Shown one piece after another: positions 1 through 64,000 of a stretch of 64,000 nucleotides of DNA (the first letter of the stretch is position 1; the number at the start of each line of letters is the position of its first letter). The DNA comes from Bacillota bacterium (lineage in GTDB: Bacteria > Bacillota > Syntrophomonadia > Syntrophomonadales > DTU052), in the NCBI GenBank assembly GCA_029781825.1, contig JAKOVY010000110.1, positions 41,938 through 105,937 of the forward strand. Reading direction: 5' to 3'. Both the position numbers and the translations under genes were made by a program. A model generated the notes under the pieces. The model had not been told where the DNA came from. It saw only the letters and a list, made by a program, of their open reading frames with translations, and searched no databases.

Positions 1-306
1 GTTGTATCATCGCCCGAGAAGGTGGCTTTTTACAAGCAGGTGGAGAGGGATTATTCCCTGGAGGATTTATGCCGGCTGATGCCGGACGATGTCGACATAA
101 TATTTGCAGAAGGCTTCAAACGGGAGCACCAGCCTAAAATCGAGGTGGCCAGGCAGGGCATCAGCACAGAGTTAATTCGGCCCGACAATCTGATTGCAAT
201 GGTAACAGATTTTCCTGTCGCTCACAGCGATGTGCCGGTGTTCGGATTTGACGAGGTCGAATCCTTATGTCGCTATCTGCGGGATATGTTTATGGACAGC
301 AAGTAA
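1..306 (+). CDS. mobB: Molybdopterin-guanine dinucleotide biosynthesis protein MobB, C-terminal part (5' truncated by window edge)
   Basis: Frame is open from base 1; 'DVDIIFAEGFKREHQPKIEV' matches the MobB family signature. Confidence 0.8.
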   Translation, partial: VVSSPEKVAFYKQVERDYSLEDLCRLMPDDVDIIFAEGFKREHQPKIEVARQGISTELIRPDNLIAMVTDFPVAHSDVPVFGFDEVESLCRYLRDMFMDSK

Positions 307-315
307 TGAGGTGGT

Positions 316-2127
316 TTGGTGGATGACCGGCTGAAAGTTCGAATTCATACTGCCTCCGGGCCCCTGGTTTCATGGGTGGATAAAGGCCAGAAGGTATGGG
401 ACTCGGTCCAGCAAGCCGGGATCATACAGAGAGGCGAATGCGGGGGACGGGGGTTATGTCTTAAGTGCAAGGCCCGGGTAAGGGGCGAAGTCTCGCCTCC
501 CACCGACGAGGAACTAACCGCTTTGACTCCGGAGGAGATCTCGCAAGGTTACCGTTTAACCTGCAAGTGCCGCGTTCTTGGTGAAACTTCGGTCTATCTC
601 GAGGACATCGGGATCGGCGACTATAAAGCCGGGCTGTTGAGGTATGAGAGGTACCCCGGGGTGCTGTCGGCGATTCGAACTGTACATACCCATATACCTG
701 GTTTTGACCGGAAGAACCCCATACCGCTGCTGGAGCGAATACAGGGAGCCTTTAAAGGCTATGAGCTGGAGATAACCCCTCAGGACCTGAACATGATGGC
801 ACAACTGGACAAGGGTGAAGGTTTTAGGGTTACCGGCGGTTTGTTTGATTCCACCGTGCTGCGCATTCGTCCTGAAGGCAGCGCCTCTTTCCTGGGAATA
901 GCCCTCGATATTGGAACCACCTCTTTGTCCTGTGCCCTGATTGACCTGGTGAACGGAGAACTGCTGGGGGAAGGAGGTACCCTCAACTCCCAGATTGCTT
1001 ACGGTCGTGACATAATGACGCGCATCAGCTATGTCATGGATGATGAAGAGGGGCTGAAGGTGCTGCAGGACAAGGTTATGAGGGATGTCTCCGGTATGAT
1101 AAGAACCTTGCTGTCAAAGCTGAATGCAGATCCCGAAGACATACTGGAGATGGTCGTGGTAGGTAATCCCGTAATGCTGCACCTTTTTCTGGGAGCGGAT
1201 CCCCGGGGACTGGGTCGAGCCCCTTATGTGGGTTTGTTTAGAGATGAAACAGAGGTGCGAGGGGGAAGCCTGGGAGTGCCCATGCACCCTGCGGGGCGGG
1301 TCTTATTATTACCGCAGATTGCCGGGTTTTTGGGGGCGGATATTATTGCCTGTCTGCTGGCGATTGACGGCGGTTCCCAGGCGAGTTTTTTGGTGATAGA
1401 CATAGGCACCAACGGCGAAATCGTCTTAAAACATAAAGACCTGCTGCTGGCCTGCTCGGTGGCTGCCGGTTCAGCTTTTGAGGGCGGAGATATCACCAGT
1501 GGTATGGCGGCTCGCACGGGAGCAATTGACCGCTTCTGGTTGGAGGATGGAAAGCTGAATTACAATGTGATTGGCGGCATTAAGCCGGAGGGGATATGCG
1601 GGTCGGGACTGATTGACCTGCTTCATGTTTTTCTTGAAACCGAGGTACTGGATGAGACCGGACTTATTCATGCTGAAAGATATAACGGAGCATGGCGTGA
1701 CACCGAAAGGGGTGTGGAACTGGTTATTGTCGACGGTTCCGAGACTGATTCGGGGATTCCGGTAGTTTTTAATCAACAGGATGTGCGCCAGCTGCAGTTG
1801 GCCAAGGCGGCGGTGCGAGCGGGAGTGGATATTTTGATGAAAGAGGCCGGGACAGCGCCGGAGGATATAGATGAAGTGATGTTCGCCGGTGCATTCGGCA
1901 ATTACCTCAACCCTGAATCAGTTTTGGGAACCGGTATGCTTCCGCAGTTTCAGCCGGGGGAGATTAAGGCCATTGGGAATGCGGCTCTGCGGGGAGCCAT
2001 CGCCGCCCTGCTCCGGATACCGGAGAGAGAGAAAGCTCAGCAATACGCCAGGAAGACTAGAGCGGTGGAACTGGCCGATCACCCGGATTTCTCACGGGTG
2101 TTTGTTGCCGGCATGGCCTTGAAATAG
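316..2127 (+). CDS. ASKHA/DUF4445 protein with N-terminal [2Fe-2S] ferredoxin domain (RACo-like corrinoid reductive activator family)
   Basis: Ferredoxin Cys motif CGGRGLCLKCK; 'ALDIGTTSLSCALIDL', 'VIDIGTNGEIVL' and 'AGAFGNYLNPE' typical of DUF4445. Confidence 0.88.
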   Translation: MVDDRLKVRIHTASGPLVSWVDKGQKVWDSVQQAGIIQRGECGGRGLCLKCKARVRGEVSPPTDEELTALTPEEISQGYRLTCKCRVLGETSVYLEDIGIGDYKAGLLRYERYPGVLSAIRTVHTHIPGFDRKNPIPLLERIQGAFKGYELEITPQDLNMMAQLDKGEGFRVTGGLFDSTVLRIRPEGSASFLGIALDIGTTSLSCALIDLVNGELLGEGGTLNSQIAYGRDIMTRISYVMDDEEGLKVLQDKVMRDVSGMIRTLLSKLNADPEDILEMVVVGNPVMLHLFLGADPRGLGRAPYVGLFRDETEVRGGSLGVPMHPAGRVLLLPQIAGFLGADIIACLLAIDGGSQASFLVIDIGTNGEIVLKHKDLLLACSVAAGSAFEGGDITSGMAARTGAIDRFWLEDGKLNYNVIGGIKPEGICGSGLIDLLHVFLETEVLDETGLIHAERYNGAWRDTERGVELVIVDGSETDSGIPVVFNQQDVRQLQLAKAAVRAGVDILMKEAGTAPEDIDEVMFAGAFGNYLNPESVLGTGMLPQFQPGEIKAIGNAALRGAIAALLRIPEREKAQQYARKTRAVELADHPDFSRVFVAGMALK

Positions 2128-2146
2128 GATATTGCCAGGGTACAGC

Positions 2147-2185
2147 AAGACCCGGTCCGGGATGGTATAATCCCGGCCGGGTCTT
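2147..2185 (+). terminator. Intrinsic terminator
   Basis: AAGACCCGG.CCGGGAT-ggtata-ATCCCGG.CCGGGTCTT stem directly after the DUF4445 gene. Confidence 0.8.
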
Positions 2186-2213
2186 TAAATTTCGTGAGTT
2201 AAGATGGAGGCGG

Positions 2214-3527
2214 TTACGGCAGGTTTTTAAACAACGGGTTGATTACTACCCCGGTTAACAGCTTGGGATAAAAGTAGGTTGATTTCTGCGGCATCTTGTC
2301 TCCGGCCTTGGCTACAGCAACTACCTCCTGTACCTTGGTGGGGTTGAGCAGAAAAGCCAATTGGTGGCTTCCGTCATCGACCCTGGCTATCGCCCATTCT
2401 TCATCCCGGGTATAATTGATGTTGTTTTGGTTCTTCCGGTCATCCTCTTTTATCCCCAGTATTTGGGAAAGGATCAGATGATCAAGCAGAGCCACATCGA
2501 GTTTTTTCCAGGCATCGGACATCTCCTTGGGCATGAGGCTTTTGGCTTGGTTCATGTTTTTGATCGTCAGGAAATACAGCGATTTTTCCTGGGTGTAAAG
2601 ACCAAAGACATGCTTTTTCCTGCCCCGTTGAGCCAACTCGTCCATGAATTTGGGCAGACCTTCCGAAGAATTAAACTCTTCCACTGTGAAGACCTCGGTC
2701 AGGGCGGACTTGAATACCTCCAGATCCAGACGGCTTATATTTCTTACTACCCGATGGGTGGGCAGAATGACCAGACCTTCATCGTAGAGGTTGACCAGTG
2801 TAGTCATAACATAGTCATAACCCTTGTGACCCAATTCGCGCATCTGCTTGCTGTACTCCAGAGCTGTTTCATAGCGGTGATGTCCGTCCGCAATGAAGAT
2901 CTGTTCGTCCCTCAGATACGCGGAAACCGTTTGCAGGGTATTCTCGTCGGCGACAACCCATAGACGGTGTGACTCACCGGCCTCATCTATAATATCCAGA
3001 TCGGGCTCGCGACCCTCGATCGCCTGAAGCAGCGCATTATCTACCCTTTTTTCCGGATCGCTGTACAGTCCAAAGATGGAACTGAAGTTGCACTGAGTGG
3101 CCTGCATCAGCTTGAGACGGTCTGCTTTGGGCTTGGAGAGGGTTTCCTCGTGGGGAAGAACCGAACCTTCCGAATAGTCCTGGAGCTTCAGGCCGCATAT
3201 AAAACCATTGCGAGTCAATGCTCCCCCGGAGACCCGGAACTCCTGCTGATAGACGTACATAGCGGGTTTGGGTTCCGGCAGCAAAGTTTCATCCTCAATC
3301 CAGCGCTCCAGGTACTTTTTTGCCCGGGTGTAACGGTTATTCTTTTCGTTGTCATCCGGGAATACCAGTCCCAGCTCCAGGCGTATAATATTGACCGGGT
3401 TTTCAGCATAGTATCTTGCCTGGGACTTCTCATCAATGATGTCATACGGCGGAGTCATTACTGACGCCAGATTGGCGATCTTACTTTTATTGTAACGCAA
3501 CCCAACAAACGGGATAATTTCGGCCAT
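2214..3527 (-). CDS. DUF1015 family protein
   Basis: N-terminus 'MAEIIPFVGLRYN...VMTPPYDIID' and 'IADGHHRYETAL' are DUF1015 hallmarks. Confidence 0.9.
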   Translation of the reverse strand: MAEIIPFVGLRYNKSKIANLASVMTPPYDIIDEKSQARYYAENPVNIIRLELGLVFPDDNEKNNRYTRAKKYLERWIEDETLLPEPKPAMYVYQQEFRVSGGALTRNGFICGLKLQDYSEGSVLPHEETLSKPKADRLKLMQATQCNFSSIFGLYSDPEKRVDNALLQAIEGREPDLDIIDEAGESHRLWVVADENTLQTVSAYLRDEQIFIADGHHRYETALEYSKQMRELGHKGYDYVMTTLVNLYDEGLVILPTHRVVRNISRLDLEVFKSALTEVFTVEEFNSSEGLPKFMDELAQRGRKKHVFGLYTQEKSLYFLTIKNMNQAKSLMPKEMSDAWKKLDVALLDHLILSQILGIKEDDRKNQNNINYTRDEEWAIARVDDGSHQLAFLLNPTKVQEVVAVAKAGDKMPQKSTYFYPKLLTGVVINPLFKNLP

Positions 3528-3834
3528 GGGACGGTTTCCTCCTATGCTTTATCAATACTCAAAATTCTATAATACTTGGAATGATCTTCGCAACGGGTTT
3601 TGTTACAGGAACTTCAAATTCCCCATGCCGGAGGCAGACATTTTTCAGAACATCCTTTCCAAGGCATCATTTCTGATTTTAACCTCCCAGTCTAATCTAC
3701 GTATATTCTGCAGTACTTTATTACAGGTGACCCGGCATTCTTGCATTTTATAAACCGTAGTGCTTTAATTTAGACGTGTAAAGCAAAATCTGGGCTCTTT
3801 GTAACGGAATTTGTGGTTTTGACGGAGGTTTTCG

Positions 3835-4629
3835 GTGCTGATTGACTATCATGTTCATGCTATGGCCCATGGTGAATACGAATATTCTTGGTCATGGATC
3901 GAGGAATACCTTCGCCGGGCTCAGGCTCAAAATATAGCCCAAATCGGATTCAGCGACCATGACTGGTTCGAAGACCGGATAGAGATTGAATTGATCAAGG
4001 GGGTTGCTGCCCGTCCTGAATTCTGCAGCTTGATGGTAAGAGTGGGCATTGAAGTGGACTACAAACCCGAGAGAGAAGCCGAGATAAGCGGGATGCTGGC
4101 ACAGAAACCCTATGATTTTGCCATCGGCTCGGTCCATCACCTGGGAGAATGGATGTTTGATCACCCGGATCAAAAAGACGGTTTTTTGCAAAGGGACATC
4201 GACGAGATCTATCAAGAGTATTATTCATTGGTCGACCGGATGGTGAAGTCAAACCTGTTTGATGTTGTGGGGCACCTTGATCTGATTAAGATCTGGGGGT
4301 TCAAACCGACAACTAGGCAGGAAAACTATTTCCTCAAACCGCTTTTGCACGGGATGAGGATGTCGGGTATGGTGGTGGAAATAAACACCCGCGGCCTTCG
4401 CAAGCCGGTCAAGGAGATGTATCCCAGCGAGGTACTGCTGCGGGATCTGTTTGCTCATAATATCCCTATTACCTTTGGCTCGGATGCTCATCACCCTGAG
4501 GAACTGGGAAGCGGGCTTTCCGAGGCTTTGCAGACCGCCTGGAAGGTTGGCTACCGGAAGGCATCGGGATTTACCAGGAGACAAAGCATTTTTTATCCGT
4601 TATCTGAAGCAAGGAAGGGGATTTCATGA
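3835..4629 (+). CDS. PHP-domain histidinol-phosphatase family protein
   Basis: 'LIDYHVHAMAHGE', 'IGFSDHDW', 'GSVHHL', 'VGHLDLIK', 'FGSDAHHPEELG' metal-binding motifs. Confidence 0.82.
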   Translation: MLIDYHVHAMAHGEYEYSWSWIEEYLRRAQAQNIAQIGFSDHDWFEDRIEIELIKGVAARPEFCSLMVRVGIEVDYKPEREAEISGMLAQKPYDFAIGSVHHLGEWMFDHPDQKDGFLQRDIDEIYQEYYSLVDRMVKSNLFDVVGHLDLIKIWGFKPTTRQENYFLKPLLHGMRMSGMVVEINTRGLRKPVKEMYPSEVLLRDLFAHNIPITFGSDAHHPEELGSGLSEALQTAWKVGYRKASGFTRRQSIFYPLSEARKGIS

Positions 4630-5630
4630 ACAGTATCGTAATTCTGGTGGTAAGCCTGGGCATCATTTTAATCGGGGCCGAGCTTTTCACCAATGCGGTT
4701 GAATGGCTGGGCAAGAAATTGAACCTGTCCGAAGGAGCGGTGGGAAGCGTACTGGCGGCAGTGGGAACTGCGCTTCCCGAGACCATGATTCCAGTTATTG
4801 CTCTGATCGGAGGAGGAGCCGAAGCGGTTAACATTGGAACCGGGGCCATACTGGGCGCACCGTTGATGCTGTCCACCCTGGCTATGTTTGTTACCGGTAT
4901 TTCGATTGTGCTTTTTCGAAAACGCCGTGAGTTCGGGTTAAAGGTAACAGCCAACCCCGAGGTGATGAAAAGGGACCTCGGGCTTTTCCTGATCGTTTTC
5001 ACGGCCGCCTTGCTGGCGGGGACTATGCCCCCTGAGATGAGGAAATGGCAGCTTATTGTGGGCACGGCCATGGTTTTATCCTACGTTTTATATCTGATGG
5101 TCACCCTGAAGGACGACAGTGCACCGGAGCATGACCAGCTGAGCCCGTGTTATTTTGCGCCCCGCATGATTGTACCGAGATTGAGAATCGTTGTTCTGCA
5201 GTTCGCCGTGGCTCTGGCCTTGATTATCGGCGGTGCCCATCTTTTCGTGGGTGCCATAGAGACGGTGGCTCTGGCCTTTGGAGTTCCCGCGTTTGTGCTG
5301 TCTTTGGTGATTGCGCCGGTGGCTACGGAATTGCCGGAGAAGTTTAACAGTGTCCTGTGGGTGTCGCGAGGCCGGGATACACTGGCCCTGGGCAATATTA
5401 CCGGAGCCATGGTGTTTCAAGGGTCCTTGATTCCGGCTCTGGGAATTTTTCTAACCGATTGGCAGCTCGGAGTGGGAGCACTCCTGAGTGGAGCCCTGGC
5501 CCTTATATCTTCGGCCATTCTTTATATTGAAGTGCTCCGCAGGAAGCATACGGAGGCCATATATCTCATCATTGCGGGACTGTTTTATGTGATTTTCTTC
5601 TTCATGGTTCTCGAGGGAATAATCCGTTAG
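4626..5630 (+). CDS. Sodium:calcium antiporter (CaCA) family membrane protein
   Basis: 'GAELFTNAVEWLG...LAAVGTALPETMIP' and 'VIAPVATELPEKFNS' alpha-repeat motifs; overlaps the preceding stop by 4 nt. Confidence 0.85.
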   Translation: MNSIVILVVSLGIILIGAELFTNAVEWLGKKLNLSEGAVGSVLAAVGTALPETMIPVIALIGGGAEAVNIGTGAILGAPLMLSTLAMFVTGISIVLFRKRREFGLKVTANPEVMKRDLGLFLIVFTAALLAGTMPPEMRKWQLIVGTAMVLSYVLYLMVTLKDDSAPEHDQLSPCYFAPRMIVPRLRIVVLQFAVALALIIGGAHLFVGAIETVALAFGVPAFVLSLVIAPVATELPEKFNSVLWVSRGRDTLALGNITGAMVFQGSLIPALGIFLTDWQLGVGALLSGALALISSAILYIEVLRRKHTEAIYLIIAGLFYVIFFFMVLEGIIR

Positions 5631-5643
5631 AAAGGAAGATAAA

Positions 5644-6105
5644 ATGACGGTCGAGGAAAAACTGGCTGCAATGGGCATTATACTTCCCGAACCACCGGCT
5701 CCGGTTGCTTCATATGTTCCGGGGCTGGTATGCCATAATCTGGTCTTCGTTTCCGGACAGCTTCCCACCAAGGACGGAAAACTCCTGATGGAAGGAGCTC
5801 TGGGACGCGAACTGTCTGTTGAAGAAGGGTATATTGCCGCGCGCCAGGCGGTTATCAACTGCTTGGGGGTCCTCAAGTCGCTGGTGGGTGACCTGGACCG
5901 GGTGGAACGGATCGTCAGGCTGACCGCGTTTGTCCAGTCGGCTCCGGACTTCCACGCTCAGCCGCAGGTTGCCAATGGGGCCTCCGACCTGCTGCAGGAG
6001 GTGTTTGGAACTCGGGGTAAACACACCCGGGTGGCCGTGGGGGTTAATTCACTGCCCTTGAATGCGCCCTGTGAGATAGACTTCATTGCCGCCGTCAGGC
6101 CATGA
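5644..6105 (+). CDS. RidA/YjgF family protein
   Basis: 'LVFVSGQLPTKDGKL', 'NCLGVLKSLVGDLDRV', 'HTRVAVGVNSLPLNAPCEIDFIA'. Confidence 0.9.
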   Translation: MTVEEKLAAMGIILPEPPAPVASYVPGLVCHNLVFVSGQLPTKDGKLLMEGALGRELSVEEGYIAARQAVINCLGVLKSLVGDLDRVERIVRLTAFVQSAPDFHAQPQVANGASDLLQEVFGTRGKHTRVAVGVNSLPLNAPCEIDFIAAVRP

Positions 6106-6142
6106 CGTATGCTTGGTTACTTATCAAAGGGGGGCTTAATAT

Positions 6143-6484
6143 ATGAACGTTTATGACAAGGCTCATGAGACCGCACGCGCGTTAAAGGAGACTCCTCAGT
6201 ACAAGGCATATACCAGGGCGAGGGAGGAGCTGAGAGCCGACCGGAGCACCTGGGAGATGGTTAAGGATTTCCGCTCCCGGCAGACCCGGATTCAAAAACA
6301 GATCCTGTCCGGGGAGGAACCGGCCCCCGAGAAAATCACCGAACTCCAGGAGCTCTCCGGCATAATTGGAAGATCAGAGCGGGCAACCGAGTTTTTTCGG
6401 GCGGAGATGGAGCTTATCAAAATAGTGGAAGACATTCAGCGCATCCTGGTAAGATCTATTGACCTGGAGCTGGAAAACCTCTGA
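6143..6484 (+). CDS. YlbF/YmcA family regulator
   Basis: Size and helical pattern 'YDKAHETARALKETPQYKAYTRAREEL'. Confidence 0.85.
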   Translation: MNVYDKAHETARALKETPQYKAYTRAREELRADRSTWEMVKDFRSRQTRIQKQILSGEEPAPEKITELQELSGIIGRSERATEFFRAEMELIKIVEDIQRILVRSIDLELENL

Positions 6485-6559
6485 AATTGATTCACTCATG
6501 AAAAGTTCCCAACCGGTTAAACCTAACTATAACTCAGCCAGGTTTGGGAGTATGGAACG

Positions 6560-7555
6560 ATGGACATTGACAGCTACTTGCCCCGTATTCATGAGCTGCT
6601 GGTGCAAGAAGTTCTATCAGGTTGGGAACCGGTAGATAGAGTGATGCTGCAGCCGCTGCAGATGCCGGGCAAGCTGATACGGCCGCGGCTGGTTCTGCTG
6701 AGCAGCGGACTGTTCGGAGAAATCAGTGAGCGGGCAATTGATGTAGCGATTGCCATCGAGTGTATCCATACGGCATCGTTGGTTCATGATGATATCGTCG
6801 ACGGTGCCTCTTTGCGGCGGGGAGTCCCCACCATAAACCACCTCTTCGATTCTCATACCGCAGTTCTGGCCGGAGACCATCTGTTTGCCACTGCTTTTGA
6901 AATCTTGGCCCGCTGCCAGCTCACCGAAGTGCTGAGCGAAGTGACTCGAGCCATCAAGCAGATGTGTGCGGGGGAGATAGCTCAGGACCTTAACCTGTTT
7001 AACACCGGCCTGTCGGAAAAAGATTATATGCGAAACATATTCGGAAAAACTGCCAGCCTTTTCGGTGCTGCCTGTCGATGCGGCGCCCTGGTTGCCGGGG
7101 CTCAACCGCAGGATGTTAGGCAGATCGGTCTTTTTGGAGAACATCTGGGGTATGCCTTCCAAATTGCCGATGATGTCATGGATTTTTGCGGCGAACCGGG
7201 AACCCTGGGCAAACCCTGCGGCGGGGATTTGAGAAATGGGATCATCACCCTGCCGGTTATAAGGGCACTGGCAGTATCAGAACACCGACGGGAACTGTTG
7301 CTCATCATAGAATCCAACCAATTGCAAGCCGATACGATAAACCGTGTTATCGAGATCTTAAAAGACTGCGGAGCCATTGAATACGCTGCCGCATGCGCCA
7401 TCAACTACTGCCTGGGTGCCATCCGTCTCCTGGAACCATTTCCCCAGTCTCCGGCCCGCAATGAGCTGGTTCGTCTCTGTTCCACCCTGATCACCCTTCC
7501 GGGTTTGGAGGGTAAAAGCTCCCGAGAAGTATGGAACATGCTGGTGGAGGTATAG
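6560..7555 (+). CDS. hepT: Polyprenyl (heptaprenyl-type) diphosphate synthase
   Basis: FARM 'LVHDDIVDGASLRRG' and SARM 'FQIADDVMDF' Asp-rich motifs. Confidence 0.85.
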   Translation: MDIDSYLPRIHELLVQEVLSGWEPVDRVMLQPLQMPGKLIRPRLVLLSSGLFGEISERAIDVAIAIECIHTASLVHDDIVDGASLRRGVPTINHLFDSHTAVLAGDHLFATAFEILARCQLTEVLSEVTRAIKQMCAGEIAQDLNLFNTGLSEKDYMRNIFGKTASLFGAACRCGALVAGAQPQDVRQIGLFGEHLGYAFQIADDVMDFCGEPGTLGKPCGGDLRNGIITLPVIRALAVSEHRRELLLIIESNQLQADTINRVIEILKDCGAIEYAAACAINYCLGAIRLLEPFPQSPARNELVRLCSTLITLPGLEGKSSREVWNMLVEV

Positions 7556-7557
7556 TC

Positions 7558-8616
7558 GTGCCGGTCGCTGGTCGGTTGCCCTGGCTTTACAACTACCTGA
7601 GACTCATTATTCCCTGGGTGGAATCGGAACTCCGACAGCTGACTGCGAGGGCAAGCTTAATTGAGGATGACCAATTGCGTCTTCAAGCCCTGAGCAGTCT
7701 GAAGACAAAAGCCTTTCACTGTTATGGCGGTTCAGTTATGGCTTTATTGGGACCTCGCAACAGTTGGCAGGATTTAGTGGTCCTGATGACCTCCTTCCAA
7801 AGCATATCCGATTACCTTGACAACCTCTGCGACCGCATGGGCGTAAGAGACCAGCACGCTTTTTACCGCCTCCACGATTCAATGCTGGCCGCTGCCACCC
7901 CGGGGGTGAGGCCGGCGGACTATTATGACCGGTATGAAGGGCACCGGGAAGAGGGTTACCTCTCGTATCTGGTAGCCCGCAGTCAGAGCGTAATCGCTTC
8001 CCTGCCCGGCCAGGAGCACGTTCACGGCCGTGTTGAGCAGCTAATCCGCCACTACATCAACCTGCAGGCCCTAAAACACCTTTCCCCGGAAGAGCGTTGC
8101 TACAGGCTAAAAGACTACATATACAGCAAGGTTGGTATCCCTCCGGGTTTTGAATGGTGGGAAATGGCGGCCGCTACCGGTTCAACCCTGGGAATGTTTG
8201 CCCTTTGGGCTGCAGCGGCCTGCCCTGATTGCGATTTATACCGGGCGGAACAGATATTTGAAGCCTACTTTCCCTGGATATGCGGGCTCCATATACTGCT
8301 GGACTACATAATAGACCAGGAGGAAGACGCGAAAGAGGGCGATTTAAACTTCATATCCTTTTACCCGCGGAAAGAAGCAGGGTGGGAGGCTCTGCACAAC
8401 TTTGCCGGCAAAGCCCTGGAGCGAGCCATCGACCTACCCAGTAAGGGGCTACATTCCCTGGTAGTTACCGGTCTCTTGGCTATGTACCTAAGCGATTCCA
8501 AGGTAAAGGAACAGGGTTATTCAAGACGGGCGCGGCAGCTTATAAAAGGCACGGGTAAAAGGGGGCTCGCTCTCTATTACCTGTGCCGGGCAGTACGACG
8601 GCGGAAAGGCATTTAG
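7558..8616 (+). CDS. ytpB: DUF2600 / YtpB-type tetraprenyl-beta-curcumene synthase homologue
   Basis: 'YLDNLCDR' Asp-containing motif, 'HILLDYIIDQEEDAKEGDLNFISFY'; GTG start 3 nt after hepT stop. Confidence 0.85.
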   Translation: MPVAGRLPWLYNYLRLIIPWVESELRQLTARASLIEDDQLRLQALSSLKTKAFHCYGGSVMALLGPRNSWQDLVVLMTSFQSISDYLDNLCDRMGVRDQHAFYRLHDSMLAAATPGVRPADYYDRYEGHREEGYLSYLVARSQSVIASLPGQEHVHGRVEQLIRHYINLQALKHLSPEERCYRLKDYIYSKVGIPPGFEWWEMAAATGSTLGMFALWAAAACPDCDLYRAEQIFEAYFPWICGLHILLDYIIDQEEDAKEGDLNFISFYPRKEAGWEALHNFAGKALERAIDLPSKGLHSLVVTGLLAMYLSDSKVKEQGYSRRARQLIKGTGKRGLALYYLCRAVRRRKGI

Positions 8617-8707
8617 TCGTCACTGGTTGTGGCGGGACCTCAACTTGCGGCCTGCTTCCCGTAAATATATAATGTGACTTAGCATCGAAGGGGAAGAGGA
8701 GGACCCT

Positions 8708-9634
8708 ATGAAAAAACGATTAGCCATTGCAATTGTGTTCCTTCTGGTAAGCCTTATGGGGTTGGGGTGTGGTGATGAAACGGTAGCCGTTGTAAACGGG
8801 GAAAAGGTTACCCGCTCCCAGCTCGAAAAAATCGTAAACCTGTATGTTTCCCAGGCCAAACAGCTTTATAGCGAGGACGTTACCGAGGATCGGGAGTTCA
8901 TGAAAGAGATCGAAAAAATGGCCTTAAATGATCTCATTGACCAAACCCTGATAATCCAGAAAGCCTTAAGTGAAGGACTGGAGGCTACCGAAGCGGAAGT
9001 CAAGAAGGCCATCAAAAACTTCAAGGACAGTGCCGGAACTGAGGGATACAAAAACTTTATTAAAGCTGCCGGCATGACGGATGAGGAATTTGAAAAGGAA
9101 ATGTACAATCAGGTTCTGATCGATGAACTGCGTGAAAAGGTTATCTCCAAGGTTAAAGTGACCGCAGAGGATGTTAAGGCCTATTATGACGCGCACCCCG
9201 AGGAATTTGGCAACCTGTACGAACTGAAGGTATCGCATATACTCCTTAAAACCCGGGAAGAGGCCGAAGAAGTAATCCAAAGGCTTAAAAACGGAGAGGA
9301 TTTTGGCACCCTGGCTCAGGAGTTGTCGATTGAGCCGGCAGCTCGGGAATCAAAGGGGAATCTCGGATTTATAAACGAACAAAGCAATCTGGTTGCCGAA
9401 TTCAAAGAAGCGGCTCTTAAGCTGAAACCCGGGGAAATAACAGAGGAACCCGTAAAAACTCAGTTTGGATTCCATGTAATTAAGGCTTTTGAGGAAAGGA
9501 AGCCCCATCTGGAACCTTTTGAACAGGTGAAAGATCAGGCCGAGCTCCTAGCCAGACAGGCTAAGGAAAACCAGGCCTGGATTGATTACGTGAGTGATCT
9601 CCGCAAACAGGCCGATATCGAGACCAAGATTTAA
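8708..9634 (+). CDS. prsA: Peptidylprolyl isomerase, PrsA/SurA-N parvulin lipoprotein
   Basis: Lipobox 'LMGLGCG'; parvulin 'VSHILLKTREEAEEVIQRLKNGEDFGTLAQELS'. Confidence 0.87.
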   Translation: MKKRLAIAIVFLLVSLMGLGCGDETVAVVNGEKVTRSQLEKIVNLYVSQAKQLYSEDVTEDREFMKEIEKMALNDLIDQTLIIQKALSEGLEATEAEVKKAIKNFKDSAGTEGYKNFIKAAGMTDEEFEKEMYNQVLIDELREKVISKVKVTAEDVKAYYDAHPEEFGNLYELKVSHILLKTREEAEEVIQRLKNGEDFGTLAQELSIEPAARESKGNLGFINEQSNLVAEFKEAALKLKPGEITEEPVKTQFGFHVIKAFEERKPHLEPFEQVKDQAELLARQAKENQAWIDYVSDLRKQADIETKI

Positions 9635-9687
9635 CCGTCGGGAAATCCTTGAGTTAAAAGCAAACAAACGAAGTGGAAAGGGTGTAA

Positions 9688-10548
9688 GTGTTGGCAGCCA
9701 CCAAGGATAAGTGTAAGGGATGTTCTGCGGCCGGGCGGGATGGCTGCAACCCTGAAAATTGCAGTCTGCCGGAAAAATCACTGCGGGGCAGTCTGAACCA
9801 GATCAAGAAAGTTGTAGCGGTTATGAGCGGCAAGGGCGGAGTAGGCAAATCAACCGTTACCAGCCTCCTGGCAGTAGGGCTGAACCGGATGGGCTACAAA
9901 GTTGGAGTGCTGGATTCTGACATAACCGGACCCAGCATACCTCGGATATTTGGCATTGAGGGCGGCAACCTGCAGGCTACGGATTTTGGGGTAATGCCTC
10001 CCTTAACCGGCGGCGGAATCAAGATAATCTCAGTAAACCTTTTCCTGCCCCGCGAGGACGACCCGGTTATCTGGAGAGGGCCCTTGTTGGCGGGCATGGT
10101 AAAGCAGTTCTGGGAGGAGACTGACTGGCGGGAATTGGATTATCTCCTGGTGGATCTGCCGCCGGGCACTGGTGATGTGCCTCTTACAGTAATGCAGTCA
10201 CTTCCTTTGGACGGGATTGTGATGGTTTCCGCTCCCCAGGAACTGGTTCTTATGGTCGTAAAAAAGGCGGTTAAAATGGCCAACAAGTTAGGCATTCCTA
10301 TTTTGGGGATGGTTGAGAATATGAGTTATGCCCGTTGCCCTCATTGCAACGAGAAGTTGGAGTTGTTTGGCGCCTCCCATGCTCGGGAGGTGGCAGATCA
10401 GATGAACATTCCCCTTTTGGGGCAGATTCCTTGGGATCCTCAGCTTAATCGTTTGATGGACCAGGGGAAAATTGAGGAGTACATGGATGATGAGGTCGCC
10501 CAATTGAGTGCGGAATTGGCGAGGAGGTTGCCCCTGGAACAGGTGTAA
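9688..10548 (+). CDS. mrp: Mrp/NBP35 family ATP-binding Fe-S carrier
   Basis: 'VMSGKGGVGKSTVTSLLA', 'DLPPGTGDVPLTVMQ', 'GMVENMSYARCPHC'; Cys-rich N-terminus. Confidence 0.92.
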   Translation: MLAATKDKCKGCSAAGRDGCNPENCSLPEKSLRGSLNQIKKVVAVMSGKGGVGKSTVTSLLAVGLNRMGYKVGVLDSDITGPSIPRIFGIEGGNLQATDFGVMPPLTGGGIKIISVNLFLPREDDPVIWRGPLLAGMVKQFWEETDWRELDYLLVDLPPGTGDVPLTVMQSLPLDGIVMVSAPQELVLMVVKKAVKMANKLGIPILGMVENMSYARCPHCNEKLELFGASHAREVADQMNIPLLGQIPWDPQLNRLMDQGKIEEYMDDEVAQLSAELARRLPLEQV

Positions 10549-10586
10549 CGGCCATGTTATTAAGGGCGTTTTTGCTCGACTACTGG

Positions 10587-10613
10587 AAGGCGGGATGTGA
10601 TTCATACCGCCTT
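10587..10613 (+). terminator. Intrinsic terminator after mrp
   Basis: AAGGCGG-N13-CCGCCTT followed by TTGCATT. Confidence 0.6.
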
Positions 10614-10910
10614 TTGCATTACAGTTGCAGAAGTTTATTTGTGATATGGCATTGTCCTAAAGTGCCGACATTTCATGGAGCAAAAACAATGGCGTGTTTC
10701 AAGCGGATATTAGGACAGAGAGTGCTTGCCTAACCTGCCAAGAATATATATGTTGTTGGGTGCAACTGCTTTTATGTACTTCTGTATAAGGTTATAATCT
10801 AATTGACGCGAGCATAGCCGATACTTATATGCCTCATTAATTGAGCGAATAGTTTTGATGTAGTGCACCCCTGGTATTATGTCATCGGCATGTTGAAGGG
10901 AGGATAATAT

Positions 10911-11672
10911 ATGCTTGTACTTAAAGATATTTGGCTCAGCCTTAACGGTACCAACGGCGATACTAAAGAGATATTGAGGAATATCAACCTTACCTTTGAA
11001 AGTGGGAAGCTGTATGCCATAACCGGCCCCAATGGGGGCGGCAAGACCTCAATTGCCAAGGTGATAATGGGAATCTACCAGCCCACCCGGGGACAGATAT
11101 TTTTTAATGGTGAAGATATAACCCACCTGAGCATTACTGAAAGAGCGCGCAGGGGATTGGCTTATGCTTTTCAGCAGCCCCCGCGGTTCAAGGGAGTATA
11201 TATTGAGGAGATTATGCGCATAGCCAATCCGAATATAGATGAGATGGGAATACGTTCCTATCTCAGAGACGTGGGCCTTTGTCCGGAAGACTACATCGGC
11301 CGGGACCTGGGTCCCAGCTTGAGCGGCGGAGAAACCAAACGCCTGGAGGTTGCGCATCTACTGGCAAAGGATGCATTGCTTACCATATTTGATGAACCTG
11401 AAGCCGGAGTTGACCTGTGGACCATTCAGAAGCTTATTAGTTTAATCATAAAGAGGCACCGGGAAAATCAAGGGAACACCATGGTGATTATTTCACACCA
11501 TGAGCAGTTTCTGCCGATATGTGACGAGATCATCCTCGTAGCCGACGGTGAGGTTCAGGAAAAGGGGCCGGCAGCCACCGTGTGGCCGTTAATCAGGGAC
11601 GATATCATATGCAACTGCGGTATTCGGAACGAGTGCGGGGGTGGAATGATTGAAGCTCAGCAGTATAGATAG
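10911..11672 (+). CDS. sufC: SufC-type ABC ATPase (minimal SUF system) with Cys-containing C-terminal tail
   Basis: Walker A 'GPNGGGKTS', signature 'LSGGETKRLEVAHLL', Walker B 'LTIFDEPEAGVDL'; tail 'ICNCGIRNECGGG'. Confidence 0.85.
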   Translation: MLVLKDIWLSLNGTNGDTKEILRNINLTFESGKLYAITGPNGGGKTSIAKVIMGIYQPTRGQIFFNGEDITHLSITERARRGLAYAFQQPPRFKGVYIEEIMRIANPNIDEMGIRSYLRDVGLCPEDYIGRDLGPSLSGGETKRLEVAHLLAKDALLTIFDEPEAGVDLWTIQKLISLIIKRHRENQGNTMVIISHHEQFLPICDEIILVADGEVQEKGPAATVWPLIRDDIICNCGIRNECGGGMIEAQQYR

Positions 11673-12573
11673 CCAGCTGCTGAAGGCGGTGGCCGACCTC
11701 CACGGCATACCCAGGGGAGCCTTCAATATAAGGAAGGATGGGGAGGGACTGCTCCGGCAGTCATCCGCCAACATTGAGATTGTTCCCAAGCAAGACAAAC
11801 CCGGCATCGATATCATTGTTAAACCAGGAACCAAAAATGAGTCGGTGCATATTCCAGTAATTTTAACCAAGACCGGTTTGAAAGACTTGGTCTACAATAC
11901 CTTTATTATCGGGGAAGAAGCCGATGTGACTATAATTGCCGGCTGCGGCATTCATAATCAGGGCGACCAGGATTCTCAGCATGACGGAATCCATGAATTC
12001 ATAGTCAAGAGCGGAGCTTCCCTGAAGTATGTTGAAAAGCATTACGGGCAGGGTGACGGACAGGGCAAGCGGGTGTTGAACCCCACTACCATCGTGACCA
12101 TTGAGAAAGGCGCATACGCCGAGATGGAGATGGTGCAGATCAGGGGAGTCGACGACACCATCCGCACCACCGAAGCTTTCATTCATGACAACGGTGGACT
12201 GAAGATAGTGGAGAGGCTTTTGACCGACGGCCGACAAAAGGCAGTGTCCAATGTGACTATCCACCTAATTGGAGCAGATTCATCAGGTCAGGTTTTGTCA
12301 CGGTCAGTGGCTCAAGACGAGTCCCATCAGGTATTTCGTGCCTCCCTGGTGGGCAAGAATCGCTGCAACGGACATGTGGAGTGTGACTCGATTATCATGG
12401 GCAGCGCCCAGATAAGAGCTGTACCCGAATTGAATGCAGAGAGTGCAGAAGCGGTGCTGACCCATGAAGCGGCTATCGGCAGAATAGCCGGTGACCAGCT
12501 GATCAAGCTCATGACTCTGGGACTGGATGAAAAGGAAGCCATTGATACAATTCTGGCAGGATTCCTGCGCTAG
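11650..12573 (+). CDS. sufB: SufB/SufD core-domain protein
   Basis: 'CNGHVECDSIIMG.AQIRAVPEL' and 'LTHEAAIGRIAGDQLIKLMTLGLDEKEA' are SufBD signatures; overlaps sufC. Confidence 0.87.
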   Translation: MKLSSIDSQLLKAVADLHGIPRGAFNIRKDGEGLLRQSSANIEIVPKQDKPGIDIIVKPGTKNESVHIPVILTKTGLKDLVYNTFIIGEEADVTIIAGCGIHNQGDQDSQHDGIHEFIVKSGASLKYVEKHYGQGDGQGKRVLNPTTIVTIEKGAYAEMEMVQIRGVDDTIRTTEAFIHDNGGLKIVERLLTDGRQKAVSNVTIHLIGADSSGQVLSRSVAQDESHQVFRASLVGKNRCNGHVECDSIIMGSAQIRAVPELNAESAEAVLTHEAAIGRIAGDQLIKLMTLGLDEKEAIDTILAGFLR

Positions 12574-12603
12574 TTCGGGTGGTGGAGTACTATTAATCTC
12601 TCG

Positions 12604-13488
12604 TTGTTCAAGACTTATGTCAAAGTAGTTGAGAACCGGAATCTTTCCCGTACCGCCGAGGAGCTTAATCTTTCCCAACCGGCGGTCAGCAAGCAGATAC
12701 AGGCTCTGGAAGAGATATATGGAGTGCTGCTTCTGGAAAGATCCGGCCGCAAGTTGAAGACTACCCCGGCCGGTGAGGCTCTCTATAACTGCGCCCAGGA
12801 GATCCTTAGAGCATTGGAAAAGACGGATCAGATTATGGAGGAGTTATCGGAGAGCCGCAGGGGGAGATTGATGCTGGGTGCCAGTACCATACCCGGACAG
12901 TATATTCTGCCCCAGTACTTAAAGAGTTTTAAGGACAGGAACCCCAATGTCAACATCTTGATGAAGATTGCGGACACCGAGAGCATCTACAGACAAGTAG
13001 CCGAGAGAGAATTGGATCTGGGGGTGGTAGGCGCCTGGATACCCAACAGCAAAGTGGACGGCTTCAAATGGATGGAGGACGAACTTATAGTCCTTGTTTC
13101 AGCACATCATCACCTGGCGGGTCGCAGCGAGGTTGACCCGAAAGAACTCATTGCGGAGAAGTGGGTCTTCCGGGAAAAGGGTTCGGGGACCCGAATGGCC
13201 ACTGAGGATATGCTGGCCGATTTGGGGATACGAGCGGCGGACCTCGACATACAGGTGGAGGTGGGCAGCACCGAAGCAGTGGTGTCCGCGGTGGAAGCCC
13301 AACTGGGTCTGGCTTTGGTTTCCCGGTATGTAGCCTCGCAATGGACCCGGAATGATAAGTTGGTGGCTCTTCCGATTGCCGGAGGAACCGCCAAACGAGA
13401 TATATATGTTATTTATCCCCGACAGAAAAACCGCCGCCGTACAGTCGACAATTTCCTCGATTTTCTCAAAACAAATCCTGCACTGTAA
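12604..13488 (+). CDS. LysR-family transcriptional regulator
   Basis: N-terminal HTH 'FKTYVKVVENRNLSRTAEELNLSQPAVSKQIQALE'; TTG start. Confidence 0.9.
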   Translation: MFKTYVKVVENRNLSRTAEELNLSQPAVSKQIQALEEIYGVLLLERSGRKLKTTPAGEALYNCAQEILRALEKTDQIMEELSESRRGRLMLGASTIPGQYILPQYLKSFKDRNPNVNILMKIADTESIYRQVAERELDLGVVGAWIPNSKVDGFKWMEDELIVLVSAHHHLAGRSEVDPKELIAEKWVFREKGSGTRMATEDMLADLGIRAADLDIQVEVGSTEAVVSAVEAQLGLALVSRYVASQWTRNDKLVALPIAGGTAKRDIYVIYPRQKNRRRTVDNFLDFLKTNPAL

Positions 13489-13671
13489 ACACCTTCCTAA
13501 TAGGCATGCTCTGTGCCGGTTCGCATACGTAAAAATAACACTTGTTTTTTTCCCGGTATTTTGTTAGAAATATAATCTAAGTGCTATGTTCAGCGCAGGC
13601 TTTCTTTTTTAAGGAGAGCCAATGTCTAGTATCAATCCGGATGGGAACTATTATAGGGAGGAGGTTATACT

Positions 13672-14781
13672 TTGGCCGTAATTGGGATGAAGGAGGCCAA
13701 AAAACTGCAACAGACCTACGGCACCCCTCTAATGGTTGTATTCAGGAGGGAGATCGAGGACCGATTCCAAATGCTGAACGATTATCTTCCCCAGGTGCAA
13801 CCGTACTACGCTGTCAAAGCCAACCCCGATCCCGGCGTGCTTGACATCATAAAAAGCTGTAATCCGTACTTTGATGTGTGTTCCAATGCGGAGATCGAAC
13901 TGGTAAAAAGCAGGGGGGTTGATGGAGGAAACCTGATTCACACCCATCCCATTAAGAAAGAGCAAGATATCAAATTCGCGCTGGAACAGGGTATTAGCTG
14001 GTTTGTATTCGATAACGAGTACGAGCTGAATAAGTTTACAAATTACCGGGGACAGGTTAACCTGCTGCTCCGGGTCAGTTTCCCCAATCCCGACTGTGTT
14101 GTCAACCTTTCCTATAAATTTGGGGTTGATCCGGAACAGGCTGTAGATTTGGCCTTGAAAGCCAGGGACATGGGACTGGATGTAAAAGGGCTTTGTTTTC
14201 ATGTTGGCTCACAGAGCCTTAACCCGTATAAGTACGTGGATGCTATCGCTGAATGCCGCCGCATATTCAATCTGCTGGCTTTAAAGGGAATGATTCTGGA
14301 GGTACTGGATATCGGGGGAGGGTTTCCGGCCGAGTACGTTGAGAACATTATTCCGGTCAGGAATTTCTTCCGACCCATAGCAGAGGCATTAAACCGCTTC
14401 TTCCCCAATGTAAGAATTATTGCCGAACCGGGGCGTTTCCTGGTGGCGAATGCAGTAAACCTGATTCTGACAGTCATCGGCAAGTCCAAACGGGCCAACG
14501 TCTGGTGGTACTATGTGGATGACGGTCTTTACGGTTCGTTCTCCGGCAAGGTATTTGACCACTGCGATTACCCGCTGCTGGCGGAACGCCAGGGAGAAAG
14601 GGAGCAGTGTATTGTTGCTGGTCCAACTTGTGACTCTTTTGATATAATTTATCAAAATTCAAGTCTGCCCCGGCTGGAGATTGGCGACATGTTGGTGGTC
14701 CCCGCTATGGGAGCCTACACCGGTTGCAGCGCCACCAACTTCAACGGACTTCCTCCGGCCAAAACAATAGTTATCGATTAG
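13672..14781 (+). CDS. Type III PLP (alanine racemase-fold) ornithine/lysine decarboxylase
   Basis: 'PYYAVKANPDPGVL', 'CFHVGSQSLNPYKY', 'LDIGGGFPAEY', 'AEPGRFLVANA', 'GPTCDSFD'. Confidence 0.88.
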   Translation: MAVIGMKEAKKLQQTYGTPLMVVFRREIEDRFQMLNDYLPQVQPYYAVKANPDPGVLDIIKSCNPYFDVCSNAEIELVKSRGVDGGNLIHTHPIKKEQDIKFALEQGISWFVFDNEYELNKFTNYRGQVNLLLRVSFPNPDCVVNLSYKFGVDPEQAVDLALKARDMGLDVKGLCFHVGSQSLNPYKYVDAIAECRRIFNLLALKGMILEVLDIGGGFPAEYVENIIPVRNFFRPIAEALNRFFPNVRIIAEPGRFLVANAVNLILTVIGKSKRANVWWYYVDDGLYGSFSGKVFDHCDYPLLAERQGEREQCIVAGPTCDSFDIIYQNSSLPRLEIGDMLVVPAMGAYTGCSATNFNGLPPAKTIVID

Positions 14782-14814
14782 AGTGCAAATGCTAATGAAA
14801 GGGGAGTAAGTTCA

Positions 14815-15696
14815 ATGTCCGGTGACATAATCCGTGAGGAATCGATGACGGATCTGTGGAATGTATGGTTCAGCGAGCTGCACCAGAACAGAGTAGGGCT
14901 GACAATCAAAGTTAAACGCCTTCTTTACAGCGGTGAAAGTCCTTTTCAGAGGATAGACATCCTGGACACCTACGAGTTTGGCAAGATGCTGGTGCTGTAT
15001 GGTTCCATCATGATTACCGAGAAAGACGAGTTCATTTATCACGAGATGCTGGGACACGTGCCTCTTTTTACGCATCCTAATCCCAAACAGGTTCTGGTCA
15101 TCGGCGGCGGTGATGGAGGAACAGTCCGGGAGACCCTCAAGCATCCCGAGGTCGAACGAGTAACCATGGTGGAAATTGACGAGTTGGTGGTTCGCAAATG
15201 CCAGGAGTTTTTCCCGGAGGTAGCTGGACAGATCAGCAATCCCAAAACCCGTCTGCTGTTTGCTGATGGGGAGAAATTCCTCAGCTCTACGCAGGAGAAG
15301 TTTGATGTCATTCTCTGTGATGCCGCCGATCCCATTGGGCCGGCCGAGGTCCTGTTCCAGAAGAGTTTTCACCAGATGGCATACGACAGGTTGAATGATG
15401 ACGGCATCTTTGTTACCCAGTCGGAGTCCCCGTATTTCCATCAGCGCACCTTTAAGAAGCTGCATGAGAATCTGTCGCGGATATTCCCTATAGTCAGGGT
15501 TTACTGGGCTTATATCCCGACCTACCCCAGCGCGATATGGAGCTTTACGTTCTGCTCGAAAAAATATGACCCGTTGGCTGACTTTGACCGGGAGCGTTAT
15601 AACAAACTGCAGTTGGAGACCAACTACTACAATGATGAAATACACCATGCAGCCTTTGTACTCCCCAACTTCATCAGAAAACTGATTAACGGATAA
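14815..15696 (+). CDS. speE: Spermidine synthase (polyamine aminopropyltransferase)
   Basis: 'VLVIGGGDGGTVRETLKHPEVERVTMVEIDE', 'DVILCDAADPIGPAEVLF'. Confidence 0.92.
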   Translation: MSGDIIREESMTDLWNVWFSELHQNRVGLTIKVKRLLYSGESPFQRIDILDTYEFGKMLVLYGSIMITEKDEFIYHEMLGHVPLFTHPNPKQVLVIGGGDGGTVRETLKHPEVERVTMVEIDELVVRKCQEFFPEVAGQISNPKTRLLFADGEKFLSSTQEKFDVILCDAADPIGPAEVLFQKSFHQMAYDRLNDDGIFVTQSESPYFHQRTFKKLHENLSRIFPIVRVYWAYIPTYPSAIWSFTFCSKKYDPLADFDRERYNKLQLETNYYNDEIHHAAFVLPNFIRKLING

Positions 15697-15772
15697 TCTT
15701 GCCCGGCAAACAAATGAACATTTGACCGCCTGTTGGGTTACGCAAAGCATAAGTTGAGTGTATAATGTCATT

Positions 15773-15838
15773 GGGTGGGTACACTCCCTTCAGGTTTGGT
15801 TTTTGGCCACAACCATAATACCTTAGGGATACCCACCC
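15773..15838 (+). terminator. Long interrupted stem-loop downstream of speE (terminator or small RNA)
   Basis: GGGTGGGTA.TCCCT.AGGT.TGGTT-loop-AACCA.ACCT.AGGGA.TACCCACCC followed by TTTTC. Confidence 0.65.
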
Positions 15839-15916
15839 TTTTCAATACTCTTTTTAACCGAATAAAGTGCTGTGAACGAAACTCTGGTCGTTCTACGAAA
15901 AAATCGGGGGCGGCTC

Positions 15917-15945
15917 TTGATATGAGCCAACCCCGGTGCTATAAT
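15917..15945 (+). promoter_or_regulatory. Sigma70-type promoter of tRNA Asp-Phe-Gly unit
   Basis: TTGATA-N17-TATAAT, ends 14 nt before tRNA-Asp. Confidence 0.8.
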
Positions 15946-15959
15946 AATACTTGCGTTCT

Positions 15960-16035
15960 GGAGCCGTAGTGTAGTGGTTAACATGTCGGCCTGTCAAGCC
16001 GAAGATCGCGGGTTCAAGTCCCGTCGGCTCCGCCA
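15960..16035 (+). tRNA. tRNA-Asp (GTC)
   Basis: Cloverleaf, anticodon loop CTGTCAA, encoded CCA. Confidence 0.95.
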
Positions 16036-16050
16036 TATTTTGATTAACAG

Positions 16051-16126
<76 letters not shown>

Positions 16127-16134
16127 TATAGGAT

Positions 16135-16209
16135 GCGGAAGTGGCTCAGTGGTAGAGCATCGCCTTGCCAAGGCGAGGGTCGCGAGTTCGAATCTCGTCT
16201 TCCGCTCCA
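16135..16209 (+). tRNA. tRNA-Gly (GCC)
   Basis: Cloverleaf, anticodon GCC, encoded CCA. Confidence 0.95.
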
Positions 16210-16222
16210 GTTAAGAATTACG

Positions 16223-16246
16223 GCCGTTCGCAATGAACGGCTTTTT
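16223..16246 (+). terminator. Intrinsic terminator of first tRNA unit
   Basis: GCCGTTC-gcaat-GAACGGC-TTTTT. Confidence 0.85.
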
Positions 16247-16294
16247 ACACTTAAGCTTCAGGTATGGCGGCAGGTCGGGCGCCAGGGGCAGTTC

Positions 16295-16323
16295 TTGACT
16301 CGCCGCGGTGCCTGGGATATAAT
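16295..16323 (+). promoter_or_regulatory. Sigma70-type promoter of tRNA Cys-Leu unit
   Basis: TTGACT-N17-TATAAT, ends 17 nt before tRNA-Cys. Confidence 0.85.
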
Positions 16324-16340
16324 TAAGCTTGCTGAAATGA

Positions 16341-16415
16341 GGGCGGATGGCGAAGTGGAAACGCTGCGGTCTGCAAAACCGCCATTCACCGGTTCGAATC
16401 CGGTTCCGCCCTCCA
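16341..16415 (+). tRNA. tRNA-Cys (GCA)
   Basis: Cloverleaf, anticodon GCA, encoded CCA. Confidence 0.95.
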
Positions 16416-16438
16416 TTTTTGTATTCTGCATAAGACGT

Positions 16439-16527
16439 GCCCGGGTGGCGGAACAGGCAGACGCAACGGACTTAAAATCCGTCGGCCGGTGACGGCCGTG
16501 CCGGTTCGAGTCCGGCCCCGGGCACCA
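16439..16527 (+). tRNA. tRNA-Leu (TAA)
   Basis: Class II tRNA with long variable arm, loop CTTAAAA, encoded CCA. Confidence 0.95.
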
Positions 16528-16545
16528 GTAAAAGAAAAAAGGGAA

Positions 16546-16571
16546 TACCGCCCGTGGAGGCGGTTTTTTGT
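16546..16571 (+). terminator. Intrinsic terminator of second tRNA unit
   Basis: ACCGCC-cgtgga-GGCGGT-TTTTTG. Confidence 0.85.
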
Positions 16572-17063
16572 TCAGATTTCAGGTGGTCGCTCCATCCCCC
16601 CAGCTTTTCTTGAATCCAATTCTGCGCATTCTACCTGCTCTCCCTCAATAGTGCACATTTTATCGCGCGATTTGCAGCTTATTTTCCGGGTCCGGCGTGG
16701 AATGAGGCGGCATTCGGATGAGCGCATGGCATCGGGAATTGCCAGGAATAATAAGATGAGGCAATGTCTAAAGCATTTTGAGGCCCGATTCCTTCCGCAT
16801 GTGGGCCGCAAGAATTCGGGCCAAATCATGTTGAAAGTGCGATGCGGGGGTTTTATTTTTTGGAGAAATTTTTGGGAAAGGCTTGTTTCTGAGGAAGAAT
16901 AACATTTCGCATCCTTCTCCGGGCCTCTTATCTTACCTTTCGACGCCAAGGCTGGTGCCGCCAGTTTGACTGATATATGCTGGGCGTTTATAATTCATAT
17001 TAACACTCCTGCATAACACCCGATTAGCCCAAGTAAAGTCACAATTAAAGAGAGGTGATATTC

Positions 17064-18140
17064 GTGGTTTATGCTGTGATTCTGGCCGGCGGCACAGGTG
17101 AACGGTTTTGGCCATTGTCTAGGCAGGACAACCCCAAGCAGTTCCTGCGCCTCTTCGGAGAGCAGACCATGCTGCAGCAGACGGTGTCACGAGTGGCAGA
17201 TTTGGTTGAACCGGATCATATCTATGTGGTGACTGGACAGCAGTATCATCAGCAGGTTGTGGCTCAGCTATCACAACTCCCACTGCCGAATATCATCTGT
17301 GAACCGTTTGGTCGAGATACCGCCCCTGCCATCGGCCTGGCTGCCGAGTACATTAGTCGCCGGGACCCCGTGGGAACGATGGCGGTTCTTCCAGCCGACC
17401 ATTACATATCCGATGTCCGGGGGTTTCATGAGTGCCTGGCCGCCTCCTTTGATGCCGCTGCCAGCGGGGAATGGTTGGTTACTATAGGAATCCGGCCGTC
17501 GGAACCGGCCACCGGTTATGGGTACATCCGTATGGGCAAGATCAAGGGAGAATATGCAGGCATACCCGTCTACCGCGCTCTGGAATTCAAAGAGAAGCCG
17601 GATATTGAGCGGGCGAGAAAGTACCTTAAGGAAGGCAACTATCTTTGGAACAGCGGAATGTTTATATGGAGAGTGGATCTCATCAGAAGCCTTTATATGC
17701 AGTTTCTGCCCGGCGTTGCCCGGGGGCTGGAGGCTATAGGCAAGAGCCTGGATACTCCGGACCAATCGCAGGTGCTGGTGAGGGAATACCAGAGGTTCCC
17801 TCGGATATCTGTGGATTACGGCATTTTGGAGAAATGCAGCCGGGTGCTGGTGATACCAGCGCGCTTCGACTGGGATGATGTGGGCTCCTGGACCTCCTGG
17901 CAGCAGCACCAGGCGGCGGACGAGAATGGCAATGTCCATCAGGGCCAAAGGGGTGTGTTCCTTGACACCCGGAACAGCTTGATTTACTCGCCTAAGCGGA
18001 TGGTGGCCACCCTGGGGGTGGAGGACCTGATAATTGTGAACACTGATGACTGTCTTTTGGTTTGTCACCAGGACCGGGCCCAGGAAGTCAAAAAGGTGGT
18101 AGAGGAGATGAAACAGGCCGGCTACCATGCGTTTTTATAA
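17064..18140 (+). CDS. manC: Mannose-1-phosphate guanylyltransferase
   Basis: 'VILAGGTGERFWPLSRQDNPKQFL', 'NYLWNSGMFIWR', 'DYGILEKC..VLVIPARFDWDDVGSW'. Confidence 0.9.
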   Translation: MVYAVILAGGTGERFWPLSRQDNPKQFLRLFGEQTMLQQTVSRVADLVEPDHIYVVTGQQYHQQVVAQLSQLPLPNIICEPFGRDTAPAIGLAAEYISRRDPVGTMAVLPADHYISDVRGFHECLAASFDAAASGEWLVTIGIRPSEPATGYGYIRMGKIKGEYAGIPVYRALEFKEKPDIERARKYLKEGNYLWNSGMFIWRVDLIRSLYMQFLPGVARGLEAIGKSLDTPDQSQVLVREYQRFPRISVDYGILEKCSRVLVIPARFDWDDVGSWTSWQQHQAADENGNVHQGQRGVFLDTRNSLIYSPKRMVATLGVEDLIIVNTDDCLLVCHQDRAQEVKKVVEEMKQAGYHAFL

Positions 18141-18167
18141 TTTACAAAGTGAAAGGGATGATACCCA

Positions 18168-19208
18168 ATGATCAATGGATTCTCCGCCAAAGGTATTAAG
18201 CAGATGCTTGACTATATCAATGGTTTGCCTGAACAGCTGGAATACTGTCTGGAGAAGGATTACCGGATACCCACAGCCAGAGGGATATCCAACGTGGTTG
18301 TTGCAGGTATGGGAGGGTCGGCCATCGGAGGGGACGTGCTCCGATGCTGCCTCAACACCAGGAAGTCGGTACCGGTGCTGGTCAGCCGTGATTACCGCCT
18401 GCCGGGATTTGTCGGTCGGGATTCCCTGGTTCTGGCGGTAAGCTACTCCGGCAACACCGAAGAAACCATCAGCGCCTTTGAGGATGCGAGAGCGAAAGGT
18501 GCTCAGATAGCGGTCGTTACCACCGGGGGCCAATTGGGTTCCCTGGCTGAAAAAGCCGGGATTCCTCTCATTACTATTCCGGCCGGGCTGCCGCCCCGGT
18601 CGGCCCTGGGGTATCTTTTTTCACCACTGGCTCTGATAGCAGAGAAGGCTGGACTGGCGGATAGTATGAGTGATGAGCTCCAAGAAACGGCCGCCGTCTT
18701 GAGGGAAATCAGGGAGGAGCTTTATGCGGATGAGCCCGATGAAGCAAATCCGGCTTTTAACCTGGCTCGGGAGCTTAAGGATTGCATCCCGGTGATCTGG
18801 GCTGCCGGCTCCGATTTGGAGGTGGCGGCCATGCGCTGGAAGGGGCAGATTAACGAGAACGCCAAGGCCCCGGCTTATTACAACTGTTTTCCCGAGCTGA
18901 ATCATAATGAGTTTACCGGCCTGGAATGCCCGGAAACGCTGACCAAAAGGATAACGGTGATTATCCTGCAGGCAAGAGAAGAGGACCCGCGGATCGGCCG
19001 CCGGGTGGATATAACCCGTGAAATCCTGGGCGATAGAATCAAGAAATTTTTAACGGTTAAAGCCCGGGGCAGGTCCCGGATGGCTCAACTGTTCAGCCTG
19101 ATGTATACCGGGGATTTTGTAAGCGCGTACCTGGCTGCCATTTATGGCATCGATCCGGTTCCGGTCACCCTGATCGAAGCATTAAAGAAGCGGTTGAAAG
19201 AAAGCTGA
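18168..19208 (+). CDS. Bifunctional phosphoglucose/phosphomannose isomerase
   Basis: SIS domain 'VVAGMGGSAIGGDVLR', 'LAVSYSGNTEETIS', 'ELNHNEFTG'. Confidence 0.9.
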   Translation: MINGFSAKGIKQMLDYINGLPEQLEYCLEKDYRIPTARGISNVVVAGMGGSAIGGDVLRCCLNTRKSVPVLVSRDYRLPGFVGRDSLVLAVSYSGNTEETISAFEDARAKGAQIAVVTTGGQLGSLAEKAGIPLITIPAGLPPRSALGYLFSPLALIAEKAGLADSMSDELQETAAVLREIREELYADEPDEANPAFNLARELKDCIPVIWAAGSDLEVAAMRWKGQINENAKAPAYYNCFPELNHNEFTGLECPETLTKRITVIILQAREEDPRIGRRVDITREILGDRIKKFLTVKARGRSRMAQLFSLMYTGDFVSAYLAAIYGIDPVPVTLIEALKKRLKES

Positions 19209-19251
19209 AGAAAAATTTGCGGATTTCCAAGTGGAATATGGGAGGAATGCC

Positions 19252-20622
19252 ATGATAAGCAGGAACATCTTCCGGCAGTATGATATACGGGGCCTTGTGC
19301 CCGAGGAGTTGGACGATGATACCGTACGCAGAATTGCAAAGGCATTTGCCAGCATGGCTGCAGAAAAGGGGTTGCATAAGGTGGTCCTGGGGAGGGACAA
19401 CCGGAAATCCTCACCGCATCTGCGGGAGGTGGCGGTGGAGGCTCTTACCGATTCCGGTTGTCAGGTGATCGACCTGGGGGTCGTGGTAAGCCCGATGTTT
19501 TACTTTGCGGCCCGGCACTTGGAGATTCCGGCCGGACTAATGATCACCGCCAGCCATAACCCCGGGGAGTATAACGGGTTCAAGGTCCTGATCGGGGAGA
19601 ACACCATATACGGAGACGAAATTCAGAGGTTGTACCGCCTGGCACAGGATGGGGTGTTCACTCCCCAATCCCCTAAAGGCAAGGTAACCAATTTGGATAT
19701 CACCGAAGATTATATAAACAATATTAAACAGAGGATAAGCCTGGGACCCCGCCGTTTAAAGCTCGTTGTTGACTGCGGCAACGGAACGGCTTCCTTCTTT
19801 GCGCCCCGCCTGTTTCGAGAACTGGGATGTGAGGTGGTGGAACTCTACTGTGAATCGGACCCTGATTTCCCCAACCACCATCCCGATCCGGTCAAGGTGG
19901 AGAACTGCCAGGACCTGATAAGAGCAGTAAAAAGCGAAAAGGCCGATCTGGGCATCGGCCTGGACGGTGACGGCGACCGTCTGGGAGTAGTGGCTGAGGA
20001 TGGCCGCATTATCTGGGGAGACTTGCTGATGATTCTATACTGGAGGGAAATCCTGCCCCGCCATCCCGGCGTCGACTGCATTGTCGAGGTGAAATGCTCG
20101 CAGGCCTTGATTGATGAAATCGAAAGGCTGGGAGGGCGTCCCCTGCTGTACAAGACCGGTCACTCGCTGATTAAAGCCAAAATGAAGGAGATAGGAGCCA
20201 TCTTTACCGGTGAGATGTCAGGGCACATGTTTTTCGCCGATGAATACTACGGCTATGATGATGCTCTGTATGCCGCCGCTCGTTTGCTGCGCATACTCTC
20301 CAACACCGACCGGAGTATGAGCCAGCTCCTGGCGGATGTTCCCCAGTACTGGACCACACCGGAAATCAGGGTCAAAAGCTCGGATACTGAAAAGTTCCTG
20401 GTGGTGGAAAAGGTCGGGGAAAGATTTCGCAAAGAATACGAGGTTATCGATGTTGACGGAGCTCGCATAATATTCCCGGATGGCTGGGGTCTGGTGCGGG
20501 CGTCCAACACCGGCCCGGAGTTGATCGTGCGTTATGAAAGCCGGACCGAGGAGGGGCTGAAACGGATAGGGGATGAGCTGTGCAGTTTCCTGAGCAGTTT
20601 AGGTTTGGAGATAAAAGTGTGA
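19252..20622 (+). CDS. Phosphomannomutase/phosphoglucomutase
   Basis: 'FRQYDIRGLVPEEL', 'MITASHNPGEYNGFK', 'GLDGDGDRLGVV', 'GEMSGHMFFAD'. Confidence 0.92.
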   Translation: MISRNIFRQYDIRGLVPEELDDDTVRRIAKAFASMAAEKGLHKVVLGRDNRKSSPHLREVAVEALTDSGCQVIDLGVVVSPMFYFAARHLEIPAGLMITASHNPGEYNGFKVLIGENTIYGDEIQRLYRLAQDGVFTPQSPKGKVTNLDITEDYINNIKQRISLGPRRLKLVVDCGNGTASFFAPRLFRELGCEVVELYCESDPDFPNHHPDPVKVENCQDLIRAVKSEKADLGIGLDGDGDRLGVVAEDGRIIWGDLLMILYWREILPRHPGVDCIVEVKCSQALIDEIERLGGRPLLYKTGHSLIKAKMKEIGAIFTGEMSGHMFFADEYYGYDDALYAAARLLRILSNTDRSMSQLLADVPQYWTTPEIRVKSSDTEKFLVVEKVGERFRKEYEVIDVDGARIIFPDGWGLVRASNTGPELIVRYESRTEEGLKRIGDELCSFLSSLGLEIKV

Positions 20623-20804
20623 AACAGCCCCAAAGAGTGAGATTTTACCGCTCCTCTGGTTTGCTTGGCACCAATGATTGTTTCTAAAATAAATTTGGAA
20701 AGACATGTAAAGGAGGTGTTATACTCGGTATTCCTCGGGGTTGAGTTAAAGGTTGCATTGCTTTGTCCGGGACATGCTACTTTATAATCTTTGGGGGTGA
20801 TGTG

Positions 20805-21977
20805 ATGAATCGCTACTTGATGATTGGTACCTATGTGCCAATTAAGTGTGGGATTGCAACGTTCTCTAAGGATTTAAAGGATAGTCTTTGTTCCCGGGGT
20901 GAAGACGTAAGGATTGCGTCGGTGAGCGACTCCAAGTACCTTTATCCTTTCGAGGTGGTCTACTGGTTAAGCAAGGAGCGGCGTTCCGATTACACCGGGT
21001 GTGCCAGCTGGGTCAACAGGTCGCGTGACATCGATGTGGTTATAATTCAGCATGAGTACGGTATATATGGGGGAGAAGACGGCGAATTTATACTCGATTT
21101 TGCTGCCCGGCTCCAAAAGCCTATCATGCTTGTTGCTCATACAGTCCTTCCTCGACCATCAGCCCATCGCCAGGAGGTGTTTAATCGACTGGCGGGTTAT
21201 GCCACGGCTGTGGTGTGCATGACAAATCGGGCCCGGGACCTCTTGCTGGGACCGGTTTACAGCCTTCCGCCCAACAAGGTTCACGTTATTCCCCACGGCG
21301 TTCCCCAGTTCCAGGCCAAGGACCGGGATGTTCTAAAAGAACAGTATGGATACAAGGGACGACGCATAATTACCACCTTCGGCCTGATTGGGCCCGGGAA
21401 GGGCCTGGAAATAGGAATCAGGGCTTTGCGTCGGGTGGTTGACCGGTATCCTGACTGTCTGTATATCATTGCGGGCAGTACCCACCCCAATCTTCTTAAA
21501 CAGGAGGGGGAGAGGTACCGGGAAGAGGTTATGCGGCTGGTTTCCGAGCTGGGGATGGAAAACAATGTTGTGTTCATTAACCGCTTCCTGGATATGGAGG
21601 AATTGGGAGACTGCCTCTACATGACTGATGTATATCTAAGTCCGTATCCCACCCTTGATCAGGCTGTTTCCGGCACCCTGTCCTTTGCTGTTGGTTGCGG
21701 GAGAGCCACAGTGGCTACTCCTTATGAATACGCCCGTGAGCTTCTGGCAGAGGGGAGGGGTTTGGTGGCCAGGGATGCATCACCTGAGGCTCTGGCTGAG
21801 CTTCTGGATGCGGTACTGGGAGATCCTGAGTTCCAGGCTGCTTTGGAAGCGAAAGCCTGGGAATTTGGGAAGACCTTGACCTGGAACAGTGTTGCAGGTT
21901 ATTACAGCCGGGTAGCCGACGAGGCGATTATGCAATACGGGCTGGAACGTGTTCGGGGAGGAAAAGAACAGGCATGA
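20805..21977 (+). CDS. GT4-type glycosyltransferase
   Basis: 'MIGTYVPIKCGIATFSKDL', 'VVIIQHEYGIYGGEDGEF', 'FGLIGPGKGLEIGIRAL', 'LYIIAGSTHPN'. Confidence 0.85.
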   Translation: MNRYLMIGTYVPIKCGIATFSKDLKDSLCSRGEDVRIASVSDSKYLYPFEVVYWLSKERRSDYTGCASWVNRSRDIDVVIIQHEYGIYGGEDGEFILDFAARLQKPIMLVAHTVLPRPSAHRQEVFNRLAGYATAVVCMTNRARDLLLGPVYSLPPNKVHVIPHGVPQFQAKDRDVLKEQYGYKGRRIITTFGLIGPGKGLEIGIRALRRVVDRYPDCLYIIAGSTHPNLLKQEGERYREEVMRLVSELGMENNVVFINRFLDMEELGDCLYMTDVYLSPYPTLDQAVSGTLSFAVGCGRATVATPYEYARELLAEGRGLVARDASPEALAELLDAVLGDPEFQAALEAKAWEFGKTLTWNSVAGYYSRVADEAIMQYGLERVRGGKEQA

Positions 21978-22969
21978 ACTACAGCCATTTGGCGCGCCTG
22001 ACCTGTGATTACGGTATAATCCAGTTTGCGCCTCACGGCGAGCCCGATATAAACAGCGGGTGTACGACTGATGACAACGCCCGGGCCTTGCTGGTGGCGC
22101 TGAATATGGAGGGCTCTCAGCGTGAAGAATATGCCAGCCTTTACTGCGAGGCGCTGCAGAAAGCGTGGCGCCGGGGTGAGGGATGGCGCAACTGGTGGCT
22201 CCCCAACCGGGGATATGTCACCGATCTGGATTCGGAGGACAGCCAGGGCCGAGCCTTTATGGCCTGCTGTTTTGGGGCTGTTTCGGGATTGCCGGGGGTG
22301 TCGAAAGCCTGCCGGGAAATGGCTGCCGATGCCCTGTCGTTTATTGAGACTTTGGAGTTTCCTCGAAGCAATGCTTACGTCTTAATCGGTTGTACGGTCC
22401 TCGCCCGTGAATTGCCGGAGGATGACCGCCGGATATCCGGCATAATCCAACGTTGTGTTGAGCAGTTGACCGGCCTCTACCAGCGATATAATTCGCCCGG
22501 GTGGAGGTGGTTTGAGGACCGCATGACTTACTGCAATGCCATTCTCCCCCACGCCCTTTTTTCCTATTGCGGCATCAAGGCAGACAAGAAAGTGCAGGGT
22601 ATAGCCCGGGATTCACTGATGTTTCTGGGGGACAGCCTGCTGGCGAAGGGATACTTTACCCCTGTAGGTAACCGAGGGTGGTGGACAAAGGGCAAAAAGA
22701 TACCGCTTTTTGACCAGCAGCCGGTGGAAGCCGGTTCTATGATATTGGCCTGCCGCGAGGCTTTTCGCGTAACGGGGCAGAAGGACTTTCAATCCATGAT
22801 GGAGATCATCTGGGAGTGGTATCTGGGGAAAAACATCCATGATCTGCCCCTGATCAATTCTGAAACCGGGGGCTGTCACGATGGGTTAACCCCCGACGGA
22901 TTAAATCCCAACCAGGGAGCCGAGGCCTTGGTAACCATGCTGTTGTCAAATCAATTGCTGCATTCCTAA
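21974..22969 (+). CDS. Glycan-active protein of probable (alpha/alpha) toroid fold, translationally coupled to GT4
   Basis: 4-nt overlap with GT4; 'CTTDDNARALLVAL', 'GWRNWWLPN', helical repeats; family assignment uncertain. Confidence 0.55.
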   Translation: MNYSHLARLTCDYGIIQFAPHGEPDINSGCTTDDNARALLVALNMEGSQREEYASLYCEALQKAWRRGEGWRNWWLPNRGYVTDLDSEDSQGRAFMACCFGAVSGLPGVSKACREMAADALSFIETLEFPRSNAYVLIGCTVLARELPEDDRRISGIIQRCVEQLTGLYQRYNSPGWRWFEDRMTYCNAILPHALFSYCGIKADKKVQGIARDSLMFLGDSLLAKGYFTPVGNRGWWTKGKKIPLFDQQPVEAGSMILACREAFRVTGQKDFQSMMEIIWEWYLGKNIHDLPLINSETGGCHDGLTPDGLNPNQGAEALVTMLLSNQLLHS

Positions 22970-22979
22970 TCGGTTTATA

Positions 22980-25900
22980 TTATTCGCTTTCATAAACTGC
23001 TCCCCGGTATTTGCGTCTTATTTCTTCGGGGAGCAGGTCTCCAACCCTGCACGTTGCCATGCAGAGATGGGAGTCGGCGGCACCGTAGTATACCAGGAGC
23101 TCATCATCTTCGTACAGTAAATCTTTGTCTTCAGCCGGAACCGCTCCGCAGGTGAAGACTACGTTGCACACCCAGGCTTTGCCGGGAATGCCTATTTCAC
23201 ATTCCGTTTCGGGCGAAAGCACGGGATTGGGAGAACGGTAGAGAAGGCGTTCCGGATCGCGGGCATCAACCAGCATGACTCCCAGGCGATATACCCGATC
23301 CCTGTCCACGCCGTGGTAAATCATAAGCCACCCAAAGTCCGTTTTCAAGGGCTGGGTACCGGCACCGATCTTGACCGAATCCCACATACGCCCGGAACGG
23401 GGCCCCATGATAATGGAATGTCTTCCCCGAGGTGCCGGGAACTTGAGTTCATCCAGGTACGACACCCAGATACCGGGTTCTATGCGATGGTATATGACAT
23501 AGCGGCCTTTGATCTTCTCGGGAAAGAGAATCGCATCCTTATCCCATACATCTTCAAAGGCCAGGCCTTTCCTCTCCCACCGGTCGAACCTGCGGTTGAG
23601 GAAATCGTCAAGGGAGATGGCGGCGGCTGATACCTGAGCGATAACACCATCATAGGCCGTATACATCATATAGATGTAACCGTCGATTACCACGACCCGG
23701 GGGTCTTCAACCCCCTTTTTCTCCTTTGGACCCAGCGGGGTGTATACGGGGTATGGCAGTCGCTCCAGTACCCGGTAACCATCGGTTATCGCCAGACCTA
23801 TCCGGGATATTTCATCATCTCCATACGCCCGGTAAAGGATATAAACCCGGTCTTTAATGCGCAGGGAAGCGGCATTCAAAACATAGCGCGACTCCCAGAA
23901 ATGCTCTTTGATAGGTGATAATATCGGATTTCCCGGGTAGCGAACCAGGCTCTTGGTCGGGGGGAACGGATAGGTATCCTGGGAGACTGCGACCACATTC
24001 TCAGCTGTTGCTCCCAGCACCGCGGTCAGCAGATCCTCATTGGAACGGCCTTCGCCCACCAGTTGAATGGCCTGTTCATCAACCACCGCAGTGTCATAAC
24101 CAAGGGAGGAAAAGATCTCCTCCAGCAGGTCATGGTTAAACCATCGCTCTTCCACATGGCTGGACAGAGGGGTGGGCAATCCCTGGCCGCCTTTGTAGCT
24201 GTAGCTGGCCCAGGTCCAGGCGGAACAGGGAAGGAAGGTCCCATCGGCCAAGGTCTGGCTCAGCCCATAGGATTGCACCATCAGCTCCAGCATTTTGGCG
24301 GCGGACATCCGGCCGGAAGCCTTTAACCTGGCGACCAGTGCCTCAAAAAATCCGACCAGCAGACGGTGATTGGTGTTCTCCATAATATTGTTGACAGAGA
24401 AGGTGCCGGCCCGGTACCAACCTGCCAGGGAATTGCCGATCTTATCCCCCAGATTCCTGCGTTCGCGGACATAGATTCGCCATAAACGCGAGTAGTTGAC
24501 GGATATGGCTGCCTGGCGGACAACCGACAGGCAGTAACGGAGCCGGGGGTACCGACCGCCCACTCCTTTACTGAGCGGACTGGCCAATATCCGAGCTACC
24601 AGTATATTAAAGTTGGAGGTGGTGAGCAGCCGATACGAACCGTGCATGTCCTGATTTCCCAGGATCAGCGGTTTAAGATCAACCTCCTCCATATCTTCAG
24701 GACTTAAGTTTTCAAGAAGCCACTCCTGGGTCTGTTCGATGAACAGCTGGTTTTCCATCAGACCGGCCAGGCTCACGGCATCTCTTACATCCATATCGGC
24801 CACCAGTTTTTGGACATCATGATAACCCCGGGAGATGATCAGGTTCGAGGCGCGAAACTTAATGAGCATCTCCCGCAGGACATCGCTTTTGACCGCCAAT
24901 ACCCGGGGGAATGAAAAGAGATCGAAAATACCTTTGAGAAGCTGGTCAATCCCTTCTTCAGTGTAGAGATCACCAGGAAGGATTTCTTCCAGTATGTTTT
25001 CCAGGTCAGCCATAAACCCGGCCACACCGGCGACCAGTGCGCGTGAGTCCGCATCGCCGGGAAGGTTCAGCCCCTCGTGAACAAACTTGTTGAAACGGTC
25101 TTGATATCGGTTTTGCAATCGGGTAAATACTTCTTCGATCCGAACGGTCGCATTGCCGGGGCCGACAATGGTCTTGGGAAGTATAACCGGAACCCCGGGG
25201 ATGAATTCCATATAATGGGCCGGTACAATTACCGGTCGGGTATCAAGAGCCGCTTGCCGCCAATCCTCGGATAATCCTTCGCTCAGCATGTAGAACGCCT
25301 GTCTTTGCAGTTCTCTGGCCGCCTCGACCGCACCCGGCGGAAATGAATATTGCTCAATCGGGAGTTTATCCGGGGCTGTGAATGTGCCTGCGGTTGTTTC
25401 GGCCAAAAAACCGGCCATACGCCCGTTAAAGAGGGAAGTCAGGCTGATAAGAAGGTCATCAACCGGTATTTCCTTTTTAAAGGCATATGCCAGCAGGTAA
25501 TTATTGACCACGGCGGCCCACAGATGCGGCCCAAAGCTGAAGCGGCTGGTATAGAATTGAACTTCGTCTTTTAAGTGTTCGGCAATGTCCGAGGGGAGCA
25601 GGGAATCCAACAGATTACCGTATTGACTGCACCCGCTTTTGAAGGACCCGACCAGGTCAATGAATGAAAAAGCCGGATTCATTGGGACATCAGAAACGAA
25701 AGGCCGGCCGAAAACATCCAGGTGCTTTAGGATTTGAGGACGGTTTGACCAGTACTTATCATCCCGGGTTATGCACTCAAAAAGTGACAGGGCGTTATCC
25801 TTGAAGACAAGGTCCACCTTCTCCCGGGAAGGCCGCGCCAGTTTACTTTCAAGCTTTACCTCGCAGACGGCTTTGTTCCAACGCAGGGCTCGGGTTATGA

Positions 25901-26564
25901 GCCAGGGATCGATACCGTAGCCTCTAGTAGTATCAGTCCACAGTCTGATATCCTGGCAGTAGTTTTCCAGGAGGTCGTGGCTAACCGCATAAATTCCGCT
26001 GGTGGGATCGGTAACCCGAAAACCGTAAAACACTTCGAGAAGCGGTCCGGTAAAAAGCACGCCTACCGGGTCTTCCAGCTGATGTCGTTGAAAACATCCC
26101 AGAGCCAGGTCATAGTCTTTTTGAATCGGCAGAGCCAACCTCTTTACCCAATCCGGGCGGAAGCCCCGCCCATGTTCCTGCTTGAGATCTGCAGCCAGCA
26201 CTATCAAATCTGCTTCCAGGTAATTGGCGATCTCAATTAAGGCTCTGATGCTGGCGCCCCGGCCATTAATCCCCGGCGCCAATACGTATTCAAAATGCGG
26301 AATAGGAAGGTTTAATCTTTTAATGGCTTCCAATATATCACTGCCGGCAGGATCTCCGATACAGGCGATCATGGTGTTGGGGGATGGCAAGTTTTCCGGG
26401 TTGCTGCACAAAAGCTGCAGCATTTCCAGGAGCGAGGTCTTCTCGTTAAAAAATGGTATACCAACTACTGTGTCAATATGAGCAAATCCCTCGAGGAGGG
26501 GAATCAATTCGCGGACGGTCTCGCTGAAGTGCTTTTCAAAGCTGTTTAAGCTATTGCTGCACAT
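22980..26564 (-). CDS. Multidomain protein: N-terminal GT-A glycosyltransferase, ~550-aa middle region, C-terminal GH130 (mannoside phosphorylase-type) domain
   Basis: N-term 'VVGIPFFNEKTSLLEML...LIVLAADLKQEHG'; C-term 'RYPGNPILSP..FWESRYVLNAA', 'EDPRVVVIDGYIYMMYTAYDG', 'IYHGVDRDRVYRLGVMLVD' typical of GH130. Confidence 0.85.
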   Translation of the reverse strand: MCSNSLNSFEKHFSETVRELIPLLEGFAHIDTVVGIPFFNEKTSLLEMLQLLCSNPENLPSPNTMIACIGDPAGSDILEAIKRLNLPIPHFEYVLAPGINGRGASIRALIEIANYLEADLIVLAADLKQEHGRGFRPDWVKRLALPIQKDYDLALGCFQRHQLEDPVGVLFTGPLLEVFYGFRVTDPTSGIYAVSHDLLENYCQDIRLWTDTTRGYGIDPWLITRALRWNKAVCEVKLESKLARPSREKVDLVFKDNALSLFECITRDDKYWSNRPQILKHLDVFGRPFVSDVPMNPAFSFIDLVGSFKSGCSQYGNLLDSLLPSDIAEHLKDEVQFYTSRFSFGPHLWAAVVNNYLLAYAFKKEIPVDDLLISLTSLFNGRMAGFLAETTAGTFTAPDKLPIEQYSFPPGAVEAARELQRQAFYMLSEGLSEDWRQAALDTRPVIVPAHYMEFIPGVPVILPKTIVGPGNATVRIEEVFTRLQNRYQDRFNKFVHEGLNLPGDADSRALVAGVAGFMADLENILEEILPGDLYTEEGIDQLLKGIFDLFSFPRVLAVKSDVLREMLIKFRASNLIISRGYHDVQKLVADMDVRDAVSLAGLMENQLFIEQTQEWLLENLSPEDMEEVDLKPLILGNQDMHGSYRLLTTSNFNILVARILASPLSKGVGGRYPRLRYCLSVVRQAAISVNYSRLWRIYVRERRNLGDKIGNSLAGWYRAGTFSVNNIMENTNHRLLVGFFEALVARLKASGRMSAAKMLELMVQSYGLSQTLADGTFLPCSAWTWASYSYKGGQGLPTPLSSHVEERWFNHDLLEEIFSSLGYDTAVVDEQAIQLVGEGRSNEDLLTAVLGATAENVVAVSQDTYPFPPTKSLVRYPGNPILSPIKEHFWESRYVLNAASLRIKDRVYILYRAYGDDEISRIGLAITDGYRVLERLPYPVYTPLGPKEKKGVEDPRVVVIDGYIYMMYTAYDGVIAQVSAAAISLDDFLNRRFDRWERKGLAFEDVWDKDAILFPEKIKGRYVIYHRIEPGIWVSYLDELKFPAPRGRHSIIMGPRSGRMWDSVKIGAGTQPLKTDFGWLMIYHGVDRDRVYRLGVMLVDARDPERLLYRSPNPVLSPETECEIGIPGKAWVCNVVFTCGAVPAEDKDLLYEDDELLVYYGAADSHLCMATCRVGDLLPEEIRRKYRGAVYESE

Positions 26565-26926
26565 AGCAAACCTCCTTGAAGCACCTGCTGTGTTATGAGA
26601 TTACGTGTTTAAACTTTCCATTATTATAGTTAAATTTAACGGGCTTGGAAAGGCCGCCCAAGGGAGTTTAGGCCGATTTTTCAAGATTCTTGACTTTAGA
26701 TATCGGGTTTCACCTCCAATAAAGCAGGAACTCTACCATAGTTACGTTTCTCCAGGATTGTCTAGAAATGGCGCGCTCAGTTGCTTTTAAGCCGGCGGAA
26801 ATCTATAATTAAAGCAGTTTGAGTGCTAGAGGACATGCCAATTTGGCACGGTCAGCCACATATTAGGACGATCAATTGTGGGGCACCAAATTTCGCAGAT
26901 ACAATTTGAAACTGTTTTAAGGAGGT

Positions 26927-27718
26927 ATGTATGTGAATCTGAAGGAACTGTTTGATTTGTCCGGAAAAACTGCCATTGTTACCGGCGGCTCTGTTGGTCT
27001 TGGCAATCAGATGTGTCACGCCTTGGCCGAAGCGGGTGCCAATGTGGTTGTTGCCGCCCGTAAGGTAGAACGGTGTGAAGCCCTCGCCAATGAGCTGGTC
27101 AAGTACGGTATCAAGGCTCTTCCTGCCCGCTGCGACGTATCCAAGGGCGAGGAGATCGAAAACCTGGTAGACCTTACGTTGAAGGAGTTCGGCAAGGTAG
27201 ATATCCTGGTCAACAATGCGGGGGTCACCTGGGGTGCCGATTCCATGAACTTCCCCATGGACAGGTTCCGCTGGGTTTTCGAGGTTAACGTAATAGGTTT
27301 GTTCCATCTGAGCATGTTGTGTGCTCGCAGTATGAAAGAGATCGGTTACGGTAAGATAGTCAATATTGCTTCCATAGCCGGTTTGGGCGGGACTTTTCCC
27401 GAGGAGCAGGATACCGTTGCTTACAATGCAAGTAAAGCTGCGGTTATAAACCTGACCAAGGATCTGGCGGTCAAGTGGGGTCGTTACAACATCTATGTCA
27501 ACGCCATTCTCCCGGGCCCGTTCCCGACCCATATGACGGAGAGACACTGGCAAAACCTTGGCGGCGAACAAATCTTTTATGACAAAACTCCGCTGCGCAA
27601 GGTGGGCGGCCCGGATGATATGAAGGGAGCTGTAGTTTTCCTTTGCTCGAAAGCTTCCGACCATATTACCGGTCATTCCATACCCATCGATGGCGGTATG
27701 CACGCCCATATAGGGTAA
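26927..27718 (+). CDS. SDR-family NAD(P)-dependent oxidoreductase
   Basis: 'AIVTGGSVGLGNQM', 'VDILVNNAGVTWG', 'YNASKAAVINLTKDLAV'. Confidence 0.92.
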   Translation: MYVNLKELFDLSGKTAIVTGGSVGLGNQMCHALAEAGANVVVAARKVERCEALANELVKYGIKALPARCDVSKGEEIENLVDLTLKEFGKVDILVNNAGVTWGADSMNFPMDRFRWVFEVNVIGLFHLSMLCARSMKEIGYGKIVNIASIAGLGGTFPEEQDTVAYNASKAAVINLTKDLAVKWGRYNIYVNAILPGPFPTHMTERHWQNLGGEQIFYDKTPLRKVGGPDDMKGAVVFLCSKASDHITGHSIPIDGGMHAHIG

Positions 27719-27910
27719 TACCTGAGTGAAAGCAAATTTAATGCCGGCCTGACTCGAGATCAAGGCTGGGCGATAGTTTTCCGATCGGCATACTTAACCG
27801 AGCTGTTCCCATACCGTTAATATTTAACTATCACGCTCTTGGAGACGGTTACAGCGTTCATCCGGTATGGTAGCAGCTCATCAAATTCCAGCAGATAGGG
27901 GGCTGTTCAT

Positions 27911-28927
27911 ATGAAGGCTGTGGCCATCGATGGTAAATGTAAACTGAAGCTGATCGAAACCGAACAACCACAGGCAACCGATTCCAAACTGGTAATAAAG
28001 GTAGAAAGAACCGGTATCTGCGGTTCTGATATTCACATGTGGCATAATGGTACCCCGGTTGGTTTGATAATGGGGCACGAGTTTGGCGGGACTATAGCCG
28101 ACCCGGGCCCGGCCAAAGATCTGTTTAAAGTGGGGGATCGGGTAACCGCGCTTCCGGCCAACCCCTGCATGGAGTGCAAGTTCTGTAAGCGTCAGTTGTA
28201 TGCTGCCTGTGTCAAATACCTGGATGATGCACCCGGAATTACTACCCCGGGCGCATATGCCGAGTATATGCTGGCCAATCCGCTCATGGTACGCAAACTT
28301 CCCGATGGGATGTCCATGGAAGAAGGGGCTATGGTGGAACCCGCGGCAGTTGCCTTACGGGCTGTTCACCTCGGAAATGTGCAGCCGGGAGACCGGGTGC
28401 TGGTCGTAGGTGCCGGAATCATCGGGCTGTTGTGTGCGGCTTGGGCACGGATTTCCGGGGCGGCTTACGTAGCTCTGTCAGAGCTTAATCCGATCCGCAG
28501 GGAGAAGGCCCTGGCTTTTGGGGATGTGGACGAGGTGTTTGATGCCGGCGATCCCAAACTCCAGAAGAAGCTCCTGACGAGAACCGACGGCGGGTTTGAC
28601 AAGACTTTTGAGTGTGCGGGACCGGCTCCGGCGGTGCAGTCTGCCATAGGTGCAACCGGTTACGGGGGAACCGTGGTATTGGTCGGGGTGAACTATGATC
28701 TGGTTCCCATATACACTATGAGAGTTAACATGAGGGAGATCATGATTAAGGGTTCATACGGCTATTCCCCCGAAGAGTTTGACCAGTCCATTGATTACAT
28801 CGCACGCAAGGTTCTCAAAACTGAAAGGTTTGTTGATGATATGGTAAGTCTTGAGGAGCTGCAAAGCGCCTTTGAAAGACTTGATGATCCTAAAGGAGAC
28901 GCAGTAAAGATAATGGTTAAACAGTAA
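27911..28927 (+). CDS. Zinc-dependent medium-chain alcohol/polyol dehydrogenase
   Basis: 'TGICGSDIHMWHNG', 'GHEFGGTIAD', 'NPCMECKFCKRQLYAAC', 'VVGAGIIGLLC'. Confidence 0.92.
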   Translation: MKAVAIDGKCKLKLIETEQPQATDSKLVIKVERTGICGSDIHMWHNGTPVGLIMGHEFGGTIADPGPAKDLFKVGDRVTALPANPCMECKFCKRQLYAACVKYLDDAPGITTPGAYAEYMLANPLMVRKLPDGMSMEEGAMVEPAAVALRAVHLGNVQPGDRVLVVGAGIIGLLCAAWARISGAAYVALSELNPIRREKALAFGDVDEVFDAGDPKLQKKLLTRTDGGFDKTFECAGPAPAVQSAIGATGYGGTVVLVGVNYDLVPIYTMRVNMREIMIKGSYGYSPEEFDQSIDYIARKVLKTERFVDDMVSLEELQSAFERLDDPKGDAVKIMVKQ

Positions 28928-28964
28928 GGAATCATCCTTTTGTTAATGTTAAGAGATTAATTAA

Positions 28965-28992
28965 AAGCCGGGCCGTTTAATACGCCCGGCTT
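28965..28992. terminator. Bidirectional intrinsic terminator between convergent genes
   Basis: AAGCCGGGC-cgtttaatac-GCCCGGCTT between convergent ADH and sigma54 regulator. Confidence 0.8.
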
Positions 28993-29023
28993 AAATTTGG
29001 GGTTGGCTTCCACCAGCCCCTGC

Positions 29024-31186
29024 TTACTGTTCATCCCTGAGTTTTATTCCATATTTGGCAGCCTTGCGAACAATAGTCGGCTGGCTGACTCCCAGTTCCG
29101 CCGCCGCCTTCCTGGTAGAACCACAGCGGTCCAGGGCCTCCTGTATCAGACGATGCTCCACTTCCTCCACCGCGTTTTTCAAGGATGAATTAGGATCCAG
29201 ATTGAGAGTAATAAGATCCTGGGGTTCTGGAACCGGCAGTCCGACATCGGTAATTACGTCACCGGGGCAGGTTACTACCAGCCTCTCCATGAGGTTTTCC
29301 AGTTCTCTGACGTTACCCGGCCAATCATAGTTGATTAGGGCCTTAACGGCTTTCTCGTGCAGCCGCTTGTTGAAGCCGTATTTGTTATTAAACTTCTTAA
29401 GGTAAAACGCTGCCAGGAAAGGAATTTCCTCTTTTCTGACCCGCAATGGAGGAACATAGAGAGGAACTACGTTCAACCGGTAAAACAGGTCTCGTCTGAA
29501 CTCTTTGCGCAGAACCATCTCCCACAAATCGCGGTTGGTAGCGGCGATTAGGCGGACATCGATCTTAATCGGAGTCGTGCTCCCAATCCGGGTTATTTCC
29601 CGCTGCTGGATTACCCGCAGGAGTTTGCTCTGCAGGTGAAAAGGCAGATCGCCGATCTCATCAAGAAACAGGGTGCCCTGGTGAGCAATCTCGAATATAC
29701 CGGCTTTACCGTCTTTTTTTGCTCCGGTAAAGGCCCCGGGGACATAACCGAACAGCTCCGATTCCAGCAGGCTTTCGGGTATAGCGGCACAGTTAATGCT
29801 GATCAGGGGTTTGTCGCTTCTTAAGCTGTAACGGTGAATAGTCTTGGCGATGACCTCTTTGCCCACCCCGGATTCTCCTTGAATAAGAACGGTGGTGTCA
29901 ACCTGTCCCAGACGTATGCTGAGGTCAACCAGCTCTTTCATCTTCTGGCTGTGGATTACGTACTCATCACCAAGTTTGTATTTGTTCAGTTCCACCTGAA
30001 AATGCTTCGAAAGGTTTTCAGCCTGCTGCAGCTGCGAACGCAGAGTATTAAGTTCCGTAAAATCCCGTGCGTTGGCGACGACACGAACGATGTTGCCGGA
30101 ATCATCAAAGATGGGGTTGCCGGTGACCAGCAGGCTGGAACCGTTATTCAGCTCCTGAGATATGGTAACCCGTTCCTTGCGTTCCAGAACCGCCAAGATG
30201 GCTGACTGGCTTAATACCCCTTCTTCCACCAGTTCGCTGACGTGTCTGCCGATAAGTTTTTCGCTTGGTATCCCCGTAATCCGACAGTAGGCCTCATTGA
30301 CCCGTAAGGTTTTTCCCTCACCGTCGGTAACATATATGCCGTCGTAAGAGGAGTCAATAATGGCATCCAGCTCGTCTTTCATCCGTTTGGTAAAACTCAG
30401 TTCCTCCGATATCATTTCCAGTTCGGATATATCCTGCAAAACCGCTACGGCGCCGATAACCTTATTATTTGAGATTAAAGGGGTTCTATTGGAAATTAGC
30501 AAGCGGCCATTGAAAGTAAGTTTGCCCGATTCTTTTTGGCCAGTCATCAGAACCTCATTCAACCTGCTTTCCGGCACGATCGACATTACCGGCTTTCCTA
30601 CCGCCTGCTCCCGCGGGATTTGCAGCAGCTTTTCGGCAGCGGTGTTGAATAATACGATATTGCCTTCTTCATTGACGGAGATGAGGCCGTTGTGCATGGA
30701 ATCGATTATGGTGTAGAGTTCCTCTTTCAATTTCAAGACCGAACTGAAATAAGCTCGAATGGTATCGGACAGGGTCACCAGGCCTACTACCTTGCCCTTG
30801 TCCACCACTGGCAGGTTACCAACACTGACGGTAATGAGGGTGGAAACATCCTCGTCAGGACTGGTCACCACCGGATTGGTTCTCATCATTTTTCTCAGGG
30901 GATAGTCCAGTGAACGGCCTTTGAACAGCTCTCTCAAGACCAGGGTTTTGGTCACCAGTCCCACCAGGACGCCTTTATCATCCAGGATGGGAACGCCGTC
31001 AATCCTGCGATTGATGATGATATCCAGGCTGTCCTGAAGGGTATCGTTAACAGTCAGAGTCCACGGGTCCGGACGCATGAAGTCCCGCACCTTTAGTGAA
31101 CTTTTAACAATAATCGTAGTACCATCACGTATCAGATCATTGACTATTGATATCCAGGGGTCTTCTCTGACACAAGTCTTTTCCAT
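29024..31186 (-). CDS. Sigma-54-dependent transcriptional activator with N-terminal CBS pair and PAS domains
   Basis: '[11 protein letters not shown]', 'GAFTGA', '[10 protein letters not shown]', '[15 protein letters not shown]', C-terminal Fis HTH; CBS '[44 protein letters not shown]'; ATG at 31186 has RBS GGGAGGG. Confidence 0.92.
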
Positions 31187-31242
31187 CCGGATGCCCTCCC
31201 TTAAGCTGCCATACCGGTGGCGTTTCCGCTTAGTCGACATTG

Positions 31243-31260
31243 TGATACACAGATGTATCA
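31243..31260. promoter_or_regulatory. Palindromic site TGATACA-CAGA-TGTATCA
   Basis: Perfect 7-bp arms, 57 nt upstream of the sigma54 activator start; same half-sites recur at 32778..32795. Confidence 0.6.
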
Positions 31261-31522
31261 TTTATCAATTATTGTAACACCTAAACATGTTTTATGTAAT
31301 AGGGAGTCGGATAGGAGGCACATCCTTGTATATTTTGTTACCGAGATTTTGTTATATTGTATATAATGGAAGAAGAAAATAGTTTTATTGGGAAAAATGA
31401 ATATTTGTAAGGGGGACGTGCATCCATCATCAATGCGTCGGTAGCAAGGTGCAATATTGATCGCAGGTTTGAAAACCGGACGGGTTTTGGGATCCTGAAG
31501 TACAGCGTAAGGGGGTAAAAAT

Positions 31523-32662
31523 TTGATTACAACTGAAGTGGTGGAGCATTTCAAAGAAATAGCACCCATGCTGGTTAACCTCATTCCCGGCGGTGCCATT
31601 TTCGGCACTACCGATCTTGAATTCTACACTTGGAAGCTGGCATCGGATGTATTTGATATGCCGGCATTTGAAGTTGGGAAAAGATTCAGTGCGGGAGGGG
31701 CTGCAGCAGAGGCCATTCAGACCAAGCGGCTCACTACCAGGATACTGGATGATGGCCAGGGTGGTAGGGTATTAGTGACGACAGTTCCCGTTTTCGAAGG
31801 TGACAAGGTAGTGGGAACCTTCAGGGTTATACAGCCGAGAGTGAATCCCATATTCCCCGCTTTTCCTGACTTTGCTCCCATAATAGCCGAGATGTTCCCC
31901 GAAGGGGCTTACGTGTGGCTGACAGATACCAAGAAGAATGTGGGCCTGCAGGGATCAGAAAAATTTGACATACCTCAGTATAAGGTCGGCGAACCTCCAG
32001 ACCCATTTGCTCAGAAAATCATTGAGACGAAAAAACCGAATACTATGGAATTGGACGCTAAAATCTATGGAATTCCCATTTTATCGATGGGTCAGCCGCT
32101 TTTTGATCCGGATGATAAGGACAAGGTTGTCGGCGCCTTCGGGATAACCATACCCAAACGGCACGCGCAGCGCCTGCGCAACATGTCCGACAAGATGGAG
32201 AAAAATGTAAACGAGATTGCGGCAGTGATACAGCAACTGGCGGCTTCTGCTTCCCAGATTGCCGCCAATGAGGGCGCACTTAATAACAGCATTGCCGAGA
32301 TCTATCAGATCTCGGAAAAAATCGAAGAGGTCCTGGGCTTTGTTACCCAGATTGCAGCCGAGACCAAGATGCTGGGACTCAATGCCGCGATCGAGGCGGC
32401 TCGGGCCGGCGATGCCGGGCGGGGCTTCGGCGTGGTGGCTGAAGAGATCCGCAAACTCTCCGACCAATCTCGCGACACAGTGGTATCAATACAGCAGCTT
32501 ACGGATCAGATCAAGCAGCAGCTCGAACATGCACGTCGGGTCAGTGAGCAGACTTTGCGTGCCAGCGAGGAACAGGCAGCAGCAACCCAGGAGATTGCCG
32601 CCAGTATTCAGGATCTTACCAAAACCGCTGAAAAACTCGACCGAGTAGCGCAAGAGGTATAA
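31523..32662 (+). CDS. Soluble methyl-accepting-chemotaxis-type receptor with two tandem N-terminal sensor modules
   Basis: MCP hairpin '[40 protein letters not shown]'; no transmembrane segment; two related sensor repeats. Confidence 0.88.
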
Positions 32663-32690
32663 AAAGAGAAAAGGTTCTGTCTTAATAAAA

Positions 32691-32730
32691 CATTCCCAGT
32701 ATGATTCATAGGTGAATCATACTGGGAATG
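32691..32730. repeat. Perfect 18-bp inverted repeat
   Basis: CATTCCCAGTATGATTCA-tagg-TGAATCATACTGGGAATG. Confidence 0.85.
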
Positions 32731-32774
32731 CGTTAATAGCCATTTCTCTTGGAATTTCCACAATCGACCGTTCC

Positions 32775-32798
32775 AAATGATACAAGTGTGTATCATTT
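32775..32798. promoter_or_regulatory. Palindromic site AAATGATACA-AGTG-TGTATCATTT (candidate upstream activator site)
   Basis: Perfect 10-bp arms; same core as 31243..31260; about 160 nt upstream of the -24/-12 element. Confidence 0.65.
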
Positions 32799-32956
32799 AA
32801 ATGACTTCAAATGTATCCTCAACTCGTAACTGAATGTTTCATTATAGTTGCCTCCAGATTAAAAAACCTTTCCCGATCCGCAAATACCCGACGATCTGGC
32901 AATCGAAACCATTGCTATTGTGTCATTTTTGCGATTATTCTTAATAAGAGCCAAGA

Positions 32957-32972
32957 TGGTATGATTATTGCA
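32957..32972 (+). promoter_or_regulatory. Sigma-54 (-24/-12) promoter
   Basis: TGGTATG-ATTA-TTGCA with GG-N10-GC spacing, about 100 nt upstream of the AbfD start. Confidence 0.7.
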
Positions 32973-33074
32973 TTAATATGTCGCAGGGACAAAAACCATT
33001 ATGATGCCATTACGCTGTTATAATGGTTTTAGTTGTTGATTCTGAAACTTGTTTTTATTGAGAGGTGGCTTAAT

Positions 33075-34544
33075 ATGACTCTGAAAACACCCCAGGAATA
33101 CATTGAAGACCTTCGAAAAATGGATATCAAGCTGTACCTTTTTGGCGAACTGGTTAAGGATTATGTGGATCACCCGATGATAAGACCTTCAATAAATGCT
33201 ATGGCCATGACTTACCAGCTGGCGCAGGATCCGGAGTACGAGGATTTGATGACTGCGACCTCCAGCCTTACAGGAAGGAAGATAAATCGTTTTACCCACC
33301 TTCACCAGAGCACTGACGACCTGATAAAAAAGGTCAAGATGCTGAGATTGTTAGGGCAGAAAACCGGGTGCTGTTTTCAGAGGTGTGTGGGCATGGATGC
33401 CTTTAACGCGGTTTTCAGCACCACTTATGAGATAGATGCCAAATACGGAACGAGATATCATGAGCGTTTCCGGGAGTATATGAAGTATGTTCAGGATAAT
33501 GATTTGACGGTTGACGGGTGCATGACTGATGCTCGAGGAGACCGCAGCAAATCACCCGGGGCTCAGGATGATCCCGATGCTTACCTGCGGGTGGTGGAAA
33601 GACGCCACAATGGAATAGTGGTGCGGGGATGCAAGCTTCACCAGACCGGAATGATCAACTCGCATGAGATTCTGGTGATGCCCAATAACACCTTGAAGGA
33701 AAGCGAAAAAGACTGGGCGGTAAGTTTTGCGATTCCCGTTGACACACCAGGAATGATTTATGTGTATGGCCGCCAGTCCTGCGATACCAGGAAGATGGAA
33801 CCCGGGACCATTGATCGAGGGAATATCTACTTTGGCGGTCAGGAAGTCATGACCATATTCAACGATGTCTTTGTACCCTGGGAGCGCGTATTTATGGATG
33901 GTGAAACCGATTTCACCACCATGCTGGTGGAGCGTTTCGCCGGGTACCACCGCCAGAGCTACGGAGGATGCAAAGTGGGTGTTGGAGACACCCTCATCGG
34001 AGCCGCCCAAGCCATTGCGGAGTATAACGGCGCCGCCAAAGCCTCCCACATCAAGGACAAGATTATTGAAATGTGCCATCTAAATGAGACCCTGTATGCC
34101 TGCGGCATCGCCTGCTCAGCTGAAGGCCGCAAGACACCGGCGGGCAACTATCTGATAGACCTGTTGCTGGCCAACATCTGCAAACAGAATGTTACCCGTT
34201 TTCCTTATGAGATCGCACGACTGGTTCAGGATATTGCCGGCGGCTACATGGTAACCATGCCTTCGGAACAGGACTTTAACCACCCGGAAATCGGTCCGCT
34301 GGTAGCCAAGTATACCACCGCCAGGAGTGACGTGCCCGCGGAGCATCGCCAGCGGATGCTGCGGTATATAGAAAACCTTACCCTGGGAGCGGGTGCAGTC
34401 GCTTACCTGACAGAATCCATGCATGGTGCTGGTTCGCCACAGGCTCAGAGGATTATGATCTCACGCCTGATCAACTTACAGCACCGCAAGGAACTGGCGG
34501 AAATACTCTGCGGGATCCGCGAAAACTGTGATGTGACGTGGTAG
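33075..34544 (+). CDS. 4-hydroxybutyryl-CoA dehydratase / vinylacetyl-CoA delta-isomerase (AbfD) family
   Basis: 'KTGCCFQRCVGMDA' (C-x3-C) and 'HRQSYGGCKVG' (H-x6-C) match the AbfD [4Fe-4S] ligand pattern. Confidence 0.87.
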   Translation: MTLKTPQEYIEDLRKMDIKLYLFGELVKDYVDHPMIRPSINAMAMTYQLAQDPEYEDLMTATSSLTGRKINRFTHLHQSTDDLIKKVKMLRLLGQKTGCCFQRCVGMDAFNAVFSTTYEIDAKYGTRYHERFREYMKYVQDNDLTVDGCMTDARGDRSKSPGAQDDPDAYLRVVERRHNGIVVRGCKLHQTGMINSHEILVMPNNTLKESEKDWAVSFAIPVDTPGMIYVYGRQSCDTRKMEPGTIDRGNIYFGGQEVMTIFNDVFVPWERVFMDGETDFTTMLVERFAGYHRQSYGGCKVGVGDTLIGAAQAIAEYNGAAKASHIKDKIIEMCHLNETLYACGIACSAEGRKTPAGNYLIDLLLANICKQNVTRFPYEIARLVQDIAGGYMVTMPSEQDFNHPEIGPLVAKYTTARSDVPAEHRQRMLRYIENLTLGAGAVAYLTESMHGAGSPQAQRIMISRLINLQHRKELAEILCGIRENCDVTW

Positions 34545-34855
34545 GACCGAAAATAGGGGTCAGGTTCTGCGGCGGCTGCAACCCCCTGATAAACCGCGGT
34601 CGAATATACAGGGAGCTTCAGCGGCAGTGTCCTGGAAGGTGCGGGCTGATCAGGGACGAGCAGGATGAAGTGTGGGATGTGGGTGTTATTCTCGGCGGCT
34701 GCCCGGTGGCATGTGCCGATTCCGAGGAGTTGCGGCAAAAGGCCCGTAAGTGGATAGTTGTCGGGGGAAACATGGTGGATTACTATCCGGTGGATGAATC
34801 AAAGATTGTTGAGACCATCATTGAGAAAAGCAAATTGCTGAGTCAAAACGATTGA
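34538..34855 (+). CDS. Small Cys-rich CGGCNP-motif protein, translationally coupled to AbfD
   Basis: Overlaps the AbfD stop; 'IGVRFCGGCNPLINRGRIYREL'; 'ILGGCPVACA'. Confidence 0.75.
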   Translation: MVGPKIGVRFCGGCNPLINRGRIYRELQRQCPGRCGLIRDEQDEVWDVGVILGGCPVACADSEELRQKARKWIVVGGNMVDYYPVDESKIVETIIEKSKLLSQND

Positions 34856-34951
34856 CAATGACAGTTGCGGTATCGTTTTAAAACATCTGCAATCCAATCA
34901 CAACAAAGGACATAGTACTCACCAAATTAAAAAAAGGAGAGGAGTATTAAG

Positions 34952-36133
34952 ATGAGAGAAGTTGTTATCGTTAGTGGTGCGAGAACACCGGTCGGGGACT
35001 TTATGGGGTCACTCGCGGAGTACGACCCGATTGATCTGGGAGTGTTTGCTCTCAAAGGCGCTTTGGAAAAGGCGGGTATATCCGCGGAGTTGATCGATGA
35101 GGTGGTGGCAGGTCACTGTAACCAGTCATCATCACCGGGCAACAGTGCCCGCCATGTGGCACTGAGATCAGGGTGCCGGGTTGACTCATACGCCTGCACC
35201 GTTCACCAGCAGTGCCCATCCTCCATGCGGGCGGCTGAGATCGTGTCACAGGAAATCATGTTAGGGAAAATTGACGTCGGTGCCGCTGTGGGAATTGAAA
35301 GCATGACCAATACCCCCTATTATCTCTATGGCGCAAGGAAGGGTTACCGCTTGGGTCATGGCGAGCAGATCGTTGACGGTCTTATGAAGGGCGGTCTGAT
35401 TTGCGAATTCGTGGGTTATCACATGGGCGTTACCGCCGAGAACATTGCTGAGATGTATAACATCAGCCGGGAGGAGCAGGATGAATACGCACTGCTCAGC
35501 CATCAGAGGGCCTGCCGCGCCATTAAAGAGGGCTGGTTCAAAGATGAGATAGTACCGGTTGAGGTCCACGAGAAAAAAGGAACCCGAATTTTTGATACCG
35601 ATGAACATCCCAGGCCTGATACCACTCTGGAGAGCCTGGCCAAGTTGAAACCGGCTTTCAAAAAAGGCGGTACTGTGACCGCAGGCAATGCTTCCGGTCT
35701 GAATGACGGCGGCTCTGCAATCATTATGATGTCTGCAGACAAGGCCAAGGACTTGGGTATAAAACCTATCGCTCGCGTCGTGTCTTCAGCCTCAGGGTCG
35801 GTTGAACCGCGTATCATGGGCATGGGAGTAGTACCGGCCGTACAACGCGCTCTGAAATTCGCAGGTATGGAACAGAATCAGATCGATTACTGGGAAATCA
35901 ACGAGGCTTTCGCCGCCCAGTTCCTGGGTGTCAATCGCGAATTGAAGATTGACCTGGACCGGGTTAATGCAGTTGGTTCCGGTATAGCGATTGGACATCC
36001 CGTAGGAGCAACCGGGGCTCGGTTGATTATAACCATGATCAATGAGATGAAGCGCCGTGGGGTCCGGTATGGCTGTGCCTCCCTGTGTGCCAGCGGCGGT
36101 CCGGGAGTGGCGTTTATTGTAGAATCCATCTAA
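34952..36133 (+). CDS. Acetyl-CoA acetyltransferase (thiolase)
   Basis: 'VHQQCPSSMRAAEIVSQEI', 'NASGLNDGGSA', 'NEAFAAQFLGV', 'GHPVGATGARL', 'CASGGPGVAF'. Confidence 0.93.
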   Translation: MREVVIVSGARTPVGDFMGSLAEYDPIDLGVFALKGALEKAGISAELIDEVVAGHCNQSSSPGNSARHVALRSGCRVDSYACTVHQQCPSSMRAAEIVSQEIMLGKIDVGAAVGIESMTNTPYYLYGARKGYRLGHGEQIVDGLMKGGLICEFVGYHMGVTAENIAEMYNISREEQDEYALLSHQRACRAIKEGWFKDEIVPVEVHEKKGTRIFDTDEHPRPDTTLESLAKLKPAFKKGGTVTAGNASGLNDGGSAIIMMSADKAKDLGIKPIARVVSSASGSVEPRIMGMGVVPAVQRALKFAGMEQNQIDYWEINEAFAAQFLGVNRELKIDLDRVNAVGSGIAIGHPVGATGARLIITMINEMKRRGVRYGCASLCASGGPGVAFIVESI

Positions 36134-36144
36134 ATTACGGGATA

Positions 36145-36214
36145 GGCTGGCAGGAGCAAGCAGGAAAACCCTGGCACAAGAAAAACAGGGATGCCTCTTG
36201 CTCTGCCCCTGCCA
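36145..36214 (+). repeat. Intergenic structured repeat, copy 1
   Basis: CAGGAGCAAGCAGGAAAACCCTGGCACAAGAAAAACAGGGATGCC; GAGCAAG/CTTGCTC and CCCTG/CAGGG nested stems; near-identical to copy at 40401. Confidence 0.7.
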
Positions 36215-36639
36215 TTAATTTTATTGCTGCTATTGATTTGGTCGAGAGAGGGGGGATTAACCGATCACGTTTTTGGGTGCACATCGTTCTCTATATGCAG
36301 CAGCATTTACCACATATAACGCAATTCTATTGGCAGCACATTTCTCCAATGCTCCCATAAAAGCATCTCAAGTCTGGAATCAGTTACACTGATTCCTACT
36401 GTCGGCGCTGAGTCTGCTATCTGCATGACGACAAAGCCGATCATTACAACCGCGTCTTTCCAATGCGCTCGCAAAAAGCTTATTCGTGCCAGTAATTATT
36501 CTGTCATTCCACCGGAAAGATTCATTTGCACGGCAGGATTAAAACCCTATCCGTTACTCAGAAGACCAGAAATGGTCGAAATAATCCGGAAAAAACAAAA
36601 AGAAGAGCAATGGAAAACAATTCAAAGGAGGTTCCCGTA

Positions 36640-38313
36640 ATGGCATCACCGTATGAGAGCCGATTTTGGACGCAGGTCTACAACTGGAAGACTCCAACCA
36701 CCATGAGGTATCCGAAGATTCCGGCCTATTATGTTCTTCGCGATGCCACAGTTTTCCAACCCGACAAGGCTGCTACCGATTTCTATGGAGCGAAGATTAC
36801 CTGGGATCAGCTCTACCACAAGGTTACCCGCATGGCCAATGTACTGGTCGAAAAGGGTGTCAAGAAAGGTGACAGAGTAGGTATCTGTCTCCCCAACTGC
36901 CCGCAGTTTGTTATTGCTTTCTGGGCGGTTCTGATGGCCGGCGGCGTAGTCGTGAACCTCAACCCCATTTACACTGCGGACGAACTTGAATTTGCTTTCA
37001 AGGATTCCGGGCTCACCGGACTTGTAACCTTTGATGCTTTGTTACCGGTTGTCAAGCCCCTGGTCAAAAAGCTCGATATCCCGATGGTTATCGTTACCCG
37101 ACTGTCGGACTTCATGCCGGGCGGGAAAGTCAGCACCGAAGAAGAACTGGGACTTGAGCCGGGATGGCTTCATTTCTCAAAGATTCTTGAAACCGACAGA
37201 CGCTGGGCACCTCCCCTGGTCGATATCAAGCATGACGACCCCGCGGTCATCCAATACACCGGTGGAACCACTGGCGTTCCCAAGGGAGCGGTATTAACTC
37301 AATTCAATATAGTCGCGGCTGCCTATCAGGTAGTTATGTGGTGTATTGAAATGGTTGACAACGAGCCGACCGAGATTCAAAACCTCCTGTGCGTAATACC
37401 CTTCTTCCACATCTACGGAGAAGTATGCTGCATTCTGTACGCTGCACGCTCCCTGATGACCATGGTTATTCTGCCTCGCTTCGAACCCAATGAAGTGTTG
37501 GATGCTATCGAGCGTTATGACCAATATGCGTATTTCCCGGCAGTGCCCACCATGTTAGAAGCGCTGTTTGCCAACCCGCGCGTTAACGACATTGACTGGC
37601 ACCGCAAATTCGTCTACTGCGGTACCGGTGCGGCTCCCGCCTCCCTCGCTCTGTACCAGAAATGCCGCAGCTACGATTTCAACTTCTATGAGGGATATGG
37701 CTTGAGTGAGACCTGTGCCATGGCAGTAAGTACTCCCGGCGGGCGGCCGAAAGTTGGCAGTGTCGGTGTTCCCTATATTGACATGGAGTGCCGCGTAGTT
37801 GACGAAGATGGCAACGATGTACCTCTGGGTGAGCGCGGTGAGCTGTGGCTGAGAGGCGCCACTGTTATGAAGGAATACTGGAATAATCCTGAAGAAACTG
37901 CCAAAGCGTTAACGGAAGACGGCTGGCTGAAGACCGGCGACGTGGTTTATATGGATGAAGAGGGTTATATATTCATTGTTGACCGCACCAAGGATATGAT
38001 TATTGCCGGCGGTTACAACATCTATCCGCGCGATATCGACGAGGTTCTCATGCAGCATCCTGCTGTTGCAGACGCTATGGCGATCGGCGTTCCCGATGAG
38101 TATCGCGGTGAGACAGTTAAGGCCTTTGTACAGCTGAAACCCGGTCAAACGGTAACCTTTGAAGAACTGGATGCCTTCTGTCGTCAAAAACTGGCACCTT
38201 ACAAGGTTCCCAAGCTGTGGGAGTTCCGTTCCGAACTGCCGCGTACCCAAACCGGTAAGGCTCTGCGCCGGATCCTGCGCGATGAAGAGATTGCAAAAAT
38301 GAAGAAAGAATAA
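36640..38313 (+). CDS. Long/medium-chain fatty-acid--CoA ligase (AMP-binding)
   Basis: 'YTGGTTGVPKGAVLTQFN', 'FYEGYGLSETCA', 'GWLKTGDVVYMDEEGYIFIVDRTKDMI'; start chosen at ATG with AAAGGAGG. Confidence 0.92.
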   Translation: MASPYESRFWTQVYNWKTPTTMRYPKIPAYYVLRDATVFQPDKAATDFYGAKITWDQLYHKVTRMANVLVEKGVKKGDRVGICLPNCPQFVIAFWAVLMAGGVVVNLNPIYTADELEFAFKDSGLTGLVTFDALLPVVKPLVKKLDIPMVIVTRLSDFMPGGKVSTEEELGLEPGWLHFSKILETDRRWAPPLVDIKHDDPAVIQYTGGTTGVPKGAVLTQFNIVAAAYQVVMWCIEMVDNEPTEIQNLLCVIPFFHIYGEVCCILYAARSLMTMVILPRFEPNEVLDAIERYDQYAYFPAVPTMLEALFANPRVNDIDWHRKFVYCGTGAAPASLALYQKCRSYDFNFYEGYGLSETCAMAVSTPGGRPKVGSVGVPYIDMECRVVDEDGNDVPLGERGELWLRGATVMKEYWNNPEETAKALTEDGWLKTGDVVYMDEEGYIFIVDRTKDMIIAGGYNIYPRDIDEVLMQHPAVADAMAIGVPDEYRGETVKAFVQLKPGQTVTFEELDAFCRQKLAPYKVPKLWEFRSELPRTQTGKALRRILRDEEIAKMKKE

Positions 38314-38400
38314 AATAATATATTACGTAGGAGCTGACCACTGCTCAACAGCGCCGGTCCGACAAAATTGTCGATGGTGTAGTTGGATGAGCAAGTTCCT

Positions 38401-38449
38401 GTGTAAGGTGAAGCCCCGGAGCCGTGTTTGCGGCCCGGGCTTGCCTTAC
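38401..38449. repeat. Long imperfect inverted repeat upstream of acyl-CoA dehydrogenase
   Basis: TGTAAGGtgAAGCCC...GGGCTTgCCTTACA. Confidence 0.65.
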
Positions 38450-38475
38450 ATACGTGGTAAATAGATTAAAAGGAG

Positions 38476-40311
38476 TTGAACTGCTTGAGTACTTCTTATT
38501 CTTACAACACCCGTGACCTGAAGTTCATTCTGAAGGAATGGCTTCCAATCGAAGAAATATTCCAATACGAGAAGTATAATGGCTACTACACCATTGAGGA
38601 CCTGGACATGATGATTGACCAGTGTCACAACATCGCCGCCGAGGTTATTGCCGCCGAAGGGGACGAGATGGAGGAGTTCGGGGTTAAATTCGAAAACGGA
38701 AAGACCACCGTTCACCCCGGTTTTACCCGGATATTTAAGTACATCCAGGAGAACGGCTGGGGAACTTCCAATATTGAAGAGGTTGAAGGCACCCTGCCTG
38801 AAGTCCTCCAATGTGCCATATATGAGATGTTTCAGGCGGCCTGCCCGCCAATGCGCGCTCACGCCTTGACCACCGGTGCAGCCCGGTTGATTCAGGAGTT
38901 TGGGTCGGAAGAACTGAAGAAGATGTTTCTGCCCAAAATGTATGACGGTACATGGTCCGGAACCATGTGCCTGACTGAAGCGACTGCCGGTACTGACGTA
39001 GGAGATATCCTCTCCAAAGCTTACCCTACATCCGATCCCCGGATATACAAGATCAAGGGTTCAAAACAATTCATCACCTGCGGTGATGGCGATTTTGCAG
39101 AAAACATTATTCACCTGTTCCTGGCAAGGATTGAAGGAGCAGCACCGGGAACCAAAGGGATTTCGCTCTTTGTGGTACCCAAGTATTGGGTAAATGAGGA
39201 CGGAAGCCTGGAGGATAATGATGTCGTAACCACGGCCATAGAGCATAAGATGGGGTTGCATGCTCAGCCTACGGCCGCCCTCGCTTTTGGCGATAACGAC
39301 AGATGCCGGGGTTGGCTGGTGGGAGACCCTCCGGGACCTGATGGAGTCAGCAAAGGAATGGCTCAGATGTTCCAAATGATGAACGAGGAGCGCAAAGGAA
39401 CCGGTATGCAGGCTCTTTCCGTAGCCGCCAACGCCTACTGGAACGCAAAGAACTATGCCAAGGAGAGGATACAGGGACGCTTGGCCTCCGACCCCAAGGG
39501 ACCCAGGGTGCCAATCATCAACCATGGTGATGTGAAGCGCATGCTGATGGTCAACAAGGCTACGCTGGAAGCGTGTCGCGCCATGATCATGAAGGCCTAT
39601 TTTTATCAGGATATGTTCCGGCACGACCCCGATCCTCAGAAAAGAAAATGGGCCGGCGGAAGGTTGGATGTGCTGACTCCTATATGCAAAGCTTATCCCA
39701 GTGACGAAGCCTGGAATCTGGTGGCGGAATCCATTCAGACTTACGGCGGCTATGGGTACTGTGAGGATTATCCCGTAGCTCAAGCGGCCCGGGATCTCAA
39801 GATCTACTCCATCTGGGAAGGAACGAATTTTGTACAAGCCCAGGACCTGATAAACCGGAAGTGGTCCCTGGATAATGGTGCGGTTTTTGCCGATTTCCTG
39901 CAGGAGATCGAGGATTTCATTGCTGCGCACGAGGGGAACGATAAAGGCTTCAGACTTGAGTTTGCCAATCTGAAAGAGGCCTTGTCGGCTTACCGGGAAA
40001 TCATGGCCGCGATGGCAGAGTATAAGGCTGCCAAGAAGATGGGCTACTATCAAGTGTTGGCCCGCCGCATTCTTACCGCTACCGGTCAGCTGTACGGCGG
40101 TTATTGCCTGTTGGATCAAGCCCTTATCGCTCAGAAGAGGGTGGATGAGCTGGGTCCGGAGCACTGGGATTATCATTTCTACTATGGAAAGGTTCTTTCA
40201 GCCAGGTATTACCTGAGAAATGTGGTTCCCAATGTCAGCCTGGTGGCCAGACTGGTCAAGGAAGGGGACGACACGGTTATAGAAGCGCCGATTGAGATTT
40301 TCGAGTATTAA
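38476..40311 (+). CDS. Acyl-CoA dehydrogenase (large, ~600-aa C-terminally extended type)
   Basis: 'MCLTEATAGTDVGDI', 'YKIKGSKQFIT', 'IQTYGGYGYCEDYPVAQAARDLKIYSIWEGTNFVQAQDL'. Confidence 0.92.
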   Translation: MNCLSTSYSYNTRDLKFILKEWLPIEEIFQYEKYNGYYTIEDLDMMIDQCHNIAAEVIAAEGDEMEEFGVKFENGKTTVHPGFTRIFKYIQENGWGTSNIEEVEGTLPEVLQCAIYEMFQAACPPMRAHALTTGAARLIQEFGSEELKKMFLPKMYDGTWSGTMCLTEATAGTDVGDILSKAYPTSDPRIYKIKGSKQFITCGDGDFAENIIHLFLARIEGAAPGTKGISLFVVPKYWVNEDGSLEDNDVVTTAIEHKMGLHAQPTAALAFGDNDRCRGWLVGDPPGPDGVSKGMAQMFQMMNEERKGTGMQALSVAANAYWNAKNYAKERIQGRLASDPKGPRVPIINHGDVKRMLMVNKATLEACRAMIMKAYFYQDMFRHDPDPQKRKWAGGRLDVLTPICKAYPSDEAWNLVAESIQTYGGYGYCEDYPVAQAARDLKIYSIWEGTNFVQAQDLINRKWSLDNGAVFADFLQEIEDFIAAHEGNDKGFRLEFANLKEALSAYREIMAAMAEYKAAKKMGYYQVLARRILTATGQLYGGYCLLDQALIAQKRVDELGPEHWDYHFYYGKVLSARYYLRNVVPNVSLVARLVKEGDDTVIEAPIEIFEY

Positions 40312-40400
40312 ATAAACCTCCTCTCTTTGCTGTATGGGGATGGACGTTCCCCGGATCGACGCAGATCCCGGGGAATGCTCCATCCTTAATTATGTCTTGC

Positions 40401-40460
40401 GGCAACAGGAGCAAGCAGAAAACCCTGGTACAAGAAAAGCAGGGTTGCCCCTTTTGCTAT
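40401..40460 (+). repeat. Intergenic structured repeat, copy 2
   Basis: CAGGAGCAAGCAGAAAACCCTGGTACAAGAAAAGCAGGGTTGCC; near-identical to copy at 36145. Confidence 0.7.
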
Positions 40461-40472
40461 CCGAATAAAAGC

Positions 40473-40513
40473 AACCGCCCCGGGGCCAAGTGCTTATTTT
40501 CCACGGGGCGGTT
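40473..40513. terminator. Bidirectional terminator-like hairpin between convergent genes
   Basis: AACCGCCCCG...CGGGGCGGTT. Confidence 0.75.
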
Positions 40514-40570
40514 ATTTCGACTAGCAAGCAATCTTTCCAGTGATGGATGAGTACTTTGTTTGATTGCGGC

Positions 40571-42247
40571 TTATTCTGACGACCGGCGAGCAGCCTCTTC
40601 CTCCCTCAGTATCTTGCGCATGATCTTGCCCGTGCCGCTCTTCGGCAAGGAATCCCTGAACTCAATGGTTCGCGGGTATTTATATACTGCCATCTGTTCC
40701 CTGGCCCAGGCTACCAGTTCATCTTCGGTAATTTTTCCTACCCACTCCGGTTTTAAGGTAACAAAAGCCTTGACATCCTCACCCCGGTAATCATGCGGAA
40801 CCCCGATAACTGCGCACTCGGCAATGGCGGGATGCTTGTAGAGGTACTCCTCCACTTCTGCCGGGAAAACGCTGTAGCCTGAGGCTTTGATGAGCTCCTT
40901 TAGCCTTCCGCACAGCCAGACAAAACCATCCTCATCGATGCGGGCAATATCTCCAGTTTTTATCCAGCCATCTCCGGGGAATGCCTCGGCCGTTTCTTCA
41001 GGCCGGTTCCAGTAACCTACCGCCACGCTGTTATCCCGAATCCAGAGCTCCCCTTCCTCTCCCAGCGGTACATCCTTGGTATCATCAGATGGGTCCACGA
41101 TCCGGATATCCACCCCGGAAAAAGGAAAGCCAATACTTCCCGGCTTAATCCAGCGTGGGATCGTCTGACACACCGTAGCCACAGTTTCGCTCATTCCATA
41201 TCCTTCCGCCAGGAGAATACCCCGGTCCAGATATTTCTGTTGAACCGCACTCGGTAAAGGAGCGCCGCCCATCCAGGCACATCTCCAGGAAGACAGATCG
41301 TAGTTGTCCACCTCTGGATGATTGATTAATGCAATGTTCATAGTTGTTATGGCAACGAAGTTGGTTACTTTGTACCGATCTATCGCCATTAATGCCGCCA
41401 ACGGGTCGAAACGAGCCATGATGACAATGGTACCGCCTTCATAGACCGGACCCAGCATATGACAGGCCATGCCGGTAATATGAAAAAGAGGCAGAGCCGC
41501 CAGATGGATGTCGTCAACCTTATCCTTGTTGTAGGAGTATACCACGGCTTTCCACAGGATGTTTCTGTGTACCAGCATCGCGCCTTTTGGATGTCCGGTA
41601 GTTCCCGAGGTATACTGCAACTGGGCCAAATCTTCCAGGTCGAGATCCGCCAGTCGCTTGATGGGCTCTGCGTTGATGAAATCATTCCACTGGATTGCTC
41701 CTTCACAAGAAGGGTTTTCGGGTACGATACCCTGAGGAAAGGGTATAGTCGGTTCAGCAGGCACGTATTCGGCCAGGGAAGTGACTACCACTGCTTCTAC
41801 TGAGGGTACTTTTTCACGAATGCTTTCAAATATCGGGTATAGTCCATCCTCAATTATAACTACCTTTGCTCCGCTATCGTTCAGAATGTATTCCAATTCC
41901 CCGCTCTTGAACATGGGGCTGCCTGGAACCACTACCGCTCCTATTGATTGGGCACCGAAGTAGGAGAGCAGGAATTGTGGGCAATTCTGCATTCCCAGGT
42001 AAACCCGGTCACCTTTCTTGACTCCCAGCGCCTGCAAACCTCCAGCAACTCTCCATACCAGTTTCTTAAACTCCATCCAGGTAATCTCGGTGCCGTAATA
42101 AATGATAGCAGCCTTATCGCGGAATTTGTAAGCATTGTAAACCAGGTGCTGGACTATCGGATCGCGTCCAATGTGCACCTCATCGCCCCGCAGATAATCA
42201 TCCTGATAATGTTTTTCCCAGAATCTTTCCATTGGCTTGAATTTCAT
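40571..42247 (-). CDS. Acyl-CoA synthetase (AMP-binding)
   Basis: 'YTSGTTGHPKGAMLVHRN', 'GYGMSETVATVCQ', 'GWIKTGDIARIDEDGFVWLCGRLKELI'. Confidence 0.92.
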   Translation of the reverse strand: MKFKPMERFWEKHYQDDYLRGDEVHIGRDPIVQHLVYNAYKFRDKAAIIYYGTEITWMEFKKLVWRVAGGLQALGVKKGDRVYLGMQNCPQFLLSYFGAQSIGAVVVPGSPMFKSGELEYILNDSGAKVVIIEDGLYPIFESIREKVPSVEAVVVTSLAEYVPAEPTIPFPQGIVPENPSCEGAIQWNDFINAEPIKRLADLDLEDLAQLQYTSGTTGHPKGAMLVHRNILWKAVVYSYNKDKVDDIHLAALPLFHITGMACHMLGPVYEGGTIVIMARFDPLAALMAIDRYKVTNFVAITTMNIALINHPEVDNYDLSSWRCAWMGGAPLPSAVQQKYLDRGILLAEGYGMSETVATVCQTIPRWIKPGSIGFPFSGVDIRIVDPSDDTKDVPLGEEGELWIRDNSVAVGYWNRPEETAEAFPGDGWIKTGDIARIDEDGFVWLCGRLKELIKASGYSVFPAEVEEYLYKHPAIAECAVIGVPHDYRGEDVKAFVTLKPEWVGKITEDELVAWAREQMAVYKYPRTIEFRDSLPKSGTGKIMRKILREEEAARRSSE

Positions 42248-42695
42248 TGTTGTTGTCCCCCTCTCATTAATCCCTGGTAAACGTGTAGACTCTTACCAAT
42301 AGTTCGTCCCTTGGTCGCAATCACCATGCGAGGCCGTCAAATGACGTGCTGGAAACTGCGAGAAAAGGCTTGTTCTTTGACCCGGCAGTTGTCTGGTTCA
42401 CTCCCTTCATGTAGATACTATAGCTATGCCAAAAAAATTCAATATATTTAGTCAATAGTCCTTCAGAGAAGATATGGTTTCATAAATTTGCATAAAAGAA
42501 AGGGTTAAAGCAGGAAGATACCCAAGATATCCTCTCTTTTTTAACCCCTTAAACGAATGGATTGCCCTAATCTTCCCATCGTTCAAAGTGATTGCCGGAT
42601 GGTGCACTGGAATTCAAAATGCCGGTCAGGCAATAGGGGAGCAAGGAGTTTTTCACCCACCCCACTCCCCGGTTTTGCATTTCAATTGTCTCGTG

Positions 42696-44240
42696 TTATC
42701 CTGACAGCCGCTGCCTTAGCTGATCTTTGAGGAGTTTGCCTACTCCATTGCGCGGCAGGGGACCGGTGAAGATGACTTCCTTGACGCACTTAAAGCGGGC
42801 CAGGTTGTCAGTGCAGGCTTTGATAATATCGGCCTCGGTAAGCTCGGCTCCCGGAGCTTTCACCACAAAGGCTACGGGCACTTCACCCCATTTTTCGTCG
42901 GGTTTTCCGACTACACCTACCTCAACTACCCCGGGTAAGCGGGAAATGACGGCTTCAATCTCGGCCGGATAAATATTCTCGCCGCCGCTTATGATCATAT
43001 CCTTTAACCGGTCTACCACATAGATAAATCCGTCCTCATCCTTCATCCCCAGATCTCCGGTGAAGTACCAGCCGTCCGCCACTACCTTCTGTGTGGCCTC
43101 GGGATTGTTCCAGTATCCCTTGAAAAGCTGGGGACCGGCGACAGCAATTTCTCCGATCTGTCCGGGAGGCAGTTCGCGGCGGGTCTCCGGATCCACGATT
43201 TTTATTTCCCCATGGAATACCGCTTTGCCCACCGAGGTTCTCTTATCCCAGCCCATGTCGTGAGTCCAGAAGGTTAAGGCTCCGGCGTATTCAGTAACCC
43301 CCAGGACGTTTTCGACCTCGATGTTGTACTTTTTGTATTCGGTGAATATGATTTCCGGCACAATAGAACCTCCGCAAACAATATGCTCCAGGGAGGAGAG
43401 GTCCATTTCCGCGATGCCGGGCACCCTGAGCATGGCCAGCAGCATCACCGGAACCGTCATCATGTGAGTAATTCTCTCTTCCACCACCGTCTTCCACACC
43501 TTGACGGGATCGAAGTCGGGCATAAATACACAGGTAGTTCCGCAATGGATATTGGTTATCATCGGAGCCAGGCCGCCAATGTGAAAGAGGGGAGCAACGG
43601 AAAGGAAACGGTCCCGGTATTTCCAATTGATGGTGTGGCAGTGTCCGGCGGTAACGAAAAACAGGTTGTTATGGGTCAGCATCGCACCTTTGGGCTTGCC
43701 GGTGGTTCCGGAGGTGTACATGATTACAGCAACATCGTCGTCGCCTGAAACCAGGCCCGGCTCGTCAGTCGGCTGACCTGCGAGGGCTTGATTGAACTCA
43801 ATATCCTGACCGGTTCCGCCCGATCTGATAAAGTAGCGCAATCTGGTTTGGGTTCGTACAGCTTCAGCAGCTTCACTGAAACCATCATCGTAAAGGAGCA
43901 GGACCGCACCGCAGTCGTTCAGTATATATACCAGCTCGGACGGGTGCAAACGCCAGTTAAGCGGTACGGTAATGGCTCCTATCTTGGCGGCTGCCAGCAT
44001 GGCGATCAGGAACTGGTAATTGTTTTTACACAGGATTGCGATCCGATCTCCGGGGTAGACCGGTAGGCTCCTCATATAGTGCGCCATCTGATTGACCATG
44101 AGGTTGGCCTCCCGGAAAGTGTAGCGATATCCCTCTCCCACGAAAGCCTCCAAATCCGGAGAAAGATACGCCCGGTTTCTCATCATGTCACCAATGTTTA
44201 TCTTCACAATTCTCCTCCTCCTTAATGGCTCAATAGGCAA
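42696..44240 (-). CDS. Acyl-CoA synthetase (AMP-binding)
   Basis: 'MYTSGTTGKPKGAMLTHNN', 'GWYFTGDLGMKDEDGFIYVVDRLKDMIISGGENIYPAEIE'. Confidence 0.92.
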   Translation of the reverse strand: MPIEPLRRRRIVKINIGDMMRNRAYLSPDLEAFVGEGYRYTFREANLMVNQMAHYMRSLPVYPGDRIAILCKNNYQFLIAMLAAAKIGAITVPLNWRLHPSELVYILNDCGAVLLLYDDGFSEAAEAVRTQTRLRYFIRSGGTGQDIEFNQALAGQPTDEPGLVSGDDDVAVIMYTSGTTGKPKGAMLTHNNLFFVTAGHCHTINWKYRDRFLSVAPLFHIGGLAPMITNIHCGTTCVFMPDFDPVKVWKTVVEERITHMMTVPVMLLAMLRVPGIAEMDLSSLEHIVCGGSIVPEIIFTEYKKYNIEVENVLGVTEYAGALTFWTHDMGWDKRTSVGKAVFHGEIKIVDPETRRELPPGQIGEIAVAGPQLFKGYWNNPEATQKVVADGWYFTGDLGMKDEDGFIYVVDRLKDMIISGGENIYPAEIEAVISRLPGVVEVGVVGKPDEKWGEVPVAFVVKAPGAELTEADIIKACTDNLARFKCVKEVIFTGPLPRNGVGKLLKDQLRQRLSG

Positions 44241-44274
44241 TTGTTATTTCTCGTTAAACTCTATTTTTGACTCA

Positions 44275-45846
44275 CTAAAGGTACCTGGCTTTCAGAATAT
44301 TCTTCTGCACTTTGCCAACCGGGGTTCTTGGGAAATCATCAACAAACTCGACAGATTTGGGAATTCTGTAATCTGCCATTTTTCCTCGGCACCATTGAAT
44401 GATTTCGTTTTCATCAGCTTCCACACCAGGCTGCAAACGAATCAGTGCCTTGACTGCTTCGCCCCACTTTTTGTCGGGGACTCCTATAACGGCAACTTCA
44501 AGAATTTTGGGGTGGTTTATCATGACTGCCTCAATCTCTGCGGGGTAGATGTTGATTCCTCCGCTGAGGATCATGTCTGATTTTCGATCGACGATATATA
44601 CATAGCCTTCCTCGTTCTTATAAGCCAGGTCGCCTACACCCATATACTTTCCATGGAATGCTTGTTTGGTGGCTTCAGGGTTTTTGTAATATCCCATGCA
44701 CACTCCGCCGCCATAGACCACAATCTCTCCAATTTCTCCAGGTGGAAGCTCATTTCCGTTATCATCAACGATCTTTATTTCCCTGCCAAGCGCAGCACGT
44801 CCGACGCTGCCCGGGTATTTCGACATTTCTTCAGAATTTATAAGAGTTACTAAGCCCAGTTCGGAGGCTGAATAGCATGAAAAGATTTCAGTGCCAAAGT
44901 ACTTTTCATAATTTTCCTTGGTTGATATCTTAAGGGGTGATCCAACCGTGCTTATGAAACGCACTGAGCTTATGTCGAACTTGGCTCTGATCTCCTCCGG
45001 AACAGCGAGTATTGCTTCAAGCATTGGAGGCGCTATGATGAAATAGTCAATTTTTTCTTTGGCAATTAGATCAAGTGCTGCCAAGGGGTCAAAGTTTGGA
45101 GTGGGCAATAAATACAATGAACCTCCATGCAAAAAAGCAACACAGAAGCTGGCCCATCCGGCAGCACTGTAAGCAGGCAGAAACAGAATGGTTCGATCCT
45201 CCTCAACGTTAGGGAAAGCCATGTTTATGTTATAAGCAATACTCATCCAACTATAGTGGCTGTGAATTCCGGATTTGGGTTTTCCTGTAGTCCCTCCGGT
45301 TTGAGAGAAGAAAAGCAGATCTTGGTTCCAAACATGAACATCCGGTTCGGCATTTGATCCTGAGGCGATAAGTGATTTGCAGCTCAACATTCCTTCAGGG
45401 GGGTCTTCTTCTCCCATAACAATGATGTGCTTTATTGATAAATTATCCCTGATGTCTTTAATGATATTTAGTAATGCGTAGTCAACGAATACGGCTGTGG
45501 AATCGGTGTGTGCAATGATGTATTCCAGCTCGTGACCCACCAAGCGAAAATTAGCCGGAACAGAAACAGCACCTGTTTTCGCTATAGCTCCTGCGGCAAT
45601 TAGCCAATAATCAGAATTGTATCCGAATATTGTTATCTTGTCTCCTTTTTTGATACCCAACTCGAGCAGTGAGTTGGCCAGACAGTTAATTGCGGAATTA
45701 AATTCTTTATAAGTGTAACTCCGATCACGAAAGGCTACTGCAATTCTATCAGGACAACGAAGGGACTGGCGTCTAATGATTTCACCCAAAACATGATCCT
45801 TCGGGTGTTTTACTTCAAATTCCATTTCTGTTAATGGGTTGTTCAT
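44275..45846 (-). CDS. Acyl-CoA synthetase (AMP-binding)
   Basis: 'FSQTGGTTGKPKSGIHSHYS', 'GVGDLAYKNEEGYVYIVDRKSDMILSGGINIYPAEIE'. Confidence 0.9.
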   Translation of the reverse strand: MNNPLTEMEFEVKHPKDHVLGEIIRRQSLRCPDRIAVAFRDRSYTYKEFNSAINCLANSLLELGIKKGDKITIFGYNSDYWLIAAGAIAKTGAVSVPANFRLVGHELEYIIAHTDSTAVFVDYALLNIIKDIRDNLSIKHIIVMGEEDPPEGMLSCKSLIASGSNAEPDVHVWNQDLLFFSQTGGTTGKPKSGIHSHYSWMSIAYNINMAFPNVEEDRTILFLPAYSAAGWASFCVAFLHGGSLYLLPTPNFDPLAALDLIAKEKIDYFIIAPPMLEAILAVPEEIRAKFDISSVRFISTVGSPLKISTKENYEKYFGTEIFSCYSASELGLVTLINSEEMSKYPGSVGRAALGREIKIVDDNGNELPPGEIGEIVVYGGGVCMGYYKNPEATKQAFHGKYMGVGDLAYKNEEGYVYIVDRKSDMILSGGINIYPAEIEAVMINHPKILEVAVIGVPDKKWGEAVKALIRLQPGVEADENEIIQWCRGKMADYRIPKSVEFVDDFPRTPVGKVQKNILKARYL

Positions 45847-45880
45847 TTTTTACCCTCCTCCATAATGGCGAGCTTACAGT

Positions 45881-47470
45881 CTATTCCACCTCTTGAACGG
45901 CGAGTGCCTGGTAGGCATGGAAGAGATCGTGGCAGAATTGATCCCACCGCTGGCAGGCCTCGATGGTCTTTTCATCCATTGAAAGCAGGTTGGGGAGGGA
46001 CACAAGCTCCGTCATTTCCTGCGACAGGGCCTTGATTTGGGCGGAGTCTGCTCCTTTAAGGATGCGCTCAACAAATTCTGCCGGTGAATACCAGGCGGCG
46101 GCTCGCTGAAAGTCTCGGTGGATCTGAGTTAGAAGAACGTTTCTCGGACCTTCCCACAGTTCGTTAACGGCCGAATCCCGGTAGAGGCGGGGAAGGGAAG
46201 AGAAATCCTCCATTACGCCGTGACCGCCGAAAATGGACATAGCGATCCGAATAGCATCAGTTGAATCCCAGGATGCCGTAATTTTCTGCAGCATGATCAG
46301 CTCTCGTACATCAAACGTCTTCTTCATTTGCTCTTCACTGCCCGTGGTTACCAGACCGCCCTGCAAACCGTTTTCCAACTGCAGGTAGTCACGATACAGC
46401 TTGAAGGCACCGGCTGTGGTTTGGCGGGCCAATTTTTCAGCTTTTCTCAGCTGTCCAGCCACAAGCGGGAACTCGGCGACTTTAACCCCGAAGGCCTCCC
46501 GGAACTGCGCGTACTGCTTTGCTTCACGTACTGCCCGTGTCATAAAGGCAGCAGCCGACAGGCCAACCGTCAGCCGGGAACAGGTAAGAACAATGCCCAC
46601 CACATTGGCCAATCCACGGTGCAGAGGGCCAACCGGGTAAGCTATGGCTCCGTCAAATGTTATTTCGGCCGTGGTGAGTTCGCTGGTACCCAGCTTCCAT
46701 TTAATCCGGTCGATAGTGTAGCCGTTTCGTTTTTCTTTTTCCTTGTCCCCCGGCAGCCAGGAGGGCATAACAAACAAGGCTACTTTTTCGCTCCCCGCCG
46801 GCTTGGCGGTGATGAGGGCATAGTCGGCATGAGTGGCGGAACAGAAGAACTTTGTACCGTACAGCCGCCAGGTATCACCGGTCTGAACCGCTTCCAGAAC
46901 GTTGGCACCCACATCCGAACCGCCGTGGATCTCCGATAAATACTGGGCCCCGATGGCGAAATCTCCGTCGATTCCTTCCTGGCAGTGAAGCAGAATGCGT
47001 TTTAGTTCGGGGGTATCGGCATACCTCTTGAGGATTTCCACCAGGCCTTCAGTACAGGTAATGGGGCAGGAGATGCAGGCTTCACCGTTTTGATAGATAA
47101 GATACATCTTGGTTAACTTGACCCAGGGTAAAGTCTTTTCGGAAAACAGGGCTTCGGAAAAGATCTCCTTTTCCATGATCTCGGTTTCTTTGGGGCGGAC
47201 AATGCGGTCAATGCGGTTATTGTGCCCGTCGTAGTGCATCATGTAAGGGCGTTTTTCCGGCCAGGCAATGGCCTCGGCCATGTCCCGCCAGCGGAATGAT
47301 ACTTTGGGAGATATTTTCCGGGCTTCCTCGTCAACCACCGGCCAATCTTCGCCTGTGTAATGCTTTACTACCTTCTGCAGAAACGGATCGTCACGGTAGT
47401 AGTCGAAATTCCTTCGCCAATCCAGAAATTCATTAAAACTGTAAGGATTGTTGCGGTTAGGCAGAGACAT
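45881..47470 (-). CDS. Acyl-CoA dehydrogenase family protein
   Basis: 'GAQYLSEIHGGSDVGANVLEA', 'LYGTKFFCSATHADYALITAKP', 'FGGHGVMEDFSSLPRLYRDSAVNELWEGPRNVLLTQIHRD'; start at MSLPNRN with AACTGGAGG RBS. Confidence 0.9.
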   Translation of the reverse strand: MSLPNRNNPYSFNEFLDWRRNFDYYRDDPFLQKVVKHYTGEDWPVVDEEARKISPKVSFRWRDMAEAIAWPEKRPYMMHYDGHNNRIDRIVRPKETEIMEKEIFSEALFSEKTLPWVKLTKMYLIYQNGEACISCPITCTEGLVEILKRYADTPELKRILLHCQEGIDGDFAIGAQYLSEIHGGSDVGANVLEAVQTGDTWRLYGTKFFCSATHADYALITAKPAGSEKVALFVMPSWLPGDKEKEKRNGYTIDRIKWKLGTSELTTAEITFDGAIAYPVGPLHRGLANVVGIVLTCSRLTVGLSAAAFMTRAVREAKQYAQFREAFGVKVAEFPLVAGQLRKAEKLARQTTAGAFKLYRDYLQLENGLQGGLVTTGSEEQMKKTFDVRELIMLQKITASWDSTDAIRIAMSIFGGHGVMEDFSSLPRLYRDSAVNELWEGPRNVLLTQIHRDFQRAAAWYSPAEFVERILKGADSAQIKALSQEMTELVSLPNLLSMDEKTIEACQRWDQFCHDLFHAYQALAVQEVE

Positions 47471-47579
47471 ATCAAAACCTCCAGTTAAAAATCTTAATAA
47501 TATTAAGGATGTTACCGGCATCACCCCTTTAGTTTTTTAATGGGTTGTTGGAGACCGACCGTAAACTGTAATAAATATA

Positions 47580-47600
47580 ACAATATGTTAAATATATTGT
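47580..47600. promoter_or_regulatory. Candidate operator inverted repeat in divergent promoter region
   Basis: ACAATAT-GTTAAAT-ATATTGT between the divergent ACAD and XRE-ACAD genes. Confidence 0.4.
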
Positions 47601-47728
47601 AATTTGACGGCCTGAGTTTGGTCAATACGTTAGAGCTGATTGCCTGAAAACCAAGACATGCCGGTTTATTGTTTATAGATATGCCGACAAGCGTTATAAT
47701 AATTACATTAGAGAAAAAGGTGGATAAT

Positions 47729-48091
47729 GTGAAATACCGTGAGATAGGATACCGAATTGCCATCGCCCGCGAGGAAGTAGGGCTCAACCAGAAGGAACTG
47801 GCCGAGCGATTGGGGATTTCGCAGGCCACCCTCTCCAATTATGAAAAGGGCAAACGTCGTATATACCTGCCTCAGTTGCAGAAGATTGCCGAGGCGTTGG
47901 GCAGGCCGCTCGATTATTTCCTGCAGCCGATTGACCCGGTAGTTGAACCGGTTGAAACTTCAAGCCATGATGAGGTAAAGGAATTGCTGCAGATCATGTC
48001 CGAGTTAAACGATCTCCCCCGGGAAGAACGGAAATCAGTGATGGATTTCATCAGATGGCTTAAGGCCAAAAGGAAAGGAGAATCGACGTGA
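47729..48091 (+). CDS. XRE-family HTH transcriptional regulator
   Basis: 'IGYRIAIAREEVGLNQKELAERLGISQATLSNYEKGKRRIYLPQLQKIAEAL'; GTG start with RBS. Confidence 0.9.
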   Translation: MKYREIGYRIAIAREEVGLNQKELAERLGISQATLSNYEKGKRRIYLPQLQKIAEALGRPLDYFLQPIDPVVEPVETSSHDEVKELLQIMSELNDLPREERKSVMDFIRWLKAKRKGEST

Positions 48092-49224
48092 TAGCGTTCC
48101 AGATGAGCGAAGAGCAAATGGAATTGGTCTCGCTGGTCAGGGATGTACTTAAAAGTGAGGTGGAGCCGCTGGTCCTGGAGTTGGACCGCCGTGAGGAGCA
48201 GGATTTTGACTGGCGGCCGGTTGAAACTCTTGCTCGCCTAAACATGGTCGCTCCCATTGTGCCGGAAGAATACGGAGGACGAGGCTTGGACTTCGTTACA
48301 ACCGCCCTGATTATCGAAGAGGTGGCCGCGGTATGTGCCGGTTTGGCCGCTTGCATGGTCGGGACCATTCATGCCCTGCTGCCAATCCTGGTGGGCGGCG
48401 ATGAGGAGCAGAAAAAGAGATTTCTGGTCCCGCTGGTTTCGCATAAGCCGGCTCTCGCTTCCTTTGCTCTGACTGAGCCCAAAGGGGGATCGGATATTCA
48501 GAGGCTGGATACACATTACCGGCCTGCGGGCGACGGATTTATCTTAAATGGGATCAAGGACTACGTTATTAACGGAGCGGTGGCTGATTTTGTAACTGTG
48601 TGTGCCGGCGCCTCTCAGGACGGTCGTCCCGGAGCTTATCAGTTCCTGATCGTTCCCCGGGACCGGATCAAGGCAACCATAAACAGAAGAACCATGGGTA
48701 TTCGCTACAGTAATACCGCCCAACTGGTATTCGAAGACACCCCAGTAACGAAAGAAGAGCTCATCGGCCACCCGGACACGGGATACCTGCTGCTCAGCCA
48801 GACCCTCGATTGTGGACGGGCCTTAATCGGGGCCATTCAGGTAGGTATAGCCCGGGCTGCTTATGAGCAGACATTATCCTACGCCCGGACGAGGGAACAG
48901 TTTGGACGCCCCATATTCTCCAATCAGGGAGTATCCTTTCCCCTGGTGGAGATGGCGACTGCCATTGATGCTGCCAGGTTCATGGTCTGGAGAGCTTGTT
49001 ATCTGATGGATCAGGACGGGGATTATACCCGGGCATCTTCGATGGCCAGGCTTTATGCGGGGCAGGTAGGACAGATGGTTACGGCCCGGGCCATAGATAT
49101 CATGGGTGCTGCAGGATACAACGACGACAGCCTTCTCAGCATCTACTTCCGGGATGCCAAAGTCTGCAGCATTGTAGGCGGCACCGACAATGTGCAAAAG
49201 ATGATTATAGCCTCACTGCTGTGA
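48088..49224 (+). CDS. Acyl-CoA dehydrogenase, coupled to XRE regulator
   Basis: 'FALTEPKGGSDIQRLDTHYRPAGDGFILNGIKDYV', 'YARTREQFGRPI', 'DIMGAAGYNDDSLLSIYFRDAKVCSIVGGTDNVQKMIIASLL'; start overlaps XRE stop. Confidence 0.92.
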   Translation: MIAFQMSEEQMELVSLVRDVLKSEVEPLVLELDRREEQDFDWRPVETLARLNMVAPIVPEEYGGRGLDFVTTALIIEEVAAVCAGLAACMVGTIHALLPILVGGDEEQKKRFLVPLVSHKPALASFALTEPKGGSDIQRLDTHYRPAGDGFILNGIKDYVINGAVADFVTVCAGASQDGRPGAYQFLIVPRDRIKATINRRTMGIRYSNTAQLVFEDTPVTKEELIGHPDTGYLLLSQTLDCGRALIGAIQVGIARAAYEQTLSYARTREQFGRPIFSNQGVSFPLVEMATAIDAARFMVWRACYLMDQDGDYTRASSMARLYAGQVGQMVTARAIDIMGAAGYNDDSLLSIYFRDAKVCSIVGGTDNVQKMIIASLL

Positions 49225-49237
49225 GTTTTTTCTCGTT

Positions 49238-49348
49238 TTATTTAAAAATCTGCTGGATGATGGGAGCCAGACCCCAGGCTATTAAACCGAAGACCAGAAC
49301 CAGGCCCCCGAATACAATTATCCAGAACTCGCGGCTCTTCGTGTTCAT
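49238..49348 (-). CDS. 36-aa single-pass membrane microprotein (not in the supplied ORF track)
   Basis: Reverse-strand translation MNTKSREFWIIVFGGLVLVFGLIAWGLAPIIQQIFK*; GAGGT RBS upstream of ATG. Confidence 0.6.
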   Translation of the reverse strand: MNTKSREFWIIVFGGLVLVFGLIAWGLAPIIQQIFK

Positions 49349-49534
49349 GAGCATACCTCATCTGCAATTAAGATTGATTCACAATTCGATGAAACCGTTC
49401 CCGGCAAAGATCAGCCTGATTTGGTTTGAGAGTGAAACCTCGCCGTCAGCGGTTCCTCGTTTTAATCCAGGATACTAACGCACCCTGCTTAATCTGCCGT
49501 CCCGGGTTGACCAACCCAGGAGGTCCATCACAAT

Positions 49535-49711
49535 TCAGTAACCGGCAATTGCTTCCACTATTAAAGGAATACCTATTACCAGCAGCACAATGCTCGCCGG
49601 TTTGGTGATGACTCCCGAGCGAAAAACAGCCAGGAGAAGAGCGGTCAGACCGAGCAGACCCCTTATGGCCCGATCGCGGCTTCCCAAGTTGCGACGAAAA
49701 GACAATCTCAA
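49535..49711 (-). CDS. Small DUF2892-like membrane protein (58 aa, not in the supplied ORF track)
   Basis: Reverse-strand translation MRLSFRRNLGSRDRAIRGLLGLTALLLAVFRSGVITKPASIVLLVIGIPLIVEAIAGY*; TTG start with GAGGTG RBS. Confidence 0.6.
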   Translation of the reverse strand: MRLSFRRNLGSRDRAIRGLLGLTALLLAVFRSGVITKPASIVLLVIGIPLIVEAIAGY

Positions 49712-50245
49712 AGCAACTCACCTCGGAATCAGTTTCCCCCGTGCCCGCCATGGTATGCAACTCTGTCTGGTTGCGCTTTTTCCCACATATGCAGTTTCCG
49801 ATTAATGCCCGGCGGCGAGTCGATAAGTCTGAGCCTTAACAGACCTCTGCTGTAAGGTATTGTTTACGGGGTAAAAAGAATCAGGAAGAGGAATGGGACC
49901 AACCAACTCTAACCCCAGGAGAAAAATTTTTCTGAGGGGCATCCGTGCCATTGCCGTAAGGACCGTCACCGGCCAAAAGGGGGCTGAATCTGCTCTTCGG
50001 CCGTTAGCTTAAGCCGGATCGGCATGAGGTTTGAAGACAAGTTTTGCCGGAGTTAATCCCTTATTTTTGTCATAGTCCTACGACAATTTCTTTATAGGAC
50101 CTCTATTTAAGTGTATAATCTTCTAGGACATGGTATTATAGCTCGTCCTTTTTTTGACAGCTACATTTATCTGTCGGGACAGTTGCTCCATGTCCTTTTC
50201 ATAATGGCGCCATCTATATTTGCAATAAGGCCGGTACTCTAAGAA

Positions 50246-51856
50246 TTGCCAGTTCTTGAGAGCCGGAAATATAATCTGATTCCAAATAATGTAGAGGTGC
50301 TTATCTTGAAAATACTAATTAGCGTTTACCTTCTTCTTGGGGCTGCCCTATGTCAGTTTTTCTCCGCCTATTTCTATTCAAAGGGCAGAACCAGCTACCG
50401 CAAGGCCTTTTCTATTTTGCTTTTATGTTTAAGTGTTTACTTGTTTGGTTGCTTAATGATTATCAACAGCGACAACTTGCAGGAGATGATCTTTTGGAAT
50501 CAGATTCAATATCTAGGATTGCCTTTTATTGCTGTACTGTGGCTCGTAGTGGCTCTCCTTTATACCAGAACCATCTATACCCTGAAAAACCGGACGGCAC
50601 TTTTGCTCTTTGTTGTGCCGGTAATCACTTTTTTCATACGGCTTACCAATCCATGGCACCATCTTTTTTATACCGGTTTTGAAGCGACCCAGATATTTGG
50701 AATTAATGCTTTGTATATGGAAAGAGGTTTTTGGTACTATGTCAACATTTCGTATACCACACTGTGTTTGCTCCTTACTATCGTCATTTACTTTTCAGGA
50801 TATCTGAAGAATCGGGACGACGATATCAGAAACCATTTTGTGATCACATTTTTTGTTTCCTTGTTCACTCTCATCGGGATAATGCTGCTTCTTTTCGCGT
50901 TCGAAGATCAAAGCATTGATTATACCGCCCTGATAATGCCCGTTTCGCTCCTTACCATCAGCTATGGCGTTATAAAACACGATTTTCTGGAGATAAGAAC
51001 CCTTGCTCGGGAAACAATCTTTGAGAACAACTTCGCCGGTATGGTGATACTGGGGCCGGGGGGGAGGATAATAGATTACAATAAGGCGGCCCAGGATTTC
51101 TTTGGAGAGTTAAACATTTCTCTGGATTATTATCCCGTGGAGCGCATCCTTGATCGAGAACCGGTGCTGCTGGAAATATTTAAAAGCAAAGATGATTCCG
51201 ATTACTCTTTGGTGATAAATGGAGAAAAGCGTTTCTTTGAGATTGACACGGTTCCCCTGGGTGACAACCAGGACGGAAATATGAAAATGCTGAAATCCAT
51301 TCGTGATGTCACTGAAGAAAGGAAAATTCGGGAGGAACTGAAGGTTTTGGCTACCACAGATTCCTTAAGCGGCCTCTGCAATCGCACAGAGTTTATGAGT
51401 CTGGCTCAAAGGGAGTTGGCCCGGGCAAAAAAGCAGAATGGTGAACTGTCATTGTTGATGATGGATGTGGATTCTTTCAAGCATATCAACGATACTTTTG
51501 GCCATGTGGCCGGTGACGCAGTGATTAATGAGATTGGAAACCTCATAAAGAGCAGTTTTCGAAAAACTGATATTGTCGGCCGCATAGGGGGAGACGAATT
51601 TGCTGTGCTTTTAAAGAACACATCTTTATCGGAGGCAAAGAAGGCAGCGGAACAGTTTCGGGAGACTGTTGCCGGGAAAAAAATAACTTACGGGGATCAT
51701 GAGATTGGTTTGACGATAAGCATTGGAGCGGCGGCAATAAGTGAAAATGACGATGGCAGCAGTATTGAGGATCTTTTAAGAAAGGCCGATGACGCACTGT
51801 ACGAAGCCAAAGCCAGGGGAAGAAACAGAGTCGCAGTTTGGGGGAATGGGATTTAG
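50246..51856 (+). CDS. Histidine-kinase-N-type 7TM sensor + PAS + GGDEF diguanylate cyclase
   Basis: Hydrophobic N-terminal ~220 aa; PAS 'MVILGPGGRIIDYNKAAQDFF'; 'RIGGDEFAVLL' active-site motif. Confidence 0.9.
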   Translation: MPVLESRKYNLIPNNVEVLILKILISVYLLLGAALCQFFSAYFYSKGRTSYRKAFSILLLCLSVYLFGCLMIINSDNLQEMIFWNQIQYLGLPFIAVLWLVVALLYTRTIYTLKNRTALLLFVVPVITFFIRLTNPWHHLFYTGFEATQIFGINALYMERGFWYYVNISYTTLCLLLTIVIYFSGYLKNRDDDIRNHFVITFFVSLFTLIGIMLLLFAFEDQSIDYTALIMPVSLLTISYGVIKHDFLEIRTLARETIFENNFAGMVILGPGGRIIDYNKAAQDFFGELNISLDYYPVERILDREPVLLEIFKSKDDSDYSLVINGEKRFFEIDTVPLGDNQDGNMKMLKSIRDVTEERKIREELKVLATTDSLSGLCNRTEFMSLAQRELARAKKQNGELSLLMMDVDSFKHINDTFGHVAGDAVINEIGNLIKSSFRKTDIVGRIGGDEFAVLLKNTSLSEAKKAAEQFRETVAGKKITYGDHEIGLTISIGAAAISENDDGSSIEDLLRKADDALYEAKARGRNRVAVWGNGI

Positions 51857-52329
51857 ATGCAGCCGGTGGTTTACCGGCAGCGGGGAACGCATCCGCCATC
51901 TGCGCTCGCGTTTTATCCTGTTGCGTTTCCGATATCGGGAAATCATTAGGGGATTAGGCAGGTGACAGAGCCCGGCTCCAAGTCAAAAACGCATATCTTA
52001 CCAAAAGACGACTGTTCTGATTATTACAGCGGGATGTGACAGACACAATTATCAACAATGCCTCGTTTAAGTCGGGCAGCAGTTCCATTCGTCTTTTCTT
52101 TATCTTCGTTTGGGCATTTCCTGAACGTCTCCATATTCTAAAACCTAACTTATTGATAACGAAAGCCAGAGGCCTTCCGATTTCCAAACCGGTGTGACAT
52201 CTTTTTTGTCCTCTATATGAGCATTTCGCGCGTTAATGGATGACAGGAACTTAATCATTGGTTCTTTGACATATTTGCGGTAAAGTGAATTCACAGAGTA
52301 TTCTCTATAATTAATCCCAAAAGATCTAA

Positions 52330-54462
52330 ATGATAGGAGGGAAAGTCGTGAAGAAATGGAAGTGCACTGTGTGTGGCTATATCCATATAGGCGAAAAGCC
52401 GCCCAGAAAATGTCCTCAGTGTGGCGCACCGCGAAAGAAATTCGTTTTATGGACGGGTGAAGAGACTTCTGGCATGGGAGAAGCAGGTTCGCTGATTATG
52501 CCGGTTGATATGGAAGCCGATATCCTTGTAGTCGGCACCGGGGCGGCTGCATTTTCAGCGGCGGTAACGGCCAGGGCCAACGGCGCCGAGGTGATCATGT
52601 TGGAAAAGGGCACATCTATTGGCGGTACCACCATTCGCTCCGGCGGCGGTTTCTGGATACCGAATAACCGATTCCAAAAGGAGCTAGGTATTGAGGACAG
52701 GAAAGAAGATGCTTTGCGCTACATGGCGCGGTATTCCTTCCCTCATCTATATGTTCCGGATGATCCGACTCTGGGACTGCCCCAGCATGATTACAGCCTG
52801 CTCGAGGCATTTTACGACAAGGCAAGCGAGATGGTAAGTTTCATGGAGCAGACGGGAGCGTTGCGTGTAATTCAGGAAATCAATTGGACGGGCTGGCCAC
52901 AGGTAGACTATCAGGATCATCTGCCTGAGAACAAAGGTATTCGCGGGCGCACTCTGTTCCCCCGGGACAGCGAAGGCAAAGTGGGTTACGGTTATGAGAT
53001 GATCAGGCAATTTGAAGAATGGGCCCGCGATCATGGGATTCAGATACTGCCAAACCATAGAGCTACCAGGATCCTGTTGAACGGCAAAGGAGAGGTATGT
53101 GGGTTGGAAGTGTCGTCCGGAACGGAGGTCCGCATTTTTAAAGCCCGTAAAGCCGTTATCTTTGGCAGCGGGGGATATTCCCACAATAAAGAGCTTATGC
53201 TCAACTTCCAGCGCGGTCCTCATTTTGGCGGATGTGCCGCTCCTACGAACACTGGTGATTTTATTATTCTGGCCACCGAGATCGGTGCGAAGCTGGGCAA
53301 TATGGCCGGTGCTTTCAGAGCCCAGAGCATCTTTGAAAGTGTGCTGGCTGATCCGGGCGGCTCCAACAACGTGTTCTATATACCGGGTGACAGCGTTATC
53401 CTGGTCAATAAATATGGCAACCGGTTTGTCAATGAGAAAAGAAACTACACCGACAGAACCATGACCCATTTTGTATGGGATCCCCAGCAGGCCGAGTGGA
53501 CGCAGATGCTGACCTTCTTAATCTTTGACTCCCGGACGGCTACTTTGTGGCAGGGGTTCCCGCCCTATCCTATCCAGGGAGCCGAACCGTCTTATTTGAT
53601 AAAAGCTGATACGTTGGATGAATTGGCTGAGGCGATTGAGGCCCGTCTGGATAGTCTGAAGGGTCACACCGGAGGCTTTGCCCTGGCACCGGATTTTAAG
53701 GATAACCTGAAGAAGACGGTAGAACGCTTCAACCAATTTGCATTAAACGGCAAGGACGAAGATTTTCAAAGGGGCGATTTTGCATACGACAGGGAATGGA
53801 CTACGTTCCCGCCCACAATTCCGGGTCAGGAGTGGCCTTCTCCGGACAGCAAAAACTACACTATGCATCCTTTCAGTGACAGCGGACCTTACTATGCGAT
53901 TATCCTGAGTGCCGGAACCCTCGACACCAACGGCGGGCCGGTCATCAACGAAAAAGCTCAGGTTATGCACGTAAGGGGCAAGCCCATTCCGGGGCTTTAC
54001 GGTGCCGGAAACTGTATTGCCTCGCCCACAGCCAATGCCTATTGGGGTGGCGGCAGCACAATCGGTCCGGCCATGACCTTTGGATATATTGCCGGGCTGA
54101 ACGCTGTTCAGGAGCCTGAGAAAGTCTTTGATCTGAAAACGACAGCGAGGTACGTAAAAGTGGCCTCAACCGGTGAGCTGGAGCCCGGTACCATGAAGAA
54201 AGTCATGCTGGAACAGGTGCCGGTTCTGCTCGCCAATATTGACGGGACATTCTACGCAATAGACGACACCTGCTCGCACCGGGGCGGTTCTTTGAGCCAA
54301 GGCACTCTGCAGGGGAAAAATGTTGTTTGTCCCAAACATGGTGCCACCTTCGATGTAACCACCGGTAAAGCTGTCGCTAGTGGGAAGAAGTTTCAGGTCC
54401 GCAACTTGAAAAGCTATCCGATTAAAATACAGGGTTCGGATGTACTGCTGGGCATTGAATAA
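52330..54462 (+). CDS. Three-domain redox protein: rubredoxin-like + FAD_binding_2 (fumarate reductase/ketosteroid dehydrogenase-like) + Rieske [2Fe-2S]
   Basis: '[25 protein letters not shown]'; '[31 protein letters not shown]'; '[28 protein letters not shown]'. Confidence 0.9.
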
Positions 54463-54508
54463 TAATCACAGCGGCGTCGGTTCATTGGGGATCGACGCCC
54501 TGATTCTT

Positions 54509-55165
54509 TTAGGAATAATCTGCTTTCTTGCGAGGAAGGCTCTGGTAGACGATGGTGACGAGGGCCGGTATGAGAGTAATGATAATAATTCCCAGGATTA
54601 TGAAGCTAAGGTTGTCTCGGATGATAGGCATATTGCCGAAAAAGAAGCCGCCGGTAAAAAACACTGCTACCCAAAGAACGCCTCCCACCAGATTGTAGAG
54701 ATAGAATCTTCCATAATTCATACGGCCAATTCCGGCTACAAAAGGTACGAAGGTCCTCAATACCGGGATGAATCTGCTTATGACAACAGTTTTACCGCCA
54801 TGCCGCTCATAGAAGTCCCTGGCTCTAAGCAGTTGTTTTCGGTTAAAAAACCTGTTTTCTTCGTTATCAAAAACCCGCTCACCCACAAATCTGCCGATGT
54901 GATAGTTAACCACATTGCCGCTTACAGCAGCAAACGTCACCACAACTGCGAACAATAACAGGTTGAGATCGCCACTGGCTCCCAGGGCACCAATAACAAA
55001 CAGCAAGGTGTCACCCGGTAAAAAAGGTGTTACTACCAATCCTGTTTCGCAGAAGACCGTTAAAAAGATGAGCAGGAGAGCCCATTCATTGTATCTGTGA
55101 ATAATTGTGGTTAGATGCTTGTCCAGATGGATTACCACTTCAACTGGAATCGATAATAGTTCCAA
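54509..55165 (-). CDS. DedA family membrane protein
   Basis: 'FCETGLVVTPFLPGDTLLFVIGALGA', 'GGKTVVISRFIPVLRTFVPFVAGIGRMNYGRF'. Confidence 0.92.
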   Translation of the reverse strand: MELLSIPVEVVIHLDKHLTTIIHRYNEWALLLIFLTVFCETGLVVTPFLPGDTLLFVIGALGASGDLNLLLFAVVVTFAAVSGNVVNYHIGRFVGERVFDNEENRFFNRKQLLRARDFYERHGGKTVVISRFIPVLRTFVPFVAGIGRMNYGRFYLYNLVGGVLWVAVFFTGGFFFGNMPIIRDNLSFIILGIIIITLIPALVTIVYQSLPRKKADYS

Positions 55166-55277
55166 CTTCGTTTTCCCTTTCTCACTCAGCTGACGTTTCT
55201 AATATATCATTACTGCCCCGGTTTCGACAGCTATAAACCTTTGGGAACAAAGGCTGCCAAAAACCGCTCTTTGCAAA

Positions 55278-55308
55278 AACGCCGCATGATCGGTGTCTAT
55301 GCGGCGTT
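55278..55308 (-). terminator. Intrinsic terminator of the 3D-domain gene
   Basis: AACGCCGCAT-N11-ATGCGGCGTT; on the minus strand followed by TTT. Confidence 0.8.
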
Positions 55309-55332
55309 GTATTGGCGTTGTATTATTGATAC

Positions 55333-55923
55333 TTATGACAGAATGGTGACTTTGACCGTTCTAATCCCCCAGTTCAATGCTTCCTGACGGCTGTCGAAGA
55401 ACAAGTCGATCCGGTTTCCTTTAATGGCTCCGCCTTGATCGGCTGCGATTGCTTCACCGTAGCCTTCCACATAAAGCCTGGTTCCCATGGGGATAACATT
55501 GGGATCCACGGCCACCACTCCCCGCTGCAGGGGGATACCGATATATGATGGCTGTCCATAATATGGGTAGTTTGATTCCCAGGAGTCATCATAGCCGGTT
55601 GCAACCATGATTAGTTTTCTTCCCTTATAGGTTTTGCCCGCTGACTTGTCATGGGGGTCCAAGTTGACGGTTGATTCACTGGTCATCAACCCCATTGATT
55701 CATAAGCCTCAGGCCCGACCAGACTCTCCGGGACCAAATCGGTATCCTGCTGTGAATCAACATCGACCGGATCGCGCGGATACCATCTGCCGTTCAGGGT
55801 ATTCTGCAGTCCCGCAACCTCTGAAGCGGTTGACGGCAGAAAAACCGAACTGGCGGCCTGATACAGCAGGCCCAAAAATAAAAACGCTATCGCGATGACA
55901 GATATCCAATTCTTTCGCAACAT
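55333..55923 (-). CDS. 3D-domain (YabE/YuiC-like) cell-wall protein
   Basis: 'MVATGYDDSWES', 'GVVAVDPNVIPMGTRLYVEGYGEAIAADQGGAIKGNRIDLFFDSRQEALNWG'. Confidence 0.9.
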   Translation of the reverse strand: MLRKNWISVIAIAFLFLGLLYQAASSVFLPSTASEVAGLQNTLNGRWYPRDPVDVDSQQDTDLVPESLVGPEAYESMGLMTSESTVNLDPHDKSAGKTYKGRKLIMVATGYDDSWESNYPYYGQPSYIGIPLQRGVVAVDPNVIPMGTRLYVEGYGEAIAADQGGAIKGNRIDLFFDSRQEALNWGIRTVKVTILS

Positions 55924-56545
55924 ATCAACTACTCCTTTCTAAACCGTTCTTATTTAAGAACAACCGTAGTATTGCGGTTAAACAAGCAGTCTAGCAGGTA
56001 GCAATAGTGTTCTATTCGCGGACCGCCGCTGCCTCAAACTGTCCAAGGCCCGGCAACAGGGTTCTATTCTACTTGAATCGCCATTATGGTTCAAACGGTT
56101 CTATTGCTCTCCAATCGGAATAGACGTACTCTCCAATTGGATGTGGTTTGGTATGCTGACGCATCCTCCGGAATTTGGGGTGCTGAGATATGATGCCAGA
56201 GATGGAAAGGATATTCGGATCATTGTATCCAGCTTGTCCCGCGGGATCACTTATTTTGTCCTGTCTGCAGCGGAAATCTGTACTGCGCATGTGGCGGTGT
56301 CCCACCCATTTCCTCTCACTTGTTTTTCCTATCTGCAGCAGAGACCAGACTCAGCCGGTTATCGATGCAAGAGGTTGAGGAATAAATTGGGCGGGAAATT
56401 GCCCCTGATATTGACACGTTGACACAGTCACTTTGCCGAATGAGAGCTTGATACTGCTTAATTCTATGGTTTAAAATATTATTGTAAATATGACTTCTGT
56501 CGGTGCAAATTACGGCAGCAAAATAATACTTAGTATCTCGAAAAC

Positions 56546-56620
56546 TAGAGCGTCCGCAGGATGCAGCGAGCAATCGCTGACTCCCAGGCAGGGAAGGTAC
56601 GGAAACCTGCGGACACTCTA
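56546..56620 (+). ncRNA. Candidate structured RNA (unclassified)
   Basis: Closing stem TAGAGcGTCCGCAGG/CCTGCGGACaCTCTA, internal CAGCGA-GCAA-TCGCTG GNRA hairpin and TCCC-AGGCA-GGGA hairpin, followed by a terminator. Confidence 0.5.
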
Positions 56621-56630
56621 TCATAGTATT

Positions 56631-56658
56631 ACCCCGGATAATACCTAATCCGGGGTTT
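56631..56658 (+). terminator. Intrinsic terminator downstream of structured RNA
   Basis: ACCCCGGAT...ATCCGGGGT-TTTG. Confidence 0.75.
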
Positions 56659-56785
56659 TGTGTGCTCAAGCCCCCTGCGTTGCAATTAAGGCCGCGAATT
56701 GCCGGGGATCGGAATTGTAATCGGCTGGAGATTCGGAGGGCGTTGGAGCAGAACCACGCAAACAACCTGCCAGAGGAGTTTTGTT

Positions 56786-57532
56786 ATGGATCTCTTTATT
56801 GACTGGTTAGCAGTTATAATAATAATCGCTCTGGGCATTATGATTAAGTATTTAAAGATGTCCTGGCTTATTGCCGGTTACAATACATCGAGTGCCGAGG
56901 ACCGCAGAGCGATGTCGGAAAAGGGCATCGAGAGTTTTATCGGCAACGGCATGTTTGTCTTGGCGGCGATACTGGCAGGGGGGAATATAGGGAAATACCT
57001 TGGTTATGATTTTGCGCAGACGGGATCCTGGATACTGTTTACAGTGGTGTTGGGATACGTGATAATCAGGGCTCAGAAGTATGTCCCGGATAAAACAACC
57101 GGGGAATCGGGGGGGAAAACTAATAGCATTGTCCTGATTCTGGCCGTATATCTGTTGGTGTTCGCCGTCGTGGCGGCAGGGATCATCTACGGCAACAGGG
57201 AGTCGACCGTGGCGATTGAAGGAGGCTGGATTCGGATCGGCGGCATGTATTCAACCCGAATAGATTTCGAAGAGGTCACAGATATTCGTATGGAGGACTC
57301 GATACCTGCCATAAAAAGCCGAACCAATGGGTACGCCTTCGGGGACACCCTTAAAGGGCACTTCCTCCTGGAGGACCTGGGGAAGGGACGCCTGTATATC
57401 CACTCCGAAAAGGGACCGTTCATATACATCATGACCAGCGACAGTTATACGATTGTAAATTTTGATAGTCCCGACAAGACCAAAAAACTCTTCGCTGAGT
57501 TGTCCAAGCAGTGGAAGCGCCTTCCAAGATAG
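56786..57532 (+). CDS. DUF3784-like membrane protein with C-terminal PH-like domain
   Basis: 'IKYLKMSWLIAGYNTSSAEDRRAMSEKGIESFIGNGMF'; C-term 'IEGGWIRIGGMYSTRIDFEEVTDIRM...TIVNFDSPDKTKKLFAEL'. Confidence 0.7.
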   Translation: MDLFIDWLAVIIIIALGIMIKYLKMSWLIAGYNTSSAEDRRAMSEKGIESFIGNGMFVLAAILAGGNIGKYLGYDFAQTGSWILFTVVLGYVIIRAQKYVPDKTTGESGGKTNSIVLILAVYLLVFAVVAAGIIYGNRESTVAIEGGWIRIGGMYSTRIDFEEVTDIRMEDSIPAIKSRTNGYAFGDTLKGHFLLEDLGKGRLYIHSEKGPFIYIMTSDSYTIVNFDSPDKTKKLFAELSKQWKRLPR

Positions 57533-57963
57533 ATAGTGAGCTTGACATAAAAGGGGACAATACAAGATAAACTGCCTGCCGATATCGACTGCGCCCCAAT
57601 ATCGGCCTCTGAGAGTTTCTCTCCATGGCAGTCGCTGCGTTTCACCCCTCCTTATCCCCGGATCGCGCCTATCAGACAGCATGAGCATCTTCACCGGGTA
57701 GCCGTCTACCACTACCCGCCTTAATAACAGAACCGGCTTAACACAGGTTGTTCATAACTGCACCCACCGGAATTTTGCGTCACGTGTGTATGTCAGGTAT
57801 TAACAAAAGGTGTAGGGCCTTCGGGCAAGGAATTAAGGTATGTGGAAACCGGTTTCAAAAATTTTAATAATCGTGTCAGGTGATATAGGAAACGGGGTTA
57901 TTGTAGTTTATAATTCAGTTTAGACTTGTTTTGTTACTCATTAATGTAGGGAGGCAAGATGTA

Positions 57964-59250
57964 GTGAGTAAAGGTTCGTATAACCCGTATGAAAATGCGC
58001 AGGCCCAGTTTGACAGGGTAGCAGAGATGATCGGTCTGGATGACGCTACCCGGCAATTGCTCCGTCAACCCATGAAGGAATACCATTTCACCATTCCGGT
58101 GCGCATGGATGACGGCAGCACCAGGATATTCAACGGTTACCGCATTCAGCACAATACTGCCCGCGGACCCGCCAAAGGCGGAATCAGATTCCATCCTCAA
58201 GAGACGGTTGATACAGTGCGGGCTCTGGCTATGTGGATGACCTGGAAGTGTGCGGTAGTTGATATACCCCTGGGCGGGGGAAAAGGCGGGGTTATCTGTG
58301 ACCCGCGCAACCTTACCGAATCGGAACAGGAGAGGCTGTGCCGGGGTTATGTCAGGCAGTTGGCCAAGGATATGGGCCCCTTCACCGATGTACCGGCGCC
58401 CGATGTTATGACCAATGCCAAACATATGCTGTGGATGCTGGATGAGTATGAGACTATTTATGGTGCAAGGTACCCGGGCTTCATCACCGGGAAACCCGTA
58501 GGGATGGGCGGTTCCCTGGGTCGGACCGAGGCCACCGGGTATGGGGTTGTCTACACCCTGCGGGAGGCCCTGAAGGAGATGGGCATTAAACCCGAGGATA
58601 CTACTGCCAGCATTCAGGGATTTGGAAATGTTGCTCAGTATGCTGCCAAGCTGTACCGGGAACTTGGCGGTACGGTGGTAGCCGTCTGCTGTTGGGATAA
58701 TAATGATAAAAAGCCCTATACCTACTATAAGGAATCCGGACTCGATATCGAGGCACTGATCGAAATGACCGATTCCTTTGGGAGCATTGACAAGGACAAA
58801 GCCCGCGATATTGGGTGCCAGATTGAGCCGGCCGGTGCGTGGATTGAAAAGGATGTAGATATCCTGATTCCCGCGGCTTTGGAGAATCAGATCAACATGG
58901 ACAATGTCGGCAAGATCAGCAAACGGGTCAAGATCATTGCTGAAGGCGCCAACGGGCCGGTTAACAAAGAGGCGGACGAGGTTATAAGAAACAGCGGTAT
59001 TTTCGTTATACCCGACTTTTTAGCCAATGCGGGCGGCGTAACCTGCAGTTATTTTGAGCAGGTACAGTCCAATACCAATTACTACTGGGAGAAGGATGAG
59101 GTGCTGGAGAAGCTTGATGTCAAGATGACCTCGGCCTTCAAAGCGGTCAGCGAATTGGCACGCAAAAACAACATTTATATGCGCGATGCCGCCTACATCA
59201 TCTCCATAAATCGCGTGGCGCAGGCGGTTAAGATGCGCGGCTGGGTATAA
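57964..59250 (+). CDS. gdhA: Glu/Leu/Phe/Val family glutamate dehydrogenase
   Basis: 'GYRIQHNTARGPAKGGIRFHP', 'WKCAVVDIPLGGGKGGV', 'VPAPDVMTNAKHMLWMLDEYE', 'ASIQGFGNVAQ'. Confidence 0.93.
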   Translation: MSKGSYNPYENAQAQFDRVAEMIGLDDATRQLLRQPMKEYHFTIPVRMDDGSTRIFNGYRIQHNTARGPAKGGIRFHPQETVDTVRALAMWMTWKCAVVDIPLGGGKGGVICDPRNLTESEQERLCRGYVRQLAKDMGPFTDVPAPDVMTNAKHMLWMLDEYETIYGARYPGFITGKPVGMGGSLGRTEATGYGVVYTLREALKEMGIKPEDTTASIQGFGNVAQYAAKLYRELGGTVVAVCCWDNNDKKPYTYYKESGLDIEALIEMTDSFGSIDKDKARDIGCQIEPAGAWIEKDVDILIPAALENQINMDNVGKISKRVKIIAEGANGPVNKEADEVIRNSGIFVIPDFLANAGGVTCSYFEQVQSNTNYYWEKDEVLEKLDVKMTSAFKAVSELARKNNIYMRDAAYIISINRVAQAVKMRGWV

Positions 59251-59291
59251 GTTTTGATTTTTGAAACTGCAGGCGACAAGGTGGTTTAGCT

Positions 59292-62200
59292 GTGAACCGT
59301 AAGAGCGATGCTGATGAATACTTGCTGGACAACCTGAAGGAAAGGGCCAAGGAGCTTAACTGCCTATATCGGGTGGATGAGATCTTGAATGATCAGAGGC
59401 TGTCCCTGTCGGAGATGTTTAACCAGTTGACTATGGTTATTCCGTCAGGCTGGCAGTACCCTGAGATCTGCAAAGCCCGCATTGTATATGATAACCGCAG
59501 TTATCAGACTCCGGGATTCTATTCCTCCCCTTATATGGAGAGCGTCCCTATCAAGCTGGATGGCCAGGCAATCGGCAGAGTCGAGGTCGTGTACACGCAG
59601 GCGGTGGATAAAGGTCCCGAGGGCTATTTCCTGGAAAAAGAACGAAAGCTCCTTAAGACTATTGCCGACCGGATCGAACACACCATTCTCAGACGCCATA
59701 TGGAAATGGTTCTGCAGGAATGGAACACTTCCCGGCAGCTCAACGGGGAACGCAGGGCCGGCAACGAATGGATGATAATTGTTGATTTTTTGGGCAGCAC
59801 GGATCAGAGCCTGCTTCTATATATTTGCAAGAAAATGGCGATTTATCTCTACCGGAGAGGGATAGAAGAAGCGGAAGAGGTGCTCCGCGATCTGGGTTAC
59901 AGCCCGAACGTGGTCCTGACGGACCTGAACTATCCTTCGCAAAAAATGCCCCTGGGAGATCTGGCCGGAATCTGCAGCAAGACCTTCGAGATTGCCTCCC
60001 GTCATTTGAGCGACAGTGAAATCTACACCCGGCTCAGGGTATGGATTCAGGAGGCCAAGGATTACTCGCTGATTAAGGCGGTTAACAGCATCAATGTGTC
60101 CGTACGCGAAATAACCAGGGTGATAAACCGCTACCGTTCTCTTACCGGCAGGAATAATACGCATTATTCTCCCATGGAACACTGGCTGGTCGTTGCCCTG
60201 ATCCGACGCTTTCTTTCCGGCAAGCTTGAGTTCATCAGTATTGCCAGACAGCACCTGGAGATAAACGATTTTTCGGATATAGTCAACCGATTGATTTTTC
60301 CCGAGGGCAGTCACGGGAAGATCGGAGGGAAAAGCACGGGGCTGTTCCTCGCGCAGCAGATTATTAAAAAGGCCGGCGAGGACCAGCCCTTGCTGAAATT
60401 CGTCAAAGTGCCGAAAACATGGTATATAACCACCGACGGACTGCGGGAGTTTTTGAACTACAACAACCTGGACGAGCTCAATGTTCAGAAGTACAAGGAT
60501 TTATATGAGATAAGGATCGACTACCCCAACATCGTTCAGATCATGAAAAACTCGGAGTTCCCCGAAGGGATGGTTAAAAGCCTGGCCATGGCCCTGGATG
60601 ATTTGGGGGACAACCCGATAATTGTTCGGAGTTCCAGTCTTTTAGAAGACCAGTTGGGAGCGGCTTTTTCCGGGAAATACAAAAGCCTGTTCCTGGCCAA
60701 CCAGGGAACGAAGGAGCAGCGCCTGGAGGCGCTAATGGATGCGATTGTTGAGGTCTACGCTTCCATCTACAATCCCGACTCCCTCCAGTACCGGGCTGAA
60801 AGAGGTCTGCTGGACTTTCAGGAAGAGATGGGGATCATGATCCAGGAAGTGGTCGGCACCAGGATCGGCCCATACTATATGCCTCTCTATGCCGGAGTTG
60901 TGTTCAGCAATAACGAATTTCGGTGGTCACCCAGGATCAAGCGTGAGGATGGATTGATCCGTATGGTTATGGGTCTGGGTACCCGGGCCGTCGACCGCCT
61001 GAGTGATGATTTCCCGGTCCTGGTTTCACCCGGACAACCCGGTTTGAGAGTTAATACCGTTCCGGAAGAGGTTAAGCGTTATTCGCCCAAAATGGTTGAC
61101 GTTATCAATTTGGAAAAGAACACCTTTGAAACCGTGGAGATCTCTCAACTCCTGAAGGAGTACGGGCGCCTGATACCCGGTGTGCACCGGATCGTTTCCA
61201 CCTACCAGCCCGACCATATCAAAAAACCCCTGGCTTTTGACCTGGACTTCGAACGGGACGATATGGTAGTGACCTTTGACGGCCTGATAGCGGATACCTC
61301 ATTTATCAGAATGGTCAATACCATTAAGGACCTGCTGCAGGAAAAACTGAAAACCCCCGTAGACCTGGAGTTTGCCTCGGACGGGGAATACTTTTACCTG
61401 CTGCAGTGCCGACCTCAGAGCTACAGCAGAGAAAATGCTCCGGCTCCCATTCCGCGGGACCTCCCGGCTCAGGACATTATTTTCTCCGCCCGCCGTTACA
61501 TATCAAACGGCAGCATACAGGATATTTCGCATATCGTATATGTGGACCCGGAAGGGTATAATCAACTTCGCGATTATAATGACCTGCGCAATGTGGGCCG
61601 AGTCGTGGGAATGCTGAACTTTTTGCTTCCCAAGCACCGTTTTATTCTCATGGGCCCTGGCCGCTGGGGGAGCAGGGGAGATATAAAGCTGGGAGTTCAG
61701 GTGAGCTATTCGGATATCAATAATACCGCTGCCCTGATTGAGATCGCTACCCCCAGATCCAACTATGTACCGGAACTCTCCTTTGGAACTCACTTCTTTC
61801 AGGATTTGGTGGAGGCCAATATCCGCTACCTCCCCCTTTACCCCGAGGATCAAGGGGTGGTATTCAACCAGTTGTTCCTGAAACGGTCTGAGAACATCCT
61901 GGGCGAACTCCTGCCGGAATATAAGTACCTGGAAGATGTAGTAAGGGTGATTGACGTACCGGCAGTGACCGGGGGCCGGGTGCTCAGGATATCTATGAAT
62001 GCCGAATTGGAAGAGGCCCTGGGTTATCTGACCTCTCATTCCGGCGAAAGCGGCGAGCAGATATATACGGAACCTGCCAAAGAAAGGACATCCCGGAGTG
62101 ATGATGCCTATGTCGACGAGCAGTTCTGGCGGTGGCGGCATTATATGGCGGAAAGGATTGCCGCCCGGATTGATCCCGTGCGGTTCGGGGTTAAGAATAT

Positions 62201-62489
62201 CTATCTTTTTGGCAGCACCAACAACGGCACGGCCGGACCGGGGAGCGACATCGACCTCCTGATACATTTTGACGGAGACGAAAAGCAGCGGCAGGATTTG
62301 CTGAACTGGCTGAACGGGTGGAGCATGTCCCTGGCGGAGATGAATTACCTGAAGACGGGTTATCAGTCGGATGGGCTGCTTGATATCCATATAATAAGCG
62401 ATGAGGATATTGCCCGGAAAACGGCTTATGCCGCCAAAATCGGGGCTGTTACCGATCCGGCTTTGCCCCTGAAGATGAAAGAAAAATAA
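59292..62489 (+). CDS. PPDK_N/PEP-synthase ATP-grasp domain protein with C-terminal nucleotidyltransferase domain
   Basis: 'GKIGGKSTGLFLAQQII', 'PIIVRSSSLLEDQLGAAFSGKYKSLFLANQG', 'MIQEVVGTRIGPYYMPLYAGVVFSNN'; C-term 'IYLFGSTNNGTAGPGSDIDLLIHFDG'. Confidence 0.85.
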   Translation: MNRKSDADEYLLDNLKERAKELNCLYRVDEILNDQRLSLSEMFNQLTMVIPSGWQYPEICKARIVYDNRSYQTPGFYSSPYMESVPIKLDGQAIGRVEVVYTQAVDKGPEGYFLEKERKLLKTIADRIEHTILRRHMEMVLQEWNTSRQLNGERRAGNEWMIIVDFLGSTDQSLLLYICKKMAIYLYRRGIEEAEEVLRDLGYSPNVVLTDLNYPSQKMPLGDLAGICSKTFEIASRHLSDSEIYTRLRVWIQEAKDYSLIKAVNSINVSVREITRVINRYRSLTGRNNTHYSPMEHWLVVALIRRFLSGKLEFISIARQHLEINDFSDIVNRLIFPEGSHGKIGGKSTGLFLAQQIIKKAGEDQPLLKFVKVPKTWYITTDGLREFLNYNNLDELNVQKYKDLYEIRIDYPNIVQIMKNSEFPEGMVKSLAMALDDLGDNPIIVRSSSLLEDQLGAAFSGKYKSLFLANQGTKEQRLEALMDAIVEVYASIYNPDSLQYRAERGLLDFQEEMGIMIQEVVGTRIGPYYMPLYAGVVFSNNEFRWSPRIKREDGLIRMVMGLGTRAVDRLSDDFPVLVSPGQPGLRVNTVPEEVKRYSPKMVDVINLEKNTFETVEISQLLKEYGRLIPGVHRIVSTYQPDHIKKPLAFDLDFERDDMVVTFDGLIADTSFIRMVNTIKDLLQEKLKTPVDLEFASDGEYFYLLQCRPQSYSRENAPAPIPRDLPAQDIIFSARRYISNGSIQDISHIVYVDPEGYNQLRDYNDLRNVGRVVGMLNFLLPKHRFILMGPGRWGSRGDIKLGVQVSYSDINNTAALIEIATPRSNYVPELSFGTHFFQDLVEANIRYLPLYPEDQGVVFNQLFLKRSENILGELLPEYKYLEDVVRVIDVPAVTGGRVLRISMNAELEEALGYLTSHSGESGEQIYTEPAKERTSRSDDAYVDEQFWRWRHYMAERIAARIDPVRFGVKNIYLFGSTNNGTAGPGSDIDLLIHFDGDEKQRQDLLNWLNGWSMSLAEMNYLKTGYQSDGLLDIHIISDEDIARKTAYAAKIGAVTDPALPLKMKEK

Positions 62490-62497
62490 TCGCCTTC

Positions 62498-62519
62498 TGA
62501 CTTGTGATGATTAAACCGC
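62498..62519 (+). repeat. Direct repeat copy 1 (TGACTTGTGATGATTAAACCGC)
   Basis: Identical 22-mer at 62566..62587, 68-bp spacing. Confidence 0.9.
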
Positions 62520-62565
62520 CAACGTGAACCGTGCCAGGCGGAACCTTCAGAAAGCCCGCGCCCGG

Positions 62566-62587
62566 TGACTTGTGATGATTAAACCGC
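62566..62587 (+). repeat. Direct repeat copy 2 (TGACTTGTGATGATTAAACCGC)
   Basis: Identical 22-mer at 62498..62519. Confidence 0.9.
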
Positions 62588-62682
62588 GGACTGCGGATTA
62601 ATCGGGTTTTTGACTTGCAGCACTTCAATCAATTCTGGCTGTTTATAATTATGAAAAAGAGTCTGGGATAGGGGATAGAGTT

Positions 62683-63396
62683 TTGAACCAAAACCTCGGG
62701 CGCAGTGCGGCGGGAACCCGCATACTGATTCTTTTGCTTTTTGTGACGGCCTGTCTGGGATCGCTGGCGGGATGGTATTTTATAACCGGCGGTAATAAGG
62801 GTTTGAACCTGCCGGTTCCTCATGAGCTTTTGGGGGAGTCTCCCGTGGAGGCGATTCCGGAGGAAGAGAGACAGGTCCCGGACCTGATTCTTCTGGGAGC
62901 GCGCCGGGAGGCCCAGAAGGGCACGCGCTACGAAGCATCTTACGTGAGGATTGCATACCCCGGAGGGGATGTTCCCTCGGATCGAGGGGCCTGTACCGAC
63001 GTAGTTATAAGGGCTTTCCGCAACGCCGGGATTGACCTGCAGCAGCTTATCCATGAGGATATGAAGAAGAACTTTGACAAATACCCCCGCAAATGGGGCC
63101 TTGATAAACCCGACCCCAACATCGATCACCGCCGGGTTCCCAACCAGATACAGTTCTTCAAGACCTACGGGAAATCGCTGACCCTGAAGGTGGAAGGGCG
63201 CCTTGATGAGTGGAAATGGGGCGATGTCGTTTATTGGCGCTTCCCCGACGGCCGCGACCACTGCGGCATAATAAGCGACCGCACCACCCTGGACGGCATA
63301 CCGCTGGTGATCCACAACGCCGGCATAGCCCGCGAAGAAAACGCCCTCCTCAGATGGGAGATAGTCGGCCATTACCGCTATCCCGCCGATGAGTAA
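62683..63396 (+). CDS. DUF1287 family protein
   Basis: 'YVRIAYPGGDVPSDRGACTDVVIRAFRNAGIDLQQLIHEDMKKNFDKYP', 'DVVYWRFPDGRDHCGIISD'. Confidence 0.9.
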   Translation: MNQNLGRSAAGTRILILLLFVTACLGSLAGWYFITGGNKGLNLPVPHELLGESPVEAIPEEERQVPDLILLGARREAQKGTRYEASYVRIAYPGGDVPSDRGACTDVVIRAFRNAGIDLQQLIHEDMKKNFDKYPRKWGLDKPDPNIDHRRVPNQIQFFKTYGKSLTLKVEGRLDEWKWGDVVYWRFPDGRDHCGIISDRTTLDGIPLVIHNAGIAREENALLRWEIVGHYRYPADE

Positions 63397-63603
63397 CCAA
63401 TCCGGATGTCGTAGTTTCCGGTAATCACTGGAGATGTTCTTTGGCCTGATGTTCGCTCACTGGAATTATCAACCGGCCTCTGTTCGCCTATTACATACTG
63501 ATGCCGCCAGATGAATCTTTTCCCCGCCTTGCTCCTGTTACCTCCTGCGGACCCTGCACTTGCCATTTGACAGCTTCCCGGCTGACATCCTAGAATGTAT
63601 ATA

Positions 63604-63617
63604 CGAACATATGTTTG
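63604..63617. promoter_or_regulatory. LexA/DinR-type SOS box
   Basis: CGAACATATGTTTG versus Gram-positive consensus CGAACRNRYGTTYC (one mismatch), 13 nt upstream of a Y-family polymerase start. Confidence 0.75.
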
Positions 63618-63629
63618 GGTGATGGTCTG

Positions 63630-64000
63630 ATGAAGAGGGTGGGCTGTCTGTTTCTTCCTTATTTTCTGGCTTCGGTTACTATCAAAGAAAATCCCCGCCT
63701 GTACCGGCAGCCGGTGGCCGTTTTCCGGGAGGGCAGGGTGATTGGCATTTCCCGGAAAATAGAAGACCATTCCCTGATGGGGTTGCCCCTCAACCAGGCC
63801 CGGAGGCACTATCCGGAGGCCTTCTTTGCGGAGTATGACCATTCCGTTCACCGGGCGGCACAGGAGGATTATCTACAGGTACTGGCCGGGATTTCTCCTT
63901 TGATCGAGCCCCTGGATGAGCAGGAGTGCTTCCTCGATCTCAGCGGCGGCAGAATCAAATCAGAAATGGAAAAACTGGGCCATTGGTTTGAGGCCCGGGA
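63630..64000 (+). CDS. Y-family DNA polymerase (Pol IV/ImuB-like), 3' truncated by window edge
   Basis: Open to window end: 'MKRVGCLFLPYFLASVTIKENPRLYRQPVAVFREGRVIGISRKIEDHSLMGLPLNQARRHYPEAFFAEYD...ISPLIEPLDEQECFLDLSGG'. Confidence 0.8.
   Translation, partial: MKRVGCLFLPYFLASVTIKENPRLYRQPVAVFREGRVIGISRKIEDHSLMGLPLNQARRHYPEAFFAEYDHSVHRAAQEDYLQVLAGISPLIEPLDEQECFLDLSGGRIKSEMEKLGHWFEAR

Follow-up and report, generated by a model that had tools for sequence, protein, structure and literature searches.

A six-gene locus in a syntroph-related member of the Bacillota probably encodes a cytoplasmic module for the synthesis and turnover of an endogenous, intracellular mannoside containing beta-1,2-linked mannose, as judged from gene content, conservation and predicted folds. 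The locus lies in a 64,000-nucleotide stretch of the genome, here termed the window, and its central component is a single-chain fusion of a GT-A glycosyltransferase, a conserved middle domain and a GH130 beta-mannoside phosphorylase domain. The assignment draws on the position of the fused GH130 as sister to characterized beta-1,2-mannoside phosphorylases, with catalytic and basic residues invariant, and on the fold of the GT-A domain, which is near that of mannosylglycerate synthase and has a homolog encoded close to an MGH1-like hydrolase. It is further drawn from the recurrence of GT4, toroid, ManC and PMM genes, the co-occurrence of toroid and GH130, fusions to mannose-6-P isomerase cupins and GH5 mannosidase-like neighbors, while the lack of a recurrent exporter and of transmembrane segments points to a product that stays inside the cell. 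That the mannoside is a polymer or serves in storage is possible, and less certain than its being an intracellular beta-1,2 mannoside.

Locus layout and GDP-mannose supply

The six mannose and glycan genes are contiguous across positions 17064-26564 of the window (Table 1), just as an earlier note made from the sequence had described them, and in gene order from manC to the fusion gene the intergenic gaps are 27, 22, 140, -4 and 10 bp. The overlap of 4 bp is that between the GT4 gene and the toroid start, which are thus translationally coupled, and the 10 bp separate the toroid from the end of the fusion gene, which is convergent with the GT4-toroid pair. No membrane segments were found by hydropathy in the window proteins. 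A -10/-35-like element (TTGACT-17-TATAAT) is present at 16966-16994, 5' of manC, although such matches in the region do not exceed the number expected by chance, and promoter and terminator scans of the region likewise gave match numbers not above chance. A run of five tRNA genes, for Asp, Phe, Gly, Cys and Leu (15960-16527), lies just upstream of manC, and a polyamine pair, an ornithine/arginine-type decarboxylase followed by spermidine synthase, is found nearby (13672-15696).

Table 1. Features of the mannose locus, in window coordinates.
Feature	Position	Strand	Basis
manC, mannose-1-phosphate guanylyltransferase without PMI domain	17064 (or 17055)..18140	+	NTP_transferase 8.8e-44, ManC_GMP_beta-helix 1.3e-21
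Bifunctional phosphoglucose/phosphomannose isomerase (PGI/PMI)	18168..19208	+	NF006426 1.3e-128
Phosphomannomutase/phosphoglucomutase (PMM/PGM)	19231..20622	+	all four PGM_PMM domains
GT4 glycosyltransferase, predicted GDP-mannose-dependent	20763 (or ATG 20805)..21977	+	Glycos_transf_1 4.4e-13
(alpha/alpha)6 toroid, 331 aa, possible inverting glycosidase	21974..22969	+	AF2 model, Foldseek
GT-GH130 fusion, whole gene, 1194 aa	22980..26564	-	
GT-A domain of the fusion (residues 1-440), nearest in fold to mannosylglycerate synthase (GT78)	25245..26564	-	Foldseek
Middle domain of the fusion (residues 441-872, ~430 aa), conserved and largely helical	23949..25244	-	conservation
GH130 beta-mannoside phosphorylase domain of the fusion (residues 873-1194)	22980..23948	-	PF04041 3.3e-45

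The predicted supply enzymes support the view that the locus can make GDP-mannose and, together with the fusion of GT-A and beta-mannoside phosphorylase domains, the further proposal of the earlier note that mannose would be returned as Man-1-P. The match of ManC to GMP_PMI (TIGR01479, 3e-96) is confined to the GMP part and the cupin isomerase domain is lacking, so that mannose-6-P would come from PGI/PMI. The latter gene, however, neighbors the fusion in just one locus beyond those of the closest relatives, and is hence a local addition outside the conserved unit. In a different arrangement (L180, 9284-12544), a single chain of 1086 aa comprises ManC, its isomerase cupin and PMM, and has a GT4-toroid fusion and a GH130 as neighbors.

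The GT-A-GH130 fusion protein

Residues 1-872 of the fusion are 100% identical to those of Syntrophothermus sp. DTU052 and 85% identical to those of a Syntrophomonadaceae MAG, and the host group consists of relatives of syntrophic fatty-acid oxidizers. The structural model of these residues (pLDDT 86) was used in a fold search in which the top eight matches were all mannosylglycerate synthase (2y4x/2bo4/2bo7, E to 6e-12), with a target TM of 0.68-0.74 over about 440 columns that include the C-terminal helical part, and in which glucosyl-3-phosphoglycerate synthase and the polyprenyl-phosphate and dolichyl-phosphate transferases ranked lower. In sequence profiles the GT-A domain has weak GT2/GtrB similarity, and neither phmmer nor profile searches gave a significant match to GT78 mannosylglycerate synthase, the identity being ~15%. 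A stand-alone homolog of the GT-A domain (L077) matches the MGS_GT family below the cut-off. At that locus the stand-alone MGS-like transferase gene and an MGH1-like mannosyl/glucosylglycerate hydrolase gene (7413-8699 and 12832-14097) are ~4 kb apart, and the pair is a possible mannosyl/glucosylglycerate locus. Of 32 fusions, 26 retain the putative metal-binding Asp126 and six have lost it, which may leave some of the GT-A domains inactive. Some genomes hold two copies of the fusion, and paralogs with a degenerate GT-A metal motif (N, K or Y for Asp126) occur in L050, L051, L052 and L054.

The middle domain (441-872) gave no convincing Pfam match and no fold match among the best 50 from Foldseek, and a cyclase-like middle domain was not detected in the fusion, but the residues E453, W783, W785, G792, G793, E805 and W808 are invariant. 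Single-sequence searches of Pfam, NCBIfam and the PDB with the GT-A part or the toroid yielded nothing usable, whereas profiles and folds gave matches. Neither a fusion of GH130 with a GT nor mannosylglycerate synthase together with GH130 was found described in searches of the literature.

The C-terminal GH130 domain scores 154.9 bits with PF04041 (cut-off 26) and its closest solved relatives are the beta-1,2-mannobiose and 1,2-beta-oligomannan phosphorylases (7fip, 6.1e-56; 9fj8, 1.1e-51). All fused GH130s form one clade (100/99), which is sister (100/96) to the clade that contains both of the characterized beta-1,2-mannoside phosphorylases, Teth514_1788/1789. With the NCBIfam equivalog for beta-1,2-mannobiose phosphorylase the domain reaches 237 bits and not the cut-off of 450, and it is therefore close kin of that enzyme in a different equivalog. 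The residues E953, D954, K1009, H1026, R1027 and H1084 are invariant in 32 fusions, and of these the catalytic Asp D954, the neighboring E953 and the basic H1026, R1027 and H1084 are shared with 9fj8; the three putative Pi-binding positions were assigned by alignment and from general features of the family. In hydrolytic GH130s, Glu replaces the basic phosphate-site residues while the Lys for beta-1,2 specificity is kept (PMC4599007). K1009 aligns with a Lys of 7fip and 9fj8, and its putative equivalence to the specificity Lys (Lys199 of BT3780, PMC4599007) is by spacing only. By these sequence features the domain fits a phosphorylase of the beta-1,2 type. An extra, stand-alone GH130 is encoded beside the fusion in Pelotomaculum-type loci (L085-L118). 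It has R in place of K1009, N in place of D1010 and D in place of H1026, and so probably differs in specificity; the replacements suggest another linkage or an activity other than phosphorolysis.

GT4, toroid and conservation of the module

The nearest solved chains to the GT4 include PimA and other GDP-Man GT4s. Its partner, the toroid, had no match in a single-sequence Pfam search, but AlphaFold (AF2) predicts an (alpha/alpha)6 barrel (pLDDT 91.8), which in Foldseek resembles (alpha/alpha)6 sugar epimerases, GH76 and the exported Yersinia protein YPO2471. Invariant acidic residues (D33, D34, E181, D247 and E317) suggest that the toroid is catalytically active, in the simplest case as a glycosidase. 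The two genes are adjacent nearly everywhere, and in L058, L059 and ten loci of the Pelotomaculum type their products are fused into a single polypeptide. In L039 (6371-7798) the toroid carries a C-terminal mannose-6-phosphate isomerase cupin domain, which in other loci sits on a second, neighboring GT4.

Of 300 genomes sampled from the phylum, 37 encode full-length homologs of the fusion (34-54% identity). Such homologs also occur in many named anaerobes, among them Syntrophomonas, Pelotomaculum, Syntrophaceticus, Thermosediminibacter, Tepidanaerobacter and Fervidicola, and many of the carriers are thermophiles. The conservation in other anaerobic Firmicutes that the earlier note had proposed as a check is evident, as the fusion is found across many anaerobic Bacillota, with the fusion, GT4, toroid, PMM and ManC occurring jointly in dozens of genomes in such varied orders and orientations that the clustering is far beyond chance. 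In 31 named loci the fusion is flanked by 6 kb or more on each side; of these, 29 have the GT4 within 6 kb of it, 24 the toroid, 24 ManC and 20 PMM, and in one PGI/PMI adjoins it. The set that had been called complete thus holds for ManC, PMM, GT4, toroid and fusion, with PGI/PMI falling outside the conserved core. A GH130 is encoded in 64 of 66 genomes with a toroid vs 40 of 234 without one, counts that ignore shared ancestry. In addition, GH5 mannosidase-like genes adjoin the module in ten loci and a ManA-like gene, read as such from its sequence, is present in four.

The remaining recurrent neighbors are clade-specific housekeeping genes. A peptidase M3 gene (confined to Syntrophomonas-type loci), PAS kinases (generic) and the riboflavin block by Thermosediminibacter loci (clade-specific) were each rejected as partners of the fusion. 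The Pelotomaculum-type cluster is also present, with GH130s that are nearly identical, on the MAG contigs L085 and L107, which bear the labels Actinobacteria and Deltaproteobacteria and are probably mis-binned. Across about 80 named loci, the module has no recurrent neighbor of the Wzx/Wzy, polysaccharide ABC exporter, polymerase or initiating sugar-phosphate transferase type, which upholds the claim that an exporter is lacking nearby, for which exporter or S-layer neighbors had been named as the contrary evidence.

Nature of the product and relation to known systems

In the mechanism that we propose, the GT-A domain and the GT4, both using GDP-mannose, would start and extend a soluble mannoside, and the GH130 domain would add or remove beta-1,2-mannose at its non-reducing end with Man-1-P or Pi, thereby setting chain length and returning Man-1-P to ManC and PMM, while the toroid would trim or recycle the chain. 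Trimming and remobilization by GH130 are suggested by analogy with the GH94 domain of Cgs, proposed to control beta-1,2-glucan chain length (PMC10901819), and with GT108 (PMC8950772). There is a counterpoint: the linkages formed by retaining GT4 and GT78-like enzymes are alpha, whereas those on which GH130 acts are beta. What the phosphorylase half degrades would then not simply be what the transferases make, unless the beta part is built by GH130 itself or the GT-A domain inverts. A second counterpoint, to a storage mannan, is the glycogen synthase (GlgA) that the genome also encodes, and the idea that mannan replaces glycogen in the host was dropped for this reason.

The presence of GlgA, by which storage is already served, is also in keeping with a product that is not a reserve polymer but a small compatible solute or short oligosaccharide of the mannosylglycerate type, extended by GT4 and recycled by GH130 after stress. 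The closeness of the GT-A fold to mannosylglycerate synthase, the L077 homolog near a mannosyl/glucosylglycerate hydrolase-like gene and the many thermophilic carriers agree with such a solute, which is a serious alternative, yet we consider it rather unlikely, given that the locus has no phosphoglycerate synthase/phosphatase pair, that enzymes of the Teth514_1788 type act on longer beta-1,2 chains and that alpha-glycosides of glycerate are not GH130 substrates. Less probable still is that the glycan is a precursor for the cell surface (S-layer, teichoic-type polymer or lipid glycan) whose transporter is encoded elsewhere. GT4s commonly act on lipid acceptors, flippase-family proteins are encoded elsewhere in the genome, and some loci have LytR_cpsA_psr and SLH-domain genes close by, but the export, polymerization and initiation genes sought in the about 80 loci do not recur, and the fusion of a cytosolic phosphorylase to the synthase is hard to reconcile with export of the product.

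The description of the locus in the earlier note as an undescribed system was too strong, since the order GH130-guanylyltransferase-GT4-toroid was published in 2014 for Thermoanaerobacter. The cluster Teth514_1785-1796 contains GH130s, a guanylyltransferase, a GT4 and the "hypothetical" Teth514_1785 together with an ABC importer and a GH5, and was proposed to salvage imported beta-1,2-mannosides by phosphorolysis to Man-1-P and thence GDP-mannose (Chiku et al., 2014; PMC4264767). L186, from a Thermoanaerobacter-family genome by tree position, encodes a GH130 that is 96.5% identical to 9fj8 (Teth514_1788), and the three genes after it encode a guanylyltransferase-like protein, a GT4 (43% identical to that of the window) and a toroid (35%). 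This is the order Teth514_1788-1787-1786-1785, which makes the window a variant of the described cluster, and the "hypothetical" Teth514_1785 position is likely a toroid by the gene order in L186. The two share a guanylyltransferase, GT4, toroid and GH130s of sister clades, but in Thermoanaerobacter the GH130s are stand-alone and doubled, with an importer and GH5, whereas in the window a single chain joins GH130 to an MGS-like GT-A and the new middle domain, an importer is absent, ManC is of another type, and PMM and PGI/PMI are linked. What is new relative to the published cluster is the fusion with its two extra domains, its breadth and the absence of the importer. Salvage of the Thermoanaerobacter kind is very improbable here, as no sugar ABC importer is found in the window region or among the recurrent neighbors, one SBP_bac_1 protein above the cut-off in the whole genome argues against an imported substrate, the host group comprises fatty-acid-oxidizing syntrophs, and the fused transferase domain points to synthesis.

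The favored reading, of a mannoside made and turned over within the cell, has parallels in other systems. The mannogen of Leishmania is an intracellular beta-1,2-mannan, and its GT108 transferase-phosphorylases (reviewed in PMC8950772) are likewise GH130-fold enzymes that join synthesis and phosphorolysis in intracellular mannan turnover, but they belong to another family and have both activities in one propeller domain, while those of the window would be in two separate domains. Cgs also combines a GT domain, a middle domain and a C-terminal inverting phosphorylase in a single chain, but is a membrane protein with TM helices, uses glucose and not mannose, and consists of unrelated domain families. 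The mycobacterial methylmannose polysaccharide cluster ManT-MmpH makes a self-recycling intracellular mannan (PMC9883506) and pairs a GT4 mannosyltransferase with a glycosidase, MmpH, whose closest relatives are GH125/GH15 barrels; it has methyltransferases and no GH130, and the likeness of toroid and MmpH is an analogy for which homology is not claimed. Mannosylglycerate synthase (GT78), the best fold match of fusion residues 1-440, has the low sequence identity to them given above and is without the two further domains.

Taken further, and more tentatively, the fusion may represent a hitherto unrecognized class of soluble single-chain "mannan synthase-phosphorylase" (GT78-like domain, new ~430-aa domain and GH130) that with GT4 and toroid would constitute a bacterial mannogen in anaerobic syntrophs, a beta-1,2-mannan that is made and remobilized, although we hold this broader proposal to be doubtful. 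Reserves of beta-1,2-mannan are known from Leishmania and its relatives, and the bacterial fold-mates are usually read as catabolic. The locus is a direct test case for an endogenous bacterial beta-1,2-mannan, and the toroid gives the "hypothetical" gene of the Thermoanaerobacter cluster a likely assignment as partner. If the proposal is true, the locus would explain why many anaerobes that barely use sugars keep a GH130.

Follow-up and report, generated by a model that had tools for sequence, protein, structure and literature searches.

We analyzed a window of 64,000 nucleotides of Bacillota DNA (the whole stretch given above) and one gene in it, which encodes a fusion of three parts. The region is a single ORF of 1194 amino acids with an ATG start (Table 1). 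An earlier reading made from the letters alone (the sequence-only reading) had placed one ORF at 22980-26564, which proved exact; the strand is the minus strand, and the plus-strand frame across the same positions is broken by many stops. The ORF is real and has its own Shine-Dalgarno sequence. A chance ORF or an assembly artefact was rejected, because the same fusion is found in named loci of many genera. The highest 19-residue Kyte-Doolittle mean of the protein is 1.36, which is below transmembrane strength, and the protein is presumably located in the cytoplasm.

Table 1. Positions of the fusion gene, its parts and its neighbors in the window
Feature	Position	Strand	Remark
Mannose-1-phosphate guanylyltransferase (GMP)	17055..18140	+	
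Bifunctional phosphoglucose/phosphomannose isomerase (PGI/PMI)	18168..19208	+	
Phosphomannomutase/phosphoglucomutase (PMM)	19231..20622	+	
GT4 glycosyltransferase	20763..21977	+	
331-aa partner	21974..22969	+	probable distant (α/α)-type carbohydrate-enzyme relative
Fusion gene, 1194 aa	22980..26564	-	GT78-like GT-A module, unassigned helical domain, GH130
GH130 domain, residues 869-1194	22983..23960	-	
Glu953-Asp954, candidate catalytic acid motif of GH130	23703..23708	-	both invariant, 76/76 copies; role from PMC4599007
Unassigned middle domain, about residues 441-868	23961..25244	-	mostly helical, with short β hairpins
Helical tail of GT module, about residues 291-440	25245..25694	-	MGS alignment ~442 columns; part also in GT-only proteins L100, L102, L103
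GT-A core, residues 25-290	25695..26492	-	Foldseek to 2y4j/2bo7 (mannosylglycerate synthase) and GpgS; weak PF00535
Asp219 of YGID	25908..25910	-	D in 64/70
Residues 124-126, AAD, in place of the DXD motif	26187..26195	-	DSD in GT-only relatives
Shine-Dalgarno AAGGAGG	26571..26577	-	6 bases 5' of the fusion ATG
Promoter-like site TTTCCA-17-TATAAT	26623..26651	-	consensus match only; such sites in the region about as frequent as shuffled expectation

The layout in the window is convergent, with the GMP, PGI/PMI, PMM, GT4 and 331-aa genes on the plus strand and the fusion on the minus strand. Among the 35 loci that offer 5 kb or more of flank to the left and right of the fusion, GT4 was found nearby in 33, the 331-aa partner in 30 and PMM and GMP in 23 each; at least one mannose-type gene (GT4, PMM, GMP or similar) is present in 34 of the 35. 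In Desulfotomaculaceae/Peptococcaceae loci GT4 and the 331-aa domain are themselves fused. The 331-aa partner has no Pfam match of its own, and the weak matches of its family (C5-epimerase C-terminus, GH88, GH127, GH76 and PDB 7tem) suggest that it is probably an (α/α)-type sugar enzyme. Some fusion loci also hold a stand-alone GH130, or a GH5 close to endo-mannanase/mannosidase structures. Others carry a GT4 fused to a mannose-6-phosphate isomerase cupin, for example L034:10736-12100 (minus strand); members of the cluster of the L034 gene lie near the fusion in 21 loci, and the shorter ones may lack the cupin.

As an enzyme the fusion is a multi-domain variant of a kind already known, and it is widely distributed. 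Homologues were found in 56 of 61 related genomes, many of them full-length, with two paralogues in several genomes, and the GT domain is present in 39 of the 40 genomes of the class. Across the phylum a profile of the middle domain matched 58 of 399 genomes (4 of the 58 by the GT tail only), and no middle domain without its GT and GH130 partners was found among the genomes and loci searched. In the 79 named loci, setting aside copies truncated at a contig end or interrupted by a frameshift, every copy has all three parts, and their order does not change. The genera include Syntrophomonas, Pelotomaculum, Syntrophaceticus, Tepidanaerobacter and Fervidicola; near-identical and near copies occur in Syntrophothermus- and Syntrophomonadaceae-labelled loci, which makes the host a Firmicute of the syntrophic type. 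One contig labelled Actinobacteria (L031) carries a fusion gene that falls tightly within a Peptococcaceae group and is probably a mislabelled bin. A search of the open literature, with most subscription journals outside it, gave no published description of the three-part fusion, which appears to be undescribed there. A three-part carbohydrate enzyme that includes a domain of no known fold is thus carried by almost all genomes sampled from one bacterial class.

The GH130 domain and the middle domain

The only domain that Pfam reported on the fusion protein is GH130 (PF04041, residues 889-1177, E 3e-45, 154.9 bits against a cut-off of 26). The top NCBIfam model for this part is the β-1,2-mannobiose phosphorylase NF052550, with 237 bits and thus below its cut-off of 450; by sequence the domain is best placed as a relative of that enzyme, outside the equivalog. 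The nearest PDB relatives are 7fip, a β-1,2-mannobiose phosphorylase (E 3e-55), and 9fj8, a 1,2-β-oligomannan phosphorylase, and both the PDB relatives and the alignment put the domain clearly nearer to β-1,2 than to β-1,4 enzymes. The EDPR, KDA, HR, IG, YHG/YHA and VYRLG motifs are conserved with the Thermoanaerobacter enzymes. Twelve residues are invariant in all 76 fusion copies (N897, R912, E953, D954, R956, K1009, H1026, R1027, K1065, Y1083, H1084 and Y1092). They include the candidate catalytic Asp (D954) and the basic residues of the phosphate site (R1027, K1065 and H1084), with roles mapped by alignment and PMC4599007 rather than by structure. In GH130 hydrolases these basic residues are replaced by Glu, and a lysine marks β-1,2 specificity (PMC4599007). 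In both Thermoanaerobacter enzymes the lysine of the NKDA motif aligns with K1009, which is tentatively taken to be this determinant, the reader of the O2 of the +1 mannose; it would correspond to K199 of BT3780. The sequence-only reading had described a complete GH130 domain and had named the Thermoanaerobacter β-1,2-mannoside phosphorylases as examples of the family; the domain is complete, and its nearest relatives are of the β-1,2 type. No second GH130 turned up in the host genome. The strongest inference that can be drawn is that this GH130 would be a working phosphorylase, making or using mannose 1-phosphate (Man-1-P) beside an enzyme that converts Man-1-P to GDP-mannose.

The middle domain was called novel in the same reading, and all comparisons agree with this. 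Pfam gave no family for 16 middle-domain homologues, and a PDB profile search gave no match (best E 0.93). An AlphaFold model of residues 291-868, which include the middle domain, is confident (pLDDT 84.8), and no known fold was recognised by Foldseek of the middle-domain model against PDB (best E 0.2) or BFVD (best E 0.06); among the PDB matches listed there is no fold match to the (α/α)6 enzymes GH189, GH144 and GH162. Kinship with the neighboring 331-aa family was also considered and ruled out, with an hhalign probability of 0.2%. Seven residues of the domain (E453, R594, W615, W785, E805, W808 and F809) are invariant in all 76 copies. In the loop proposed below, this domain of ~430 amino acids would most likely act on the mannan chain itself, by binding it or by a transfer step.

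The N-terminal module and the wear of its metal site

At the sequence level there is no more than a low-scoring Pfam match to GT2 (E 0.003). An AlphaFold2 model of residues 1-868, with 70 homologues as input, has a mean pLDDT of 85.6, and the best eight Foldseek matches in PDB are all mannosylglycerate synthase (MGS), a GDP-mannose-using GT78 enzyme (E ~1e-11, probability 1.00, TM-score up to 0.71 by target length, ~442 columns). Hyaluronan synthase and glucosyl-3-phosphoglycerate synthases are included in the later matches. The GT-A type fold claimed earlier is thus found in the predicted model, where it is of the GT78 kind, and the module probably binds GDP-mannose. Since the alignment spans nearly the whole of the target, the module extends over about residues 28-440, and the unassigned middle is therefore ~441-868 and not the ~550 residues (~300-860) first proposed: residues ~291-440 align to the C-terminal part of MGS and are partly present in GT-only relatives. 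Such stand-alone GT proteins of other Firmicutes have ~435-460 amino acids. Three of them have DSD and the metal His (L102:5311-6696 and L103:2868-4190 on the plus strand, L100:852-2153 on the minus strand), and in L102 and L103 the next gene resembles an ABC sugar-binding protein.

In MGS the metal is bound by a His together with the second Asp of the DXD motif, and equivalent residues occur in GpgS (PMC2581804). DSD and the metal His are kept in the GT-only relatives, while in the window protein the motif reads AAD and the His is missing from its aligned position, so that only the second Asp of the GT78 metal motif is left. This Asp (D126) is present in 51 of 70 fusions. At the first DXD position the 70 fusions have Ala in 32 and Glu in 10, and the metal His is missing in 30 of the 31 rows with AAD. 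In the tree EAD is found in the early branches, AAD predominates in the large clade of the window, and a clade with full support, made up of 18 Syntrophomonas-type copies, has lost D126; the direction of these changes is inferred, because the tree is midpoint-rooted. The family thus offers a natural series in which the GT metal site wears stepwise with the fused phosphorylase intact.

A decaying GT half was considered and ruled out. The other pocket positions are retained (G35, P37, E41, D71, GRG 101-103 and D219), and dN/dS is 0.065-0.114 for the GT core; these two observations show that the module is not rotting. By alignment, D219 is presumably the counterpart of the Glu/Asp that follows WG/YG and is conserved in both MGS and GpgS. 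For the GT tail dN/dS is 0.125-0.175, for the middle domain 0.085-0.139 and for GH130 0.029-0.067, with some pairs near saturation at synonymous sites, and every module is under purifying selection (0.03-0.18). Judged by its residues, the GT module is not an ordinary metal-dependent transferase. Of the two end domains in which catalytic residues were to be looked for, GH130 has its conserved ones in every copy and GT has a worn metal motif, and their nearest CAZy relatives are the β-1,2 phosphorylases for GH130 (below the NF052550 cut-off) and, by fold, GT78 for GT.

Further paralogues were seen in some hosts. A Syntrophomonas-type second paralogue (L068, L074, L080, L083, L087, L090 and other loci) often follows directly after an oligoendopeptidase F gene; its DXD is gone, often with a His still to be seen close to where the metal His aligns, and some genomes hold both paralogues. 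One gene cluster of a Pelotomaculum MAG carries two fusion genes on the plus strand (L040:7128-10736 and L040:13192-16776), of which the second is divergent, with PAD instead of AAD, and is followed by manA.

A proposed mannose loop, its alternatives and known systems

The explanation that we favor, with about even chances of being correct, is that the fusion is a cytoplasmic three-module enzyme of an intracellular loop between β-1,2-mannan (oligomannoside) and GDP-mannose. The GH130 propeller would reversibly phosphorolyse terminal β-1,2-mannosyl residues to α-mannose 1-phosphate, which the guanylyltransferase encoded next door would convert to GDP-mannose. With Man-1-P in excess the reaction could be reversed, and the chains would be lengthened by GH130 itself. 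The N-terminal module of the MGS type would bind GDP-mannose. It may still attach a priming mannose in members that branch early; in the lineage of the window, with the reduced metal site, it might prime slowly, sense GDP-mannose or hold the acceptor. The analysis shows the architecture and its conservation, the invariant GH130 residues, the erosion of the GT metal motif and the gene neighborhood; the β-1,2 linkage, the direction of flow, the location in the cytoplasm and the roles of the GT and middle modules are what we infer. We know of no β-1,2-mannan from the host organisms. If the substrate is indeed β-1,2-mannan, these syntrophic anaerobes would carry a hidden mannan metabolism.

The best-known GT78 enzyme is retaining and gives an α-mannoside product. 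The GT module alone would therefore not make the β bond that GH130 cuts, and priming or sensing suits it better than the lengthening of chains; against the mannan loop it must be said that a GT78-type α-mannoside would not be a GH130 substrate. The sequence-only reading had proposed a protein that both builds and phosphorolyses a mannan. The phosphorylase-type GH130, the GDP-mannose-enzyme fold and the mannose context agree with this, yet an ordinary synthase half is not supported, given the missing first DXD Asp and metal His and the loss of D126 in the Syntrophomonas clade. A role in storage is possible. The host genome (90.6% complete) contains glgA, the glycogen synthase gene, and no glycogen phosphorylase (GT35) was found in four genomes of the host genus, which is a hint and not evidence. 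A reserve polymer proved by lack of glycogen genes is untenable: with glgA present, carbohydrate storage can be explained without a mannan reserve.

One alternative stays close to the idea of building and phosphorolysis and takes the fusion as a CGS-like machine. The synthase, middle and phosphorylase parts stand in the CGS order and are always fused, and in CGS the C-terminal GH94 adjusts chain length while the middle domain cyclises (PMC10834661). Invariant E453, R594 and E805 and the selection on the GT module are also in its favor, but the worn metal site of the window protein and of the 18-row clade, a fold whose known members are retaining, and a middle domain with no (α/α)6 match among those listed make it unlikely, and CGS is a membrane protein whereas the fusion has no membrane segment. 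A bolder proposal is that the middle is a new-fold carbohydrate-active catalytic domain (transglycosylase, cyclase or branching-type) and that the whole protein is a β-1,2-mannan synthase-processor-phosphorylase, which keeps an intracellular mannan pool across anaerobic Firmicutes as the bacterial counterpart of Leishmania mannogen; this we consider unlikely.

It may also be that another β-mannoside is salvaged, for example imported β-1,4- or mixed-linkage oligosaccharides, and that the GT-like and middle parts do no more than bind the substrate. Linkage specificity does vary among GH130 members (PMC8950772, PMC4599007), and GH5 mannanase/mannosidase-like genes lie near some copies. This option is made quite improbable by the closeness of GH130 to the β-1,2 enzymes, and by host lineages that are mostly syntrophs and not sugar users; a non-systematic look at the surroundings of inspected copies also revealed no sugar importer. 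Least credible is a compatible-solute system, in which the GT product is mannosylglycerate or another small mannoside of that kind, to be extended or recycled by GH130. Here the worn metal site of the fusions and the mismatch between an α product and a β substrate weigh against the top fold match to MGS, the glucosyl-3-phosphoglycerate synthases lower down and the GT-only relatives with an intact motif; no mannosyl-3-phosphoglycerate phosphatase was recognised among the neighbors examined, and we find this option very improbable.

By comparing the fusion with known systems, its parts can be set in context. The MGS of Rhodothermus marinus (GT78, 2bo4/2y4j) has the same fold as residues ~28-440, with the helical tail matched as well, and shares the conserved PxxNE-like, GRG and YGID stretches; identity is only ~15%, and the fusion differs by the Ala for the first DXD Asp, the lack of the metal His and its two further domains. 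With CGS the likeness is in functional order alone, a transferase, a processing domain and a phosphorylase that could trim β-1,2 chains. No family is common to the two in any part, and the fusion is a soluble protein of mannose rather than glucose with a middle domain of a different fold. To our knowledge the GT108 mannogen transferase-phosphorylases of Leishmania have no GT-A or middle domain. They are eukaryotic and belong to another CAZy family, and resemble the fusion in a GH130-like propeller, which acts on β-1,2-mannan through Man-1-P (PMC8950772). Among GH130 enzymes of solved structure the nearest are Teth514_1788 and Teth514_1789, the 1,2-β-oligomannan and β-1,2-mannobiose phosphorylases of Thermoanaerobacter sp. 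X-514, and the alignment with them runs the full length of the domain. These are stand-alone proteins of ~34-36 kDa, while in the fusion GH130 is the last quarter of 1194 amino acids, but their GDP-mannose gene neighborhood is similar: the pair lies in a cluster of GH130, GMP, GT4 and GH5, which was read as Man-1-P/GDP-mannose salvage with no source of β-1,2-mannan known in 2014 (PMC4264767). If the fusion acts on β-1,2-mannan, it would be a testable candidate for the origin of the substrate of these phosphorylases.
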